NCBI RefSeq assembly: GCF_000021965.1
Contig: NC_011832.1
Span: 2,087,242-2,151,241, forward strand
Length of the DNA: 64,000 bases
Reading direction: 5' to 3'
Source: Methanosphaerula palustris E1-9c
GTDB lineage: Archaea > Halobacteriota > Methanomicrobia > Methanomicrobiales > Methanospirillaceae
This document shows positions 1-64,000 of this stretch, one piece after another. Numbering within the stretch: position 1 is the stretch's first letter; every line of letters begins with the position of its first letter. The notes under the pieces are model-generated. The model was not told where the DNA came from and ran no database searches. It saw only the letters and a list, made by a program, of their open reading frames with translations. A program made the position numbers and the translations under genes.

Positions 1-464
1 TTTCCGATAATTCCAAAGATGATCGCTCCAAGGACAGCTCCCACCGCAATGGAGATGAAAAGAGACTGAAGCGTTATAATACTCGGCCAGATCACCGAAC
101 CAAGACCCTCCTTGGCCAGGGCGGCACCGATCAGGCCGCCGACCATCGCATGGGTGCTTGAGATCGGTATCCCAAAGTGAGTGGTGAAGAAGACCCAGGA
201 GACAGCACTGATCATTGCAGCGAGGATCAGCATCGTTGAGATCAGACCCGGCTCGATCAGTCCGCTGCCGACCGTCTTCGCAACCGCCGTGGTGAATAAG
301 AGGGGACCGACAAGGTTGAAGAACGCGGCCATCGTAACGGCCTGCAATGGGGTGAGGACCCTCGTCGCAATCACCGTGGAGATCGCATTGGCCGCATCGT
401 TCATCCCGTTGACAAAGTTCAGAAGTAGGGCAAAGAAGATACCTGCAATGAGAAAGGAGTCCAT
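1..464 (-). CDS. PiT-family inorganic phosphate permease (3' part lies outside window)
   Basis: The reverse strand reads open from an ATG at 464 to the window edge, giving about 154 residues of a polytopic membrane protein. It starts MDSFLIAGIFFALLLNFVNG and continues with MNDAANA, the PiT signature GxNDxANA, at about residues 21-27. A second family block, HFGIPISSTHAMVGG, follows near residue 120. PiT permeases import phosphate with a cation. The gene begins only 4 nt after the stop of the DUF47/PhoU-like gene, so the two form one operon, the usual arrangement for this pair. The C-terminal half cannot be seen. Confidence 0.9.
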   Translation of the reverse strand, partial: MDSFLIAGIFFALLLNFVNGMNDAANAISTVIATRVLTPLQAVTMAAFFNLVGPLLFTTAVAKTVGSGLIEPGLISTMLILAAMISAVSWVFFTTHFGIPISSTHAMVGGLIGAALAKEGLGSVIWPSIITLQSLFISIAVGAVLGAIIFGIIG

Positions 465-468
465 GCCA

Positions 469-1098
469 TCACGAATGCCTGATTACAATATCAGAGAGCA
501 CATTGGCCACATCCTCACAACGATCCGTGGCCTGTTCGAGATTCTCATAGACATCCTTCAATTTAATGATGGTGAGCGGGTCGCTACCCCGGAAGAGTTC
601 GGTCAGCGCATGCCCGAGCACCTCGTCGGCGACGTTCTCAAGCCGGTTCAATTCGATACACCGGGCTTCGATCGACTGCACGTCCTTCATCGATCGTATA
701 CCCTTCACAGCAGTCTGCATCTCGGTCGCGCTGAGCTGGATCAACTTTGAGAACTGACGCATCGGAGAGTCAGTTGCCGGAATCCCATAGTTGTGGAGTT
801 GTTGCACGGTCCCTTCGATACAGTCGATGACATCATCCATCGCCGTCGCCAGGCGGGAGATCTCCTCGGGTTCAAGCGGAGTGATAAAAGTCCGGTTCAG
901 CCCCTCATAGATCGCATGGGTGATCCGGTCGCCCTCATGCTCGAGTTCCTTCATATGCTGACTCTTTGCACCAAGGTCAGTATAATCGTTCATCAGTTCG
1001 ACCAGGGCATTGGCCGCTTCAACAACCGTCCCTACCATCTCCTCGAACAGGTCAAAGAACTCTTTATCCTGCGGAATTAACCATTGTCTGAGATCCAC
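469..1098 (-). CDS. DUF47 (PhoU-like) phosphate transport accessory protein
   Basis: This 209-residue, helix-rich protein begins MDLRQWLIPQDKEFFDLFEE and matches the DUF47/TIGR00153 family, a relative of PhoU that is normally encoded with PiT permeases. The acidic patterns EHEGDRITHAIYEGLN and MDDVIDCIEGT resemble the metal-binding repeats of PhoU-like proteins. The start is a GTG at 1098 with GGTG 4 nt upstream. It lies immediately upstream of the PiT gene. It probably modulates the permease in the cytoplasm; that role is inferred from family and context. Confidence 0.85.
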   Translation of the reverse strand: MDLRQWLIPQDKEFFDLFEEMVGTVVEAANALVELMNDYTDLGAKSQHMKELEHEGDRITHAIYEGLNRTFITPLEPEEISRLATAMDDVIDCIEGTVQQLHNYGIPATDSPMRQFSKLIQLSATEMQTAVKGIRSMKDVQSIEARCIELNRLENVADEVLGHALTELFRGSDPLTIIKLKDVYENLEQATDRCEDVANVLSDIVIRHS

Positions 1099-1160
1099 GG
1101 TACACCACGAAGAACCTTATTATGAGAAAAATATGAAAGCCGGCAATGCCGGCTTTATGA

Positions 1161-1232
1161 TGGACCGAGCGGGAATTGAACCCGCGGCCTCTACCATGCC
1201 AAGGTAGCGATCTACCCCTGATCTATCGGCCC
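1161..1232 (-). tRNA. tRNA-Ala (anticodon GGC)
   Basis: The reverse complement folds by eye into a 72-nt cloverleaf: acceptor GGGCCGA/TCGGTCC, D-stem GATC/GATC, anticodon stem CTACC/GGTAG with loop TTGGCAT (anticodon GGC), T-stem GCGGG/CCCGC with loop TTCAATT. The acceptor stem has the G3-U70 pair that defines alanine tRNAs. The discriminator is A, CCA is not encoded and there is no intron. Confidence 0.95.
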
Positions 1233-1396
1233 AGGAGATACACTATTAGATAACATTCCATCAGTTATAAGAATTGGCGTCCATCGCTCTCCGGAGGTGG
1301 ACAGCAGAGATGACATCAGCAAGGTTCATGTGCATCAGAGACAGAGATCTCTCTGATGAGAGCGGAAGCACGATCTGCCTGGAGAAGGGTGGAATA

Positions 1397-2257
1397 ATGG
1401 TGAAAATCGGTGTACACGTTTCGATTGCTGGATCGATCGCACGGGCGGTCGAACGGGCGATGGCGATCGACTGCGACACCTTCCAGATCTTCTCGCGCAA
1501 CCCCCGCGGATGGACCTTCAAGCCGCTGGCAGAGGAGGATGCGGCCCTTTTTCAGGGGGCGCTCGGTACTTCCGGGATCGGGCCGGCGGTGGTGCATATG
1601 CCTTACCTTCCAAACCTCGCCTCCCCAAAAGAGGAGATCTGGAGAAAATCCGTTGAGGCCCTGACAGAGGAACTGCATCGATGCAGTATGCTGGACGTCC
1701 CATACCTGGTCACCCACCTCGGCCACCACATGGGTGAGGGAATCGGGGCCGGAGAAGGGCGGGTGCAACAGGCCATCGACGCCGCATTCAGCCAGAGTGA
1801 TCCGGGCAGCAGCAGGGTGATGCTCCTGCTTGAGAACACGGCAGGTGAGAAGAACAGTGTCGGATCCCGGTTTGAAGAGATAGGCAGAATCAGGGAGTCC
1901 TGCAGCGACCCGGACCGCATCGGCGTCTGCATGGACACCTGCCACGCCTTTGCAGCAGGGTACGATCTCCGGAACGAGGTGGGACTCAGCCGTACTCTCG
2001 AAGCGTTCGAAGACGGGATCGGCATCGAACACCTCCACGTCATCCACCTCAACGATGCAAAAGCAGATATCGGCTCTCACCTGGACCGGCACACGCACAT
2101 CGGGCTCGGGATGATCGGAGAAGAGGGGTGTTCCGGGATCCTCACTCACCCCACGCTCGCATCCCTCCCATTCATCTGCGAGACCCCGGAAGACGCCGTG
2201 CGTGACAATGCTGCCAATATCAGGGCCGTCCGAAGGCTGGCAGTACCACGAGCGTAA
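1397..2257 (+). CDS. nfo: Endonuclease IV (AP endonuclease, Nfo)
   Basis: A 286-residue TIM-barrel metalloenzyme of base excision repair that cuts 5' of abasic sites. Family motifs are visible: MVKIGVHVSIAG at the start, HMPYLPNLASP, HLGHHMGEG, LLENTAGEKNSVG, VCMDTCHAFAAGYD and HLNDAKADIGSHLDRHTHIG, which carry the His/Glu/Asp ligands of the three-zinc site. The ATG at 1397 is preferred over upstream in-frame codons because it is preceded by GGAGAAGGGTGG and begins at the first conserved strand. The length is normal for the family. It stands alone between the divergent tRNA-Ala and the acyl-CoA synthetase gene. Confidence 0.95.
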   Translation: MVKIGVHVSIAGSIARAVERAMAIDCDTFQIFSRNPRGWTFKPLAEEDAALFQGALGTSGIGPAVVHMPYLPNLASPKEEIWRKSVEALTEELHRCSMLDVPYLVTHLGHHMGEGIGAGEGRVQQAIDAAFSQSDPGSSRVMLLLENTAGEKNSVGSRFEEIGRIRESCSDPDRIGVCMDTCHAFAAGYDLRNEVGLSRTLEAFEDGIGIEHLHVIHLNDAKADIGSHLDRHTHIGLGMIGEEGCSGILTHPTLASLPFICETPEDAVRDNAANIRAVRRLAVPRA

Positions 2258-2413
2258 CTTTTTAAAATATTATCCAGTACCATTATCAAAAGAGATGGCA
2301 CTTGGACTCTTTCAGAGGGGAATCACTCCTCGCCATCAAAGAGATTATTAGTGTATCGACGTAACAATAAACTATAATCGACGAAATTGATCATGATTAA
2401 AGATGAGGATATC

Positions 2414-4456
2414 ATGTCGAGAACCATGTTAAGCGAGGCCGAGGGATACGCCCTCCTCAGACAGTACGATGTGCCGGTCCCCGGTTTTCAGATCGTCACC
2501 AGTGCAAAGGATGCAGGCAAGGCAGCAACAGAGATCGGATTCCCTGTTGTGATGAAGGTGATCTCCCCAGAGATCATCCATAAGAGCGATGCCGGCGGCG
2601 TCATCACCGGGATCGGATCCAAAGAGCAGGCAGAAGCAGCTTTTGCTCAGATCCATGCCGGGGCAAAGGCCTACAACCCCGACGCGACGGTCACCGGCAT
2701 CATCGTCGAAGAGCAGGCAGCCCCGGGACTGGAATTGATCATCGGTGGCAAGACAGATGCAGCGTTCGGCAAGGTGCTGACCTTCGGGATGGGCGGAACA
2801 CTTGTCGAACTGATGAAAGACGTGACCCTCAGGATCCTCCCGATCAGCGAGGATGAGATCAGGTGCATGATCCGTGAGATCGAGGCCTACCCACTGATCA
2901 GCGGCTACCGCGGATCACACCCCCGTGACGAACAGGCCCTCGTGAAAGTGATCACAGACGTCGCACGGTTCTTTGGCGAGAACCTGAATGTTGTAGAGTT
3001 CGATATCAACCCGTTCAGACTCTACGAGACAGGAGGATGTGCAGTCGACGCCAGGATCATCACCGATGACACAGTGGTTGAAGAGAAGATCGAGGAACGG
3101 ATACAGGTCCCGCTCGAATACTTTGCCCCGCGATCAGTGGCCGTGATCGGAGCATCGCAGGACACCTCCAAGATGGGGTACGCGGTGATGCACAACCTGC
3201 TCCACTTCCCAGGACAGCTCTATCCAGTCAACAACAAGCGGAGTGAGATCCAGGGATTGAAGGCTTACCCGACCATCACAGCCATCCCAAACCCTGTCGA
3301 CATGGCCGTGATCACGGTGCCGGCCAACCATGTGCCGCAGGTGATCGAGGAGTGCGGACAGAAGGGCGTCCCGATGGCCGTGATCATCACCGCCGGTTTC
3401 AAGGAGATGGGCGACATGGGCAAGGCCCTCGAGGACCGGGTCGTTGAGATCGCCAGACGATATGGGATCCGGATCATCGGCCCGAACTGTCTCGGCCTGA
3501 TCGTCCCGCCCCGCGGTCTCGACACCACCTACGTGCACGAGTCCCCGAACCCGGGGACGGTCGCGTTCATCTCTCAGAGCGGTGCCATCATCAACACGGT
3601 CGTGGACTGGTCACTCTCCCATGATATCGGCTTCTCTGCCGTCATATCAGTCGGGAACCAGGCAGACCTGAACTTCCTCGACTATCTGAAGTTCGTCCAG
3701 CACGACCCCAAGACCAAGGCTGTAATCCTGTACATCGAGGAGATCACCGATGGCAAGGCCTTCATGAAGGTGGTCAGCGAGGTTACCAAGTACAAACCGG
3801 TGGTCGCGATAAAGTCCGGATCCTCGCAGCGGGGGCAGAAGGCAGCCTCCTCTCACACCGGCTCGCTCTCAGGTTCCTACGAGGTCTACATGGAGGCATT
3901 CAGGCAGGCCGGTGTGATCCCGGTTCACACCCTGACCGGAGCCTTTCAGGTAGCTGAGATGCTCGCCTCACCCAAGGGCTATCCCCAGGGCAAGCGTGCG
4001 GTCGTGATCACCAATGCAGGAGGGTTCGCCGTTCTCTCCTCAGACTATGCTGAGCGTTACGGCATCGACCTGATTGACCTGCCGACCGAGATGGTCGACG
4101 AAATGAACGAATTTCTCCCAGAGTTCTGGAACAAGGGCAACCCAATCGATCTCCTCGGAGATGCCACCGACAAGCGGTTCGGACGGGTCTTCGACATGCT
4201 CGTCAAGTACCAGCATATCTGGGACATCGCCTTTGTGGTCGGGTTCCCGAACCTGGTGCTCTCATCCGATCAGTTGGCCAACGAGATGGTAAAGTTCTCA
4301 GGCAAGACCGACAAGATCATCATTGGGACTCTGCTCGGTGGCGATTCGATGATACGCGGCAGGGATATCCTGCGCGAACACCAGATCCCTTCGTTCGAGG
4401 AGCTGGACTTCACGTTCAGGGTCATGGGCCGGGTCATCTGGCAGCGGTGCAGGTAA
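2414..4456 (+). CDS. acd: ADP-forming acetyl/acyl-CoA synthetase, fused beta-alpha
   Basis: A 680-residue fusion. The N-terminal ATP-grasp (beta) domain, about residues 1-220, contains GFPVVMKVISPEIIHKSDAGG. The C-terminal alpha part begins near PRSVAVIGASQDTSKMGYAV, a Rossmann CoA-binding domain, followed by the succinyl-CoA-ligase-like domain with SSHTGSLSGSYEVY, where the histidine would be phosphorylated. The enzyme interconverts acyl-CoA + ADP + Pi with acid + CoA + ATP. The order beta then alpha is one of several known arrangements. The ATG at 2414 is chosen because GAGG lies 5 nt upstream; in-frame ATG codons 7-9 codons earlier are possible. A short acid such as acetate is the likely substrate but is not shown. 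Confidence 0.88.
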   Translation: MSRTMLSEAEGYALLRQYDVPVPGFQIVTSAKDAGKAATEIGFPVVMKVISPEIIHKSDAGGVITGIGSKEQAEAAFAQIHAGAKAYNPDATVTGIIVEEQAAPGLELIIGGKTDAAFGKVLTFGMGGTLVELMKDVTLRILPISEDEIRCMIREIEAYPLISGYRGSHPRDEQALVKVITDVARFFGENLNVVEFDINPFRLYETGGCAVDARIITDDTVVEEKIEERIQVPLEYFAPRSVAVIGASQDTSKMGYAVMHNLLHFPGQLYPVNNKRSEIQGLKAYPTITAIPNPVDMAVITVPANHVPQVIEECGQKGVPMAVIITAGFKEMGDMGKALEDRVVEIARRYGIRIIGPNCLGLIVPPRGLDTTYVHESPNPGTVAFISQSGAIINTVVDWSLSHDIGFSAVISVGNQADLNFLDYLKFVQHDPKTKAVILYIEEITDGKAFMKVVSEVTKYKPVVAIKSGSSQRGQKAASSHTGSLSGSYEVYMEAFRQAGVIPVHTLTGAFQVAEMLASPKGYPQGKRAVVITNAGGFAVLSSDYAERYGIDLIDLPTEMVDEMNEFLPEFWNKGNPIDLLGDATDKRFGRVFDMLVKYQHIWDIAFVVGFPNLVLSSDQLANEMVKFSGKTDKIIIGTLLGGDSMIRGRDILREHQIPSFEELDFTFRVMGRVIWQRCR

Positions 4457-4695
4457 GCCGGGCAGGACAGCACCGGCTCAAGGTGCAGATCCCTGGAGAT
4501 ATCCCTTTATTTTTGGTTTTACTGATTTTCCAGGAGAAATACAAAAGAATAAACATCATATACACGAACTGCTCAAATAATAAATGAAGAGCCGGGCAGT
4601 TCAGAGTGCCCGGTCATCATGCCGGGGCTTTGGGCACAGTGTTTCCTGATCATGCTGCAGACCTGCGACAGACGGACTGCATAGGCGAGCATCGT

Positions 4696-7600
4696 ATGAC
4701 GAAAGGAGCCGTGCTTTTCTTCCTACTTGTGCTGGTCAGCATCATCGTCACCCCGGTATCGGGTGTGGATGTGACCGGTCCGATGACCATCTCATCGCCG
4801 GGCACTTACCAGTTGACCACCGACCTGACCTCAGGAGACGCCTCGATCTCCATCACCTCCTCTGACGTGGTGCTGGAGGGGAACGGTCATTCCATCGAGG
4901 GAGCAGGCTCTGATGCAGGTACTGCCGGGGTCTATGTCTACAGTGCCGGAGGACTCCTCTCGAACGTGGTCGTCAGGAACCTGAAGGTCAGCAACCACCA
5001 GTACGGGATCTATTTTGTCGGCGCCCAGAACGGAAAGATCGAGGGGTGCACGGTCGATGGAAACGCCTTCGGGATCGGCTGCAACCAGGATGCGAACGGG
5101 AATACCATCACCAGCAACACCATCACCGGCAACACCTACGGGCTGGCGATTACCTCTTCGAGCGCCAACAGCGTCAGCGATAATACGGTGACCGGGAACA
5201 GCGCGACCGGGGTATATCTCTACTCGACCAGTGGAAACACGATCACCAACAACAACTTCAACAATATAAAGAATGTCGATTTCAAGGGGTCGGTGCTGAG
5301 CAACACCTGGAGCACTGCGATCACTGCCGGGAGTAACATCATCGGCGGACAGAACCGGGGGGGAAACTTCTGGGGGAGCCCTGATGGGAACGGGTTCTCA
5401 CAGAAGACGGCGGACGCCAACAGTGACGGGATCGCAGATCAGGCCCTGACACTTGCCTCCAACAACATCGACCAGTACCCCCTCGCCTCCTCGACAGCCC
5501 CGACATCGACAACCACCGGTACAACCACTTCCACCATCTCCCCCACAATCACACCAACGGTGACGGCCACCACCGCAACCATGACGACAGTGACGCTGAC
5601 ACCGACCGCTACAGTGACAGGGAACGAGATCCCGGTCACCGGGCCGATGGTGATCTCGTCCCCGGGGGTCTACGGACTGACGCAGGATATCGCCACGTCC
5701 GTCTCCGGCAATGCTGCGATCACGATCACCTCCAGCGATGTGATCCTGCATGGAAACGGCCATACGATGAGTAATGGGGTCGGAGGAGATACCTGGGGTC
5801 TGATCGTCATGAACGACAATCAGACGCTCTCCAATGTGACCGTTACCGACCTGACCGTCACGGCGTACAAGTACGGGGTCAGCCTGTATATCGTCCAGGC
5901 GAGCAGGATCACCGGCTGTCATATCACCGGCAGCACGGGAGTCGGTCTCGGCATCGCCGCATCGCAGTCCAACCAGTTCGTCAACAATTACTTCAACAAC
6001 ACCATCAACATCGTGAACTATGACCCGGAACCGAAGACCAACACCTGGAACACCCCGATCACAGCAGGTATCAACATCATCGGTGGGCCGAACCTGGGCG
6101 GCAACTTCTGGGGGGACCCGGACGGTAAAGGTTTCTCAGACCTGAACTCAGACACCAACGGAAACGGGATCTGCAGCGCCTCCTACAAGATAGATTCCCA
6201 GAACGAAGACCAGTTCCCGCTGACAAAGAATGTCGGAAGCGGTCAGCCCACCCCGACCCCGGTGACGACAGTGACGACGGGGACCACCACGATCACACCG
6301 ACCTCCACAGTGCCGGTGCCGACCCATACCTCCGAGACGACAGTCACCACACTCTCAACAGTACCGACCGGGGTTCCCGGGACAACTATAACCACCACAC
6401 CCACGACTGGCCCCACCATCATCACCACTACTACTACCACCACACCCCTGAACAGTACGATTGTCATCAGCGACCTCAACCTCGTTGGCGAATGGGTCAA
6501 TATCACCAACAAAGGGTCGATTCCAGTCTCGCTTGAGAACTGGAAGATCCAGGATACTACAAAACAGAACCTGAAACTCCACACCTTCACCTTTGGGATC
6601 TTCACCCTTGCACCCGGTGCAACGGTCACCGTGCATACATTCAATGGAACAAATTCATCCACTGATCTCTATTGGGGTCTCAATGAAGAGGTCTGGAACA
6701 ATGATGGCGACACAGCCTCTCTGTATGACAGTGCAGGTAATCTGATCAGTACATTCCCCCCAGCCACTCCCAGTGGAAACGTCACGCCAACCGTCACCCC
6801 GCTGTTGCCGGAGACGATCGTCCCGACGATCACTGCAGTACCGCCGCCGCCGGCTGACGCGATCCCGGTGACCGGACCGATCGTCATCACCAAGCCCGGC
6901 TACTACCTGCTGATGAACGACATCCAGCACACCGACGAGGTGGTCTGTATCGATATCCGGTGCTCGGATGTGACCTTCAACGGAAACGGCCACACGATCA
7001 GCGGCAGGAATGTCTTCAACACCTACGGTGTCTCGGTGTACCAGCCGTCGACCCGGTTGGAACGGGTGGTCATCACCAACCTGGCGACCGCCGACTGGTT
7101 CTACGGGGTCTCGTTCTGGGACACCCACGACGGGCGGATCAACACGGTCACGACCACCCGGGACCAGTACGGCATCATCCTCCAGTCCTCAACCGGAGAC
7201 CTGATCGACAGCAACACCGCCCAGAGGAACACCCAGGGAGGGATCCTGCTCCTCGCCGGCAGTGACGAAAACATGATCTTCAAAAACGTCGCAGACGCCG
7301 ACACCTGGGGGTTCTACCTCTCATCTGCAAAGAAGAACACCGTCCTCTCCAACTACGCCACCGCCAACAAACAGAACGGGATCGGCCTGTACAGCGCCGG
7401 CAACAACACGATCGTCAACAACTTCCTCAACAACACCCAGAACGTCGAGTTCCAGAGCACAACCCTGTCGAACAACTGGTCGGTCAACCTCTCGCTCGGC
7501 ACCAATATCATCGGTGGCGTCCTCTTCGGCGGCAACTACTGGGCGGCGCCGACCGGGACCGGGTACTCGGAGACTGCAGTCGATGCGGACGTGAACGGTA

Positions 7601-10491
7601 TCTGTGACCAGCCCTATACCATCGGTACCGGCAATGTGGATCAGAATCCACTGCACGCCACCGGCAGAAACCCGTTCGCCGCGATCCCGGTCAACAACTC
7701 GACCGTGATCACGGAACCAGGGACCTATGTCCTTCAGAACGATATCACCGGAAGCGAGGTCCCGGTCTGCATCGACATCAGGTGCTCTGATGTGATCTTC
7801 GACGGAATGGGCCATACGATCAGCGGCCTTGGTACCTTCAACACCTACGGTGTCTCGGTGTACAACGCATCCAAACAGCTCGAACGGGTGACCGTGAAGA
7901 ACCTGACCGCCACCCAGTGGGGGTACGGGATCTCATACATGAACACCCAGCAGGGGACGATCGATCACTGCACCCTGACCGACAACCATTACGGGGTCGT
8001 CCTCACCACCTCGAGCACCACGATGCTCCGGGACCTGACGGCCATATCCAACCTTCAGGGCGGTATCCTCTTCCTTGCGGACAGTAAAGCCAACACCCTC
8101 TACAACTGCACCGCCGAGAGCAACCAGTGGGGGGTCTTCCTCTCCTCTGCCAGCGACAGCCTGCTCTTCAACAACCATATCATCAACAATAACCTGTCAG
8201 GACTGAGCCTGATCGCCGCCAACGACAACACGATCGTCAACAACTACTTCAGCAACGTCAACAACACCGACTTTGAAGACAAGATGGGCGCAAACGTCTG
8301 GAACATGTCGCTGACACCAGGGAACAACATCGCCGGCGGCCCCCTCTATGGCGGCAACTACTGGGGCGGCCCCAACCAGACCGGCTTCTCAGATCTCACC
8401 CCTGACGACAACAACGACGGGATCTGCGACCAGCCGTACCACCTGACCGCGACGAACGTCGACCTGTACCCCCTGCGGAATGTCTCCCCTCTCGGTCTCT
8501 ACTACCCGATCACCGGACCGACCGTCATCACACGACCAGGACGATACCTGGTGATGCAGGACTTTTCGGCATCGGACGCTCAGGTCGGTATCGATATCAG
8601 GTCCTCTGATGTGATCGTCGATGGCATGGGTCACACCATCACCGGCGCCAAGAAGTTCAACTCCAATGGTCTCTCGGTCTACAACGACTCGGTCCAGCTC
8701 TCGAACATCACCATCTCCAACCTCTCCATGGGAAGCTGGTTCATCGGTGCGAACTATCTGAACACCCGGGACTGCAGGACCGATAATGTGACCACCGTCG
8801 GGAACGACTACGGGATCGTGCTCTCCATCGGAGAACGAATGCTCGTGAACCATACCGACGTATCCGCCAACACCTATGACGGCCTCTCGCTCTCCTCTGT
8901 GGTGAATTCACAGCTCATCGATATCACCGCAGACAGTAGTGGGTATGGCATCTGGTCGTCGGGGTCATCAGGGAACACCTATGTGAACTGTTCGGCCAGT
9001 AATAACCAGCAGGGGATACAGATCCAGAACTCAAAGAGCAACCTCTTCCAGAACACCACGGCAGAGAGCAACACGGTCGGCCTGAGTCTGCTCGATCAGA
9101 GTTCGTTCAACCAGGTCGAGGCCGGTTCGTTCAGCAAAAATGGCAGGGGGATTGTCATCAACAGTTCAGGAAACGCCACCATCTCCAACGTGACGGCCTC
9201 GAACTGTACAGCAGGGAGTGGGATTACCATCACCGACTCAGCCGGTTCGGTGTTGACCAGTAACCTGGCAGACCATAATACCAACGGTATCTCGCTGCAG
9301 AACTCCGACAACGGCGTGATTCACGCCAACCAGGTGACCAACAACACCAACAACGGAATATTGCTGAACGATGCGGCAGCGACGTTCATCTCCGAGAACA
9401 GTGCCACACTGAACGGAGACTCGGGACTCCTGCTGACCGGTTCCAGCAAAAACAGGATCGGGCAGAACACCCTCACCAGCAATGCTGTCGGGTTCCGGGC
9501 AGAGGGCTCATCAGATAACTCTCTGGTCGAGAACCTGATCACCACGAACGGTTACGCCGGGGTGAGTCTCGCCCAGTCCAGCAACAGGAATACAATCTTC
9601 CACAACACCGTCAGGGAGAATGACAAGGGTATCGTTATCGCAGACTCTGAGATGAACGTGATCACCGACAATATCTTCTCAAACCAGGTAAATGCGCTTC
9701 TCGCCGGAAACCCCGGAATGAACGCCTGGAATATCTCGGAGGAGACCGGCCCCAACATTGCAGGCGGGCCATACCAGGGCGGGAACTTCTGGACAAGCCC
9801 CGGTAAAAAGGGCTTCTCTGATGTGGCCGTCGACAATGACCATGATGGCTTCTCCGACCAGCCACTGACGATCGGAGCGAATAATGTCGACCAGCTCCCG
9901 CTCCTGATCTATGCCCAGGTCCAGACCCCGGTGCTCCCGACGACCTCGTTCACCGTCGACAAAACCAGCGGGGCCGCCCCGATGCAGATCCAGTTCACCG
10001 ACACCTCGATCGGGAACCCGAGCCAGTGGCTCTGGGACTTCGGGGACGGCACCACCTCTTCAGAGCAGAACCCGTCACACATGTACTCCTGGGCAGGGAT
10101 CTTCACGGTCAAACTGACCACCACCACCGCCGCCGGCTCGACCAGTACGATCCAGCGGAAGATGATCACGATCACCACCGACCAGGCGATGAGACCGGTC
10201 GCGAACTTCATCGCATCGTCGACGGACGGGACCTCCCCGATGAATGTCCAGTTCACCGACACCTCGATCGGACATCCGGATCACTGGATCTGGACCTTCG
10301 GCGACGGTTCCACCGATACCGTGCAGAACCCGTCGCACACCTACAAAACAGATGGCACCTACGCGGTGACCATGCAGGTCTCCAACCAGTACGGCACCGA
10401 TACCGAGACAAAGGACGGGTTCATCACCGTCAGACAGTATGTCCGCACCGAACGAAACGGGGCACTGGTGCAGCCGGTTGTGCAGCCGTAA
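4696..10491 (+). CDS. Giant secreted NosD-type beta-helix / lamin-tail / PKD surface protein
   Basis: The 1931-residue protein begins with a signal peptide (MTKGAVLFFLLVLVSIIVTP, cleavage likely near VSG). Five related modules follow, each opening with a variant of VTGPMVISSPGxYxL and closing with NIIGGxxxGGNFWG...NVDQxPL, at about residues 24-265, 312-513, 723-988, 996-1262 and 1271-1737. Inside them, short N-rich repeats of the NosD/parallel-beta-helix type (GNTITNNNF, NDNTIVNNYF) are dense, especially in module 5. Threonine-rich linkers separate modules 1, 2 and 3, and a lamin-tail-like domain (about 586-690) lies between modules 2 and 3. Two PKD domains (DFGDGTTSSEQNPSH and TFGDGSTDTVQNPSH) occupy about 1748-1915. 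No C-terminal anchor is visible. It is probably an adhesive or cell-surface structural protein; the function is inferred. The start avoids an upstream in-frame GTG at 4606 that precedes no signal sequence. Confidence 0.9.
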   Translation: MTKGAVLFFLLVLVSIIVTPVSGVDVTGPMTISSPGTYQLTTDLTSGDASISITSSDVVLEGNGHSIEGAGSDAGTAGVYVYSAGGLLSNVVVRNLKVSNHQYGIYFVGAQNGKIEGCTVDGNAFGIGCNQDANGNTITSNTITGNTYGLAITSSSANSVSDNTVTGNSATGVYLYSTSGNTITNNNFNNIKNVDFKGSVLSNTWSTAITAGSNIIGGQNRGGNFWGSPDGNGFSQKTADANSDGIADQALTLASNNIDQYPLASSTAPTSTTTGTTTSTISPTITPTVTATTATMTTVTLTPTATVTGNEIPVTGPMVISSPGVYGLTQDIATSVSGNAAITITSSDVILHGNGHTMSNGVGGDTWGLIVMNDNQTLSNVTVTDLTVTAYKYGVSLYIVQASRITGCHITGSTGVGLGIAASQSNQFVNNYFNNTINIVNYDPEPKTNTWNTPITAGINIIGGPNLGGNFWGDPDGKGFSDLNSDTNGNGICSASYKIDSQNEDQFPLTKNVGSGQPTPTPVTTVTTGTTTITPTSTVPVPTHTSETTVTTLSTVPTGVPGTTITTTPTTGPTIITTTTTTTPLNSTIVISDLNLVGEWVNITNKGSIPVSLENWKIQDTTKQNLKLHTFTFGIFTLAPGATVTVHTFNGTNSSTDLYWGLNEEVWNNDGDTASLYDSAGNLISTFPPATPSGNVTPTVTPLLPETIVPTITAVPPPPADAIPVTGPIVITKPGYYLLMNDIQHTDEVVCIDIRCSDVTFNGNGHTISGRNVFNTYGVSVYQPSTRLERVVITNLATADWFYGVSFWDTHDGRINTVTTTRDQYGIILQSSTGDLIDSNTAQRNTQGGILLLAGSDENMIFKNVADADTWGFYLSSAKKNTVLSNYATANKQNGIGLYSAGNNTIVNNFLNNTQNVEFQSTTLSNNWSVNLSLGTNIIGGVLFGGNYWAAPTGTGYSETAVDADVNGICDQPYTIGTGNVDQNPLHATGRNPFAAIPVNNSTVITEPGTYVLQNDITGSEVPVCIDIRCSDVIFDGMGHTISGLGTFNTYGVSVYNASKQLERVTVKNLTATQWGYGISYMNTQQGTIDHCTLTDNHYGVVLTTSSTTMLRDLTAISNLQGGILFLADSKANTLYNCTAESNQWGVFLSSASDSLLFNNHIINNNLSGLSLIAANDNTIVNNYFSNVNNTDFEDKMGANVWNMSLTPGNNIAGGPLYGGNYWGGPNQTGFSDLTPDDNNDGICDQPYHLTATNVDLYPLRNVSPLGLYYPITGPTVITRPGRYLVMQDFSASDAQVGIDIRSSDVIVDGMGHTITGAKKFNSNGLSVYNDSVQLSNITISNLSMGSWFIGANYLNTRDCRTDNVTTVGNDYGIVLSIGERMLVNHTDVSANTYDGLSLSSVVNSQLIDITADSSGYGIWSSGSSGNTYVNCSASNNQQGIQIQNSKSNLFQNTTAESNTVGLSLLDQSSFNQVEAGSFSKNGRGIVINSSGNATISNVTASNCTAGSGITITDSAGSVLTSNLADHNTNGISLQNSDNGVIHANQVTNNTNNGILLNDAAATFISENSATLNGDSGLLLTGSSKNRIGQNTLTSNAVGFRAEGSSDNSLVENLITTNGYAGVSLAQSSNRNTIFHNTVRENDKGIVIADSEMNVITDNIFSNQVNALLAGNPGMNAWNISEETGPNIAGGPYQGGNFWTSPGKKGFSDVAVDNDHDGFSDQPLTIGANNVDQLPLLIYAQVQTPVLPTTSFTVDKTSGAAPMQIQFTDTSIGNPSQWLWDFGDGTTSSEQNPSHMYSWAGIFTVKLTTTTAAGSTSTIQRKMITITTDQAMRPVANFIASSTDGTSPMNVQFTDTSIGHPDHWIWTFGDGSTDTVQNPSHTYKTDGTYAVTMQVSNQYGTDTETKDGFITVRQYVRTERNGALVQPVVQP

Positions 10492-10525
10492 AAGAGGTTG
10501 AGAGAGGGACCCTGCCCTCCCTGTT

Positions 10526-10909
10526 TCAATCGATATCGAGCGGCTTGAACCCCTCTTTTCTGATCTTGCCATAATCCTTTCGGATCTTATCGTCCAGCTG
10601 GCAGACCGGACAGATGTAGTCGTCAGGGAGATCCTCGAACCGGGTCCCGGCCGGGATACCGCGATGGGGCTCTCCGCGCTTCTCATCATAGATATACCCA
10701 CAGATCGGGCAGATGTATTTGGTTGGGTTCCACGGTTCAAAACCCCAGGTCCCGATCGTTCCCTTCCCCTGCAGCCCGCAGAGCGGACAGGCATAGTCAT
10801 CAGGAAGGTCCTCAAAGGCGGTGCCTTCCGGGATTCCATGCGCGGGTTCGCCCCGTAACGGCGAGTAGATATACCCGCAGACCTTGCACTTATACCGTTT
10901 GACGGTCAT
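10526..10909 (-). CDS. Tandem two-domain rubredoxin
   Basis: This 127-residue protein contains two full rubredoxin domains. The first has [17 protein letters not shown] and CPLCG, the second [17 protein letters not shown] and CPVCQ, so two FeCys4 centres are expected. Rubredoxins are small cytoplasmic one-electron carriers, often feeding oxygen- or peroxide-detoxifying enzymes in anaerobes. The ATG at 10909 is chosen because GGAGG lies 7 nt upstream. The linker ([15 protein letters not shown]) is short, and the C-terminal tail after the second domain is basic. No redox partner gene is adjacent. It is transcribed divergently from the YgiQ-like gene. Confidence 0.93.
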
Positions 10910-10984
10910 CTCAGTTCCTCCCCCCGTCGATGATTCCGGGGGTTTGATGAGCATACTGCAACGTTGGTAATATACCTTGGGATT

Positions 10985-12880
10985 ATGCAGTCAGACCGCC
11001 CACAGGTACCTGCTATGGACCAGGTCATGAAGAGAGACGAGCGGTGCAGAGGTGCCGGCAGACCGCAACCCGAGTTTCTGCCGATGTCAATGAGGGAGGC
11101 CAGAAAACTGGGGATCTCACAGTTCGATGTGATCCTGATCAGCGGGGACGCCTACGTGGACCATCCCTCCTTCGGGACGGCCCTGATCGGGCGGGTGCTC
11201 TGGGAGGCCGGGTACACCGTCGGGGTGATCGCCCAGCCGGACTGGCACGGTCCGGACGACCTGACCGCCCTCGGGAGGCCGCGGCTCTTCTTCTCAGTCT
11301 CCTCCGGGAGCGTCGACTCGATGGTGAACCATTACACCCCGAACAAAAAGAGGCGCTCGGAGGATGTGTACTCCCCGGGCGGGAGACCCAACCGGCCCGA
11401 CCGGGCGACGATCGTCTACGCCCAGCAGGTACACGCCCTCTTCCCGGAGACGCCCCTGCTGCTCGGGGGGATCGAGGCGAGCCTGCGGCGGTTCGCCCAC
11501 TACGACTACTGGTCCGACTCAATCAGACAGTCGATCCTCGCCGACGCCCCGGCAGACCTGGTCGTCTACGGGATGGGCGAGCAGCAGATCGTCGCGATCG
11601 CAGACCGGCTGAACACCGGTGAATCGATCGGGGAGATCATGGATATCGCCGGGACGACTGTGAAGATGGCGCCGAAGACCTGGCGGGCCACCGACCCGGG
11701 GGATGCGGTGGTGATCCCGTCGTACACCGAGGTCGCCGGGGATAAACGAGTGTATGCCGAAGCGTTTCGACTCCATGCGCTCGAACAGAACCCGATCACC
11801 GGCAGACGCGTCGTCCAGCCGCACTCAAAGACGGTGATCATCCAGAACCCGCCGGCCCTGCCTCTCTCAACCGAAGCACTCGATCGAATCTATGCCCTCC
11901 CCTTCACAAGGAAGGCCCACCCCTCGTACACCACGAAGGTTCCGGCCCTCGAACCGGTCAGGTTCTCGGTCACCAGTCACCGGGGGTGCTTCGGGTCCTG
12001 CTCGTTCTGTGCCCTGACCCACCACCAGGGCCGGATCATCCAGAGCAGGTCGGTCAGCTCGATCGTCGACGAGGTGACGAGGATGACCCGGATGAAGGGC
12101 TGGAAGGGGATCGTGCAGGACGTCGGCGGGCCGAGCGCCAACATGTACGGACTCTCCTGTCCCCGGTGGTGGACCCTCGGCCCCTGTGCCGACAGAGCCT
12201 GTTCCCCGGACTGTCTCTCCCTCACCGTCAGCCACCAGCAGCAGGTCGAGATGCTCAGCGCTCTTCGGGCGGTGCCGGGGGTTAGGAAGGTCTTCATCAG
12301 TTCCGGAGTCCGGTACGACCTGGTCCTCGCAGACCATTCGACCTATCTCCAGGACCTGGTCAGACACCATGTCTCAGGCCACCTGAAGATCGCACCCGAG
12401 CACTTCGTCGACAGCGTCACCGCCCGGATGCATAAACCGGGGAGGGCAATCTTCGAGACGTTCCAGCGTGCCTACGATAAAACGGTCAGAGAGACCGGTC
12501 TCCGGCAGTACCTGCTCCCCTACCTGATGTCAGGCCATCCAGGGTGCACGGTCGGAGACATGATCGAGATGGCCCGATATATCGAGGATCACCACCTCTA
12601 CACCGAACAGGTACAGGACTTCACCCCAACCCCGATGTCGGTCTCGACCTGCATGTATGCGACCGGGCTGGATCCGTTCACGATGAAGCCGGTGCATGTC
12701 CCGACGGGGCGTGAAAAGCAGATCCAGCGGGCTTTCCTTCGGTACCGGGACCCCGCGAACGAGACGATGGTCAGGGAAGGGCTTGCCCAGACAAAAAGAG
12801 AGGACCTGATCGGATCAGGACCGAAATGCCTGCTCCCGGATCATCGTGCCGGAAAGATGATCGGATTCAGGCGTCCCTGA
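10985..12880 (+). CDS. YgiQ-family radical SAM protein (UPF0313)
   Basis: About 631 residues. The N-terminal part has [18 protein letters not shown], typical of YgiQ, with a B12-binding-like fold; the radical SAM motif [16 protein letters not shown] follows at about residue 345. A second cysteine cluster, [19 protein letters not shown], is also characteristic of the family. The reaction is not established. The start is uncertain: ATG at 10985 gives about 30 residues before the conserved block, similar to the bacterial protein, but 10964 and 11015 are also possible. The 3' end overlaps the end of the convergent RNase Z gene by 14 nt. Confidence 0.85.
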
Positions 12881-13793
12881 ACGGGATCTCGATCATCGTC
12901 AGGTCGACCGGGGCGATCACCTCGCCATCGAACCGTTGTTTGGCATCGGCGAGGTGATCGGTCGAGGCGGTATACCGGGATGAGATATGGATCAGGGCGA
13001 GGGTCCGGGCCCGGATCGCCCTGGCCACATCGGCTGCCTCACCAGCGGTGGCATGGAAGACCTCTTTGGCCCTGGCCAGATCCGTATCATTATAGGTCGC
13101 ATCATGGACGAGCAGGTCCGCGTCCATCCCGATCTCGCTCACCGCAGGGATCACCGGTCGGGTATCCCCGGTATAGATCACCTTTCTGCCGGGGCGCTCC
13201 ACACCGACCACCTGTTCTGGCCGGACGATCCGTTCCTGACCGTCGACCGTCACCAGCACCTCTTCACCACGCTGCAGCCGGCCGAAGAGGGGGCCGGGTT
13301 TGACCCCGAGCCGGATCGCCTCCTCGCGATCGAACCGTCCCGGGCGAGGATCCTCCTCGAGCACGTACCCGACCGAGGTGATCCCATGCCTGGTCTTGAA
13401 GGCGCGGACCGTATACCCGTCGAACGGGACCACCATGCCGGGCAGCACCTCCTCCGACTTCAGTACGAACCGCATCTGGGTCTTGCCCATGTGCCGGACG
13501 TCCTCTGCGAACTCATGCACCCACTCTGGGCCGTATATCGTCAACGGCTCGGCCCTCCCCATGAACGAGAGGGTCTGGACCAGACCGAAGACCCCAAGGA
13601 AATGATCTGCATGCCAGTGGGTGATGAAGATCGCGTCAACCGTAAACCCGGTCCGGGCCCGCATCATCTGCTGTTGAGCGCCCTCCCCGCAGTCGAAGAG
13701 GAGGGTATCGGCCCCCCGTCTGACCATCAGGCATGCCGGGTTCTTCAGCGGGGAAGGCAGAGCCCCGGCCGTCCCGAGGAAGTAGACCTGCAT
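12867..13793 (-). CDS. rnz: Ribonuclease Z (tRNA 3'-end processing)
   Basis: The 308-residue metallo-beta-lactamase-fold nuclease removes 3' trailers from precursor tRNAs. Visible motifs are MQVYFLGTAGALPSP, LLFDCGEGAQQQMM, the zinc motif FITHWHADHFLG and VIYTGDTRP, with ALIHISSRYT near the end. The ATG at 13793 has GGAG 5 nt upstream and starts at the first conserved strand. An alternative ATG at 13808 overlaps the preceding stop as ATGA and would add five residues. It is the last gene of a four-gene operon, and its 3' end overlaps the convergent YgiQ-like gene. Confidence 0.93.
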   Translation of the reverse strand: MQVYFLGTAGALPSPLKNPACLMVRRGADTLLFDCGEGAQQQMMRARTGFTVDAIFITHWHADHFLGVFGLVQTLSFMGRAEPLTIYGPEWVHEFAEDVRHMGKTQMRFVLKSEEVLPGMVVPFDGYTVRAFKTRHGITSVGYVLEEDPRPGRFDREEAIRLGVKPGPLFGRLQRGEEVLVTVDGQERIVRPEQVVGVERPGRKVIYTGDTRPVIPAVSEIGMDADLLVHDATYNDTDLARAKEVFHATAGEAADVARAIRARTLALIHISSRYTASTDHLADAKQRFDGEVIAPVDLTMIEIPFRDA

Positions 13794-13804
13794 CGTCTCC
13801 CCGC

Positions 13805-14575
13805 TCATACAAACCACCGCCGGAATGCAGCGGCAGACCGCCGTGCCTCCTCCAGGGACCGTCCCTCGACGACGGCGATTCCGCTGTACCGGCGTTTGAC
13901 CTGCGGACCAATGGCAGCCCAGTCGATCGAACCGTCCCCGAGGGCGAGGTGTTCGTCGGAGAGGCCGTGGTTGTCGTGCAGGTGCATATGGTTGAACAGC
14001 TCGAGGTGTTCGAGGAACGGACCCACCTGCCCGGCCGTGTTGGCATGGCCGAGGTCGCAGGTGATCCCCACCCCTTCGATCCCCTCAGTCATGCCGATGA
14101 TCTCCAGCGGAAACCGGCAGAGGAACTCTGCAACCCCGATCATGTTCTCCAGGCAGGCCAGCACCCCATGCTCCACCGCCACCTTCCCGATCTCCACCAG
14201 CGCCTCCTTCTGCAGGGCCCAGGTCCGGTGCGGGTCAAGCGCTCCGATCGTCGAGATATACCCCGGGTGGATCGTGACCCGATCGGTCAGATCGGCTGCA
14301 TGGGCGATGCAGGCCGAGATCTGTCGAATCGACTCCTTCCAGATCGGATAGTTCAACGAGGCCAGGTTCAGGTCGTTATAGGGGGCATGGACCGAGGCTG
14401 CGAGGCCGGTCGTCTCCAGCACAGATTTCACCTGTGCGAAAGCCTTCGGGTCATCGAGACGGTACGGCCCGTCGGCCATGATCTCCCAGCCGTCGTACCC
14501 GGCCTCCTCCAGCGAGTAGACCCATTCAGGGGTATCCATCACCTTCGACGAGGAGGCGAAGAAGAGTTTCTGCAT
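13805..14575 (-). CDS. Sugar-phosphate isomerase/epimerase-like TIM-barrel protein
   Basis: The 256-residue protein belongs to the xylose-isomerase-like/AP-endonuclease-2 superfamily. It shows a series of TIM-barrel strand ends with metal-ligand candidates: SVHAPYNDLNLAS, VTIHPGY, ACLENMIG, GITCDLGHANTAG, HMHLHDNHG and GDGSIDW. Substrate and reaction are unknown. The start codon shares one nucleotide with the stop of the upstream UPF0200 gene (TGATG), so the two are translationally coupled. The combination of strand motifs with the conserved HxHDNxG supports a real enzyme rather than a decayed copy. Confidence 0.8.
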   Translation of the reverse strand: MQKLFFASSSKVMDTPEWVYSLEEAGYDGWEIMADGPYRLDDPKAFAQVKSVLETTGLAASVHAPYNDLNLASLNYPIWKESIRQISACIAHAADLTDRVTIHPGYISTIGALDPHRTWALQKEALVEIGKVAVEHGVLACLENMIGVAEFLCRFPLEIIGMTEGIEGVGITCDLGHANTAGQVGPFLEHLELFNHMHLHDNHGLSDEHLALGDGSIDWAAIGPQVKRRYSGIAVVEGRSLEEARRSAAAFRRWFV

Positions 14576-15123
14576 CAGACCGCCCCCTTCAGTGCTGCGA
14601 GCAGGGCGTGCACCTCAGCCGAGTACTCTGCGATGGTGCTGTCGTTGATCAGCGTCCGATCGGCCTCTGCAAGGGCACGGTCGAGACCCCACCGGATCTC
14701 GCGTTCATCACGCCGGTGCAGTTCCCCGGCAGAGAGCACATCATCGGTCCGTCCGCGCTGGCTGAGCCGGGCAAGGCGGACAGAGAAGTCAGACCTGATC
14801 CCGATCAGGTGAAAGTCCGGGAACTCCTGGCGGAAGATCGCCACCTCGGCATCACCCCGGATCCCGTCGACCAGCACCACCGACGCTCCGGTCGCCCGGA
14901 TGAACGGGATCGAACTGACCGCAATCGCTCCCATCCCGTGGAGGTCGCGCAACCGCTGCGCAACCAAGCCAAAACTCTGGTCGGTCTCCGGCATCCCTGC
15001 CTCCTTCACCGCCGCACGGATCACGTCCCCCATCACCACAACCGGGATCCCCATCGCTTCTGCTATCCGCGAGAACTCCCCTTTACCGCTCGCCGGCAAA
15101 CCAACGATCCCTATTACCTTCAT
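14575..15123 (-). CDS. UPF0200 P-loop nucleotide kinase-like protein
   Basis: A 182-residue P-loop protein beginning MKVIGIVGLPASGKGEFSRI, with Walker A GLPASGKGE at residues 8-16. It resembles the archaeal UPF0200 family, related to dephospho-CoA and adenylate kinases. GDVIRAAVKEAG and VLVDGIRGDAEV follow as likely base and phosphate-binding segments. The substrate is not known. Its start lies inside the 3' end of the upstream radical SAM gene (41-nt overlap). I chose ATG 15123 because the P-loop begins at once; an open stretch upstream has no family resemblance. Confidence 0.8.
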   Translation of the reverse strand: MKVIGIVGLPASGKGEFSRIAEAMGIPVVVMGDVIRAAVKEAGMPETDQSFGLVAQRLRDLHGMGAIAVSSIPFIRATGASVVLVDGIRGDAEVAIFRQEFPDFHLIGIRSDFSVRLARLSQRGRTDDVLSAGELHRRDEREIRWGLDRALAEADRTLINDSTIAEYSAEVHALLAALKGAV

Positions 15124-15820
15124 ACCAGTATTCTCCCCCGGTTCGTGTCCGGATTCTGACCCTGCGTCCGATCTGATCGGCCACCCGCTGCAGTTCACGA
15201 TCGGTGAGCGGGGCAAGTCTCCCCTGCACCCCCTGCTGCAGCACCAGGTCCACTCCACCGACGGTTGAAGCGATGTACTGTACATCACCCTCATAGCCAG
15301 GGAAGAGGGTGATCACCACCTCGAACTCTTCCAGCCTCCCCTCCAGGTGTGCGGATCTGCAGAGTTCAAGCGACTGCTGCACTTCGGCGACGAGGTCGAC
15401 ACCGAAGAGGTTCGGGTACCGCTCCCACCGGGCCTTGATATCCAGTGCCACCCGGTCGACCAGTTCGTTCTCGATCAGATAGGCCAGAGCGGCCGGATAG
15501 ACACCATTGGTCTGCACACCGGTGGCAAGCCCGAGATCATGCGCTGCCGCTGCCAGAGCAGCCAGCGGCTCTACCTGCGCCGTCGCTTCCCCGCCTGAGA
15601 AGACCACCCCGCTGATCAGAAACCCGGAGGAACTGATCATGGATCTGACCTCGCTCACCTCACGGAGGTCGGTACCTCCGAGGATCGCACGGTTCTGGCA
15701 GTAGGGGCACCTGACCGGACAGCCACGAAAGAAGACCGTACAGACGGCCCGCCCGGGCCAGTCGACGGTGCTGAGTGGGACGAACCCACCAAAGTTGACC
15801 TTCAGTGCATCACCGTTCAT
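15083..15820 (-). CDS. Radical SAM activating-enzyme-like protein (NrdG2/PflA type)
   Basis: A 245-residue protein with the cluster motif CPVRCPYCQN (CxxxCxxC) at about residues 34-43, followed by GGEATAQVEPL and VQTNGVYP, the typical glycine-rich SAM-binding and second barrel motifs. The best family match by eye is the archaeal anaerobic ribonucleotide reductase/pyruvate-formate-lyase activase group (TIGR02495-like). It would use SAM and a 4Fe-4S cluster to make a radical on a partner. No glycyl-radical enzyme lies in the window. It is the first gene of the four-gene operon ending in rnz. A GTG directly before the chosen ATG is an alternative start. Confidence 0.85.
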   Translation of the reverse strand: MNGDALKVNFGGFVPLSTVDWPGRAVCTVFFRGCPVRCPYCQNRAILGGTDLREVSEVRSMISSSGFLISGVVFSGGEATAQVEPLAALAAAAHDLGLATGVQTNGVYPAALAYLIENELVDRVALDIKARWERYPNLFGVDLVAEVQQSLELCRSAHLEGRLEEFEVVITLFPGYEGDVQYIASTVGGVDLVLQQGVQGRLAPLTDRELQRVADQIGRRVRIRTRTGGEYWYEGNRDRWFAGER

Positions 15821-15885
15821 CACCTATAGGAAAGCAGTTTTATTGAATCTATTGACCCGGTCAGATAAAGTAGACCTGCGTTAAC

Positions 15886-15915
15886 GTAAACAAATTTACT
15901 TGTTATGAAAACAAG
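15886..15915. promoter_or_regulatory. Inverted repeats upstream of thiC
   Basis: Between the divergent radical SAM gene and thiC there are two adjacent perfect inverted repeats: GTAAA-CAAA-TTTAC at 15886-15899 and CTTGTT-ATGAA-AACAAG at 15899-15915. They sit 63-92 nt before the thiC start, in an AT-rich stretch. They could be an operator for a thiamine-responsive repressor; no TPP riboswitch core was recognised. The role is inference. Confidence 0.4.
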
Positions 15916-15977
15916 CAGAACTTAGTCCAGAAATCGGAAAAGAAGCCTTTATCTGCTTGTTCTTCACATGATCTGGT

Positions 15978-17252
15978 ATGAGTCTGATCAAGGATGCACA
16001 GCGCGGCCTCGTCACCGAGGAGATGAAGCTGGTCGCTGCACAGGAGGGCGTAACCGAGGAGTTCGTCAGAAAAGGGGTCGCTGGAGGGCATATCGTTATT
16101 CCGGTCTCCCCCTACCGAAAGGTTAAGATCTGCGGGATCGGCGAGGGGCTCCGCACCAAGGTGAACGCCTCGATCGGAACATCCTCCGATATCAGCGACG
16201 TTTCGGTGGAGATCGAGAAGGTCAGGCAGGCAGAACTGGCAGGTGCCGATACGCTGATGGAACTCTCCACCGGCGGGGACCTGGCCGACATCAGGCGCCA
16301 GGTCATCGCAGCCACCTCCCTCTCGGTCGGTTCCGTGCCCCTGTACCAGGCTTTCATCGAGGCTGCCCATAAGAAAGGCGCAGTTGTCGATATGGAGGCG
16401 GACGACCTCTTCCGGATCACTGCCGAACAGGCAAAGGCAGGCACCAACTTCATGGCGATCCACACGGGGATCAATTACGAGACGATGAAGCGGCTGCAGA
16501 ACCAGGGCAGGCACGCCGGGCTCGTCTCCCGCGGCGGTGCGTTCATGACTGCATGGATGCTCCACAACGAGAAGGAGAACCCACTCTACGCTGAGTTCGA
16601 CTACCTCCTCGAGATCATGAAGGAGCATGAAGTGACCCTCTCGATGGGGAACGGCATGCGAGCCGGCGCCGTCCATGACTCTACGGACCGTGCAGCCATC
16701 CAGGAATTGCTGATCAACGCAGAACTGGCAGACAAAGCCTTCAACGAAGGGGTTCAGACGATCGTCGAGGGACCCGGGCATGTCCCGATCGATGAGATCC
16801 AGGCCAATGTGATCCTGCAGAAGCGGGTCACGAACCGCAAGCCCTTCTACATGCTCGGCCCACTGGTCACCGACATCGCACCAGGCTACGATGACCGGGT
16901 CGCCATGGTCGGTGCAGCTCTCTCCTCGTCGTACGGTGCAGACTTCATCTGCTATGTGACGCCGGCGGAGCATCTGGCCCTTCCGACACCTGAAGAGGTC
17001 TTCGAGGGAGTCATCTCCTCCCGTATCGCAGCTCACATCGGGGACATGGTCAAGCTGAACAAGCGCGACGATGATCTGGAGATGGGACATGCGAGAAAAG
17101 CCCTCGACTGGGACCGGCAGTACGCAGTTGCAATCAACCCGAAGAGGGCGAAGGAGATTCGGGACAGCCGGATGCCGGCCGATACCGACGGGTGCACGAT
17201 GTGCGGCGACTACTGTGCCATCAAGATCGTCGCCAAGCACTTCAACTTCTAA
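15978..17252 (+). CDS. thiC: Phosphomethylpyrimidine synthase (ThiC)
   Basis: The 424-residue archaeal-type ThiC converts aminoimidazole ribotide into the hydroxymethylpyrimidine phosphate of thiamine by radical SAM chemistry. Conserved blocks include KVNASIGTSSD, DTLMELSTGGDL, NFMAIHTGI, LVSRGGAFM, VEGPGHVPIDEI and MLGPLVTDIAPGYD. The C-terminal cluster motif is CTMCGDYC, with three rather than four residues before the last cysteine, as I recall for other methanogen ThiC proteins. The length (about 424) is shorter than bacterial ThiC because the N-terminal extension is absent. A T-rich run directly after the stop may be the terminator. Confidence 0.96.
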   Translation: MSLIKDAQRGLVTEEMKLVAAQEGVTEEFVRKGVAGGHIVIPVSPYRKVKICGIGEGLRTKVNASIGTSSDISDVSVEIEKVRQAELAGADTLMELSTGGDLADIRRQVIAATSLSVGSVPLYQAFIEAAHKKGAVVDMEADDLFRITAEQAKAGTNFMAIHTGINYETMKRLQNQGRHAGLVSRGGAFMTAWMLHNEKENPLYAEFDYLLEIMKEHEVTLSMGNGMRAGAVHDSTDRAAIQELLINAELADKAFNEGVQTIVEGPGHVPIDEIQANVILQKRVTNRKPFYMLGPLVTDIAPGYDDRVAMVGAALSSSYGADFICYVTPAEHLALPTPEEVFEGVISSRIAAHIGDMVKLNKRDDDLEMGHARKALDWDRQYAVAINPKRAKEIRDSRMPADTDGCTMCGDYCAIKIVAKHFNF

Positions 17253-17631
17253 TCCTTTTTTTGACTGACGTTGAGCGGTCCAATCGTTTGAATCGATCAA
17301 GTCTGGATGATACTTCGGCGACAGATCAGTTCCTAGACTGCGGATTTGGGAAATAACCTGCCGATCATCAATCAGAGGTGAGGTGAACACCACACCTACC
17401 GATCTGATCATTTCTGCGCCTCTCCTGATGGTCGGGAATGCTTCAGAGCATCGATCATACTCATTCCATGAACGAATAGAGATCGATCTGGAGAAAAGAG
17501 ATATTCAATCAGTTGTTCTGTTGATGTTCCGCTGTTGCCCTCATCGGCTGCACGAGCATTGGATGCATCATCGGCAGCGCTGAGATCGCCTATCAGGACA
17601 AATCCGGGAGTCGGAAAAAAAAGGGTTCGAC
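17253..17631. other. Intergenic stretch between thiC and the PKD/PEGA/CBM6 gene
   Basis: A run of seven T (17256-17262) follows the thiC stop and probably terminates it. Otherwise I see no gene: a 66-codon open frame at 17383-17583 has no ribosome-binding site, no family resemblance and no clear codon bias. This is the 3' side of both flanking genes, so promoters are not expected. Confidence 0.5.
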
Positions 17632-20103
17632 TCAGCCCCTCAGGGCGAAGGTGATCCAGTTGATGTTGACATAGTCGGTCGGGAATACAAGTCTCAGCCG
17701 GTGCTGGCCGGCCGGCAGCGTCACTTGTGCCGAGACCGTCTGGAAGACAGGCCAGTCACCGGTATTCGGGACAGTCACGGTTGCCACAGGTGTGGTCCCT
17801 CCATCGACATACACCTGGACTGTTGAACCTGCATGGGAGGAGGCAACCCTGAACCCAGCATCATACGTGCCGGCAGTGCTGACGTTCACCGTGTACGCAA
17901 GCCATTCGCCGGCACGGATCCAGCCCACGTTCGGCGACCCGTCGGTGTCGAGCTGTTCGATATCGACGTCGTCATGCCGGTAGACCCCACCCTCGTTCCC
18001 AGGGGTTGTGTCATGGTAGGCGACACCCTCACCGCCGAGGTCGTAGTCCTCGGCCTGCAGGGTGCCGGGGAGGTTGTGCGGGCCGTTGTATGCCTGACCG
18101 GTCGGGGTCAGGTTCACGGTTATATCCACGTTCTGGTCTTTACCAGGATGGTCGGTGATGGTTCCGGAGACGGTGGTGTATCCATCTTTCTGGACCGTGT
18201 AGGTTCTGTAGGGAGTTCCGGTGGTATAGACCTGTATCTTCAGAATCCCCTGTGCGATCGTCCCCTTGGTGGTCTGATCGAAGAGGACTGTGGCTCCATC
18301 CACATTACAGTGGATCGTATACCATCCCTGATCCCCACCCTCCGAGGTCGGGGTGGTTGTGACCGGCACCGTCGGTACTGTCACCGATATGGTCTTATTT
18401 GAAGATCCAGCGGCATTGGTCGCGGTCTGTTTGATCGTATACGTGCCAGCCTGCCAGTAGGTGAACTGGAAGTTCCGATAGGCGGTGGTCGTGCCATCAC
18501 CGAGGTCGTACCGAACCGAGGTCGCGTTCACGGAGGTGTCGGTCACCAGGATGCCCATTGAGCCGGCTCCACCCTGGGGGGTGACCGTGAAGTTGGCCAC
18601 TGGCGGGTATCCGGTTGCGGTCGGTGCAGGTGTTACCGTTGAAGTCACGGTCACCGTCGGGGTTGGCGTCACCGGGGCGGTGACGTTGATGTAGTCATCG
18701 ACCGTCTTCACCTGGGTTCCGTTCGAACCAATTGCGTAGAGGGAGACAGTGTACCTGCCGGCCGTATCATAGCGATGAACGGGGTTCTGATCGAACGAGG
18801 TTCCCCCGTCGCCGAACTGCCAGTAATAATACTGGACCGAGCCGTTGATCGATTCATTGAACTGCACGCCGAGCGGAGCAAGGCCGGCCGTTACATTTGC
18901 CGTGAACCCGACCATCGGCGGGTCGCTCACCGTGATGTACCCGGTCTTCTGCGTGTAGACACTGCCGTAGTCTGCACTGGAGATGACCAGGGTCACCGTG
19001 TAGGAACCCGGCTGTGTATAGGTATGGACCGGGTTCTGATCGGTCGAGGTCGCACCGTCACCGAACTGCCACTGGTATCCGCTCGCAGTAGAGGATTCGT
19101 CAGTGAACTGCGCGGTGAGTGGCGTCGGGCCGGAGGTCACGTTGGCCGTGAAATTCGCTGTCGGCACGGTGTTGACGATGACGCACCGGTACTGGGTGCA
19201 GGTGTCGCTCGTCTCGTCATTCGAAGCAGTCAGGACCACGTTGTAGGCGCCGGTCTGGTTGTAGATATGGGTCGGGTTCTGCTCGGTGGAGGTGGTGCCG
19301 TCACCAAAGTCCCATTTCCAGGCGGTCGGCGAGCCAACGGTCTGGTCCAGGAACCTGACCGAGTACGGGGCCTGGCCGACATGCCCGAAGGCGTAGAAGC
19401 CGGCGGTGAATATCGGGACGAGCTGGATGTTATGAGGAACTCCATCATCTGAACCTTTATAAGTTATCCTGATTTCTGAATTGGAGTATGACTGATATCC
19501 ATTCTTGACTGCAGTCAGGGTATAATTAGGGGGAATATAGCCATAGGAGATAGTACTTCCATTAAAGTGATTGAGACCCTGCTCGTTCAGATTAAGGGGA
19601 AATATATAGTATCCCGTATTTTTCGATGTCGTCGAGCTGATGAGAAAATCTCCCGACGAAGGATCGGTTAGGGTGAGTTGGACGTCCGACACCGGCTGAT
19701 GGGTGACTGAATTGTATACGTAACCCGCCACCCCGGGGGTGAGTTTGATGGTCCCCAGGTCTTTAGAATGATACACTTCAGCCTCGGTGACGTTGACGGT
19801 GGTGCGGTATTCATCATAACAGTTTTCATCCTGGAAATCCAGTTTCACAAAATACTGACCATCATCAAATCCAACGATGGTGTTCGGGAGGCTGAAACTC
19901 CCATCAGCCAGGGAATAGGCAGTACCTTCCTTAGTATCGATCTCAACACCGGGTATGGGAAGACCAGTGAATTGATCGACAACGGTACCTGTCAGGTTTG
20001 TCGTGGCGGCCGGACCAGCCGACACCGGCGCGATCAGCAACAGACAGGAGATGAGAGTCAGCACGATCAGCAGCCAGGTCATTCTTTTCATAAGAGTCAT
20101 CAT
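17632..20103 (-). CDS. Secreted PKD / PEGA / CBM6 multidomain protein
   Basis: The 823-residue protein starts with a signal peptide (hydrophobic TWLLIVLTLISCLLLIAPVSA). Next come two carboxypeptidase-regulatory-like beta domains (TGTVVDQFTGLPIPGVEID and GYVYNSVTHQPVSDVQLTL), four PKD domains (WKWDFGDGTTSTEQNPTH, YQWQFGDGATSTDQNPVH, YYWQFGDGGTSFDQNPVH and a more divergent YDLGDGTTTAYRN), a PEGA domain near 600 (CNVDGATVLFD) and a C-terminal CBM6-like carbohydrate-binding module (LQAEDYDLGGEGVAYHD, GEWLAYTVNV). No anchor is seen. It is likely exported and may bind glycans; no catalytic domain is visible. The first ATG (20103) is kept, but ATG at 20100 or later is possible. Confidence 0.88.
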   Translation of the reverse strand: MMTLMKRMTWLLIVLTLISCLLLIAPVSAGPAATTNLTGTVVDQFTGLPIPGVEIDTKEGTAYSLADGSFSLPNTIVGFDDGQYFVKLDFQDENCYDEYRTTVNVTEAEVYHSKDLGTIKLTPGVAGYVYNSVTHQPVSDVQLTLTDPSSGDFLISSTTSKNTGYYIFPLNLNEQGLNHFNGSTISYGYIPPNYTLTAVKNGYQSYSNSEIRITYKGSDDGVPHNIQLVPIFTAGFYAFGHVGQAPYSVRFLDQTVGSPTAWKWDFGDGTTSTEQNPTHIYNQTGAYNVVLTASNDETSDTCTQYRCVIVNTVPTANFTANVTSGPTPLTAQFTDESSTASGYQWQFGDGATSTDQNPVHTYTQPGSYTVTLVISSADYGSVYTQKTGYITVSDPPMVGFTANVTAGLAPLGVQFNESINGSVQYYYWQFGDGGTSFDQNPVHRYDTAGRYTVSLYAIGSNGTQVKTVDDYINVTAPVTPTPTVTVTSTVTPAPTATGYPPVANFTVTPQGGAGSMGILVTDTSVNATSVRYDLGDGTTTAYRNFQFTYWQAGTYTIKQTATNAAGSSNKTISVTVPTVPVTTTPTSEGGDQGWYTIHCNVDGATVLFDQTTKGTIAQGILKIQVYTTGTPYRTYTVQKDGYTTVSGTITDHPGKDQNVDITVNLTPTGQAYNGPHNLPGTLQAEDYDLGGEGVAYHDTTPGNEGGVYRHDDVDIEQLDTDGSPNVGWIRAGEWLAYTVNVSTAGTYDAGFRVASSHAGSTVQVYVDGGTTPVATVTVPNTGDWPVFQTVSAQVTLPAGQHRLRLVFPTDYVNINWITFALRG

Positions 20104-20229
20104 AGTACTAACCAGCCGATAACCGGTTTATACTTTTCTATTTTTTGCGTACAAATCGCTTTTTTTTGAAAATTCGGGTACAGATCCCATAGAAACAGAG
20201 CCTGAAATATTAAAAAATTGAGATCATAT

Positions 20230-20328
20230 GGCCCTGTTGAAACCCTTCTGATCATCCTCAAATATTCCCCATCGATCCATCAACCGGGCTACACTTTTTC
20301 CATTTTTTTAAGATTTTTCAACAGAGCC
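20230..20328. mobile_element. MITE-like element with IS6-type terminal repeats
   Basis: Terminal inverted repeats GGCCCTGTTGAAA (20230-20242) and TTTCAACAGAGCC (20316-20328) match in 12 of 13 positions. The element is flanked by an 8-bp direct repeat, GATCATAT at 20222-20229 and GATCATAC at 20329-20336, seven of eight identical. Ends of the form GGCxCTGTTG with 8-bp target duplications are typical of IS6-family elements. The 99-bp interior has no coding capacity, so this looks like a non-autonomous derivative. No full-length parent is in the window. Confidence 0.7.
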
Positions 20329-20448
20329 GATCATACGGAAATCAGCAGGATCACGAAGTCAGACGAAAACTTCAACACCAGCCAGAGGGTGCCTGCCGAC
20401 AGGGTCATCGACCCAAGGAACAGGATCAGAAAAAATAGAATGTTCTGA

Positions 20449-21090
20449 TCATTTCAAAGCCGCAAGGCTGGCGAAGTCGATCGCATTGACGATGGAATCA
20501 TAGTCCGCCTTCGTCCCGTGGTCGACCGAGACATAGATCATGAACCGGTCGTTCACCGAGATCCATGCCCCATAGGTATCCGGCTTCGTATAGACCTCCC
20601 AGGCCGGGTTCCCCTTCACCTGAGTGCTTCTGAAATACCCGTCAGTGCTCTCCATCGACTGGAACCCACTCCAACTGCTCTTGAATCCGACATCTTGATT
20701 GGCAGTGTCCTGATAGGTGATACTGGCCGTGGTATCCTTGTTCGTAGCGCTCTTATAACTCCCCGTCGCCATCGTCCAGGGGCGGCCGTTCGTGTCCGTC
20801 ATCGTCAATCCGTTCGGCTTTTCATCGATTACCCAGCCTGCAGGTGCCGCCGGAATCAGGGCCACCATCTTGTCGTAGTCCACAGCCTGGACAACCGTGC
20901 CGGTGCCGGTCGTCGATGATCCGCTTGTCCCGGCTGTCGAGGTCGACTGCAATGGTGCCGTGGTCGCAACCGTGTTCGTCGTACTCTGCTGTCCAGACGT
21001 CGACGAGGTACACCCGGAGACCAGGACCAGACCGAGGATCAGCAGGACCAGGAGAGGAACGGATGCATGTTCCTTGTGAATGATCTTCAT
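20449..21090 (-). CDS. Lipoprotein of unknown function, paralogue A
   Basis: A 213-residue lipoprotein with signal sequence and lipobox LVLVSGC, a Ser/Thr-rich linker, then a globular domain starting near VDYDKMVALIPAAPAGWV. The domain carries KPNGLTMTDTNGRPWTMATG, ASITYQDTANQDVGF and DRFMIYVSVDHGTKADYDS. The neighbouring gene at 21433-22101 encodes a close paralogue in which these blocks are nearly identical. ATG 21090 is chosen for GGAGG 5 nt upstream. I do not recognise the family; the fold might be a PsbP- or DUF-type envelope domain, but that is a guess. The protein is expected outside the cytoplasmic membrane, anchored by lipid. Confidence 0.8.
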   Translation of the reverse strand: MKIIHKEHASVPLLVLLILGLVLVSGCTSSTSGQQSTTNTVATTAPLQSTSTAGTSGSSTTGTGTVVQAVDYDKMVALIPAAPAGWVIDEKPNGLTMTDTNGRPWTMATGSYKSATNKDTTASITYQDTANQDVGFKSSWSGFQSMESTDGYFRSTQVKGNPAWEVYTKPDTYGAWISVNDRFMIYVSVDHGTKADYDSIVNAIDFASLAALK

Positions 21091-21133
21091 ACAAACCTCC
21101 AATGGTTATAGACCCTCCATAGACATACCAAGT

Positions 21134-21160
21134 TAAAAATATACCGAAAAAAATCGTCAT
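21134..21160 (-). promoter_or_regulatory. Promoter block of lipoprotein A, conserved with B
   Basis: Read on the minus strand this is GTCAT-free ATGACGATTTTTTTCGG followed by TATATTTTTA, with the TATA-like box about 45-55 nt before the ATG. The same block occurs before paralogue B (22145-22174), while the sequence between box and gene differs. This argues for a shared TATA/BRE and perhaps a shared regulator. Confidence 0.55.
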
Positions 21161-21432
21161 CTGACTTCAAGGTTTGCGAAATTCGTTTATAGAATGATGA
21201 AGACAGACCGTGAACTTCATAAGTAGTTCAATCTGGATTTATACGCCAGATCATCATCAGAAACGCGGATCATACCTCATCACAGAGTTCTCAGGTCAGT
21301 CCGTGTTCTTCCTCCCCCGGACAACGGGTGAGAGAACCGGGAATCACCGATACAGAGAAAATGGTACAGATCTTCATCGGGTGAACGTTTCTGAGACTCA
21401 CGACAGGTGTTTGAAAAAAGGGAGAGAGCTAA

Positions 21433-22101
21433 TCATTTCAGAGCCGCAATGCCGGCGAAATCGATCGCATTGATGATGGAGTCATAATCAGCCTTCGTCC
21501 CGTGATCGACCGAGACATAGATCATGAACCGGTCATTCACCGAGACCCATGCACCATAGGAATCGGGCTTGGTGAAGACCTCCCAGGCAGGATTCCCCTT
21601 CACCTGGGTGCTCTTGAAGGAGCCGTCCGAGTTCTCCACCGCATGGAAATTCTTCCAGTTGCTCCTGAACCCGACATCCTGATTGGCAGTGTCCTGATAG
21701 GTGATACTGGCCGTGGTATTCTTGTTCGTAGTGCTCGTATAACTCCCTTTTACCATTGTCCAGGGATGACCTTCCGTCTCTGTCATGGTAAATCCGGTCG
21801 GCTTATCAGTCATCACCCAGCCGGCAGGGGCCGCGGGAAGCAGGGCTATCATCCTGGTGGAATCCACGGACTGGTTGCCCGTGCCTGAACTGGCGCCGGA
21901 AACCGAGGTGGAACCGATCGCCTGGGCCGTCGTTCCGGCCGCCGAGGTCGACTGCGATGATGCCATGGTCGTGACCGCAGTGGTTGTCTTCTGTTGATCT
22001 GATGGTGACGAGGTGCACCCCGAGACCAGCACCAGGCCGATGATCAGCAGAACCAGCATGAGAGCCGGACGTGATACCTGATTCTTTTGAACGATTGTCA
22101 T
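21433..22101 (-). CDS. Lipoprotein of unknown function, paralogue B
   Basis: A 222-residue lipoprotein with signal peptide and lipobox (IIGLVLVSGC), a longer Ser/Thr/Ala linker than paralogue A, and the same C-terminal domain: ALLPAAPAGWVMTDKPTGF, HPWTMVKGSYTSTTNKNTTA, SITYQDTANQDVGFRSNW, KGNPAWEVFTKPDSYGAWVS and DRFMIYVSVDHGTKADYDS. The signal-linker region has diverged much more than the domain, as expected for purifying selection on the folded part. The start at 22101 has GGAGG 6 nt upstream. Function unknown; it is transcribed separately from A, each having its own promoter. Confidence 0.8.
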   Translation of the reverse strand: MTIVQKNQVSRPALMLVLLIIGLVLVSGCTSSPSDQQKTTTAVTTMASSQSTSAAGTTAQAIGSTSVSGASSGTGNQSVDSTRMIALLPAAPAGWVMTDKPTGFTMTETEGHPWTMVKGSYTSTTNKNTTASITYQDTANQDVGFRSNWKNFHAVENSDGSFKSTQVKGNPAWEVFTKPDSYGAWVSVNDRFMIYVSVDHGTKADYDSIINAIDFAGIAALK

Positions 22102-22144
22102 TCGAACCTCCACATACTAGCGTCAATTCGTCGATAGTTCATGA

Positions 22145-22174
22145 TAAAAATTTACCGAAATGAAAAATCGTCAT
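22145..22174 (-). promoter_or_regulatory. Promoter block of lipoprotein B, conserved with A
   Basis: The minus strand reads ATGACGATTTTTCATTTCGG then TAAATTTTTA, matching the block before paralogue A apart from a 3-nt insertion and one substitution in the TATA-like box. The distance to the ATG is about 45-70 nt in both genes. Confidence 0.55.
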
Positions 22175-22363
22175 CGACCATAAAATGATGCGAAATAGGT
22201 ATATACGAACGTAATTATTTGATACGAATCACCACGTGAGATCCAATCCAGGATCTTCAGACCAAACACCTGTTCCCTTTCACCCAGGACAGAAGAGGGA
22301 TACGCCCGGATATGGGATCACTAAAAAAAGGGAATTAAAGGTTCTTGTACCCGACGATTCGGT

Positions 22364-23032
22364 TCAGACGATCTCAGCTGAGGTGATCGTCACCGGCTGC
22401 ACCGGGCGATCGTTCGTGTCGGTCTTGACCTTCGCAATCGCGTCGACGACATCCATCCCACTGACAACCGTGCCGAACGCAGGGTGCTTCGTATCCAGGT
22501 AGTTGTTGTTCACCAGATTGATGAAGAACTGGCTGCCACCGGTGTTGGGACCGGCGTTGGCCATCGCGATGGTCCCGCGATCGTTCTTGTTGTGATCGGT
22601 GAACTCGTCAGGGATCGTATACCCCGGACCGCCGGTGCCGTCACCCTTCGGGTCGCCGCCCTGGATCATGAACCCGGCGATCACCCGGTGGAAGGTCAGG
22701 TTGTTGTAGAACCCTTTCTGGACAAGTTTTTCGAAGTTCCCGGTCGTGACCGGCATATCCCCGTACAGCTGGATCGTGATATCACCCATCGAGGTGTGCA
22801 GGATGGCCTTCTTCCCGGTCAGGTTGGCCGCAGAACTCGTTCCATTGGTTGTATTCTTTGCAGAGGTGGTCGCTGCGGCTGCAGTGGTGACTGCAGTGGC
22901 GACGGTGGTGGTCGCCTGACCAGAGACCGAAGAGGTCTGTTGCTGGCTCTGGGGGGTACTCGTGCATCCGGCGATGAAGAGGGATGCTGCGAGGATCAGC
23001 CCGACACAGAGCAGAATATGTGCTCGTCTCAT
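22364..23032 (-). CDS. Cyclophilin-type peptidyl-prolyl isomerase, lipoprotein form
   Basis: A 222-residue cyclophilin exported as a lipoprotein: MRRAHILLCVGLILAASLFIAGC gives the signal and lipobox, followed by a Thr/Ala-rich linker to about residue 70. The catalytic domain shows FHRVIAGFMIQGGDPKGDGTGGPGY, GTIAMANAGPNTGGSQFFIN and HPAFGTVVSGMDVVDAI, retaining the active-site Arg, Phe and Gln residues. It would speed proline isomerisation of proteins outside the membrane. The ATG at 23032 is selected because upstream codons are not signal-like. A near-copy lacking the signal follows upstream at 23121-23588. Confidence 0.93.
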   Translation of the reverse strand: MRRAHILLCVGLILAASLFIAGCTSTPQSQQQTSSVSGQATTTVATAVTTAAAATTSAKNTTNGTSSAANLTGKKAILHTSMGDITIQLYGDMPVTTGNFEKLVQKGFYNNLTFHRVIAGFMIQGGDPKGDGTGGPGYTIPDEFTDHNKNDRGTIAMANAGPNTGGSQFFINLVNNNYLDTKHPAFGTVVSGMDVVDAIAKVKTDTNDRPVQPVTITSAEIV

Positions 23033-23050
23033 CCATACAAGCTCACCGCC

Positions 23051-23063
23051 ATCCCTATATGAG
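23051..23063 (-). promoter_or_regulatory. TATA-like element of the lipoprotein cyclophilin gene
   Basis: On the minus strand this reads CTCATATAGGGAT, about 20-30 nt before the ATG at 23032. The identical 13-mer occurs at 23685-23697 before the second cyclophilin, embedded in a longer alignable segment, so it is part of the duplicated unit. Confidence 0.5.
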
Positions 23064-23120
23064 GATTGCGGCAACGAAATAATTCCAAAAAAAAGAAGGC
23101 TTCCCCTCGGATTGATGCGA

Positions 23121-23588
23121 TCAGATGATCTCTGCCGTGACGATCGTCACCGGGGTCTGCGGGCGGTCGCTCCGGTCGGTCCGGACCTTTGCGATCGCGT
23201 CGATGACCTCCATCCCGCTGACGACCTTTCCAAAGACCGGGTGCTTCTGGTCCAGGAAGTTGTTGTTCACCAGGTTGATGAAGAACTGGCTGCCACCGGT
23301 GTTGGGGCCGGCATTGGCCATCGAGATGGTCCCACGGTCGTTCTTATTGTGGGCCGTGAACTCATCAGGGATCACATACCCGGGCCCGCCGGTGCCGTCA
23401 CCCTTCGGGTCGCCGCCCTGGATCATGAACCCGTCGATCACCCGGTGAAAGGTCACGTTGTTATAGTAGCCTTTCTGCACGAGAGACTCGAAATTTCCTG
23501 CGGTCACCGGCATATCCGCATCCAGCTGGATGGTCACATCGCCCATCGAGGTATGCAGAACAGCCTTCTTGCCTGTCTCATTTGCCAT
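23121..23588 (-). CDS. Cyclophilin-type peptidyl-prolyl isomerase, cytoplasmic form
   Basis: A 155-residue cyclophilin with no signal peptide. From GKKAVLHTSMGDVTIQL onward it is almost the same as the lipoprotein cyclophilin: FHRVIDGFMIQGGDPKGDG, ISMANAGPNTGGSQFFIN, HPVFGKVVSGMEVIDAI. The ATG at 23588 has GGAG about 10 nt upstream. The reading frame stays open for 67 more codons upstream. Codons 26 to 1 before this ATG align with the start of the exported copy, where its ATG has become CTG and the hydrophobic core is missing. This copy therefore seems to be a duplicate redirected to the cytoplasm. Confidence 0.9.
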   Translation of the reverse strand: MANETGKKAVLHTSMGDVTIQLDADMPVTAGNFESLVQKGYYNNVTFHRVIDGFMIQGGDPKGDGTGGPGYVIPDEFTAHNKNDRGTISMANAGPNTGGSQFFINLVNNNFLDQKHPVFGKVVSGMEVIDAIAKVRTDRSDRPQTPVTIVTAEII

Positions 23589-23684
23589 TGGTATCAAACT
23601 CCATGAATACTTACTGTGGTGTGAGTTCCGTTCGACGCAAGGCCTCTGGGTCTGCGCTCGTCTCAGCCTTACAAACTCATCATC

Positions 23685-23697
23685 ATCCCTATATGAG
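23685..23697 (-). promoter_or_regulatory. TATA-like element of the cytoplasmic cyclophilin gene
   Basis: Minus-strand CTCATATAGGGAT, identical to the element before the lipoprotein cyclophilin. Here it lies about 100 nt before the ATG because the relict signal-sequence region is now 5' untranslated. Confidence 0.45.
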
Positions 23698-23800
23698 AGT
23701 TGTGGCGGTACGTGACCAGAGAAAAAAGACCCGGACAGAGAGGCGATCAGAGGAGGAAGATTGAGAAGGAACCAGAACCCACCAATCATAAGGGAGAGAG

Positions 23801-24229
23801 ATGAGGCCTGCCAGGATAGAGATACTGCTGATCGTGATGCTCATCGGGGGCGTTGCGCTTGCCGGGTGCACTGCACAGAAGAGTTCAGACACTACCAGTG
23901 GTGCCGGTGGGGATGCGGCAACCATCTTCGCCCAGGCCGACACCCTCGGCGAACAGGGGAACTACCAGCAGGCCCTGACCGCATACGACCAGGGACTGCA
24001 GATCGATCCAAACAACATCGAAGCGTTGAACGGAAAAGGGGCGACCCTCCGGGCACTCGGACGCGATGACGAGGCGCTGGCTGCATTCACCCGGGCGACC
24101 GAGGTCGATCCATCCTCTGCGCCGTCCTGGATGAACAGGGGCGATGTACTCGAACGGCTCGGCAGAACCACCGAGGCGGATGCGGCCTACAAAAAGGCAA
24201 CAGACCTGGGCGGCACCGCCCAGCAATGA
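23801..24229 (+). CDS. TPR-repeat lipoprotein
   Basis: A 142-residue lipoprotein with signal MRPARIEILLIVMLIGGVAL and lipobox ALAGC at about residue 23. After a short Ser/Gly linker come three tetratricopeptide repeats: ADTLGEQGNYQQALTAYDQG, EALNGKGATLRALGRDDEAL and SWMNRGDVLERLGRTTEADA. It probably acts as a protein-binding scaffold on the outer face of the membrane. The start follows AGGGAGAGAG directly. It is transcribed divergently from the cyclophilin pair, with no partner downstream on its strand. Confidence 0.9.
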   Translation: MRPARIEILLIVMLIGGVALAGCTAQKSSDTTSGAGGDAATIFAQADTLGEQGNYQQALTAYDQGLQIDPNNIEALNGKGATLRALGRDDEALAAFTRATEVDPSSAPSWMNRGDVLERLGRTTEADAAYKKATDLGGTAQQ

Positions 24230-24312
24230 CTGGAGACTGATCTCCCTCATTTCATCCTGGAACGCAGCGCTGCATTTCGATCTGGTTCATGGATGAACCG
24301 ATCGGTGCCAGG

Positions 24313-24519
24313 TCAATCCGTTACCTGTTCGAGGATGCGTTCAATGTTGTCAATTTTTTTGTGCATGATCTCAACGGTCTGTCTGAGTAAGGCGATCTCC
24401 GTTTTAATATCAGCCAGTTCTGTTCTCCGATCTGATTGAGATCCAAACTGTTTCTCAATCCATTCCTTGAGATCCCGGGTATCTCCCGGATTTATGATAC
24501 CGGTCAGTTGTGTATCCAT
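24313..24519 (-). CDS. Small coiled-coil protein, third gene of HTH operon
   Basis: A 68-residue soluble protein. Residues about 30-68 (RTELADIKTEIALLRQTVEI and HKKIDNIERILEQ) form heptads typical of a coiled coil. Its last residues, DNIERILEQVTD, resemble the end of the upstream membrane protein (EHIERILVNVGE), so the two may pair. GGGGGAG lies about 8 nt before ATG 24519; a GTG at 24528 that overlaps the preceding stop is an alternative. Function unknown. Confidence 0.65.
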   Translation of the reverse strand: MDTQLTGIINPGDTRDLKEWIEKQFGSQSDRRTELADIKTEIALLRQTVEIMHKKIDNIERILEQVTD

Positions 24520-24524
24520 GCATC

Positions 24525-24953
24525 TCACTCCCCCACATTCACAAGAATACGTTCAATATGTTCGAGTTTTTTCTCCATCCCATCCACCTTTTCATTCATA
24601 GCAGCAAGTGTCGCCCCTACCTTTTCCGATTCAGGTTTTTGCGCAACCAGCAGGTCCAGTTTTGCAAGCATCGCGTCCAGGTACGTCTCGATCCACATCT
24701 TAATTCTGGTCACCACCATGTGAATCGCCATAAAAATGAGAATTAACAGGAATACCTGCATGAGAATCGACGCAAGGGTCATCACCATTGAAAGGAGTCC
24801 CTGGCTGGCATTAAATGCAGTCTGATCTTGCTGGTTTGACATCCAGTAAGAACTTGCGATTCCTCCGGCAATGAGCAACCCGAGCAGCAAGGCCGTTAAC
24901 GCAATCACCATCTTCGTTATCCAGTGAAAATCCCGGATCGTTTTGAAATTCAT
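24525..24953 (-). CDS. Membrane protein with cytoplasmic coiled-coil tail, second gene of HTH operon
   Basis: A 142-residue protein with two transmembrane segments: MVIALTALLLGLLIAGGIAS near residues 15-35, and a second hydrophobic stretch around LASILMQVFLLILIFMAIHM near 60-82. A basic-amphipathic region and a C-terminal coiled coil (NEKVDGMEKKLEHIERIL) follow. The start overlaps the stop of the ArsR-like gene as ATGA, and its own stop overlaps the next gene. No known family recognised. It may be a small membrane sensor or scaffold whose tail binds the coiled-coil product encoded next. Confidence 0.7.
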   Translation of the reverse strand: MNFKTIRDFHWITKMVIALTALLLGLLIAGGIASSYWMSNQQDQTAFNASQGLLSMVMTLASILMQVFLLILIFMAIHMVVTRIKMWIETYLDAMLAKLDLLVAQKPESEKVGATLAAMNEKVDGMEKKLEHIERILVNVGE

Positions 24954-25285
24954 CTTCCTCCCCCTTCCAGTTTCTCTATGAGATCCAGATTTAGTACCAG
25001 TTCGAAGGGCACTGCCCTGTAATATCGTTTGAGGTACGGTGGTTCCTGTGCAACGCGATTGGTACCAACAACAAGGCCGGCCTTTTCAAACTGTTTTAAA
25101 TATATGTTCACAAGAGGCCGGGAGACCCCGATCTCTTCGGATATCTCCCTCGCAAACTTTTCTTCGTGGGAGATCGCTTTGAGAATGTTGAGTCGCTGTT
25201 CATTTCCCAAAAAACCCAGAAGTTTTGCCAGTTCGGGAATGGAATTTGGTTCAAACATCCAATGTGTTTGATTATTTTTACACAT
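24950..25285 (-). CDS. ArsR-like winged-helix regulator, first gene of operon
   Basis: A 111-residue winged-helix protein with the segment LGNEQRLNILKAISHEEKFAREISEEIGVSRPLVNIYLKQFEKAGLV, a typical ArsR helix-turn-helix with the recognition helix at SRPLVNIYLKQ. The residues after it (RVAQEPPYLKRYYRAVPFEL) form the wing and a C-terminal helix; no CxC metal site is visible. The first ATG (25285) has no clear Shine-Dalgarno site; ATG 25258 is an alternative. It leads two overlapping genes for a membrane and a coiled-coil protein and probably regulates them. Confidence 0.78.
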   Translation of the reverse strand: MCKNNQTHWMFEPNSIPELAKLLGFLGNEQRLNILKAISHEEKFAREISEEIGVSRPLVNIYLKQFEKAGLVVGTNRVAQEPPYLKRYYRAVPFELVLNLDLIEKLEGGGR

Positions 25286-25402
25286 GATAAATTTTTTGTA
25301 TGTACGATCTGCTCTGATGGTGATCGAAGAAGGAAGACGGGGAGAGAGGGGGTACCAGGGAGAGGTTATGCAACATTCAGTGTTACAAAAAAGGGATCGT
25401 AT

Positions 25403-25999
25403 TCAGATCAGGTAGGTCAGGTACAGCAGCCCGAATGCCCCGGCGATCAGCACCGCAAAGATCGCCGGGTTCCAGGCCAGCACCTTCCTTCCGTCCAACA
25501 CCGAGACCGGGAGCATATTGAAGGCCGCGAGCATGGCGTTCACTTTCAGCCCGAAAAGACCGATCACACCGACCAGGAACCACTGCCCGCCAAACAACGC
25601 CAGCAGGGCGAACGGTATGCAGAGGAGCAGACTCATCACCGGACCGGCGGCCGAGATGATCCCGTTCTCTCGCTTACTGACCGAGGTGCCGTAGACCACC
25701 GTGGCCCCGGGCGCCGCAAAGACCACGCCGGCCAGGGCCGCGAGGACCACGGCCACCAGCAGCATCTGGTCGTCCCGCTGGAACTCCGCCCAGTAGCCGA
25801 AGTGCATGGCCGCGAACTTGTGCGCCATCTCGTGGAGCACGAAGCCGACGCCGACCGTCAGCAGAGAGATCAGAAAATAGATCAGTGCAATCGATAGATC
25901 TACTCTGGATCGGACGAAGATCAGCGTGAATGCAGCCGATATCGCAAGCCATGCGATCAGCAGGTCGCGCCGCTCGCGGGGGGGAATCCGTTCAAACAT
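25403..25999 (-). CDS. M50 (site-2-type) membrane metalloprotease
   Basis: A 198-residue polytopic protein with the zinc motif HEMAHKF (HExxH) at about residue 56 inside a transmembrane segment, and a conserved downstream NMLPVSVLDGRKV (the N/LDG motif of M50 enzymes) near residue 165. Five or six hydrophobic segments are visible. There is no PDZ or CBS domain, so it is a minimal form. Such enzymes cut membrane-bound proteins, often regulators. The neighbouring ArsR-membrane operon is in the same orientation downstream, but a link is only speculative. Confidence 0.88.
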   Translation of the reverse strand: MFERIPPRERRDLLIAWLAISAAFTLIFVRSRVDLSIALIYFLISLLTVGVGFVLHEMAHKFAAMHFGYWAEFQRDDQMLLVAVVLAALAGVVFAAPGATVVYGTSVSKRENGIISAAGPVMSLLLCIPFALLALFGGQWFLVGVIGLFGLKVNAMLAAFNMLPVSVLDGRKVLAWNPAIFAVLIAGAFGLLYLTYLI

Positions 26000-26174
26000 G
26001 GTATCTCATCAGTACAGGAGGGCTCTACACCTAAATCTTTAGTGTTGAACGCACCATTCCGACAGATCATAGACGTAAAAATGGCGAAGACGAGGCAGTC
26101 TGGAATCCCCAGACCTGTTCTCCCTCGCCGGTGAACCAGACATTTTTATGTCCATCACAACACCGATATAGGAT

Positions 26175-26459
26175 ATGGATATTACTGTTCTTCGCGAGGA
26201 GATCACCAGTGTCGACGATCAGATCATCCGCCTGATCGGAACCAGGCAGCAGATCGCCGGCAGGATCGCACGAGTCAAGTACTCCAAGGAGGCTCCGATC
26301 AGGGACGAGGGACGGCGGCAGGAAGTGCTCGAGCATGCCTTCAACCGAGCCGTCGAGGAGAAGATCGATCCCAGAAGCGTCCGGCAGATCTTTGAAATCC
26401 TGATCGAGATGAGCGAGGAGCGTCAGCACGAATGCATCGGGGAGGGGGACCTCCCCTGA
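26175..26459 (+). CDS. Chorismate mutase (AroQ class)
   Basis: A 94-residue, all-helical, monofunctional AroQ-type chorismate mutase that makes prephenate for phenylalanine and tyrosine. Characteristic residues are LREEITSVDDQIIRLIGTRQ (arginine of the N-terminal helix), IARVKYSKEAPIRDEGRRQE (the Lys-x-Arg-Asp-Arg set) and IFEILIEMSEERQ near the end. AGGAT lies directly before the ATG. The stop abuts the stop of the convergent PPK2 gene with no spacer. No other aromatic-pathway gene lies in the window. Confidence 0.92.
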   Translation: MDITVLREEITSVDDQIIRLIGTRQQIAGRIARVKYSKEAPIRDEGRRQEVLEHAFNRAVEEKIDPRSVRQIFEILIEMSEERQHECIGEGDLP

Positions 26460-27932
26460 TCAGAGCAGGGTGTCGATATAGGAGACGACCGTATTGAGTG
26501 CTTTGATCCGTGCATAGTACTTGTCATCGGACTCGATGATCGTCCAGGGCGCCTGCTTAGTGCTGGTCTTAGCCAGCATCTCGTCGACGGCCAGCGTATA
26601 CTGGTCCCATTTTTCACGGTTACGCCAGTCATCGGGGGTGATCTTCCACTGCTTGGCAGGGTCGTTCTGGCGCTGCTCGAAACGACGAAGCTGTTCGTCC
26701 TTGTCGATCTCGAGCCAGAACTTGACAAGCCCGCCGCCGCTGGCGAGGAACGCCTCCTCCATCTGGTTGATCTCGTTATACGCCCGCCCCCACTCCTCGT
26801 CAGTGCAGAACCCCTCGACTCGTTCGACCAGCACCCTGCCGTACCAGGAACGGTCAAAGATCCGGATCGAGCCGGCCGACGGGGCGTGGGTGTAAAACCG
26901 CCAGAGGTAATGGTGTGCCTTTTCAATATCGTTCGGCACCGCTACCGGCACCACCGAATACCCGCGGGGATTCAGATTCTGCGTCAGTCGGAGGATGTTT
27001 CCCCCCTTACCGGCGGCATCCCAGCCTTCGTACACGATCATCAGCGGTATCCCACGTTTGAAGATCTGATACTGGCGTTCGCGGACCCGCCCCTGAACGA
27101 TCGTCAACTGCTCAAGATACTCCGGCTTGGAGAGGGAGAGGGAATGGTCGACCGGAGAGAGGATCGAGCCGGACCGTTTCTGGTCGTCTTTCTTGTGATC
27201 GCTCTGCTTCTCTTCCTTCTTCGCGGTAGAGAGCCGCGCCTCGAGTGTCTTGATCAGGACCGTGTAGACCCTGATGGCTGCAAACCGGGGATCCGTCGCC
27301 TCAACGATCGTCCAGGGGGCGTCCTTGCTATCGGTATCCTTGATGACATCCTCGATCAGAGGCAGATACAGGTCATACTGGTTGTGAAAATCCCAGTCCC
27401 CACGGGTGATCATCCAGGAGGTCAGGTGATCCCTTTCACGTTCCTCAAGCCTTCGCTTCTGCTCCTCCTTGCTGATGTGCAGGAAGAACTTCAGCACAAT
27501 CGTCCCGTCGTCAGCCTGTTGCTGCTCAAAGGCCCGAATTGTCCGAAGGGACTGCTTCTCATTCTCTTTCCAGCTGATCCCGCCCATCCGCTCGGCGAGC
27601 AGCCGGCTGTACCAACTCCGGGCGAAGATCGCGATCCTCCCTTTCGCCGGGGTCTTCACCCAGAACCGCCAGAGAAAGGTATGCGCCTTCTCCTCGTCAT
27701 TCGGACTCCCGGTTGCATAAAAGGTGAATCCACGTGGGTCCAGGGCATGGATCAACTCGCTGACCGCATCCGAGATCCCCGAAGCATTCCACCCCTCGAC
27801 GACCAGGATCAACGGGATCCCCGCCGTTCTCAGTTCCCGCTGCAGTTCACCGAACCTCACCTGCAGTGCCGGGACTGTCTTGTCGTACTCTTTCTGATCC
27901 GCCTTCTTAGAGAGATCGTATCGGTCGAACAT
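26460..27932 (-). CDS. pap: Two-domain polyphosphate kinase 2 (class II, polyP:AMP phosphotransferase type)
   Basis: A 490-residue protein of two tandem PPK2 domains. The N-terminal one has a degenerate Walker A, VVEGWNASGISD, lacking the Lys/Gly pair. The C-terminal one has VYEGWDAAGKGGNILRL, DRSWYGRVLVERV and a conserved lid segment. This pattern, with a silent first and active second domain, is known for class II PPK2, which phosphorylates AMP to ADP at the expense of polyphosphate. The start at 27932 has GAGG 5 nt upstream; the ATG just before it is also possible. The gene is convergent with chorismate mutase and is monocistronic. Confidence 0.92.
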   Translation of the reverse strand: MFDRYDLSKKADQKEYDKTVPALQVRFGELQRELRTAGIPLILVVEGWNASGISDAVSELIHALDPRGFTFYATGSPNDEEKAHTFLWRFWVKTPAKGRIAIFARSWYSRLLAERMGGISWKENEKQSLRTIRAFEQQQADDGTIVLKFFLHISKEEQKRRLEERERDHLTSWMITRGDWDFHNQYDLYLPLIEDVIKDTDSKDAPWTIVEATDPRFAAIRVYTVLIKTLEARLSTAKKEEKQSDHKKDDQKRSGSILSPVDHSLSLSKPEYLEQLTIVQGRVRERQYQIFKRGIPLMIVYEGWDAAGKGGNILRLTQNLNPRGYSVVPVAVPNDIEKAHHYLWRFYTHAPSAGSIRIFDRSWYGRVLVERVEGFCTDEEWGRAYNEINQMEEAFLASGGGLVKFWLEIDKDEQLRRFEQRQNDPAKQWKITPDDWRNREKWDQYTLAVDEMLAKTSTKQAPWTIIESDDKYYARIKALNTVVSYIDTLL

Positions 27933-28141
27933 CATACCTCTTCAAGTCTTTCTTTTGCAGATCTGCATCTGCAGAAGAGACTGTTAACAGTTCCGCTCTA
28001 TCCGGCCCGACAGGGAATTCTATCAGGTATCAGATCGATCCGTATACCGACCAGACGTCGACATGAAGAACAATCATGAATAAAGGATGCAGCATGCACC
28101 ACAAAAAAATAGAACAGCCATCAGTTCGGGCTGCACTCGAC

Positions 28142-28447
28142 TCAATTGATATTATCCAAACTATACCCTTTCTTCGTGAGCAATTCCTTGACCCGGTCAC
28201 GGTGATCGCCCTGAAGTTCTATTGAACTTCCTTTCACCGTACCACCACAGGCAAGTTTGCCCTTCAGAAACTTGGTGAGTTCCTGGAGATCAATATCCGA
28301 AGGATCAAGACCATCGATGACCGTGACCTCTTTTCCATATCTTCGTCTATTAACGTTGACATTGATCCGCTGCTGTTCCTTTGCAACCTCCTCACAGATG
28401 CACAGTTCTTTAGGTAGCCCACAGGTTGAGCATATCCCACCATTCAT
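28142..28447 (-). CDS. Translation initiation factor aIF1 (SUI1)
   Basis: A 101-residue SUI1/eIF1 protein that binds the small ribosomal subunit and polices start-codon choice. A short N-terminal [15 protein letters not shown] segment carries two CxxC-like pairs, as in many archaeal homologues. The SUI1 domain shows [32 protein letters not shown] and [15 protein letters not shown], which are the family hallmarks. The start is the first ATG at 28447. Confidence 0.95.
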
Positions 28448-28796
28448 TACATCTTACTTCAAGTTCTGCTTATATATTTGTTGGCATAACAGGTCATAGA
28501 TAATCCAGACCTTTGTTCTGATCCAGAGGTCACGATGGAAGGGGGGTGAAACATGGTCTGAGGGAATCCTCTGCCCTGGGCCGACATGATTAATACCAAA
28601 AAATTGAGAATACTCATCCAAATCCAGAATTAAGATGAGAATTATAGAATATTTGTTCGAAATTTTGGGACTTGATCAGGAGATCTCAAAAATAAAGGAT
28701 AGAACAGGGCGCATTCCGGCTCAGATATGAGACATCATTGCACCCCCCTGCCCGATGCGGTGATTTATCTGCGGTGACCTCGAACCATAGGGTAAT
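28448..28796. other. Intergenic region between aIF1 and cobyric acid synthase
   Basis: AT-rich divergent promoter region for aIF1 (minus) and cobQ (plus). I see no open frame with a plausible start and no RNA structure that I recognise. TATA-like stretches occur near both ends, but I cannot assign a cobalamin riboswitch. Confidence 0.5.
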
Positions 28797-30260
28797 ATGT
28801 CACTGATGATCCTCGGTACCTCATCACATGTCGGCAAGAGTGTGACGGTGGCTGCGATCTGCCGGATCATGATCAGACAGGGGATCAGTGTCGCCCCGTT
28901 CAAATCCCAGAATATGAGTTTGAATTCATATGTGACCAGGGACGGAGCAGAGATCGGGATAGCCCAGGCGATGCAGGCCTTCGCCGCCAGGGTGCTTCCC
29001 TCGGCACTGATGAACCCGGTGCTCCTCAAACCCAAAGGGGACAGCACCTCGCAGGTGGTGCTGCTCGGCCACCCGTACAAGGACGTTCAGATAAGAGACT
29101 ATTACCAGGAGACCGATCACCTCCTTGAGATCGCCGTCGACGCCTACCACCAACTGGTCGAGGAGTATGGAGCAGTGATCGTCGAAGGGGCCGGCGGTGC
29201 TGCAGAGGTGAACCTCTACGACCGGGACATCGCCAACATCAGGCTGGCTGAACATCTCCGGCTCCCCATCGTCCTCGTGGCGGACATCGAACGAGGCGGC
29301 GTCTTTGCCCAGGTCTACGGCACGATCGCCCTGCTGCCCGAGCAGATTCGTCCCCTGGTGAAGGGGATCATCATCAACAAGTTTCGGGGAGACCCGACCC
29401 TCTTCGAGAGCGGGGTGAAGACCCTCGAGGATCTGACCGGCGTGCCAGTGCTCGGGGTCATCCCCTACACCCGGCTCGATCTACCGAGCGAGGACTCCCT
29501 CTCCCTGCAGGACAAGGAACGGCAGACCGGCCTGGTTCGGATCGCCGTGATCCGACTTCCGCAGATCGCAAACTTCACCGACTTTGAACTGCTCGAACGG
29601 CATGCGGCCGTCGACTATCTGCTGCCCGGAGAATCGCTGGACGGATACGACTGCATCATCATCCCCGGAACCAAGAACACGGTGAACGATCTGCTGGCAC
29701 TCCAGGCGAGCGGTACGGCAGCGGCCATCAGAGATGCCCGCGGACAGGGAGTGCCGGTGATCGGGATCTGCGGTGGATACCAGATGCTGGGAAAGACTGT
29801 GATCGACGATGGGTCTGAAGCCCGCAAGGGAACCTATGAAGGGCTTGGACTGCTCGATCTGGTCACCACCTTCGAAGGATATGATAAGACGACCGTCCAG
29901 GTGCAGAGGACCGCAGCCCCGGTGCCGCCGATCCTGGATGCGATGGGGACGGTGTCCGGCTATGAGATCCACATGGGCACGACCGTACTGAAGAGCGGAA
30001 GAACGGCCTTCGCCGGGGAGGGGGCGGTGTCGGACGATGGTCTGGTCTTCGGCACCTACCTCCACGGCCTCTTTATGGTCCCGGCAGCGGCAGAGGCGCT
30101 CCTCTCCTACCTGTACTCCCAAAGAGGGCTCACCTTCACAGGGATTGAAGAGCAGAACGAGGACCCGTACGACCTGCTCGCAGACCACTTCGAGGCACAC
30201 CTGCAGATGGAGAGACTGCTCACCCTCTGCAGCGATCACACCCCGGAGACCCCGGTGTAG
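28797..30260 (+). CDS. cobQ: Cobyric acid synthase (CobQ/CbiP)
   Basis: A 487-residue amidotransferase that amidates four carboxylates of the corrin ring in B12-type cofactor synthesis, relevant to the methyltransferases of methanogens. N-terminal P-loop-like ATPase motif is [20 protein letters not shown] with [11 protein letters not shown]. The class-I glutaminase-like domain has [16 protein letters not shown] with the conserved Cys and a C-terminal YLHGLF block carrying the His. Size is normal. The stop is followed 45 nt later by the ACT gene, so co-transcription is possible. Confidence 0.95.
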
Positions 30261-30304
30261 AAGGCTTATCATTTGTCGGGTGCAAAGTACTGGATACGGT
30301 GGTA

Positions 30305-30808
30305 ATGGTGCAGATTGCAATGAAACTGGAGATGACCGATCGGCCAGGACAGCTGGTCGCTGCACTGCAGCCGATCTCGGTGGTCGGAGGAAATATCATC
30401 GCCGTGATCCATCAGCGGGAGACCTCTGAGACCGGAACCCTGAGCGTTCAGATTGTGCTGGAGGTGCCGGAGGGTCGGGTCGACGATCTGGTCAGGGCGA
30501 TCCGCGACCAGGGTGTGAACATCCTGATGCTCGATGAGGAGCGGCTGCAGTACCGGCAGTCGGTGATCATCATCGGTCACCTGCTCCACACCGACCTCGG
30601 GGATACCGTCGACCGGATCGACAGCACAGGTTTTGCCGAGGTGGCAGAATTGAACGTGATCATGCCTGCGATCACCGAACGGTCGACCGCCCTGATCACC
30701 CTGAAGTCAGGGAACCGGGAGGACATGGTACGGGCCCTCTCGATCCTGCGCGACGTCGGAAGAGAGAAGCACCTGCAGATCATTGAACCACTGGAAGAGG
30801 CAGCATGA
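30305..30808 (+). CDS. ACT-domain protein in the homoserine dehydrogenase operon
   Basis: A 167-residue protein with an N-terminal ACT domain (LEMTDRPGQLVAALQPIS and NIIAVIHQRE) and a second ligand-binding half starting near QSVIIIGHLL. It overlaps the next gene, homoserine dehydrogenase, as ATGA. ACT domains bind amino acids, so it probably senses threonine or methionine to control the neighbour; this is inference from family and gene order. The start is uncertain among GTG 30299, ATG 30305 and GTG 30308. Confidence 0.8.
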   Translation: MVQIAMKLEMTDRPGQLVAALQPISVVGGNIIAVIHQRETSETGTLSVQIVLEVPEGRVDDLVRAIRDQGVNILMLDEERLQYRQSVIIIGHLLHTDLGDTVDRIDSTGFAEVAELNVIMPAITERSTALITLKSGNREDMVRALSILRDVGREKHLQIIEPLEEAA

Positions 30809-31791
30809 GAATCGCACTGCTTGGCTGCGGATCGGTCGGACGGGGCGTCGCGACGGTGATCCTGGAGAAGGGACTCGACATTACGATCACCGGGATGGCA
30901 GACTCGAAGAGCGCGGTGATGGATCCGGACGGGATCGATATCCGCGCGATGCTGGCAAAGAAGCGCGATACCGGCCTCTGTGGAGACCGTGGGCTGACCG
31001 CCGCCGACGTGGTGAACCAGGGGGGGTATGACGTGCTCGTCGAGGTGACACCGACCAACGCCCTGACCGGCGAGCCGGCACTTGAGCATATCCGGGCCGC
31101 ACTGAAACGGGGACGACATGTGGTCACCTCCAACAAAGGGCCGGTCGCCCTGGCATTTAGTGAACTCAGAGATATGGCACAGGCAGCCGGCGTTGAATTC
31201 CGGTACGAGGCTACCGTCGGGGGTGCGATCCCGATCCTCCACACTCTTGAGCACGGACTTGGCGGCAATACCGTAAAAGGGCTGTACGGTGTCCTGAACG
31301 GGACCTGCAACTATATCCTGACCCGGATGTCCGAGGAGGGGCTCACCTACGATCAGGCCCTCTCCGAGGCCCGGGAACTCGGATATGCCGAGGCCGATCC
31401 AACCTATGACGTGAAAGGGATCGATGCGGCGATCAAACTGGTGATCCTGGCTGATACGATCTGGGGCATGCAGGCGACCCTCGACGATGTCGAGGTGACC
31501 GGGATCGACATGCTGACCGCCGATGCACTCCGCCTGGCAGCGACGCAGGACTGTACGATACGCCTGATCGGCGAGGTGGTGCCAGAGCCGAAGATTCTCC
31601 GGGTGGCCCCGCGGATGATCCCGACAAACCATCCTCTGGTGATCGAAGGGACCCTGAACGCCGTGACCCTCAAGACCGACATGGCCGGTGAGATCACCCT
31701 GATCGGCAAAGGAGCCGGCTCGATCGAGACGGCGAGTGCCATCATCGGGGATCTGACCTATATTGCGGAGCGCTATGTCAAGGGTACTTGA
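30805..31791 (+). CDS. hom: Homoserine dehydrogenase
   Basis: A 328-residue enzyme reducing aspartate semialdehyde to homoserine for threonine and methionine. The NAD(P)-binding motif is IALLGCGSVGRGVATVI; the catalytic signature KLVILADTIWG is near residue 212, with ALSEARELGYAEADPTYD and GTCNYILTRMSEEG before it. There is no ACT domain at its C-terminus; regulation is likely supplied by the preceding ACT protein. It starts as ATGA overlap with that gene and its 3' end overlaps the next start by 17 nt. Confidence 0.94.
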   Translation: MRIALLGCGSVGRGVATVILEKGLDITITGMADSKSAVMDPDGIDIRAMLAKKRDTGLCGDRGLTAADVVNQGGYDVLVEVTPTNALTGEPALEHIRAALKRGRHVVTSNKGPVALAFSELRDMAQAAGVEFRYEATVGGAIPILHTLEHGLGGNTVKGLYGVLNGTCNYILTRMSEEGLTYDQALSEARELGYAEADPTYDVKGIDAAIKLVILADTIWGMQATLDDVEVTGIDMLTADALRLAATQDCTIRLIGEVVPEPKILRVAPRMIPTNHPLVIEGTLNAVTLKTDMAGEITLIGKGAGSIETASAIIGDLTYIAERYVKGT

Positions 31792-32881
31792 ACGGCGACG
31801 ACAGTTCCTGAGTTTGATGCGTCAGTTCACGCTTGATCGAGGTTTTTTTCAGATCACCGATGTCGCTGAGGCCCTGCAGGTGCCCCGCTCGACAGCTCAG
31901 GACTGGGTCAAGCGGCTGATCGAGGAGGGGTGTCTGATCGTCAGAGAGAGTCCTCACGGGCGTCATGGGGGCCACTATGCAGCGGTCAGCGCGGTCCCTG
32001 CCAGCACCTGCAGGCGAATTTTCACCACTACCGATGGCGACGAGGTGGAGATCTTTCATGAATGTATCTCCGGCGCCTGCGCCGCCTTCTGCGGATTTCA
32101 CCATACAAAGTCTGGTGGTGTGATCACTGCCATCGAACGGGACGGGCCCCTGCTTCGGGAGCATGGCCGGATCGGGGAGGCACACCTCAAGATCGGGCTT
32201 TACCCGGCCCCTGCGGTCGGAGTGGGTGCGATCCGGCGGGAAGGAGTGAACATCCTTCAGGAGATCACCTCGATCGGAGGGCCGGCATACTCGCTGACCG
32301 AGATGATCGGTCATGCTGAAGGGGTCTGTGAGGTCAGGATCCGGCGGGAAGGATCGCTCGTCACGGGAGAGGTGATCACACAGGACCTCACCCATCTGAT
32401 CATCGGGATCGACGATACCGACGGCCCGGATGGGGGGGCTACCTTCGCGCTGGCAGTGGCCCTCCTCCAGCACCTGGGACGGATCAAAGGCGTGATCCCG
32501 ATCGGCCACCGGGTCGCTATGCTGAACCCCAGTATTGAACAGAAGACCGTGGGGAATGCATGCAGTTATCTGGAACTGGCCGTCGATCCGGAACTGGTGA
32601 CAGAGGTGACAGCACGATGCAAAAAATTCGTCGGTGACGAGAGTCGATCGCCGGAATGGGGGATCGCCGTGAAGGAGGGATTCCAAATAGGTCCGGCCCT
32701 TCGAGCATACGGGGAATGTGCCCGGATCGGCTACCTTTCGCGAGATATTGCGGAAGAGACGGCCGCAGCCCATGCGATCAGTCTTTATGGCGGAGATGGG
32801 GTGATCGGGGCGCTGGCAGCCGTTGCCCTGGCCGGGGTTCCGACCGAAACGCTGCTGGATCTGCGAATCCCGATCTGCTGA
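31775..32881 (+). CDS. HTH-fused IGIDDTD protein (methanogenesis marker 11-like)
   Basis: A 368-residue protein. The N-terminus (about residues 1-60) has a winged-helix motif ITDVAEALQVPRSTAQDWVK. The next part carries cysteine-rich ISGACAAFCGFHH. The central IGIDDTDGPDGGATFALAVA resembles the phosphate-binding motif of TiaS (tRNA agmatinylcytidine synthetase). The length and motifs suggest methanogenesis marker protein 11, but I cannot confirm this without a search. Start ATG 31775 has GGAG 5 nt upstream and overlaps hom, so it is translated from the same transcript. The role is unknown. Confidence 0.6.
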   Translation: MSRVLERRRQFLSLMRQFTLDRGFFQITDVAEALQVPRSTAQDWVKRLIEEGCLIVRESPHGRHGGHYAAVSAVPASTCRRIFTTTDGDEVEIFHECISGACAAFCGFHHTKSGGVITAIERDGPLLREHGRIGEAHLKIGLYPAPAVGVGAIRREGVNILQEITSIGGPAYSLTEMIGHAEGVCEVRIRREGSLVTGEVITQDLTHLIIGIDDTDGPDGGATFALAVALLQHLGRIKGVIPIGHRVAMLNPSIEQKTVGNACSYLELAVDPELVTEVTARCKKFVGDESRSPEWGIAVKEGFQIGPALRAYGECARIGYLSRDIAEETAAAHAISLYGGDGVIGALAAVALAGVPTETLLDLRIPIC

Positions 32882-32985
32882 ACAGAATCTACCTTTTTTG
32901 ATCGATCAATTCAAAACCCGGCATGGACGTATCAATCTGATAAGTAAATGGATTCAAGACCGTCCATCTCAAAAAATAAGATAGA

Positions 32986-35211
32986 TCAGGTGTAGATCCG
33001 GGTCTTGCCATTATCATAGATGATCCCTCGACTTGCGATATAGGGCAGGGCGGAGGTGCTCGTTGTATCCTTGGAGACATCAGTCACCGTCATCATGGTG
33101 AGGACATTGGTCTGAACATTGGTCTCTCCAAGGAAGATATACGAACTCTTTCTGAGCTGACTTGTTTCACTGGGAATCTTATGCGAGAGGGTCCCGGAGA
33201 AACTTTCGAGCATCGTAGCCATTGGAACATCCGAATATATCGTCCGGTTACCAACCTGATGAAGCCAGGTGGCACCTGCAACCTCCAGGGGGGTGAACCG
33301 CGGGTAGTCGACATTATCAGTCAGGGCGATTGAGGTCGGGGAGTCCTGTGCTATCGTATAGATGACACCGGTATTGAAGAGCAGGAAGATACAGAGGAAG
33401 GCCCCAAGTGCCTTGATCGCATTCTCATTGTTGAATTTGTACCAGGAGATCCGGACAAATCGATCGAAGACGCCGAACATCTCAATGACCCCTATGGCAA
33501 AAAACGGAGCCAGGTAGATCAGGGTGATCTGGTACAGTCGGGTGGTGTTCAGGGCACTTGAGAAGTACGGGAGCACAACGCCAGCCAGGGCGAGAACCAA
33601 ATTCACCAGGGCAAACGAGAAGTATTCCCGGTCGACAGCGACGTACTCCCCTCCAAGCTCCATCTTCTGCGGTCGGAAGAGCAGCGAGAAGATCCCGAAC
33701 ATGATGAAGAACTGGGCGACAAACTGGATGTACTTCCCGATCGAATGGAGCGGAGTCGCAGCCTGGGTCACGATGACGTTCAGCCCCTGCGTGGTCTCAG
33801 GGTTCATGAATCCGACCACGATGTTGTTTGAGAACTGGATGAAGAGATCGGTGATGGAGTTGAGGGCCGAGGAACTGGAGATGAACAGGTACCACCCGAG
33901 CGCGAAGATGGTGAAGACCATCACATAATCGATCGTAACGGTCCGTTCGCCGGCATGCCGCGGCGCAAAGTTCATGGTATAACCCCGTTTCTCCCAGTCG
34001 AACTGCTTCCTGATCGTATGCCGCAGGTTTCCAAGGCTTCCGATCTCAGATATGATCAGAATCAGCAGCGCAAAGAAGAGCGTCAGCATGAACAGGTACG
34101 AGAGACCGTAATGAGAGGTGGCCAGCGCGAAGCTGAAGACGATCAGCAGCAGGTACTTCTTGATCTTGAAGAGATCCTTGTTGATGATCAGAAGAATGAT
34201 CAGCACCAGGAAGAACTCTGCAATCTCCTGTCTGGAGACCTGCAGCATCTCGGTATAATAGACTAATAGGGAGATGAAGAAGAACGACGCATAGAATGCA
34301 ATCTTGTTATAGGACTGCTTCTTTGCAATCGCATAGATCCCGAGTCCGACCAGCGAGAAGATCAGCGGAAAGACGATCTTAAAGATCCATACAGATCCTA
34401 TCTTGGCTATGATCGAGAAGATCGGTACCAGCATCACGATCGAGAGCATCGCATTGATGTTCGAGTAGATCGAGAAGTCCCAGGCTGAGTTCTGGATGAC
34501 CAGGTTGGAGATGTACAGTTCCTGGTTGATATCCCATCCCCAAATATACGCCGAGATCAGCGAGGTGTGAAGCAGCAGTGTAAGGGCCACCATGAAGATT
34601 GCATAGGGGTAATGGGTCTCGGGGATGAATGATTTGAACCCGACGATCACCGGGATCAGAGCGAGGATCAGCAGCAGCACGACCAGCAGGAGATTGATAT
34701 GATAATTGTTCATCAGGAAAGTTCCGAAGATCGAGATGAACGGGAGCAGGGAGAGGAGGACGGTAGGGAGGCTGAAGATCTCATCGGTATCCAGGGTCGA
34801 GGAATCCGCAAAATCGCGGTCCTGCAGGTAGGCCAGCACCGATGCTATCAGCACAAAGACGGTCAGCGAGATCATCAGCGGCATCTCTGCGATCGGATTC
34901 AGCACATCGAGCACAGGATAGATCGTGTTCATCACAAACCCAAGGAACATCGAAGTCGCCATACTCAGACCGACCGTGAAGAGCAGGGTTTCAATACCCC
35001 CGAGCCGGTGCATCTTCAGCACCCGCATCAGCAGCAGCCCGGGCACGAAGAGCAGGTAAACAACCCCGACGATCTGCCGAAGCAGCGGGATCGTAGAACC
35101 ATTCGCATCGAGTATCACCATCAGCCATAACAGGCACTGCACACCGAGTACCGTCCCCAGGAACTGGTAGATCGGCCAGTCGTTGATCGTAAAGATATTC
35201 TTTATCTGCAT
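32986..35211 (-). CDS. DUF2206-like polytopic membrane protein of the glycan cluster
   Basis: A 741-residue protein with at least twelve hydrophobic segments over about the first 600 residues (for example GVQCLLWLMVILDAN, LLSLLPFISIFGTF and LLVVLLLILALIPVIV). A C-terminal extracytoplasmic domain follows (LTDNVDYPRFTPLEVAGATW). It resembles the archaeal DUF2206 family, associated with glycosyltransferase gene clusters and possibly acting as a lipid-linked sugar transferase. The start at 35211 overlaps the preceding glycosyltransferase stop by 10 nt, so it is the last gene of a four-gene operon. Confidence 0.75.
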   Translation of the reverse strand: MQIKNIFTINDWPIYQFLGTVLGVQCLLWLMVILDANGSTIPLLRQIVGVVYLLFVPGLLLMRVLKMHRLGGIETLLFTVGLSMATSMFLGFVMNTIYPVLDVLNPIAEMPLMISLTVFVLIASVLAYLQDRDFADSSTLDTDEIFSLPTVLLSLLPFISIFGTFLMNNYHINLLLVVLLLILALIPVIVGFKSFIPETHYPYAIFMVALTLLLHTSLISAYIWGWDINQELYISNLVIQNSAWDFSIYSNINAMLSIVMLVPIFSIIAKIGSVWIFKIVFPLIFSLVGLGIYAIAKKQSYNKIAFYASFFFISLLVYYTEMLQVSRQEIAEFFLVLIILLIINKDLFKIKKYLLLIVFSFALATSHYGLSYLFMLTLFFALLILIISEIGSLGNLRHTIRKQFDWEKRGYTMNFAPRHAGERTVTIDYVMVFTIFALGWYLFISSSSALNSITDLFIQFSNNIVVGFMNPETTQGLNVIVTQAATPLHSIGKYIQFVAQFFIMFGIFSLLFRPQKMELGGEYVAVDREYFSFALVNLVLALAGVVLPYFSSALNTTRLYQITLIYLAPFFAIGVIEMFGVFDRFVRISWYKFNNENAIKALGAFLCIFLLFNTGVIYTIAQDSPTSIALTDNVDYPRFTPLEVAGATWLHQVGNRTIYSDVPMATMLESFSGTLSHKIPSETSQLRKSSYIFLGETNVQTNVLTMMTVTDVSKDTTSTSALPYIASRGIIYDNGKTRIYT

Positions 35212-36287
35212 TGTCTGTCCTCAATCACCGATTTATATGCGATCACGGTCTTCCCCCGGACCGTCTCCCAGGAGAGATCCCGCTTCATCTTTCGAAGAGC
35301 AGCATCACCCATCGCTCTCCTCAGTGGTTCATTCCGTAATAACTTTAATATTCCGTCAGCAAGGGCGGCACTGTCATGGGATGGCACGATCAGCCCGGTC
35401 TTCCCCTGCTCGACCACCTCAGGGATGGAACCAATATCGGTCACGATCACCGGTTTGTGAAAGGCATAGGCAATTGGGACGACTCCAGTCTGGGTTCCTT
35501 CAATATAGGGCAGCACCACCATCGAGGCCTTCATGAAGAGGGATGGGATCTCACAGTCCTCGATGAACCGATTGATCAGGGTACAGTGGGATTCGTCAGG
35601 GAGGAGGAGCATGTACCGGCCCATGTCCCCGTTGCCGGCGATGACCAGCCGCGCATCAGGGTAACCGCTGACCACCTCCGGCATCGCCGCCAGCAGGTAC
35701 TGAAGTCCTTTATAGTCCTCGATCCTCCCGAAGAAGAGGATCGTCCCCACCTCTTCAGCGACCTCCTCCCCCTCACAGGTCGAAAAGAACGAGTAATCGC
35801 CATGGGGAATCACATAGATAGGAGTGCTGACCGAGAGCTGCTTCTTTGCCCATTCACCATGGACGATCAGGGCATCCGAGTACCAGAAGAAGAGCCGCCT
35901 CGCGATCGTCTGGTCGAACTGACGTGAACCAGTATGTGGGTTTACATCGTGGATCGTCGTGATGATCGGGTATCGATGCAGGAACGGAAGGAGGAGCGAG
36001 AACCAGAGGGAGTAGCCGTTCACATGGATGATATCGGGATCCTCCTCTCGGACGGTCCGGAGGAAGCGGATGACTCGCGTGAAGATCAGCGTATTCTTGA
36101 TGAAGTTCTTCACGATATTCCCAAGATCGAGCTCAAGCAGGCGGACATTCGGCTGAAAGGTCTCGCGTTTCACCCCCCTCGGCGCGATCACCACCACTTC
36201 ATGCTCCTCGGCCAGCGTGTTCGCCAGCTGGGAGGTGTAATGGATCATACCTCCAGCGATGTTATGGGTCAGGATCAGGATCTTCAT
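35202..36287 (-). CDS. Group 1 (GT4) glycosyltransferase
   Basis: A 361-residue GT-B fold protein: MKILILTHNIAGGMIHYTSQ at the start, HVNGYSLWFSLLLPFLH mid-way, ILFFGRIEDYKGLQYLLAAM opening the C-terminal domain, and VLPYIEGTQTGVVPIAYAFH followed by DIGSIPEVVEQGKTG, the donor-binding EX7E-like region. The donor sugar is unknown. The start has GGTG 4 nt upstream and the stop overlaps the DUF2206 gene. It sits in an operon of three GT4 enzymes for a surface polysaccharide or N-glycan. Confidence 0.88.
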   Translation of the reverse strand: MKILILTHNIAGGMIHYTSQLANTLAEEHEVVVIAPRGVKRETFQPNVRLLELDLGNIVKNFIKNTLIFTRVIRFLRTVREEDPDIIHVNGYSLWFSLLLPFLHRYPIITTIHDVNPHTGSRQFDQTIARRLFFWYSDALIVHGEWAKKQLSVSTPIYVIPHGDYSFFSTCEGEEVAEEVGTILFFGRIEDYKGLQYLLAAMPEVVSGYPDARLVIAGNGDMGRYMLLLPDESHCTLINRFIEDCEIPSLFMKASMVVLPYIEGTQTGVVPIAYAFHKPVIVTDIGSIPEVVEQGKTGLIVPSHDSAALADGILKLLRNEPLRRAMGDAALRKMKRDLSWETVRGKTVIAYKSVIEDRQCR

Positions 36288-36302
36288 CGTCACCATCACC
36301 GC

Positions 36303-37409
36303 TCAGGCCAGCCGCTCGAACTGTTCGAGGTACTGAGCGGTGATCACATGCCAGTCCAGATGATCAGCGGCATAGGTCCGGGCCTTCTCTGCCTGAACAC
36401 TGTTCTCCTGGCGGAGGTAGCCGATGATGGTAGCGGCAGCCTTCTGTTCATCATTAAAGTCGACAACAATCCCGCAATCCTCCTCTCCGATGAAGAGGAG
36501 CGGGGGGAGATTCGAGACGATCGAGGGGAGGCCCGAGGACATCGCTTCGAGCAGGGTCAGAGGCGACCCTTCACTCCTTGAGGTCATCAGGTAGTAATCT
36601 GCACATTTGTACAACTCCGGCACCACAGTATCGTAGTCGACGGGACCGAGGAAGATGACCGTATCGAGATGCTTCTCTGCAGCCAGCGCCTTCGTCTCCT
36701 CAAGCATTTCCCCGCCGCCGGCCACGATCAGGGTCAGGTCCGGGATCGCCGCCCGGACCTGGTCGAAGACCTCGAGCATCGTCTGGGGACGTTTGGCATC
36801 CGAGACCCGTCCAAGGCTGAGCAGTACCCGGTGCGTGGGGGGGATGGCATACTTCTTTCGAATGGTCTGCTTCTCATCGTCGTTGCTGGGTGGGACAAAA
36901 GCCACGGTGTTCACTCCGTTTGGAATAAAAATAATTTTCTCCCGATCAATCCCGATCGTTTCAAGATCGTTACAGAGCATCGGGCTGACCCCGGTAAAGA
37001 CGGCCCGCTCTGCGGTCTTCTTCAGGCAGTACTTCTCAAGCGCAGCAGTGAGAGCATAGTACGGAACCGGGGCGATCCGCTGCTGATACTTGTCATAGTA
37101 GGTCGAATGGACCGTGGCGATCGAGTGCCGGAACGGGTTCGCACGAATGAACATCGGGTTGTGAAGCCAGACCACGTCATAATCGTCCCCGTTCAGACAG
37201 GTCGCCACGAGATCCCAGAACTGGAGCAGACCCCCGATCGCCCAGCGGTCGATCAGCGGTCCACTCCCGAGTTTGATGTCAGGGCCGGTCGGGGAACAGA
37301 CAACACACTCATGGCCCATCCGTTTCAGGTCCTCAACGATGTTGTAGGCAACATTGGCTATCCCGGTCCCAAATGGATAGTATTCAGAGACACATACAAG
37401 GATCTTCAT
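36303..37409 (-). CDS. Group 1 (GT4) glycosyltransferase
   Basis: A 368-residue GT4 enzyme beginning MKILVCVSEYYPFGTGIANV. Donor-side motifs are LSLGRVSDAKRPQTMLEVFD, IFLGPVDYDTVVPELYKCAD and YLMTSRSEGSPLTLLEAMSSGLP, including the EX7E catalytic pattern (EGSPLTLLE). The acceptor is unknown. GTGAG precedes the ATG. The gap to the next gene downstream is only 15 nt, consistent with one transcript with the flanking glycosyltransferases. Confidence 0.9.
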   Translation of the reverse strand: MKILVCVSEYYPFGTGIANVAYNIVEDLKRMGHECVVCSPTGPDIKLGSGPLIDRWAIGGLLQFWDLVATCLNGDDYDVVWLHNPMFIRANPFRHSIATVHSTYYDKYQQRIAPVPYYALTAALEKYCLKKTAERAVFTGVSPMLCNDLETIGIDREKIIFIPNGVNTVAFVPPSNDDEKQTIRKKYAIPPTHRVLLSLGRVSDAKRPQTMLEVFDQVRAAIPDLTLIVAGGGEMLEETKALAAEKHLDTVIFLGPVDYDTVVPELYKCADYYLMTSRSEGSPLTLLEAMSSGLPSIVSNLPPLLFIGEEDCGIVVDFNDEQKAAATIIGYLRQENSVQAEKARTYAADHLDWHVITAQYLEQFERLA

Positions 37410-37529
37410 ATTCTCACTGAATGGATAGAACAACGGGACCTGGATTGAACCCATACCCGGAATCAGACTGTAATATCATCGACTGTACTCCAACTATTAC
37501 GGGAATAGATCTGAATGGATCGCCCAAGA

Positions 37530-38669
37530 TCAGTGACGCTTCACCGGCGACTGATCTTGAGAGAGCAGTTCCTGGTACAGGGTGATCGTCCGAAGAACCG
37601 TGTTCTTCCACGAGTTCTGCGCCAATATCCGCTCTCTTCCACAGACGCCCATCCGATGAACACGCTCACGGTCCTGTTCGAGCAGCAGGATCTTTTCTGC
37701 AAGGGCCGCCACGTCTCCTTTGGGAAACATCAGCGCAGCCCCCTCGGCGAGATCCTTCAGATGATCGAACTCTGAAATAATCACCGGCTTTCCGGATGCC
37801 ATCGCTTCCAGCATCGTCCGGGGTACCCCCTCCTGCAGACTCGGCAGCACCAGCACGTCAGAGCGCTGGTACAGCAGAGGGATGGCATCGTAACTCATGA
37901 ACGGCAGGATCGTCACGATATTGGTCATATGATACTCATTGACCAGTTTCCAGATCTCATCCCGTTCAGGTCCCTCCCCGATCACCAGGATCCGCAGATT
38001 CGGAATCTTCTCAAGCACCCGGTGTGCGGCGTGGATCAGAAACTCAACCCCCTTGCCCTTGACGATCCTGCCCACCCAGAGCAGCGTGAAGTAGCGCTCG
38101 TCCACCTTGCTATCGTCCGGGTGAAAGACCTCGGTGTTCACCCCGTTCGGGATCACGACCACTTCTGGCTTATTGATTCCAAACTCCTCGATCAACCGTC
38201 TCCGCTCGATGTCAGTGTAACAGATAACACGGTCGGCAGAGTTCAGCGTCCACTTCCCGATCGTCGACATGTACGAGATGTTCAACCACTGCGGAGCACT
38301 GGCCGACATGATCCCATGATTGGTGATCACCAGCGGCGAGGAACCGTACCGTTTCACCAGGGCACAGACGTTGGTCGGAAAGAAGAGGTGCGAATGGGCG
38401 TGGATGATATCATAGTCGTTCCTCATCTCGAGGAGCCGAAACATCATCGTCGGGCTGATCGTGTTCCCAACCATCTTGATCGCATGGTTGAACCTGAGCA
38501 CCCGATACCCATCGACGTACTCCTCCTCCGGTAGGCCATTGGGATTGGAGGTGACGACCGTTACATCATGGCCGAGTGTTGCCTGCATCTTTGACATCTC
38601 GTGCACATGGATCCCGTACCCACCCACCGTGGTAGGGTAGAGATCACTGGCAACACGCAAAATTTTCAT
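37530..38669 (-). CDS. Group 1 (GT4) glycosyltransferase, first gene of the cluster
   Basis: A 379-residue GT4 enzyme starting MKILRVASDLYPTTVGGYG. Conserved parts are IHAHSHLFFPTNVCALVKRYG, VVVIPNGVNTEVFHPDD, LLWVGRIVKGKGVEFLI, the donor loop DVLVLPSLQEGVPRTMLEA (EX7E pattern) and SEFDHLKDLAEGA. GGAG lies about 7 nt before the ATG. The distance to the next gene is 120 nt, so a second promoter inside the cluster is possible. Function in cell-surface glycan assembly is inferred. Confidence 0.9.
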   Translation of the reverse strand: MKILRVASDLYPTTVGGYGIHVHEMSKMQATLGHDVTVVTSNPNGLPEEEYVDGYRVLRFNHAIKMVGNTISPTMMFRLLEMRNDYDIIHAHSHLFFPTNVCALVKRYGSSPLVITNHGIMSASAPQWLNISYMSTIGKWTLNSADRVICYTDIERRRLIEEFGINKPEVVVIPNGVNTEVFHPDDSKVDERYFTLLWVGRIVKGKGVEFLIHAAHRVLEKIPNLRILVIGEGPERDEIWKLVNEYHMTNIVTILPFMSYDAIPLLYQRSDVLVLPSLQEGVPRTMLEAMASGKPVIISEFDHLKDLAEGAALMFPKGDVAALAEKILLLEQDRERVHRMGVCGRERILAQNSWKNTVLRTITLYQELLSQDQSPVKRH

Positions 38670-39044
38670 ATCCGCTCCGATCCGAGTCCACGACATCCTA
38701 CAGGTATGCAATCACATCCATGGCTTTATCCAATCTGCAGCGGGCAGCACGAGGAACTGACGATCGCTGCTGAAAATGGTGGAGCAGATGACCGGCGTTC
38801 ACTGACGAACCCGCACTGTCAGACCAGATACAATGCAGCAGATCTCATTCTCATAAAGAATGATCTTACTATATCTGTTTTAGATCACGCATTAATATCC
38901 TTTCTGCAGAGATCTCTGGACAGGGGTCGGGAAACCACAAATTTTTGTTTGATTTGAATTTCAAATCTTGATGACGCCGGATTATGGACAGATAAAAGGG
39001 AATCAAACCATTTAATACTAAAAGAGCCATTATTACATTTATCT
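38670..39044. other. Divergent intergenic region between the glycan cluster and asd
   Basis: About 375 nt separating the glycosyltransferase operon (minus) from asd (plus). AT-rich near the asd end (ATTATTACATTTATCT just before the ATG), which suggests a short or absent leader for asd. An open plus-strand frame spans part of it but has no ribosome-binding site or family match. Confidence 0.5.
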
Positions 39045-40061
39045 ATGATCAATGTCGGAGTGCTCGGAGCAACAGGCGCTGTAGGACAGCGTTTTGTGCA
39101 GCTCCTGGCGAACCATCCCTGGTTCAACCTGACCACACTGATGGCATCAGAACGGAGTGCTGGAAGGTCATATGCCGATGTGGTGAACTGGCGGCTTGAT
39201 GTACCATTCCCGGAATCTGTCGGAGATATCGAGGTGTCAGCGGCCACCCCGGCCAGCTGTCGCGACCTGGACCTGGTCTTCTCTGCGATCCCTGCGGACC
39301 TTGCAACAGACCTTGAATCAGCCATCGCACAGTCTGGAGTCGGTGTCTGCACCAATGCGAGTTCCCACCGGATGGACAGCGATGTCCCGCTGGTGATCCC
39401 CGAGGTGAATCCCGATCACCTCGCGATGATCGACCTTCAGCATGATCACGGGACCGACGGGTTCATCGTCACGAACCCGAACTGCTCGACGATCATGTTC
39501 ACGATGGCCCTTGCACCGCTCCGCTCGTTCACATTCAGCGATCTTCGCGTCGCCACAATGCAGGCCATATCAGGCGGGGGTTTCCAGGGCGTGGCTGCGA
39601 TGTCGATCTATGACAACGTGGTCCCGTACATAGGATCTGAGGAGGAGAAGATGGAGTCAGAGACGTTGAAGATCATGGGGACCTTTGACGGGGCGGAGGT
39701 GGTCCCGGCACCATTCAAGGTCAGTGCCAGTTGTCACCGTGTCCCGGTGATCGACGGACATACCATGGCGGTCTGGGCCGATATCGATGCGCCGGTGGAG
39801 GCGGTCAAGCAGGCGTACAGGGACTATATCCCCCCAATCAGTGGCCTCCCGACCCAGCCCGAAAAGTCCGTGCTGCTCCATGAGCAGCAGGATCGACCCC
39901 AGCCCCGGCTCGACCGGAACAGGGGCAACGGCATGACCGTCTCGGTCGGCCGGATCCGGGAGGGGCTCCGCTTCATTGCACTCGGACATAACACGATACG
40001 CGGGGCAGCCGGCGCTTCAGTGCTGAACGCCGAACTGATCGCGACGAAGAAGTATCTCTAA
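39045..40061 (+). CDS. asd: Aspartate-semialdehyde dehydrogenase
   Basis: A 338-residue enzyme reducing aspartyl phosphate to aspartate semialdehyde, shared by the lysine, methionine and threonine pathways. The NADP-binding start is INVGVLGATGAVGQRFVQLL; the catalytic cysteine lies in VTNPNCSTIMF at about residue 147; the C-terminal active-site histidine is in VSASCHRVPVIDGHTM. The ATG follows an AT-rich stretch with no Shine-Dalgarno, so a leaderless message is likely. Alba follows 10 nt later. A decayed copy of its 3' end is found at 43810-43983. Confidence 0.95.
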   Translation: MINVGVLGATGAVGQRFVQLLANHPWFNLTTLMASERSAGRSYADVVNWRLDVPFPESVGDIEVSAATPASCRDLDLVFSAIPADLATDLESAIAQSGVGVCTNASSHRMDSDVPLVIPEVNPDHLAMIDLQHDHGTDGFIVTNPNCSTIMFTMALAPLRSFTFSDLRVATMQAISGGGFQGVAAMSIYDNVVPYIGSEEEKMESETLKIMGTFDGAEVVPAPFKVSASCHRVPVIDGHTMAVWADIDAPVEAVKQAYRDYIPPISGLPTQPEKSVLLHEQQDRPQPRLDRNRGNGMTVSVGRIREGLRFIALGHNTIRGAAGASVLNAELIATKKYL

Positions 40062-40071
40062 AAGGTGAGTT

Positions 40072-40350
40072 ATGAACAAGGACAACACAGTTTTCGTAGG
40101 AAACAAGCCAGTGATGAACTATGTACTCGCAGTGGTGACACAGTTCAGCAATGGAGCCACCGAAGTCATCATCAAAGCCAGGGGAAAAGCGATATCACGG
40201 GCCGTCGACACAGGGGAGATCGCCCTGAACAGGTTCCTTGAAGGAGTCAGAAAGAAGGAGATCATCACCTCGACCGAGGAGATCGAAACCGACAGCGGCA
40301 AGACCAATGTCTCCAGCATTGAGATCGTCCTGACCAACGTTCCACTCTAA
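40072..40350 (+). CDS. alba: Alba chromatin protein
   Basis: A 92-residue Alba protein. It starts [20 protein letters not shown] with the dimer-binding segment, then [20 protein letters not shown], where the lysines in KARGKAI include the site often acetylated in archaea. [20 protein letters not shown] and VSSIEIVLT complete the fold. It binds DNA and RNA. AAAAGGTGAGTT directly precedes the ATG. It follows asd by 10 nt, so the two are co-transcribed, and a T-rich run after the stop is a likely terminator. Confidence 0.96.
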
Positions 40351-40360
40351 TTTTTTTTTA
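40351..40360 (+). terminator. T-run terminator after alba
   Basis: Nine consecutive T follow one or two bases after the alba stop codon (TAATTTTTTTTTATTG). Archaeal transcription commonly stops at such runs. Confidence 0.55.
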
Positions 40361-40445
40361 TTGTGTTGAACGCAACATCCTTGACCAAGCGTAGACTTAA
40401 AAAGATGGAGATTGGTTTATTTTTGGATTAGAGGTGTTTTCCTGC

Positions 40446-40580
40446 TTCTTCCCTACGGAGGAACCGGATCGCAGAATCCTTCGGACCCTTCTTCCATCTG
40501 CTTCCCCCTACGGAGGAACCGGATCGCAGAATCCTTCGGATCCTTCTTCCATCTGCTTCCCCCTACGGAGGAACCAGATA
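40446..40580. repeat. 55-bp tandem repeat, about 2.4 copies
   Basis: Two full copies (40446-40500 and 40501-40555) and a partial third (40556-40580) of a unit containing CCCTACGGAGGAACCGGATC, GCAGAATCCTTCGGA and TTCTTCCATCTG. The copies differ at only a few positions. The unit is rich in short internal inverted repeats (GGATcgcagAATCC). It lies between alba and a transposase remnant and does not contain an open frame of interest. Confidence 0.8.
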
Positions 40581-40651
40581 TTCAAAAAATCCTGAGTATT
40601 CGCCTCAATTAAAGTTTCCCCTTACGTGTGAACCAGAATTTGAGACAACCC

Positions 40652-40668
40652 GACAGTTATAAACTGTC
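40652..40668. repeat. 17-bp perfect palindrome GACAGTT-ATA-AACTGTC
   Basis: A 7-bp stem with a 3-nt loop, next to the degenerate transposase. It may be the end hairpin or recognition site of the decayed element, or an operator; nothing more can be said from sequence. Confidence 0.4.
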
Positions 40669-40718
40669 AGATTTTCAACGATAATTCATTAATGGCCGAA
40701 TCACGTTTAATACAATCG

Positions 40719-41150
40719 TCAGGTGAAGCAACGGTTTTCCGCGTAGAATAATTCTTCGAACCGCGATTTTATCCCGTTCATAAGTTGTTTCATCGCATGA
40801 CAGTGTTTCCCGACTGAGAGGATGAATGGGATCTGAACGGTAGTCAGGAAGTCAATAACCTTTCGTGAATAGAACTCCCAATCCAGACAGAGCGCCGAGA
40901 TCATCAAGCCCGCTGTCGTGATCGCATCCAGATGGCGAGCGACATGCGCGACCCAGGAGATGCCCCGGGCGATAGAACGAAGAAGAGACCGTGTTTCAGA
41001 ATCGCTGTATTCACGGCTTCAAGTTCATCCCTATGGAACTTGGCAAGATGGCACCGGAGTGAGGTTTCACACGGACTCTTCTCCAGCAGTATGCTGATAT
41101 CTAATGGACGGATTGTCGTATTACGGTCAATCCAATGAGCGTACTGAAGA
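40719..41150 (-). pseudogene. Transposase remnant (archaeal DDE-type)
   Basis: The minus strand encodes two pieces in different frames. The upstream piece reads LDISILLEKSPCETSLRCHL and then AKFHRDELEAVNTAILKHGL. After a frameshift near 40960 it continues ISWVAHVARHLDAITTAGLM, CLDWEFYSRKVIDFL and QIPFILSVGKHCHAMKQLMN, which is the LxDREFYS...IPFIxPV region of DDE transposases. The N- and C-terminal parts are absent and no complete ORF remains. Terminal inverted repeats were not identified. Confidence 0.65.
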
Positions 41151-41402
41151 CCGCAATTTGAGTCTGGGATTTCTAAATTGGGGTACTGATGTGATGAAGG
41201 TTTAGAGCGACAGCGGCCAGGTCACAACATTCTTTCGGATGAACGTAGGATGTTTGAGTACAGATTTAATCCCTGTTTGCAGGACCATGATGGGGGTAGC
41301 CTGCAAGTATCGTATAGATCTCCCCATTCTGCTCTGATAAAAATAATCAAAAGCATATCTGGGCGTTTTACCGTATTAGTTAACTACTGGGATGAAAACA
41401 AG

Positions 41403-43535
41403 ATGGATAAGCCATTTCGCAATACTCAGGAATATTTTCAGGCATTTATCAGGACTGCACAGTACATCCCGAACCTGACCACACGGCAGGATATCCTGAG
41501 CGAAACCGGCAGGGTACTGATCAGGTTCTTTGGTGCTGACCTTGTCGGATTCTTTGAACCAGGGAATAACGGCGGGATAGAAGGCCACCACTGGATTTTA
41601 CCAGATGGTGTGCCGGGTACTGCAATACAGACGAGAGAAACAGAAATGATCATTACCGAGGTCCTGGAAACAGGGTTTCTTGCTGCCCAGCATATCGATA
41701 TCCCAAAACCGTTTGCAACGGTTTTTTTACCGATCACATGGGAGAATCAGACGGCAGCGGTAATGCTGATCGGCCACAGGACATCCGATCCCATCCCAAA
41801 AGAATTACTCAATATCTATCTCGCAGTTGCCGGCCTCGTTACCAACGCAATTACCGGCGCGGACGAGGAATTCAAAAATATCGCAGCGAGAAAACATGCG
41901 GAGGAAGCGTTAAAAGAGGCTCAGGCCCAGCTCGCATTCTTAGTATCCAGTACCCCAGTTGTACTCTACCGGTGCAGCGCATCCGGTGACTTCAATGTGA
42001 CCTTTATTTCTGATAATGTCCAGCTGCAACTGGGCTATGAGGCACACGAGTTCATGGATGATCCGGCGTTCTGGCCAGATCATATCCACCCGGATGACCG
42101 AGAACACGTCTTTGAGAGATTACATCGGCTGATCAAAGATGGCACCGCCACCGCTGAATACCGTCTCCTTGGAAAGGACGGGACATACCGCTGGACACAT
42201 GATGAAGCAAGAGTGGGCCGTGATGCAAATGATCAGCCGGTGGAATTCCTCGGGTACTGGATCGACATCACCAAGCGGAAGCATGCAGAACTGGCTCTGA
42301 TTCATTCAAACGAGGAACTCAACGGACTCAACGAGGAACTCAACGCGCTCAACGAAGAACTCACCGCCGCCCAGGAGGAGATGGAAATGAACAACGAGGA
42401 ACTCATGACCACCGAAAAGATGCTCCGCGAGAGCGAGGCGCGCCTCGCCCTCGCTCTCGACATCTCCGGGATGGGGACGTTGGACTGCGACATGGTCAAC
42501 CACACCTCATGGCGGTCCCTCCGACACGACCAGATCTTCGGGTACGAAACGCCACCATCCACCTGGAACCTGAAGATCTTCTTCGACCACGTTCTTCCTG
42601 AAGACCGGGAGATGGTCAGGAAGGTTTTTTGCGATGCCTTCGCAAGCCAGAGCAACTGGAGCTTCGAATGTCGGATACGACGGGCTGACGGCGAGATCCG
42701 ATGGATAGAAAAGACTGGTCTGGGACAGTACGACAATGCCGGGCGGCCGCTTCGGGTACTCGGACTTCTCCTGGACATCACCGAGCGAAAACAGTTTGAG
42801 GCCACCCAGGAAGAATATGCCGAAAAACTGATGGCAAGCAACGAGGAACTGCAACGGTATGCCTATGTGGCGAGCCACGATCTCCAGGAGCCACTGCGCT
42901 CGATCGTCAGTTTCAGCGAGCTCCTCAATCGCCGATATAGGGGGAAGCTCGATAAGGACGCCGATGAGTACATCCGATTCATCGTCGATGGCGGCGTGCG
43001 GATGCAGAATCTGATCAAAGATCTGCTCCAGGTCTCCCGGATCGAGACACAGGCACAACCGTTCGCCCCGACTGATGCTCGCACGGTGGTCGCCGATTCC
43101 ATTCGCTCGCTCGAAACCCCAATCCATGAGATCAGTGCCGTGGTGACCGTCGACCCGTTGCCGATCGTCATGGCTGATCCGTCGCAGCTCGAACAGGTCT
43201 TCACGAACCTGATCGGGAATGCGATCAAGTACCGGCGGCCGGAGGTGCCACCAGTGATCACTATCTCAGCCGAACGATACGGCGACTGGTGGGAGTTCTC
43301 AGTCAGGGACAATGGGATCGGGATCGAATCTGAGTTCTTCGACCGGATCTTCGAGATGTTCCGCCGGCTCCATACGATCGACGAGTACGAAGGGACCGGG
43401 ATCGGGCTTGCAATCGTCAAGAGAATCGTCGAACGACACGGCGGCCGGATCCGGGTTGAGTCAAAGCCTGGTGAGGGGAGTACATTCTTCTTCACCCTTC
43501 CCAACGAAAATTTCAAATCAAGGGTGGATAAATGA
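41403..43535 (+). CDS. PAS/GAF sensor histidine kinase
   Basis: A 710-residue cytoplasmic kinase without membrane segments. Order: GAF-like domain (about 15-165), PAS (about 185-300, ending FLGYWIDITKRK), a coiled coil of NEELNxLNEEL repeats (about 305-355), a second PAS with PAC (ends LLLDITERKQF), HisKA with the H-box VASHDLQEPLRSIVSFSELL, and HATPase with NAIKYRR (N-box), DNGIGIESEFFDRIFEM and GTGIGLAIVKRIVERHGG. No response regulator is adjacent. The start chosen (ATG 41403) precedes the GAF domain; an upstream ATG at 41250 is weaker. It lies in the accessory stretch between two asd-alba copies. Confidence 0.88.
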   Translation: MDKPFRNTQEYFQAFIRTAQYIPNLTTRQDILSETGRVLIRFFGADLVGFFEPGNNGGIEGHHWILPDGVPGTAIQTRETEMIITEVLETGFLAAQHIDIPKPFATVFLPITWENQTAAVMLIGHRTSDPIPKELLNIYLAVAGLVTNAITGADEEFKNIAARKHAEEALKEAQAQLAFLVSSTPVVLYRCSASGDFNVTFISDNVQLQLGYEAHEFMDDPAFWPDHIHPDDREHVFERLHRLIKDGTATAEYRLLGKDGTYRWTHDEARVGRDANDQPVEFLGYWIDITKRKHAELALIHSNEELNGLNEELNALNEELTAAQEEMEMNNEELMTTEKMLRESEARLALALDISGMGTLDCDMVNHTSWRSLRHDQIFGYETPPSTWNLKIFFDHVLPEDREMVRKVFCDAFASQSNWSFECRIRRADGEIRWIEKTGLGQYDNAGRPLRVLGLLLDITERKQFEATQEEYAEKLMASNEELQRYAYVASHDLQEPLRSIVSFSELLNRRYRGKLDKDADEYIRFIVDGGVRMQNLIKDLLQVSRIETQAQPFAPTDARTVVADSIRSLETPIHEISAVVTVDPLPIVMADPSQLEQVFTNLIGNAIKYRRPEVPPVITISAERYGDWWEFSVRDNGIGIESEFFDRIFEMFRRLHTIDEYEGTGIGLAIVKRIVERHGGRIRVESKPGEGSTFFFTLPNENFKSRVDK

Positions 43536-43556
43536 CGTCCGCACCCTGCGACGGGG

Positions 43557-43787
43557 CTATCCCTTCCTTCTCTTGATTGACAGACGATTCATTGTTTCTG
43601 GGAACCCGACCGTCGCCTGAAATGGCCCGTGTTCCGGATCGTCTCTGACTGACCAGACCCTGAATCTGATTCTGTCAAACATGAGATCTCCCCACCTCAT
43701 GATCCCAATCTCACCAATAGAGAACCTGCCTTCATAGAGCATCATGACAAGAGCCAGGTCAATGGCCCAGTTGATTACCTTCATCAT
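43557..43787 (-). pseudogene. Tyrosine recombinase/integrase fragment
   Basis: The minus strand retains [19 protein letters not shown], then RFSIGEIGIMRWGDLMFDR, matching the central catalytic-domain entry of archaeal XerC/D-like recombinases (RDxALxxxLYEGGFRIGEIxxLxWxD), including the first catalytic Arg region. Nothing recognisable follows it (no HxxR or Tyr motif), and no complete gene is possible. It lies just before the decayed asd copy. Confidence 0.6.
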
Positions 43788-43809
43788 CGCGGGGACTCAG
43801 TTGGGATCA

Positions 43810-43983
43810 GCAGGTCTACGGCCACCCCAAACCACAGCTTGACCGAATCAGAGGTGGCATGACTGTCTCTGTCGACAGGATCAGAGAGAGGCTCCGCTTC
43901 ATTGCACTCGGACATAACACGATACGCGGCGCAGCCGGCGCTTCAGTGCTGAACGCCAGATCGCGACGAAGAAGTATCTCTAA
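43810..43983 (+). pseudogene. Decayed 3' end of a second asd copy
   Basis: From about 43810 the DNA aligns with the last 170 nt of asd (39885-40061): the stretch encoding [20 protein letters not shown] and [12 protein letters not shown] is recognisable. A 4-nt deletion (gccgaactgatcgcg to gccagatcgcg) breaks the frame before the stop. Upstream of 43800 no asd sequence is left. Confidence 0.85.
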
Positions 43984-43993
43984 AAGGTGAGTT

Positions 43994-44271
43994 ATGAACA
44001 AGGACAACACCGTTTTCGCAGGAAACAAGCCAGTGATGAACTATTTTCTTGCAGGGTGACGCAGTTCAGCAATGGAGCCACCGAAGTCATCATCACAGCC
44101 AGGGGAAAAGCGATATCGCGGGCCGTCGACACCGGGGAGATCGCCCGGGATAGGTTCCTTGAAGGAGTCAGAAAGAAGGAGATCATCACCTCGACCGAGG
44201 AGATCGAGACCGACAGCGGCAAGACCAATATCTCCAGCATCGAGATCGTCCTGACCAGCGTTCCACTCTAA
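43994..44271 (+). pseudogene. Second alba copy, frameshifted (alba')
   Basis: Starts with the same AAAAGGTGAGTTATGAACAA context as alba. A single-nucleotide deletion near 44055 puts TGA at 44057-44059, after 21 codons. Beyond it the other frame reads the remaining Alba sequence ([20 protein letters not shown] to [12 protein letters not shown]) with only about five amino-acid differences from intact alba, so decay is recent or the frameshift could be read through. The 94-codon frame starting at GTG 43987 is a hybrid without an Alba N-terminus. Confidence 0.8.
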
Positions 44272-44411
44272 TTCTTTTTTGGTCCATCAGAGGTCGACCA
44301 GTCTGGACAGGTTCCAAAGACTGGTTAAAACGATCACCTGATACGATCTCACCATCGCGTGTGCTCATCTATGGCAGAGTGGACCATGCTCTGACTCACC
44401 AATTCTGGCGA

Positions 44412-44966
44412 TTATATAATCGATTCGAGTTTCTGCTCCAAAAAGTCGACTCCGCGCTTGATGTCCGTGAGATTCGTGCCGCCAGTCAGGATGATCTTCC
44501 CTGAACTGAAGAGCAGGGCCACGATCTTTGGATCCTTGATCCGATAGACCAGACCAGGGAACTGTTCAGGCTCGTACTCGATGTTCTCAAGGTTTAAGGT
44601 GATCACGACCCGGTTCAGGTTGATATACTTACCGAGATTATAGGAACAGACAACATTGGTGACTGCAACAAGCGGCACATCGAAGGTGTTCACCCCCGCC
44701 TCTTTGAGTGCGGCCACAATGATATCCAGACCATCGACCAGAGCCTGATTGTTCCGACCCCCGGTCAGCACAATCTTACCCGAAGAAAAGATCAGAGAGG
44801 CGATCTTTGGTTTCTCAATCCTGAACACCGCTCCCGGGAAACGCTTGGTATTGAGTTCACAACCCGGTATCTTCTTTGATACCTCGACGAGATCTATTGA
44901 ATCAGCGATCGCTCCTGATGCGACGATATTCTCGATCTTGAGTGAGTCATAGCTCTTCTCTTCCAT
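44412..44966 (-). CDS. tbp: TATA-box-binding protein (TBP)
   Basis: A 184-residue general transcription factor made of two direct repeats: KIENIVASGAIADSIDLVEV with FRIEKPKIASLIFSSGKIVLTG, then NVVCSYNLGKYINLNRVVIT with YRIKDPKIVALLFSSGKIILTG. The symmetrical SSGKIVLTGG signatures are clear. It recruits TFB and RNA polymerase to promoters. ATG 44966 is about 20 nt downstream of the TATA box at 44981-44988, so transcription probably starts at or near the start codon. Confidence 0.97.
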   Translation of the reverse strand: MEEKSYDSLKIENIVASGAIADSIDLVEVSKKIPGCELNTKRFPGAVFRIEKPKIASLIFSSGKIVLTGGRNNQALVDGLDIIVAALKEAGVNTFDVPLVAVTNVVCSYNLGKYINLNRVVITLNLENIEYEPEQFPGLVYRIKDPKIVALLFSSGKIILTGGTNLTDIKRGVDFLEQKLESII

Positions 44967-45267
44967 CCATGTATATTGCTTTTATAAAGTATATCAGGTA
45001 TAAGGTAGATGTGAGGTGTCGCATGATCTCGTATGACATCCATTCCGATCTATCCGGGCCTTCCCGTTCGCCATCATTGCCAGGAGGGGAGTGTACCTCA
45101 AAAATTCATCGGTACTTCTCGGAATATACTTTCTATTGATGATGAGCTGGCCGATTCCCCTTTTCTTCAAGCAGGATGCGTGACAAAGGCGCCGCAATTT
45201 CAATTCTTTGAGATACGAGCAGATGCAAGTTTCACTACAGATTTAGCGATGAATGAAAAACGAGCAA
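44967..45267. other. Intergenic region between TBP and tRNA-Leu
   Basis: Holds the TBP promoter at its left end. No open frame with support and no second RNA structure were recognised in the rest. Confidence 0.5.
44981..44988 (-). promoter_or_regulatory. TATA box of the TBP gene
   Basis: The minus strand reads CTTTATAAAAGC, about 19-22 nt before the ATG at 44966. This spacing puts the transcription start almost at the initiation codon, as in leaderless archaeal messages. Confidence 0.6.
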
Positions 45268-45352
45268 TGCGAGGGAGGCGATTCGAACGCCCGAACACCT
45301 GCGTGACAAGGCCCTCAACCTTGCGCCTTTGACCTAGCTCGGCAACCCTCGC
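45268..45352 (-). tRNA. tRNA-Leu (anticodon GAG)
   Basis: The reverse complement (about 85 nt) has acceptor GCGAGGG/CCCTCGC, anticodon stem CAAGG/CCTTG with loop TTGAGGG (anticodon GAG), a long variable arm as in class-II tRNAs, and T-stem GGGCG/CGCCT with loop TTCGAAT. No intron. The long variable arm with GAG anticodon makes it leucine. Confidence 0.95.
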
Positions 45353-45505
45353 GCCTTTGTGCTATAACAAAAAGGATGTACTTGCTAAAATAGGTTATCC
45401 ACAATTTTCCGATCTATTGCACCTTTCCATGGATCTTTTGGAGAGATCCAGCAGAAAGCGCCGGGGGTATGGTGTTTTTATAGCGGCCCTGAGTACTTTG
45501 TACGC

Positions 45506-46006
45506 ATGTGGGCAGAGATCATGGAAGAATTCTCGGACTCACCATCCCAGGCCAGAATTATAAAATTCATGCTTGAGAACGGGTTTGGGGTCAACGAATC
45601 GGGGAAGGTGGTCTGCAATGGGATCCCAATCCCGGCCACGCAGATTGCAGCAGCCACCTCATCAGACCGGCGTGTCGTCGACGCCACGGTCCACCGGATC
45701 CTTGAACACTCAACCCTGGGGCAGATCTTCCTTTCCATGCAGGCCACACCAGACCTCTCCAAGGTAGCCGGATGTCTCGGTCTGACCGTGATCACGGTGA
45801 TCCCGGTCGATGCGAGCAGAAAGGGGATTGTGGGCGCAGCCGTGAAGGTGCTGACCGACCACGACCTGACAATCCGGCAGATCTTTGTGACCGATCCCTA
45901 CTTCGTCGAAGCCCCCCGGCTCGTGATCATCATCGAAGGAACATTACCGCCCGGTACGATCGAAGAGCTGCGGGCTCTACCCGAGACCAAACACCTGATC
46001 ATATGA
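45506..46006 (+). CDS. Predicted regulator of amino-acid metabolism with ACT-like domain
   Basis: A 166-residue protein with an N-terminal winged-helix-like part (ARIIKFMLENGFGVNESGKV and TQIAAATSSDRRVVDATVHR) and a C-terminal ACT-like part (VITVIPVDASRKGIVGAAVK and DHDLTIRQIFVTDPY). It resembles the archaeal COG2150-type family of ACT-domain regulators. The ligand is unknown. ATG 45506 is used; ATG 45521 would drop five residues. Confidence 0.75.
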   Translation: MWAEIMEEFSDSPSQARIIKFMLENGFGVNESGKVVCNGIPIPATQIAAATSSDRRVVDATVHRILEHSTLGQIFLSMQATPDLSKVAGCLGLTVITVIPVDASRKGIVGAAVKVLTDHDLTIRQIFVTDPYFVEAPRLVIIIEGTLPPGTIEELRALPETKHLII

Positions 46007-46493
46007 GCATCTGCAGGTACTGGTGCTGCCGGTACATCCGCATCCGAACCTTCCGACTCAGCGCGTACGCCATATCTAACCGCTCTTCGATGGTGATCAC
46101 CTGTTCACCCCTGACCAGGTTGTCAGCACAGGCCACCAGCGCGCCCTCGGGGGTCGAGGGCATACAGTCGATCGGGAGGAGCCCGAGCTGGATGCACTCG
46201 TCCGCCGTCAGACCTGCACCGGTATGACATTCGACAATCCGCGCGAGGTCCTCACCGAGCCCGAGGGACCGGCAGAGGTCTGCGCCGGCCTGTGCATGCC
46301 CAATGCTGTGGGTGACCGAACGACCGATGTCATGAAGGAACGCCCCGGCTTCCACCAGATCGTGATCAAAAAAAGGGGACTCTGCTGAAAGGGCAGCTGC
46401 AGTGGCTGCGACGACCGAGCAGTGCCGGATCACCGAGCGGCTGCATCCAGCCGCCCGGAGGAGTTCGATATATCGTTCGTTCTTCTCACTCAT
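45999..46493 (-). CDS. HD-domain hydrolase (TIGR00295 family)
   Basis: A 164-residue HD-superfamily phosphohydrolase. The metal motif is in FLHDIGRSVTHSIGHAQAG, preceded by the HCSVVAATAAAL block; ECHTGAGLTADECIQLG and VACADNLVRGEQVI follow. The substrate, perhaps a nucleotide, is unknown. ATG 46493 overlaps the upstream TFE stop by 8 nt, so it is the last gene of the TFE operon. The 3' end overlaps the convergent ACT regulator by 8 nt. Confidence 0.83.
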   Translation of the reverse strand: MSEKNERYIELLRAAGCSRSVIRHCSVVAATAAALSAESPFFDHDLVEAGAFLHDIGRSVTHSIGHAQAGADLCRSLGLGEDLARIVECHTGAGLTADECIQLGLLPIDCMPSTPEGALVACADNLVRGEQVITIEERLDMAYALSRKVRMRMYRQHQYLQMLI

Positions 46494-47007
46494 GCCCAAG
46501 GGACTCTCCAATCGCAACTCTGCGCCGCTTCAACGCTGCGAGCAGGACCTCGTTGTCAAAGTGGCCCATTGTCCCCCCGCACTCTGAGCAGGTGAAGTCA
46601 TGGTCCATCGCAAGGTTGAAGGTCAGCAAAAGGCCGCAATCGTTGCACCGGAAGAAATCGTTCTCCTCTTCATAACGCTCTTTTTTACGGAGTTTCTCCT
46701 GGATCAACTCCATATCCTCGGATATCGAGGTATAGATCATATCGAGGCGGAGCTGCCAGAGGTAGGTCAGCCAGCCGGTCTCATTGTTCTTGATCCGTCG
46801 GTACTCGGCGAGCCGCTTCTCATAGAGGGTATAGAGGGTATGCCTGACCGTATTCAGGTTGATATGGGTGACCTCGGCGAGTTCCTCGTCGCTGTGCTCA
46901 CCTTCGTCGGGAAATCTCTCAATGAGCGCAATCCCCTCGTCTTTGATCAGGCGGAGCAGATATGACCTGATCGCAGGATCGTTCAGCAATTCAGCGGTGG
47001 CTACCAT
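46486..47007 (-). CDS. tfe: Transcription initiation factor TFE
   Basis: A 173-residue homologue of the TFIIE alpha subunit that helps open promoters. The N-terminal extended winged helix contains HSDEELAEVTHINLNTVRHTLYTLYEKRLAEYRR. The zinc ribbon at the C-terminus has FRCNDCGLLLTFN and FTCSECGGTMGHFDNE. The length is typical of archaeal TFE. It is joined with the ATP-grasp gene by overlap (start 47007 is inside that gene's 3' end by 7 nt). Confidence 0.95.
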   Translation of the reverse strand: MVATAELLNDPAIRSYLLRLIKDEGIALIERFPDEGEHSDEELAEVTHINLNTVRHTLYTLYEKRLAEYRRIKNNETGWLTYLWQLRLDMIYTSISEDMELIQEKLRKKERYEEENDFFRCNDCGLLLTFNLAMDHDFTCSECGGTMGHFDNEVLLAALKRRRVAIGESLGHE

Positions 47008-48083
47008 TGGCTCATATATGTACGCACAGTGATAATATTGTTATCCAGCGAGGCGCGTGCCTGGGCCTCAGTCGGCCCCTGCCCGTACACGCTGACGATC
47101 GCTCCGCCCTCCTCGATCACCGTCCCCGGCCAGGGGATATCCGCGACGATCGGGGCCAGACCGGTGAGGTCTCCCGTGACGACCAGTTCCTCTTCTGCAA
47201 AGAGGATCGACCGAACCGCGTACCGCCCCGCCACCCGTGGCGGGAGAACGGGCAGACGCCCTTCGCATCCAGCGACATGGAGATCGAAGAGGTTGCATCC
47301 GGTGGCCATCTCGACGGTGTCGACGGTCCCCTGGAACCGCGGATTGATCTCGATCAGGTGAAGATCATCCCCAACAATGAAGTCGACCCCGACCGACCCG
47401 ACGCACCCGCTGGCTGCGACCACCTGTTCGGCAACCCTGACCATCTCTGCAGCCATCGGCGTGTCGAACGGGGTCATCGATCCCGAGAACCCGAACGCCG
47501 CCTCGTCCCCGCCGCGCATCACCTGCCGGTTCACCGCCACAGCCACCGCCCTCGACCCGTCGCCAATACAGGAGACACTCGCCGGCACCCCGTCGACGAT
47601 CTCCTGGGCCAGGTATGGGGCTCCGGGGAAGAGCGCCTCCCAGGCCCGTTCCTCGTCAATGCTGTGTACGATCGCATTCCGCCAGCCGCCAGCCCCGGTC
47701 AGCGGCTTGAGAAAGACCGGGTAGGTGCCCGGTGCTGCCCTTGGTGGGATCGGCATCTCCAGTCCTTCAAAGAACTCCTGCATCATCCCCTTGTCGAGGA
47801 ACGGTTCGACCTGCACTGCCGGCGTTCCCATCAGCGGGACCGGGCAGTCGACGGTCTCCGCCCCCGAGGTGACGACCATGAAGTCGAACTGGTGCCGCTG
47901 GCAGATCCCCTCGATCGCATCAGGGAGATCGTCGAGATCATCGAACCGGATCTGTTCGTCCGTATACCAGCTCAGGTCCTGATCGCAGAAGTGGTCGACG
48001 GCGGTGACCCGGTACCCGGCAGCGGCCGCAGAGCGTGCGACATGGCGTGTCGTAAACCCTGCGACAAGGACGTTTCCCTTCAC
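47001..48083 (-). CDS. ATP-grasp carboligase-like protein (COG2232-like)
   Basis: A 360-residue ATP-grasp enzyme: a Rossmann-like pre-domain ([20 protein letters not shown]), then [30 protein letters not shown] and [18 protein letters not shown], with the Mg-binding Glu and Asn of the ATP-grasp core. Such enzymes couple ATP to a carboxylate-amine ligation. The product is unknown; it may be cofactor or tRNA modification related, given the neighbours. ATGA overlap with the trm56 stop. Confidence 0.8.
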
Positions 48084-48607
48084 CGCTCCTCAGTCCTCTT
48101 TCCAAGTGGGCAGGGATGGACGATGATGTGGGCGTCCTTGAACTCGAGGTTCAACTCCCGCCCCTCTGCAAACTGATCGAGGAAGATGGCCAGGCTTGAG
48201 ATCTCGGAATGGGGCTGGTTGGTCACGGCCACATTGAAGTCCGCAAGCCCGTAGATCTCGCCGGGAACCTTCTCGGCACCGACGATCACCAGCAGATCGC
48301 CATCCACCTCCCGAATCCCTCCGATCGCATCGGGGAGGTTGATGCCGTACATGGTCAGATGGACGACCTTCCCCCCGGCCGCCTTCCAGTCGGCGATACA
48401 CCGCTTCCAGGAGACCTTATCCTCGATGAAGAAGGTCCCCCCCCACCGGCTCACCACGTCGGTGATCGACTCGACAACCCCCTTATCGTCGGCAGCCAAG
48501 TACATCCCCTGTGCACCGAGCGCCCGCGCCGTCAGCCCCACATGGGTGGTCACGCGCTGGTCGCGTTCAGGCCGGTGCCCGATCCGAAGGATAACGATCC
48601 GTCCCAT
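48080..48607 (-). CDS. trm56: tRNA (cytidine(56)-2'-O)-methyltransferase Trm56
   Basis: A 175-residue SPOUT-family enzyme unique to archaea that methylates C56 in the T-loop of tRNAs. It begins [20 protein letters not shown], with [14 protein letters not shown] and the knot-forming [18 protein letters not shown] and [23 protein letters not shown] 48607 has GGTGAG upstream; ATG 48610 precedes it directly. It overlaps the ATP-grasp gene and lies in the TFE operon. Confidence 0.93.
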
Positions 48608-48611
48608 CATC

Positions 48612-48890
48612 TCACCGCCGCTCGTCCTTCACCCGAATCACGCCGTTCTCAATCGTGACCGGGAAGTCGTTGCTGTATCTGCAGATGTTCTCGAGCCGCA
48701 TCTGCCCGACTGGAATCAGGTGTACGACCCCATCCACGTGCTCGATCATATGGAGGTTTATCAGTCGTTCTATCGATGGAATGACCTGTTCTGCTGCAAG
48801 GCCACTCCTGTCGATCAGCGTGGCGACCGGCAGATCGCCGGCCTGTTCAAGCAGCGCAAACAGACACCAGTCCAGATCCTCGTCTCTCAC
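48612..48890 (-). CDS. Small winged-helix protein, first gene of the TFE operon
   Basis: A 92-residue protein with a helix-turn-helix-like core, [20 protein letters not shown] and [20 protein letters not shown], followed by a beta wing ([16 protein letters not shown]). It looks like a MarR-type or DprA-like winged helix of unknown role. It is 4 nt upstream of trm56 and therefore leads the operon trm56-ATP-grasp-tfe-HD. Confidence 0.7.
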
Positions 48891-48990
48891 CTGTACAGAT
48901 TCAGGTCGGAAGAATATAGGTATAGCAGATCAGAAGTGGATCTGGACCACGAAAAAGAGAGGATGAGAAGCCGGCCGCCCTCGGGGCGTC

Positions 48991-49884
48991 CTACTTCTTG
49001 AGTTTGATATCGATCCCGAACTTCGCCGCGTTCGCATCGGCGATCGCCTGGATCTTGGCGATCTCCTCTTCCTGACGAACCGGCTTGAAGAGGTGGCGGA
49101 ACCGCTTCTGTTCTTTCAAGTACTCCTCGACCGGCTTCCTGACCACCTTCTTCACCCTGGTCACCTCGCCGTCGATCATCTCATAGTTCACCCAAAGACC
49201 AGTCTCGATGGCGAGCTTGCCGATGGCGAGGGTCTTTGAACCATCAAAGCCCCAGCCGGTGCAGCAGGGCGCGTGCACCTGGATATAGGTCGGCCCCTTC
49301 GTTGCGATGGCCTTCTCGACCTTCTGCATAAAGTCTGCCGGGTAGGCGATCGAAGCGGTGGCCACGTAGGGAGAACCGTGGGCCGCAAGGATTCGCGGGA
49401 AGTCCTTCTTCGGGTGCTGGTTCCCGAACGAACACTTGCCGGCCGGAGAGGTCGTGGTCGACGCATCGAACGGAGTCGCCCCCGACCGCTGGATCCCGGT
49501 GTTCATGTATGCCTCGTTGTCGTAGCAGATGTAGGTGAAATCGTGACCGCGCTCAAAGGCGCCGCTGATGCAGAGCACTCCGATATCAAGGGTCGCCCCG
49601 TCACCGGCAACGACCACAACCTTCTCGGTCCGTCCCTGCCGCTTCAGCGAGGCTTCGATCCCGGATGCGACCGCCGATGCATTCTCAAAGAGCGAATGGA
49701 TCCACGGAACCTTCCAGGCCGTCTCGGGATACGGAGTCGAGAAGACCTCCATACACCCGGTCGACGCGACGACGATCGTATTCTCTCCAGCCCCTTTCAT
49801 CAGCAGGCGTCCTGCAAGCGCAGCCCCACATCCACCGCAGGCCCGATGGCCGCAGTCAAAGAGTTCACAGGTCTTGTCCACCAT
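48991..49884 (-). CDS. porB: Pyruvate:ferredoxin oxidoreductase, beta subunit (PorB)
   Basis: A 297-residue TPP-binding subunit. [20 protein letters not shown] at the start carries cluster-ligating cysteines ([10 protein letters not shown]); [20 protein letters not shown] is the TPP-Mg motif (GDG...N), with [14 protein letters not shown] after it. The complex interconverts pyruvate and acetyl-CoA with ferredoxin; in methanogens it works mainly in carboxylation for assimilation. ATG 49884 has GGAGG 8 nt upstream. Last gene of porCDAB. Confidence 0.95.
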
Positions 49885-49885
49885 G

Positions 49886-51040
49886 TTAGAGCACCTCCGT
49901 GCGGAGACCATAGAACAGGTCCCCTTTTCCGGACTCGGCAAGTTCAACGATTGCAGCGATGTCCCGCTTGCGGACATCCCGTCCACCAAGCCCGAGGATA
50001 TAGTCGAAGACCCGGACCCCCGAGTTGTAGAGCGCGTCCTTCACCTCAAGGGCGACCGCGCCCTTGGCTCCGAGCGAGATGTTCTTGTCGAGGACCGCGA
50101 CGGTCTGGACATGCTTGAGCGCTGCCGCAACCTCCTCGGTCGGGAACGGCCGGAACGTCCGGATCTTCAACAGCCCGACCTTCTTGCCGGCCGCCCGCAT
50201 CTCGTCGATCGCATCCTTGGTGGTGCCGCAGAGCGAACCCATCGCGACCAGCGCCACCTCAGCGTCCTCAAGCCGGTACCCCTCGACCAGGGCACTGTAG
50301 TCCCTGCCGAAGAGTTCACCAAACTCGCGCCCGACCTCTGCAATGATCTTCTTGGCCCGGTGCTGGGCCTGGTCGTGCTCGTACCTGAACTCGAGATAAT
50401 ATTCAGGCGTCGCATACATCCCCATACTGACCGGGGCGGCAGCGTCGAGCCGGTACAGCGGATCGAACGGCTTCATGAACCGGTCGGCGTCCTCCTGGGA
50501 GAGCATATCGACCGGCTCGTAGGTGTGGGAGAGGATGAACCCGTCAAAGCAGACGAACGCCGGGAGGAGCACATCGTGGTGCTCGGCGACGCGGTATGCG
50601 ATATAATGGAGATCTGTCGCCTCCTGGTTATCCTCTGCATAGAACTGAAGCCAGCCAGAATCACGCAGAGAGATCGAGTCCTGCTGATCGTTCCAGATCG
50701 AGAGCGGGGCGCCGAGCGCACGGTTCGCGATCGTCATCACGATCGGGAGCCGGAGACCGGCCACGTTGAAGCAGACCTCGAACATCAGGGCCAGCCCCTG
50801 GGAGGTGGTCGCAGAGTAGGTCCGGGAGCCGGCAGCGCTCGCACCGAGACAGGCCGAGAGCGCTGAGAACTCGCTCTCAACAGTGATGTATTCGCAGTCG
50901 AGTTCTCCGTTCGCGACGATATCTGCCAGCGCCTCGACGATATGCGTCTGCGGCGTGATCGGATAGGCGGCGATCACCTGCGGTCTGCACTGCTTGACCG
51001 CCTCTGCAACGGCAATCGATCCTTCCAGAATTTTTAACAT
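49886..51040 (-). CDS. porA: Pyruvate:ferredoxin oxidoreductase, alpha subunit (PorA)
   Basis: A 384-residue subunit bearing the pyrimidine-binding half of the TPP site: [51 protein letters not shown]. The C-terminal transketolase-like domain shows [19 protein letters not shown] and [12 protein letters not shown]. It begins 1 nt before the end of porD spacing, directly adjacent. Subunit order gamma-delta-alpha-beta is the classical one for archaeal POR. Confidence 0.96.
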
Positions 51041-51301
51041 CTACTTCTCCTCCTGCACCATCTCGATATCTTTGACCGGGCACTCCTCTGCACAGAGCCC
51101 GCAGCCCTTGCAGAACTCGTAGTCAGGAACAAACATGTCCCCTTCCTGCTTGACGCACCCCTCCGGGCAGATCAACTGGCAGAGCCCGCATTTCGTGCAC
51201 TTCTCATGCTTGAACCGTGGTGAGAAGACCCGCCATGAACCGGTCTTGTTATCCCTCGCAGCCCCGGGGGGCGCTACACAACCGACATTGAGCCCCATCA
51301 C
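51041..51301 (-). CDS. porD: Pyruvate:ferredoxin oxidoreductase, delta subunit (PorD, 2[4Fe-4S])
   Basis: An 86-residue ferredoxin-like subunit with two 4Fe-4S motifs: CTKCGLCQLICPEGCV and CKGCGLCAEECPVKDI. It relays electrons from the TPP centre to free ferredoxin. The start overlaps the end of porC by 4 nt. Confidence 0.96.
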   Translation of the reverse strand: MMGLNVGCVAPPGAARDNKTGSWRVFSPRFKHEKCTKCGLCQLICPEGCVKQEGDMFVPDYEFCKGCGLCAEECPVKDIEMVQEEK

Positions 51302-51840
51302 TGCTCACCCTTGACCTGCAGGTATGCGCGGCGTGCTGTTTCGATGTTCTTCTCTGCAAGCGGTCCCTTGAAGCGGCCGTTCAGAGCCTTGGTCAGGGTC
51401 TCGAACCCGATGATCCCGGTGGCCGCGGCGAACGCTCCCATCAGTGCAGTGTTGGTGATCGGCAACCCGAGCACCTCCAGCGCGATCGAGGTGGCATCGA
51501 TCGTGATCAGTCTGACCCCTTCGGGGACAGCGGACTGCAACGCCTTCTCGGTGTTGATGATCGCAATGCCACCCTTCTTGAGTCCTTTAAAGACATCGAC
51601 GTCCTTGATCAGCGTGCTGTCCTGGACGATCACGAAGTCAGGCTCGTAGACCTGGCTTCGCAGTCGAATTGTACTGTCACTGAAACGGACAAAGGCCTGG
51701 ACCGGTGCACCGCGCCGTTCAACCCCGAACGCAGGAAATGCCTGGGCAAACATTCCCCCCTCAAATGCGGCGACCGCAATGAGTTCAGCAGCAGTGACCG
51801 AGCCCTGCCCGCCTCTCCCATGAATACGAAGCTCTTGCAT
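51298..51840 (-). CDS. porC: Pyruvate:ferredoxin oxidoreductase, gamma subunit (PorC)
   Basis: A 180-residue subunit: MQELRIHGRGGQGSVTAAEL at the start, FPAFGVERRGAPVQAFVRFS, then PDFVIVQDSTLI and NTALMGAFAAATGIIG, all usual for POR gamma. It is the first gene of porCDAB. GGGAGG lies 5-6 nt before the ATG at 51840. Confidence 0.95.
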   Translation of the reverse strand: MQELRIHGRGGQGSVTAAELIAVAAFEGGMFAQAFPAFGVERRGAPVQAFVRFSDSTIRLRSQVYEPDFVIVQDSTLIKDVDVFKGLKKGGIAIINTEKALQSAVPEGVRLITIDATSIALEVLGLPITNTALMGAFAAATGIIGFETLTKALNGRFKGPLAEKNIETARRAYLQVKGEQ

Positions 51841-51879
51841 AGATCCTCCCATAATCTTACATGATAAATCAATATAAAT

Positions 51880-52752
51880 CTACAGCTTGACGACCAGCCC
51901 GAGTATCTCCTTCCTCCCATGAAAGACATCCCGCGCAATCAGGGAGAGTCCCCCGGCAGCGGCCCATTCATCATAGACCACCGGCTGCATCTGCAGCAGT
52001 TCGGCGACCTCCGGGGCAACTGCCGGAGCCAGGGATCCGGCGAGCACGACCTTCGCCGACCGATTGAGCAGCAGCATGGCCGCACACTCCATCGCCGCAA
52101 ACATCGCAACGGTCCGGACCTGCTCCTCTTCCGGCATCCGACACCCGACGCCGGCCGAGAGGAAGGCTTCGTTGGCGGTGCACTCGCCGCCGTCGATACG
52201 ACGGATCGCGTCGACGTCCAGCGCACCATGACGGGTGCCGGGGGCGAAGATGCAGGCGTCGAAGGCGCCGGTGATCGTACCTCCGGTGACCAGCAGGGTC
52301 ACGGTGTTGGAGGAGATGTCAGAGATCACCAGGTCGGGCCCCTGGTCGAGGAAGGCTTTGTAGGCGATCCCGATCTTCTCCGGGCTGGTCTGGTGCGAGT
52401 AGGCCTTGAACCGCGGATCGGTCGGGGAGTTCCGGTGCAGTCCGGGGATCACCAGGGCAGGAAGGCCGCTCTCCCGTATAGCATCATAGACCCGGGTCCC
52501 GCCACCGATATGCTCGCCGGCCCCGTCCCTGCTGACGACACCCCGGTTGTCGACCTGTTCGATCGGGGTGATCGCGCTGATCCCGTCTCCCATCGAGTAG
52601 CAGACGGCGATTCCTTCAATCTCATCGAGCGGGCAGAGTTTTTCAAGTGCAGAGACCTCAAACGTCCGCGCCTCTTCACGGGAGATCTTGAACGATGCGC
52701 CGTCGCCGGCAAACCGCATCGCCGTCGTCCCATGGTCGATCCCAATGAACAT
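51880..52752 (-). CDS. Methanogenesis marker protein 12
   Basis: A 290-residue actin/acetate-kinase-like (ASKHA) fold protein: MFIGIDHGTTAMRFAGDG is the phosphate-1 motif, LVISDISSNTVTLLVTGG phosphate-2, and VVLAGSLAPAVAPEVAE the adenosine loop. Members occur only in methanogens (marker 12, TIGR03281-like) and the function is unknown. ATG 52752 has GGAG 8 nt upstream. It is transcribed next to the por operon and divergently from the epimerase. Confidence 0.88.
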   Translation of the reverse strand: MFIGIDHGTTAMRFAGDGASFKISREEARTFEVSALEKLCPLDEIEGIAVCYSMGDGISAITPIEQVDNRGVVSRDGAGEHIGGGTRVYDAIRESGLPALVIPGLHRNSPTDPRFKAYSHQTSPEKIGIAYKAFLDQGPDLVISDISSNTVTLLVTGGTITGAFDACIFAPGTRHGALDVDAIRRIDGGECTANEAFLSAGVGCRMPEEEQVRTVAMFAAMECAAMLLLNRSAKVVLAGSLAPAVAPEVAELLQMQPVVYDEWAAAGGLSLIARDVFHGRKEILGLVVKL

Positions 52753-52788
52753 AGCAGTACTCCTATAGAGGTGGATACATAATATCCT

Positions 52789-53730
52789 ATGATGTTCAGT
52801 GTGGTGACAGGCGGGGCCGGATTTATCGGATCCCACATTGTGGATGCACTGGTGGCGCAGGGTGACCGCGTGCTGGTGATCGATGATCTGAGTACAGGGG
52901 ACCGGACGAACCTGGCGGCGGCCGAGCGGTCCGGACAGGTTGAGATCCTTACAGCCGACCTGCTCGCGGACGGATGGCAGCAGACGATCGCCGGGGCCGA
53001 CCGGGTCTTCCACATCGCCGCAGACCCCGATGTTCGGGGCGGGGCATCCTCACCTGACGCAATGTTCCGGTACAGTGTCGTGATGACCGAGCGGGTGCTC
53101 GAGGCGATGCGGGAGCAGCATGTCAGCAACCTGATCTTCACCTCCACCTCCACCGTCTACGGCGAGGCGACCGTGATCCCGACCCCGGAGTCGTACACCC
53201 CGATGGAACCGATATCGGTCTATGGTGCAGGGAAACTCGCCTCTGAAGCGATCATCTCGGCCTACTGCCACTCGTTTCAGATGAAGGCCTGGGTCTTCCG
53301 GTTCGCCAACGTCATCGGGGCCCGCTCCAACCACGGGATCCTCTGGGACTTCATGCACAAGTTGAAGCAGAACCCGACAGACCTTGAGATCCTTGGGGAC
53401 GGGACCCAGACCAAGTCATACATCGAGGTGCACGCCTGTGTCGAGGCGATCCTCTATGTCCTCGCCCATACAGACCAGACCGTCAACACCTACAACATCG
53501 GTTCAGAGGACTGGATCGATGTGACCGGGATCGCCGACCTGGTCGTGGCGGCGATGGAGCTCCCCGGGGTCACCTACCACTACACCGGCGGCAAGCGGGG
53601 ATGGGTGGGAGATGTTCCGAAGATGCAGCTCGCCGTCGACCGGCTGAAGACACTCGGCTGGACGCCGACGATCAACTCACGGGAGAGTATGGAGGTCGCG
53701 ATGCAGGCGATGCTGGAGGACCAGGCGTGA
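52789..53730 (+). CDS. NAD-dependent nucleotide-sugar epimerase (GalE-like)
   Basis: A 313-residue short-chain-dehydrogenase fold protein: VVTGGAGFIGSHIVDALVAQ with VLVIDDLSTG (NAD binding), HIAADPDVRGGA, the catalytic TSTSTVYGEATVIPT and YGAGKLASEAII (YxxxK), and RFANVIGARSNHGILWDFM. The substrate may be UDP-glucose or similar; this is a family inference. The stop overlaps the next start as GTGA, so it is coupled to apgM. Confidence 0.9.
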   Translation: MMFSVVTGGAGFIGSHIVDALVAQGDRVLVIDDLSTGDRTNLAAAERSGQVEILTADLLADGWQQTIAGADRVFHIAADPDVRGGASSPDAMFRYSVVMTERVLEAMREQHVSNLIFTSTSTVYGEATVIPTPESYTPMEPISVYGAGKLASEAIISAYCHSFQMKAWVFRFANVIGARSNHGILWDFMHKLKQNPTDLEILGDGTQTKSYIEVHACVEAILYVLAHTDQTVNTYNIGSEDWIDVTGIADLVVAAMELPGVTYHYTGGKRGWVGDVPKMQLAVDRLKTLGWTPTINSRESMEVAMQAMLEDQA

Positions 53731-54878
53731 AGTACCTGCTCGTCCTCGGAGACGGAATGGCCGACGAACCGATCCCGGAGCTGGGTAACCGGACGCCGCT
53801 CGCCTATGCGAACACCCCGAACATGGATCGGATCGCACGCGAGGGGAGGTCCGGGCAGGTGCAGACGGTCCCGGACGGTTTTGAACCCGGCAGCGATGTC
53901 GCCAACCTCTCGATCCTCGGCTATCATCCGGCCCGGTTCTATACCGGCCGGGGTCCACTCGAGGCCGTGAACATGGGGGTCGACCTGACCGACGACCAGA
54001 TCGCCTACCGCTGCAACCTGGTCACGATCAGAGACGGGGTGATGCAGGACTTCAGCGCCGGGCATATCACCTCAGCCGAGGGGGCGGCCCTGTTCAAATC
54101 CCTGCAGGAGTACCTGCCGGAGGTGAAGCTCGTCTCAGGGGTCAGTTACCGGAATCTGCTGGTCGTCGACAGGGGGAGGGGGGCCGAGGGAAAGGCACCC
54201 CACGACATCGTCGGCGAGGAGATCGAGCAGTACCTGCCGCACGGTGAGGATGCACCACTGCTTCGGGCCTGCATCGAGAAGAGCATCGAGGTCTTCGCCG
54301 ATCACCCGGTGAACCGGGACCGCCTGGCCAGGGGATTGCCGGCTGCGACGATGATCTGGCCGTGGAGCGGTGGCAAGCGCCCGGCTCTGATCCCATTTCA
54401 GGAGAAGTACGGAAAGAAGGGCGGGATGATCTCGGCGGTCGACCTGCTGAACGGGATCGCCCGGTACGCGGATATGAAGGTGATCACCGTCCCCGGGGCG
54501 ACCGGTTACCTGGACACCGACTACCAGGCCAAGGCCCGGTATGCCATCGAGGCGCTCAAAGACCTCGACTTTCTGTACCTGCATGTCGAGGCCCCGGACG
54601 AGGCCGGGCATCTCGGCTCGCTCAAGGAGAAGGTGAAGGCGATCGAACGGGTCGACGAGATGATCGGCACCATCATGGCCGGCTTCGACGGCGTGATTGC
54701 CGTGCTCCCCGACCATGCCACCCCAATCCGGCTGAAGACCCATACGCGAGGTCCGGTCCCCTGTGCAGTGCTCGGAAAGGGAAAGGATGAGACAGAAGTA
54801 TTCTCAGAAGAAGCGGCGGCGAACGGGTCGCTCGGGATGATCCGGGGGGATCTGTTCCTGACGGAACTCTTCTCCTGA
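53727..54878 (+). CDS. apgM: Cofactor-independent phosphoglycerate mutase (archaeal ApgM)
   Basis: A 383-residue alkaline-phosphatase-superfamily mutase interconverting 3- and 2-phosphoglycerate. It starts at GTG 53727 (KYLLVLGDGMADEPIPEL), overlapping the epimerase stop, with GGAGG upstream. Metal and catalytic residues sit in LGDGMAD, GSDVANLSILGYHPARFYTG (the Ser of NLS), LHVEAPDEAGHLG and LPDHATPIRLKTHTRGPVP. Length is normal. It takes part in glycolysis or gluconeogenesis. Confidence 0.94.
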   Translation: MKYLLVLGDGMADEPIPELGNRTPLAYANTPNMDRIAREGRSGQVQTVPDGFEPGSDVANLSILGYHPARFYTGRGPLEAVNMGVDLTDDQIAYRCNLVTIRDGVMQDFSAGHITSAEGAALFKSLQEYLPEVKLVSGVSYRNLLVVDRGRGAEGKAPHDIVGEEIEQYLPHGEDAPLLRACIEKSIEVFADHPVNRDRLARGLPAATMIWPWSGGKRPALIPFQEKYGKKGGMISAVDLLNGIARYADMKVITVPGATGYLDTDYQAKARYAIEALKDLDFLYLHVEAPDEAGHLGSLKEKVKAIERVDEMIGTIMAGFDGVIAVLPDHATPIRLKTHTRGPVPCAVLGKGKDETEVFSEEAAANGSLGMIRGDLFLTELFS

Positions 54879-55015
54879 TCAGAACGGCATCAGACCCCAG
54901 CCTCATCACCATCATCAGTGGGGGTAACTCTCATCATCTGCCCGGTCCTGGTCAGGATCATGGGGTTCCACCCCCATAGTCAGAGATAAATAAGAATCCT
55001 ATCACTATTGATACT

Positions 55016-55699
55016 ATGCCAGGGAAGAAGAGCCTCACGATCGGGATCACGGTCAATCTGGAGAATTACGAGAACCTGCGCCTCGAGGTGACCGGAGAGG
55101 TTGCCGACCAGCAGGAAGTGAAGGATCTGGTCGGATTCCTCGACCAGACGCTCACCAATTTTGGAAGAGGGAACCCTGCCACCATTGCGCTGATCGAGAA
55201 ATACCGGGCCAGGGTTTTATCCACGGGGGACGGCTCAGCCTCCACTCTAGAGCCGGCCCTCTATTCCCAGGAACCTGAACCGGAGTGGCCTGAAATGGAA
55301 GTGCCCGCCCCCTTGCCCGTGCAGCAGCCCCTGACGCCACCCGCAGAAGCGGCCCCGGCACCAACTCCGACCCCGGCCACTGAGCCGGCGGTGCCAGCGA
55401 AGGAAACAACCAGATCAAAGACGTTCCCGGCGCAGAAGCCTGAAAAGCCAAAGAAAGAGGAGAAGCCTGCACCGGCGATTCAGCCTGAGCCCACACCAGT
55501 GGCTCCAACCCCGACCCAGGCCCCCCCGGCGCCGGCGCCTGTTGCGGCACCGGTGGCTGCGCCCACGGCTCCATCACAGGCTGCACCATCCGGGGCCAGT
55601 TGTGAGATCTGCGGCTGCGCGGTCAGCTCCTCTGAACAGAAGATGTCGCAGCTCTTCATGAGCAGGACGCTCTGCAAGGCCTGCATGAAGACCGCATGA
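55016..55699 (+). CDS. Hypothetical Pro/Ala-rich protein with C-terminal zinc ribbon-like motif
   Basis: A 227-residue protein in three parts: an N-terminal globular part (MPGKKSLTIGITVNLENYEN to about residue 75), a Pro/Ala/Thr-rich disordered linker (about 85-185), and a C-terminal CEICGCAVSSSEQ...CKACMKT with two CxxC pairs (about 190-223) that could bind zinc. It lies 31 nt upstream of cdc6 in the same direction, so they share a message. Unknown function; a DNA- or protein-binding accessory to replication is a guess from position only. Confidence 0.7.
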   Translation: MPGKKSLTIGITVNLENYENLRLEVTGEVADQQEVKDLVGFLDQTLTNFGRGNPATIALIEKYRARVLSTGDGSASTLEPALYSQEPEPEWPEMEVPAPLPVQQPLTPPAEAAPAPTPTPATEPAVPAKETTRSKTFPAQKPEKPKKEEKPAPAIQPEPTPVAPTPTQAPPAPAPVAAPVAAPTAPSQAAPSGASCEICGCAVSSSEQKMSQLFMSRTLCKACMKTA

Positions 55700-55730
55700 C
55701 GAGGGGGGGTGCAGCAGCACAGAAAGGGAT

Positions 55731-56855
55731 ATGACCGTACGACCGTTGATGTGGGACGAGACGCTCTTCAAGGACCACGAGGTCTTTGAAGTCGACTTCG
55801 TCCCCGACGAGATCCACTTCCGCGAGGAGCAGATGCGCGAGCTCGTCTACCAGCTCAGACCCGGGATCTCCGGGTCCCGGCCGCTGAACACGCTCGTCAA
55901 AGGTGTGCCGGGCACCGGAAAGACGACCAGTGTCAAGAAGGTCTTTTCTGAGATCGAGGAGAGCACCAGGAAACTGGTCCCGGTCTATGTGAACTGCCAG
56001 ATCGACAACACCCAGTTCGGGATCTTCTCCCAGATCTACTACCGGCTCTCCGGCCATCTCCCCCGTTCCACCGGCCTCTCCTCGAAGCGGGTCTTCGACT
56101 CGATCGGAAAGATCCTGGAGCAGGACGGAACGGTGCTGGTGGTCGCCCTCGACGATGCGAACTACCTGCTCTATGAGAACGAGATCAACAAGGTGCTCTA
56201 CACGCTCCTCCGGTCCCACGAGGTCTATCCGGATACCAGGATCGGGGTGATCACGATCATCAGCGACCTCTCGGTGGACCTGATGAGCAGGATCGATCAG
56301 CGGGTCCAGTCGGTCTTCCGACCGAACGAGATCTACTTTCCCCCCTACACCTGTGTCGAGGCCAAACAGATCCTCTCAGACCGGGCAGAACAGGGGTTCT
56401 ATCCGAACGTGCTCCCTGAAGCAGTGCTGGACCTCGTGGTCGACAGGACGATGAATGCCGGCGACCTCCGGGTCGGGATCGACCTCTTAAAGCGGGCCGG
56501 ACTGCATGCAGAGACCGCGGCGCGGCGGGTGATCGAGGAGGGTGATGTCTGTAAGGCCTTCGAGGCCTCCACGTCCCTGCACCTGCTCGCCACGATCCGG
56601 ACGTTCAAAGAGGAGGAGAAGGTGCTCCTCCGGTTGCTCGCAGAGCAGTCACAACAGGAGAGCGAGATCTCAGTCGGGGAGTTCTCCCGCTCGGTCGGGG
56701 ATAACCTCCCCTATGGCTATACCCGGATCTATGAGATGATCAGCAAGTTCGAAGCGATGCATCTGGTCGATATCAGATATCGGGGAGGGCGTGGCCGTTC
56801 ACGCCTGCTGACCCTCAGGTACGACCCCCAGTTGGTGCTCGACACCCTGAAGTGA
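55731..56855 (+). CDS. cdc6: Orc1/Cdc6-family replication initiator
   Basis: A 374-residue AAA+ ATPase with C-terminal winged helix. Walker A VKGVPGTGKTTSVKKVF is near residue 60; Walker B is VVALDDANYLL; arginine-finger-like regions and RMDQRVQSVFRPNEIYFPPY follow (sensor 1/2). The C-terminus (LPYGYTRIYEMISKFEAMHLVDIRYRGGRGRS) is the DNA-binding wing. It normally binds origins with MCM loading; I found no convincing origin-binding repeats nearby. AAAGGGAT precedes the ATG. Confidence 0.93.
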   Translation: MTVRPLMWDETLFKDHEVFEVDFVPDEIHFREEQMRELVYQLRPGISGSRPLNTLVKGVPGTGKTTSVKKVFSEIEESTRKLVPVYVNCQIDNTQFGIFSQIYYRLSGHLPRSTGLSSKRVFDSIGKILEQDGTVLVVALDDANYLLYENEINKVLYTLLRSHEVYPDTRIGVITIISDLSVDLMSRIDQRVQSVFRPNEIYFPPYTCVEAKQILSDRAEQGFYPNVLPEAVLDLVVDRTMNAGDLRVGIDLLKRAGLHAETAARRVIEEGDVCKAFEASTSLHLLATIRTFKEEEKVLLRLLAEQSQQESEISVGEFSRSVGDNLPYGYTRIYEMISKFEAMHLVDIRYRGGRGRSRLLTLRYDPQLVLDTLK

Positions 56856-56928
56856 CCGGTTTTTGAGATCATTTTGAAAAATCTTATCTATTCTGCAACC
56901 GTCCTTATTGGCATAAGGGGGTTTACCT

Positions 56929-57876
56929 GTGCTCAGTGTGAATGAATTAGCATTAGAGATTTTTGAGAATTTAGCAGAATTTGCAGAGGAGTTTAATGCC
57001 GCCTACCATGAACTTGGCAATGGGGCACGTATTGTTGACTGTGGTGTAAGCACACGCGGAGGATACTCTGCAGGGCGTGCCTTCACCGAGATCTGTATGG
57101 GTGGCCTCGGCGAGGTCAACTTCAGGATGGGCGAGATCAGCGGGATCCCGATGCCATTCATCGACGTGAACACCGATTTCCCCTCGATCTCGTGCCTGGG
57201 GGCACAGAAGGCCGGCTGGACGGTCAAGGTGGGCAACTACTTTGCGATGGGAAGCGGACCGGCACGGGCGCTCGCCCTCAAGCCGAAGCACACCTATGAG
57301 GTGATCGGCTACGAGGACGACTTCGACTCGGCCGTGATCGCCCTCGAGAGCGACCACCTGCCCAACGGCGAGGTGATGGAGAAGATCGCAGCAGAGTGCC
57401 ATGTGGATGTCGGCAATGTCTGCGCGGTCGTCGCCCCGACGGCATCGCCGGTCGGTTCGATCCAGGTCTCAGGCCGCTGTGTCGAGACGGCCATCTACAA
57501 GCTGAACGAGCTCGGCTTCGACACCACCAAGATCATCTCGGCGATCGGGTCTGCACCGATTCCACCGGTGAAGAAGGACGCGACCCGTGCAATGGGCTGC
57601 ACCAACGACGCGACCATCTACCACGGTAGAATCCTGCTGACGATGAAGGCACCCGAGATCAAGGATTACCTGGACAAGATCCCATCCAACAAGTCCAAGG
57701 GTTACGGCAAGCCGTTCTATGATATCTTCAAGGAGGCAGAGTTCGACTTCTACAAGATCGATACGTCGCTCTTCTCCCCGGCAGAGGTCATCATCAACGA
57801 GCTGACCGAGGGTGTGGTCTACCACGTCGGCGCAGTAAACCCAGAGGTCACCCTGAAGTCCTTCGGGCTCCTCTGA
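56929..57876 (+). CDS. mch: N5,N10-methenyl-H4MPT cyclohydrolase (Mch)
   Basis: A 315-residue enzyme of CO2-reducing methanogenesis that hydrolyses methenyl-tetrahydromethanopterin. Family blocks: NGARIVDCGVSTRGGYSAGR, GEISGIPMPFIDVNTDFPS, FAMGSGPARALALKPKHTYE and RAMGCTNDATIYHG. GTG 56929 is the start, with AGGGGG about 6 nt upstream. TATA-like TTATCTATT sits about 45 nt before it. No methanogenesis partner is adjacent, which is common for mch. Confidence 0.96.
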   Translation: MLSVNELALEIFENLAEFAEEFNAAYHELGNGARIVDCGVSTRGGYSAGRAFTEICMGGLGEVNFRMGEISGIPMPFIDVNTDFPSISCLGAQKAGWTVKVGNYFAMGSGPARALALKPKHTYEVIGYEDDFDSAVIALESDHLPNGEVMEKIAAECHVDVGNVCAVVAPTASPVGSIQVSGRCVETAIYKLNELGFDTTKIISAIGSAPIPPVKKDATRAMGCTNDATIYHGRILLTMKAPEIKDYLDKIPSNKSKGYGKPFYDIFKEAEFDFYKIDTSLFSPAEVIINELTEGVVYHVGAVNPEVTLKSFGLL

Positions 57877-57929
57877 TCCATTTTTTCGATACTTTTTCGT
57901 AGAATCATCCCTGTTAAGAGCGCAGGGTA

Positions 57930-58540
57930 TCGCCGGCGGGAACCTGGTCTTCAGGAGAGAGGTACTGAGGCAGGCCCAGTGTTCGGCAGAGTCGGATCGT
58001 GATCGGCGGCTCCCATTCGAGTTCCACAAGAACAGACGATCAGGAGAAGAGATCGGACGGGGTCCCGTTGACGCTGGCCACGCGAGAGGGACAAGGGGGG
58101 GCTGCTCGCGAATGGTTCAAACCCGGCCTCCATAATTACGTTCGCAATGCGTTCTTTCAGATTGACGACACCGTAGTTCACCAGCCCAAACCCGATCTCA
58201 CGGGTGACCGTGTCCATGAAGAGCTGGTTGTCCGGGTTCTGAAAGGGGTAGCCGACCGTACGGGCAAGCGAAGCCATATGGACTCATGGTGTACGTCCCG
58301 ATCACCGAGGAGGACCCGCCCCTCGGTCGCCTGGAGAAATCCGATCAGGTGTCAGCCCATCGTCGACTTTCCTGCTCCGTTCCGACCGATGATCGCCACA
58401 AACTCCCCCTTCCCAATCCGACAGGAGACCTGGTCGAAAACCAGATGCCGGCCGGGAAGCACCGGCTTGTGTTGAAGTTCCCAGGCGACTATGCCAACAT
58501 CACAGGGTCGTCTTCGCCTGAATGGGCGGAAGGACAATCT
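57930..58540 (-). pseudogene. CbiO/EcfA-like cobalt/ECF ABC transporter ATPase, decayed
   Basis: The minus strand holds fragments of an ABC ATPase. Near 58370-58440 is KGEFVAIIGRNGAGKST, a full Walker A. After a stop, and a shift of frame, VGYPFQNPDNQLFMDTVTRE (Q-loop) and LSLSRGQRQR (signature) occur at about 58060-58270. Then a C-terminal-like VELEWEPPITIRLCRTLGLP occurs with Walker B and H-loop deleted. The pieces match the cobalt/nickel/ECF class. The gene cannot be active. No permease components are seen nearby. Confidence 0.75.
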
Positions 58541-58546
58541 CTTTTT

Positions 58547-58816
58547 TTATTCCGGCTTATCATTCGCGGGTCTTCGCCGATCCAGCCGGTGCAGCTCCAG
58601 CATCGCTACCATCCATCGACCCGGCTTAAGAAGGATGTTGAAATCCGGATAGAACCCTCGGAAAAAATGATAGAAGAGATCGATATTACCGAGGAGACCT
58701 GACCTGGGCCAGTCATTATCGTAGGGGAACGTCTCGCAGACCTTGCAGTGGGGGGGACTGAATCTGAAGAGCGCACGTCCCGATTCCATTGCCGACGTGT
58801 CTGCCGCCGTCATCAC
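58547..58816 (-). CDS. Hypothetical 89-residue protein or remnant
   Basis: Open minus-strand frame with a CxxC (HCKVCETFPYDNDW) and aromatic-rich GNIDLFYHFFRGFYPDFNIL. No family recognised, no strong ribosome-binding site, and it lies between an ABC ATPase pseudogene and a NifX-like gene. It could be a real small protein or another remnant. Confidence 0.3.
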   Translation of the reverse strand: MMTAADTSAMESGRALFRFSPPHCKVCETFPYDNDWPRSGLLGNIDLFYHFFRGFYPDFNILLKPGRWMVAMLELHRLDRRRPANDKPE

Positions 58817-58858
58817 ATCCGGCTTTCGGATCCTGTATCCATAGGTTTATCCATTATG

Positions 58859-58868
58859 CCCATATGAG
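58859..58868. promoter_or_regulatory. Palindromic element (CCCATATGAG) upstream of NifX-like gene 1
   Basis: The 10-mer is near-identical to the perfect palindrome CTCATATGAG at 59509-59518, in a shared context TATG-C-CATATGAGTAAT. It is 20-29 nt before the ATG of the NifX-like gene. It could be a repressor site or a promoter element of this gene group. Confidence 0.45.
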
Positions 58869-58887
58869 TAATAAATAACGGAGCAGG

Positions 58888-59226
58888 ATGATGAAGATCT
58901 GTATAACCGCAAAAGGAGTGACACCAGCTGCAATGGTCGAAGAACGGTTCGGACGGGCACCGTATTTTATCATCATGGAGCGTGAGAACCGGACCTTTGA
59001 AGCTATCAAGAACCCGTTGGCGGCAGAGACAGGAGGTGTCGGCCCCAGGGTCGCACAGTTGTTGATCGCTCACAAGGTGGATGCCCTGGTCAGCGGTCTG
59101 GTCGGAGGAAATGCACAGGCCGTCCTGGCTTCAGCTGGAATTGGCATGTACACCTACAAGGCCGGCGGATCGGTCATGGATGCCTTCGAGCAGTGTAAGA
59201 AGGGAACGCTTGAAGAGACTGCGTAA
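58888..59226 (+). CDS. NifX/dinitrogenase Fe-Mo cofactor-biosynthesis-like protein 1
   Basis: A 112-residue protein of the NifX/NifB-C-terminal family: MKICITAKGVTPAAMVEERF at the start, GRAPYFIIMERENRTFE, then HKVDALVSGLVGGNAQAVLA. Such proteins bind iron-sulphur or Fe-Mo cofactor precursors, and in methanogens without nitrogenase often accompany Mrp ATPases. GGAG precedes the ATG. A fragmentary MinD-like ORF follows 36 nt later. The precise role here is unknown. Confidence 0.85.
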   Translation: MMKICITAKGVTPAAMVEERFGRAPYFIIMERENRTFEAIKNPLAAETGGVGPRVAQLLIAHKVDALVSGLVGGNAQAVLASAGIGMYTYKAGGSVMDAFEQCKKGTLEETA

Positions 59227-59262
59227 GGTGATGGAGACGGTACCACAGAGGAGGGCCAGGCA

Positions 59263-59499
59263 TTGAAGATCGCCGTCGCAAGCGGCAAAAGGGGTACCGG
59301 CCTGCAGATTGACAGGACGCTCAGGTATCTGAAAGACCGGAACCTCGCCGTTCTTCACACCTGCCACTGCACCGCCCTCGCTGCGAAGGTCGCCCCGCTT
59401 CGGGAGACCGGCGTGGGGTTACAACTAGAGTATGATGATCGAAACCGGATACCGACGTATTCCCGCTCCCCGGGGTGTTGCCCCAACAGATGTCTTTAA
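59263..59499 (+). pseudogene. Chimeric remnant: MinD/Mrp N-terminus joined to a metallo-beta-lactamase C-terminus
   Basis: A TTG-started frame begins KIAVASGKRGTG, the opening strand and P-loop (SGKGGTGKT) of a MinD/Mrp ATPase with the loop broken (GKR, no KT). After about 20 residues it changes to LHTCHCTALAAKVAPLRETG and VGLQLEY, which resembles the C-terminal part of COG1237-type metallo-beta-lactamase proteins. Most of both genes is missing, so this is a deletion join. Clusters of NifX-like, Mrp-like and MBL genes are common in methanogens. Confidence 0.55.
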
Positions 59500-59508
59500 T
59501 TATTTATG

Positions 59509-59518
59509 CTCATATGAG
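59509..59518. promoter_or_regulatory. Perfect palindrome CTCATATGAG upstream of NifX-like gene 2
   Basis: Ten-base perfect palindrome; shares its flanks (TATGC before, TAAT after) with the element at 58859-58868. It lies about 157 nt before the second NifX-like gene and just after the chimeric remnant. A shared operator is possible. Confidence 0.45.
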
Positions 59519-59675
59519 TAATTATGGCACCTGAACCGATGCCTGTAGGATTTCTGTGCCAGGATTGAACAGAACCGGACCACTGGGTAGTGGTCCGATG
59601 AGCAGTAGGGGATTTGAAATTGGTGGCGGTAGGCGCCTCCAGGAATGAGCATTCACTATTATTCGAGGTTTTTTC

Positions 59676-60032
59676 ATGAAAGTTGCAATTGCAAAAGATG
59701 GAGATTTTGTGTCCGAGCATTTCGGGCACTGTAAGGAATATGCACTGTTCGTTGTCGAAAATTCAAAGATCACCTCGCAGGAGATCCTTGTGAGCCCCGG
59801 GCACGAGCCGGGAAAACTGCCGGCTCTGCTTGCCGAGCATAAGGTTACCCACGTCCTTGCAGGCGGGATGGGGCCAGCAGCGGTGGACCTGTTCTGTGCA
59901 ACGAATATCGAGGTATTCCTTGGAGTACAGGGTAAAATCGAGACCGTCATCAGGGATTTCATAGCAGGGAAGGTTGAACAGGGTGAGAGCAGTTGCTCCC
60001 ATGGCCCCGATCACGAAGGGTGCACCCATTGA
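59676..60032 (+). CDS. NifX/dinitrogenase Fe-Mo cofactor-biosynthesis-like protein 2
   Basis: A 118-residue protein: MKVAIAKDGDFVSEHFGHCK, VTHVLAGGMGPAAVDLFCAT and IEVFLGVQGKIETVIRDF, the standard NifX-like strands. The C-terminal SSCSHGPDHEGCTH is rich in Cys and His and could bind metal. The FGHC and C-terminal Cys/His set suggest iron-sulphur or metal handling. It is 117 nt upstream of the Mrp ATPase gene, suggesting joint function. Confidence 0.88.
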   Translation: MKVAIAKDGDFVSEHFGHCKEYALFVVENSKITSQEILVSPGHEPGKLPALLAEHKVTHVLAGGMGPAAVDLFCATNIEVFLGVQGKIETVIRDFIAGKVEQGESSCSHGPDHEGCTH

Positions 60033-60164
60033 CCTCTGAAAACCACAGCACCTTCTAAAAGAGATGATGACCGCCTGACTGTTCCCCGGGATCAGAGATC
60101 GTGAATTCGTGCAGGAGCCCGAATACGGCCTCTCAACGGGTAAGCATGTATGATACTGACCACT

Positions 60165-61007
60165 ATGACAACAAATACTGATGAACACCCGGAAACGAAG
60201 GGTGCATCCTATGCCCCAAAAGGGCTGCCACCAAAAGCAGCGATCGATGTCAAACACGTTATCCTCGTATTGAGCGGCAAGGGGGGGGTCGGAAAATCAA
60301 CCGTATCCGTCAACCTTGCATCCGCACTATCAGCTCACGGGAGACAGGTCGGACTGCTCGATCTCGACATCCATGGTCCCAGCATTCCCAAGATGCTGGG
60401 TATCGAAGATCAGAAACCTGGCGTGCTGAACAAAATTCTGGAACCGGTTCACGTAACCGGGACGCTCGCGGTCATGTCGATGGCGTTCCTGCTACCGGAT
60501 ACCAGTTCCCCGGTGATCTGGCGGGGGCCGATGAAGATGTCGGTGATCCAGCAGTTTCTCACTGAAGTGAACTGGGGGGCGCTTGACTATCTGATCGTGG
60601 ACCTCCCTCCAGGTACCGGGGACGAAGCACTCTCCATCATCCAGCTCGCACCAAATGTCCAGGGCGCCGTCATTGTCACCACCCCACAGGATATGGCAGT
60701 GCTCGACGCGATGAAGGCAGTGAAGTTCATCGAAAAACTGGAGGTACCGGTTCTCGGGATCATCGAGAACATGAGCGGCATGATCTGTCCCCAATGCGGG
60801 GAGACCATCGACCTGTTCGGCAGGGGGGGTGGGGAGAAGGCCGCAGAGGAACTGGGCATACCCTACCTTGGCTCCATCCCGCTCGATCCGGAGATGGTGA
60901 AGGCCGGAGACGAGGGGCGACCGTATGTCCTCCGCCATGCGGATACCCCCACATGGAAAGCAGTGGATCTGGTGATGGAAAACCTGGTAAACCTGGTTGA
61001 ATCCTGA
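60165..61007 (+). CDS. Mrp/NBP35-family iron-sulphur cluster carrier ATPase
   Basis: A 280-residue P-loop ATPase of cytoplasmic Fe-S carrier type: ILVLSGKGGVGKSTVSVNLA (deviant Walker A), LLDLDIHGPSIPKMLGIEDQ, YLIVDLPPGTGDEALSIIQL (Walker B) and the bridging ENMSGMICPQCGE with its CxxC that holds a 4Fe-4S cluster between monomers. An upstream ATG at 60150 would add five residues. It probably acts with the NifX-like proteins in cluster delivery. Confidence 0.93.
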   Translation: MTTNTDEHPETKGASYAPKGLPPKAAIDVKHVILVLSGKGGVGKSTVSVNLASALSAHGRQVGLLDLDIHGPSIPKMLGIEDQKPGVLNKILEPVHVTGTLAVMSMAFLLPDTSSPVIWRGPMKMSVIQQFLTEVNWGALDYLIVDLPPGTGDEALSIIQLAPNVQGAVIVTTPQDMAVLDAMKAVKFIEKLEVPVLGIIENMSGMICPQCGETIDLFGRGGGEKAAEELGIPYLGSIPLDPEMVKAGDEGRPYVLRHADTPTWKAVDLVMENLVNLVES

Positions 61008-61299
61008 AGTATTCCTTTTTCCGGCGCTATTCTGACAGAGATCCCGAGATCCAGGGGTTCGCCTTTCAGTCTTTCATTGAATCAGTACACCCTGCGGTGT
61101 AATCCCGCCGTATCGGTCCTAACTGGAGTTGATGCTGTTCTCCGGGTCTGTATCGTGGCATCCAATCAGTATCCCGGGGTTCTGCCACTGTGGTGCATTC
61201 ACTCAGATATCCTGGATCCATTTCAGTACCGGGGTAAACCGATGACCCCAGCACAAGACATTGAACATCAGAATCCAGGAATCCTCAGCCCCTTCTGTT

Positions 61300-61700
61300 T
61301 ACCAGAGCGGACAGGCAACCAGTACATTCTGTCTGGGACCTGCCCGGCGGGGAGGGCATGCCGGCCACCAGAGCCAGACAGGGAGGGGCGTACGCAGTCG
61401 CGACCCGGTTCCGGCAGCAGGGCTACCTGGTGGTCAGGCCCTGACCCGGCACCATGCCCTCCGACCTGCTTGGTCTGGTCATCCGAGGAACTGGTGCTGG
61501 TCGTGATCAAGCGGATCCGGCAAAGACCCCTGTCACTTCATGCGATCGCAGACCAGTATCGGGAGGAGATTCTGACCCTCCGCGGTCTCCTGAATCTGGG
61601 GGGATCCCGCTGTTCGTACCAGTTCTGGCTCTCGACCTCCTGCCATGGCTAGCGGGTCTTCGAGGTGATGAAGGGCGGGATCCAGGAGATCACCCGGGAT
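61300..61700 (+). pseudogene. Fragmented nuclease-like (archaeal Hjc-like or related) remnant
   Basis: The plus strand in one frame reads RQGGAYAVATRFRQQGYLVV, after a stop and frame change APCPPTCLVWSSEELVLVVI, then KRIRQRPLSLHAIADQYREE. The order RxGxxYE..LxxxGYxVxR, then xDLxxWSxxxxxLVxIK, resembles PD-(D/E)XK nucleases, with KR of the catalytic strand. At least two frameshifts break it. The family is a guess; it is probably inactive. Confidence 0.4.
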
Positions 61701-61760
61701 CTCTGATCATGCTCTGAAAAGAAACAAAATCGTTGAAACGATTGTACGTATAAGAAAATT

Positions 61761-61810
61761 GGCTCCGTAACACATTTTGGGGATGTGGTTATAATGAGCG
61801 CCCCGGAGCC
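61761..61810. repeat. 50-bp segment with 7-bp inverted ends GGCTCCG...CGGAGCC
   Basis: Left end GGCTCCGTAA at 61761, right end CCCCGGAGCC ending at 61810. No flanking direct repeat is evident. It may be a very short element or a hairpin; it cannot be decided by eye. Confidence 0.3.
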
Positions 61811-61839
61811 ACAGGCATGTACCCTATTACTGTTCCCGG

Positions 61840-61962
61840 TTAATCAGGTTTTCGTTTTTTAGAAAATGTACGTGATGCAATGATCCGAGTAAGGCAACGA
61901 AAAAGAACCGGGGCCGCCCCCAAAACGACCCCGATAACGAATGCCTGTGACGATTTTTCCAT
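61840..61962 (-). CDS. Possible 40-residue membrane microprotein
   Basis: Minus-strand ATG 61962 to TAA 61840 gives one hydrophobic segment (SQAFVIGVVLGAAPVLFRCL) and a basic tail (KKRKPD). It has a single membrane-span-plus-positive topology, but no ribosome-binding site was seen, and it lies in a gene-poor area. It could be a chance frame. Confidence 0.3.
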   Translation of the reverse strand: MEKSSQAFVIGVVLGAAPVLFRCLTRIIASRTFSKKRKPD

Positions 61963-62054
61963 TATTTCTGGGTGACGTACTCAGAACGATGAAGGGTATT
62001 CCTCAACACATCTGGATGAACGGGGCGAAATGAGTGAGGTGGTTACCTCCCCAC

Positions 62055-62558
62055 TCAGGCCAGGGCCGGCACTCCGTCCGCCCAGGTCTCGATCTTCGTC
62101 CTGATCGCGTCATCGGTGTACGATGCGATCGTGACACGGTCCTTGGAGAATGAGACCGTATAGACCTCGCCGTTCGCGTCGTGGCACTTCAGCGTGAGCG
62201 AATAGGTGTCGTCGGCCGGGTTGTGCGACGGGGTGCCACCGATCGCGGTCTGCAGCGCCGTATCTGCGGTGATGGCCGTGATCGCAGCGTTGAAGCCGGC
62301 CGTGGTGGGTGCCTTCGCCGACACCGTCCCGACGGTCTTCGCGTCGCCGTCCTGGTAGGCGATCCGGGCGGTATATGCCTCCTTGCTTGTGGTGACCGGG
62401 TTGTAGGTGGTTGAACCAACCAGGTAGACAGTACATGCCCAGGGGTTGCCTGAGACCACACCATCGATGATGGTGTTGAACGCGGAAAGATCCGCGATCG
62501 GTGCAGCGAGTTTCCTCACTGCGGTTTTGGTGATGGACGATTCAAGAAATTCTCCCAT
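62055..62558 (-). CDS. Hypothetical protein of unknown family, with decayed paralogue next to it
   Basis: A 167-residue, acidic, soluble protein starting MGEFLESSITKTAVRKLAAP. It has alternating strand-like segments (TVYLVGSTTYNPVTTSK, YTARIAYQDGDAKTVGTVSA, VYTVSFSKDRVTIASYTDD) and ends with a helix (IRTKIETWADGVPALA). GGAG lies about 8 nt before the ATG. There is no signal or membrane segment. The C-terminal 22 codons recur, decayed, at 62772-62837. Family and role are unknown. Confidence 0.6.
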   Translation of the reverse strand: MGEFLESSITKTAVRKLAAPIADLSAFNTIIDGVVSGNPWACTVYLVGSTTYNPVTTSKEAYTARIAYQDGDAKTVGTVSAKAPTTAGFNAAITAITADTALQTAIGGTPSHNPADDTYSLTLKCHDANGEVYTVSFSKDRVTIASYTDDAIRTKIETWADGVPALA

Positions 62559-62771
62559 GATGATTGCTCCGTGCGGCTGGCCTCTGCCCCCTCGCAGAAG
62601 TCAGCCGACACTGAAATCATTGATGGATAGATACCTAATTATTCACGCGTTCTTTCATCGGTTGCGGCTGCTCGCCTCATTGCGCGATTGTCGGACGCCG
62701 GCACAGCGAAACAGATCAAATTTGTGCCCGCGGTTATTGAAAAAATCGGGAATGATCTGTTCAGGTTGAAC

Positions 62772-62837
62772 CCGTCGGCCCAGGCTTCACAGTTCGTGAG
62801 GATCGAGTCATCACTGTATCATGAGATCGTGATCTGA
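62772..62837 (-). pseudogene. Remnant of a paralogue of the 62055-62558 gene
   Basis: Minus-strand codons read QITIS, an in-frame TGA (62820-62822), then YSDDSILTNCEAWADG. This matches RVTIAS-YTDDAIRTKIETWADG of the intact gene except for the stop. The rest of the copy is not recognisable. Confidence 0.6.
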
Positions 62838-62910
62838 TGACCTGTAACCGGCCTTGGCCAGGGAACCAAAGCATTAATCCACCTGAATTTCTTCTTCTAA
62901 AAATAGTTCT

Positions 62911-63084
62911 ATGGAGCGCTTCAACATATTCGAGACCCTACCAACGAAACTCGGCCGGTGGAAGGTTATCAATCTGCTAATCGTTCCATCATATCTCGTT
63001 GTCACCGCAGACCTCTTCCTCCTTGGCAGCACGGCCACCTTCACCAACCACATGGTTCTCCTGCTTTTGAACTCCGGATCCATG
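62911..63084 (+). other. Unassigned N-terminal fragment before the kinase remnant
   Basis: A plus-strand frame starts MERFNIFETLPTKLGRWKVI, followed by a hydrophobic stretch (NLLIVPSYLVVTADLFLLGS). It runs out of frame into the histidine-kinase remnant. It may be the start of a membrane protein that lost its C-terminus. Confidence 0.25.
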
Positions 63085-63478
63085 CGGTCGGCGGCTCTGC
63101 GGTCGTCGACCCGCTCCCGATTGTCATGGCTGACCCGTCGCAGCTCGAGCAGGTCTTCACAAACCTGATCGAGAATGCGTCAAGTACCGGCGGCCGGAGG
63201 TGTCGGCTGTTATCCATATCTCAGCCGTTCGTCACGGCGACTTGCGGGAGTTCGCTGTCGGGGATAACGGGATCGGGATCGAACACGAGTACTTCGACCA
63301 GATCTTCGAACTGTTCAGCCGGCTCAAAACCACGGACGAGCAAGAGGGGACCAGGATCGGTCTTGTGATCGTCAGGAAGATCATCGAGCGACATGGGGGA
63401 GAATATGGGTCGAGTTCACGTCAGACAGGGGATCCACGTTCCGCTTCACCCTTCCAGGAGAAATCTTTAAGGGGGGTG
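63085..63478 (+). pseudogene. Histidine-kinase HATPase domain remnant
   Basis: Alignable with the end of the intact PAS kinase (43139-43500). One frame encodes VVDPLPIVMADPSQLEQVFTNL and IENA; a 1-nt deletion in the N-box (gcgatcaag to gcgtcaag) then shifts the frame to SAVIHISAVRHGDLREFAVG, DNGIGIEHEYFDQIFELFSRL and IVRKIIERHGG. There is no HisKA or sensor part. It is a truncated duplicate. Confidence 0.8.
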
Positions 63479-63655
63479 AGACAGATGAATGATATCCCCT
63501 CCTTCCAGGGCTCGGTAGTTCGCTGATTTTACAAAACGCCGAGATTTACCATTGAACATCTATCAGGCCGAGTGCGGGGCCTAGTATAACTGAAGGAGAC
63601 TTGGAGTGTTGATGAATGAAAAAGATACAGAGGAAAATTAGTTAAGTACTGATGA

Positions 63656-63772
63656 TTGATCCCGCCTGATTTTTTTCCGAATGCCCCACTCTATGTCGGT
63701 TCGGTGCTACTGGGTACATTCCTGCTTGCGGTGCCGCCTCTTGTCTTCATGAAATTCAAAAAGCCGGAATAG
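63656..63772 (+). CDS. Possible 38-residue membrane microprotein
   Basis: A TTG-started frame (63656) gives a short lead PDFFPNAPLYVG, then a membrane segment SVLLGTFLLAVPPLVFMKFK and ends KKPE. No Shine-Dalgarno. It may instead be the C-terminal end of a decayed membrane protein. Confidence 0.3.
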   Translation: MIPPDFFPNAPLYVGSVLLGTFLLAVPPLVFMKFKKPE

Positions 63773-64000
63773 GCCACAGATACCCAATCTGAAGAGGTAA
63801 AAACGGAATAAAAGGCAATGATAGGCCGTCCCGGATCCCGCTCAACAAATTTTTCTCAGATTAACTCCCATCGTACTAATCTCCGGAATAGCCGGTAAGA
63901 AAATGTGAAAAAGATAAAATGATTCCGAAATCGTACAAATTTGTTCAAACCACATAAATCCGACCAGAATAATGCTATCAGGTTTTCGGCAGATCAGTAC
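63773..64000. other. AT-rich end of window without recognised gene
   Basis: After the possible microprotein the remaining 228 nt have several AT-rich stretches and no supported frame. Confidence 0.5.

Follow-up and report, generated by a model that had tools for sequence, protein, structure and literature searches.

What might join a DNA-binding regulator and two small proteins with coiled coils into one genetic unit? Three small ORFs in tandem on the minus strand raise this question at positions 24313-25285 of the window, by which we mean the whole 64,000-nucleotide stretch of Methanosphaerula palustris E1-9c DNA that was analyzed. The host is a methanogen with a genome of 2.92 Mb in a single contig, which its nearest relatives place in the Methanoregulaceae. 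The ORFs span 25285-24950, 24953-24525 and 24528-24313, and an earlier note on this DNA suggested that they could form a membrane-stress sensor or a toxin-antitoxin-like unit.

Gene products and a putative operator

All three ORFs are real genes, and purifying selection acts on each of them (pairwise dN/dS 0.06-0.41; 0.1-0.4 for the soluble ORF). Two of the starts had to be moved (Table 1). The start formerly given for the regulator gene, 25285, coincides with base 1 of a conserved box right behind the TATA box and therefore precedes any plausible transcription start; orthologues begin at the equivalent of ATG 25258. The GTG start of the soluble gene, which would create a GTGA overlap, is probably also wrong: relatives begin at the equivalent of ATG 24519, which leaves a gap of ~5 nt after the membrane gene instead of an overlap and gives a protein of 68 aa, the length found in all relatives (68-aa orthologues are present in L066, L067, L068, L074 and L075). 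The ATGA overlap between the regulator gene and the membrane-protein gene holds.

Table 1. Features of the three-gene locus, in window coordinates.
Feature	Positions	Strand	Basis
TATA box AAATTTATC (putative), directly upstream of operator	25286..25296	-	aligned upstream regions; archaeal promoter consensus
Putative autoregulatory operator ATGTGT-N12-ACACAT, 3 nt short of start codon	25262..25285	-	near-invariant, two-fold symmetric
ArsR-like single-domain winged-helix regulator, 102 aa	24950..25258	-	start corrected to ATG 25258; HTH_5 match and orthologues
Membrane protein, 142 aa, two spans and coiled-coil tail	24525..24953	-	hydropathy, orthologues, AF2
Coiled-coil motif at C-terminus of membrane protein, last 34 residues, ...MEKKLEHIERILVNVGE	24528..24629	-	tail profile
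Soluble coiled-coil protein, 68 aa	24313..24519	-	start corrected to ATG 24519; orthologues, tail profile, dN/dS
Coiled-coil motif at C-terminus of soluble protein, ...MHKKIDNIERILEQVTD	24316..24417	-	tail profile

The regulator matches the Pfam HTH_5 model (E 3.2e-9, 37 bits against a cut-off of 22), as expected of a winged-helix member of the ArsR/SmtB superfamily. Its orthologues are 58-84% identical, and an alignment of 16 regulator sequences contains 43 invariant columns. The AF2 model is a winged helix (mean pLDDT 73) whose Foldseek matches include NolR, SmtB, CzrA and Phr, as well as TFE-alpha and PadR; by sequence, the nearest solved relative is Phr of Pyrococcus furiosus (PDB 2p4w, E 1.5e-5). 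The protein lacks Cys as well as an ArsR metal site, in agreement with the earlier note, and it scores 31.8 bits with the ArsR/SmtB metalloregulator model NCBIfam NF033788, for which the cut-off is 55. Metal sensing was rejected, as the ligands are lacking. Almost nothing beyond the winged helix is available for binding a ligand.

Hydropathy places the two spans of the membrane protein at about residues 15-37 and 51-83, and by the positive-inside rule the protein is probably N-in, with a cytoplasmic coiled-coil tail. AF2 predicts helices at residues 3-39, 44-104 and 111-141 with low to moderate confidence (pLDDT 69, pTM 0.32). Neither the membrane nor the soluble protein matches a curated family above cut-off in Pfam or NCBIfam, and nothing convincing was obtained for them in PHROGs or PADLOC. 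Both share a C-terminal motif, about KKxDxIExILEKVSE. The resemblance of the two ends, pointed out before, is statistically significant: a profile built only from membrane-protein tails recovers the soluble tail of the window with E = 1.9e-10 against 4261 background ORFs, and all soluble tails are recovered with E values from 1e-8 to 4e-15. Once family members that the selection rule had missed are set aside, the next-best matches among the background ORFs are mainly Archaeoglobi coil genes located beside their regulators. Judged by these profiles, the soluble protein is a paralogue of the membrane protein's tail. Pairing of the two coils at the membrane, as originally proposed, is plausible given the homology of the tails and their ends in register.

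Upstream of the regulator gene, the layout TATA box, ATGTGT-N12-ACACAT, start codon is common to about 35 loci and near-invariant, with clade-specific arms. The arms covary between clades (TGTGT/ACACA, GGTGT/ACACC, TGC/GCA): among 30 distinct boxes, both-side changes are seen in 8 cells compared to a shuffled mean of 2.4, and none of 500 shuffles scored as high. A slid-partner control also supports the two-fold symmetry. The exact box has one copy in the genome of the window, where boxes with 2-3 mismatches are no commoner than with the reversed control and the six better or palindromic mismatch sites that we inspected lack the TATA-operator-start layout. In 18/18 genomes the box is found at the regulator's own promoter (14 exact, 4 with one mismatch). 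A single further exact site was identified across these genomes (G042:C1:2241040-2241061), and sites with one mismatch elsewhere are about as frequent as in the reversed-pattern control; all regulon searches were carried out with a sequence pattern, not a weight matrix. The box is therefore present essentially once per genome, at the regulator promoter, which points to dedicated autoregulation; this sequence evidence supports control by the regulator of its own operon through the putative operator. Repression, not activation, is suggested because the operator covers the start site, although it could in principle serve an activator, and the palindrome points to a regulator that acts as a homodimer. 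The same operator is absent from Methanosarcinaceae and Archaeoglobi loci.

Association of the regulator with coil genes

Downstream of each regulator orthologue inspected in Methanomicrobiales and Methanoperedens lie one to four coil genes. Thus, the gene order seen in the window is conserved, which was the check put forward in the earlier note, but the three-gene unit described in the earlier note is only one form of a variable array. There is one coil gene per regulator in g21 genomes (two at one g21 locus), two in the majority of the window's relatives, and two to four in Methanoperedens. The encoded proteins have zero to about four spans, and Methanomicrobiales arrays include forms with two membrane coils and forms with a membrane and a soluble coil.

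The distribution of the regulator orthologue is patchy. It is present in 10 of the 61 near genomes, in 3 of the 37 genomes of the window's own family and, at E 1e-15, in 24 of 393 genomes of the phylum, of which two or three carry a more distant relative; Methanoregula, Methanogenium and Methanoperedens are among the carriers. Tails were found in all ten regulator-bearing genomes among the 61 relatives and in two of the 51 that have no regulator, as a lone soluble gene (L247) and a degraded relic (L248). Short tail relics also occur in two Methanoperedens-family genomes. The lone soluble gene (L247:1768-2034, in reverse orientation) has neither a regulator nor a membrane partner. At one locus (L080) an IS element (3706-4499) separates the regulator from the membrane coil gene, which is missing its usual start, and at another (L077:4669-5580) the regulator and two coil genes run straight into an ABC transporter ATPase gene.

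In the clade of the window, neighbors outside the module are not conserved. We rejected a conserved association with the neighboring M50-like peptidase, since its homologue is absent from the loci of relatives. Nearby in the window, minus-strand ORFs 22364-23074 and 23121-23789 are tandem paralogues resembling peptidyl-prolyl isomerases of the cyclophilin type, and the first carries a lipoprotein signal; they adjoin a pair of paralogous lipoproteins (20449-21102, 21433-22113) and a TPR lipoprotein (23801-24229).

A wider-family profile, built with three distant relatives added, finds single-domain regulators in an Archaeoglobi-like family (f9), a Methanosarcinaceae-like family (f8), both clade names being assigned from sequence and context, and others. 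By inspection, the regulator is paired with an adjacent gene encoding a span plus a coil at 73 of the 79 wider-family loci; the unpaired ones are five f10 loci and one at a contig edge. A strict automatic rule pairs 58 of the 79, versus 0 independent matches at 276 other genes, where the rule's 13 control matches are these coil genes again, viewed from the gene on their other side. In f9, the regulator is followed within a few bases by a one-span coil protein of about 70 aa, whereas a one-span coil protein precedes it in f8, in f30 and at four remote f9 loci. The four remote f9 loci are on a long branch, and their kinship is therefore less sure. A well-supported branch (96/89) sets the box-bearing clade apart. 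Since pairing is retained despite the altered gene order, we consider the link between regulator and coil functional and probably physical. In the f10 branch (L211, L229, L233), regulators without a coil adjoin ABC transporter ATPase or permease genes.

Other genes accompany some of these distant pairs. At six f8/f30 loci, the coil gene is preceded by the gene of a secreted protein with abundant His, Tyr or Gly, which resembles PepSY weakly at best and below cut-off, and three f9 loci have secreted or similar proteins upstream. These neighbors point to the envelope. An Archaeoglobi f9 locus (L236) has a DUF4405 cytochrome b-like gene (PF14358, above cut-off) beside the regulator-coil pair. In the Methanoperedens family, L088:3760-4431 and L089:3740-4411 represent a further, distant regulator-coil pair, with a two-domain thioredoxin-like protein after it.

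A model for the module and its alternatives

We propose, with roughly an even chance of being right, that the module is an autorepressor under the control of coiled-coil partners tethered to the membrane, a self-contained membrane-to-DNA signaling device resembling SdpR/SdpI or a split ArnR. A winged-helix repressor homodimer would bind the single operator between the TATA box and the start codon and keep its own operon low. The same operon would make at least one membrane-tethered protein whose cytoplasmic coil carries the fixed C-terminal motif, and a soluble coil, present here, could join the same bundle. A change in the membrane or envelope would alter the coil assembly, which would then capture or release the repressor, so that the operon would be induced until coil proteins were abundant again. 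We infer that coil and regulator make physical contact and that the coils hetero-oligomerize, just as we infer a signal and a physiological task for the coil proteins. The model accounts for the dedicated operator, for strict pairing whichever gene comes first and for the common tail end. Counting against it are the Methanosarcinaceae and Archaeoglobi loci, where the same operator is absent, and the f10 relatives, whose regulators have no coil. The membrane-stress sensor proposed in the earlier note is compatible with it to the extent that the pair adjoins secreted proteins in Methanosarcinaceae and some Archaeoglobi, while the stress signal itself is presumed.

The coil proteins might simply be effectors. 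The regulator would then be an ordinary autorepressor responding to a small ligand or redox cue of its own, and the coils, acting as an envelope scaffold or as a partner of another membrane complex, would never touch it. Putative control of the coil genes by the operator fits this alternative, as do tail proteins that differ in number and topology, the persistence of one soluble gene without the regulator (L247), and a thioredoxin-like or DUF4405 cytochrome b-like gene next to some distant pairs. Retention of the pairing across several families and in both gene orders speaks against it, and so does a regulator that lacks a metal site and has hardly any ligand-binding domain besides the winged helix; on balance we regard it as less likely.

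A toxin-antitoxin-like unit, in which a small membrane-active protein is neutralized and autoregulated by its DNA-binding partner or by the soluble coil, is quite improbable. The module is indeed small, apparently autoregulated and patchy in the window's own family (3/37 genomes), and one locus has an IS between its genes. However, association with mobile elements, which is typical, if not strictly defining, of such systems, was not seen: no relative was found in the viral contigs searched, and the plasmid search gave generic ArsR matches only. One to four tandem coil genes with differing topology, relics and a soluble coil gene surviving alone also argue against it, and PADLOC gave no match to a known membrane toxin. 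We therefore find this part of the earlier suggestion unsupported. Finally, unrelated genes under one promoter could account for outside neighbors that are not conserved in the window's clade, but such a chance operon is scarcely credible given the same pairing at 73/79 loci versus 0/276 controls.

Returning to the autorepressor with tethered coils, it is possible, if somewhat short of an even bet, that the module represents an ancient archaeal class of transmembrane signaling, a split one-component system in which a winged-helix repressor is bound by separate membrane-anchored coils. This class would span Archaeoglobi, Methanosarcinaceae, Methanoperedens, Methanomicrobiales and possibly Thermococci, and the multiplied coil genes of some clades would feed several membrane inputs onto one repressor. 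Few transmembrane signaling systems for sensing the envelope are recognized in Archaea. With its single exact operator, the module is a precise candidate, open to testing, in cultured, partly genetically tractable methanogens, the Methanosarcinaceae carrying a one-span version of it, and genes without a match in any curated family thereby acquire a proposed role.

Comparison with known systems

In line with the earlier note, whose author knew of none, our literature searches yielded no described system with this layout, except for a listing in a 2015 survey, where ArsR, secreted and coiled-coil genes appear with DUF4405 in Thermococcus as the context of a cytochrome b-like protein (PMC5898192). 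The Thermococcus group has the same kinds of parts, likened here on the basis of the gene listing, and is probably the same or a related module, although a regulator-coil module was not recognized there. Phr is likewise an archaeal ArsR-like regulator, but it is a heat-shock regulator of 202 aa, about twice the length of the regulator described here. To our knowledge, Phr has no membrane partner.

ArnR and ArnR1 of Sulfolobus are archaeal membrane-bound one-component regulators in which a DNA-binding domain is linked to transmembrane spans (PMC13286277). ArnR is one fused polypeptide that controls the archaellum, whereas the HTH and the spans are encoded by separate genes at all loci that we inspected and seemingly control only themselves.

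A parallel in logic involves SdpR, a member of the ArsR family. SdpI of Bacillus subtilis sequesters the autorepressor SdpR at the membrane on signal, which induces their own operon (PMC1626106). Both there and here an autorepressor (autorepression being predicted in our case) is encoded together with a membrane protein. SdpI, however, is a polytopic membrane protein and an immunity factor, whereas the module has one to four small coil proteins; the regulator is far under the NCBIfam SdpR cut-off (21 versus 100 bits), and the partner protein has no SdpI-family match in Pfam or NCBIfam. By analogy, the module may thus work like SdpR/SdpI without being a member of that system.
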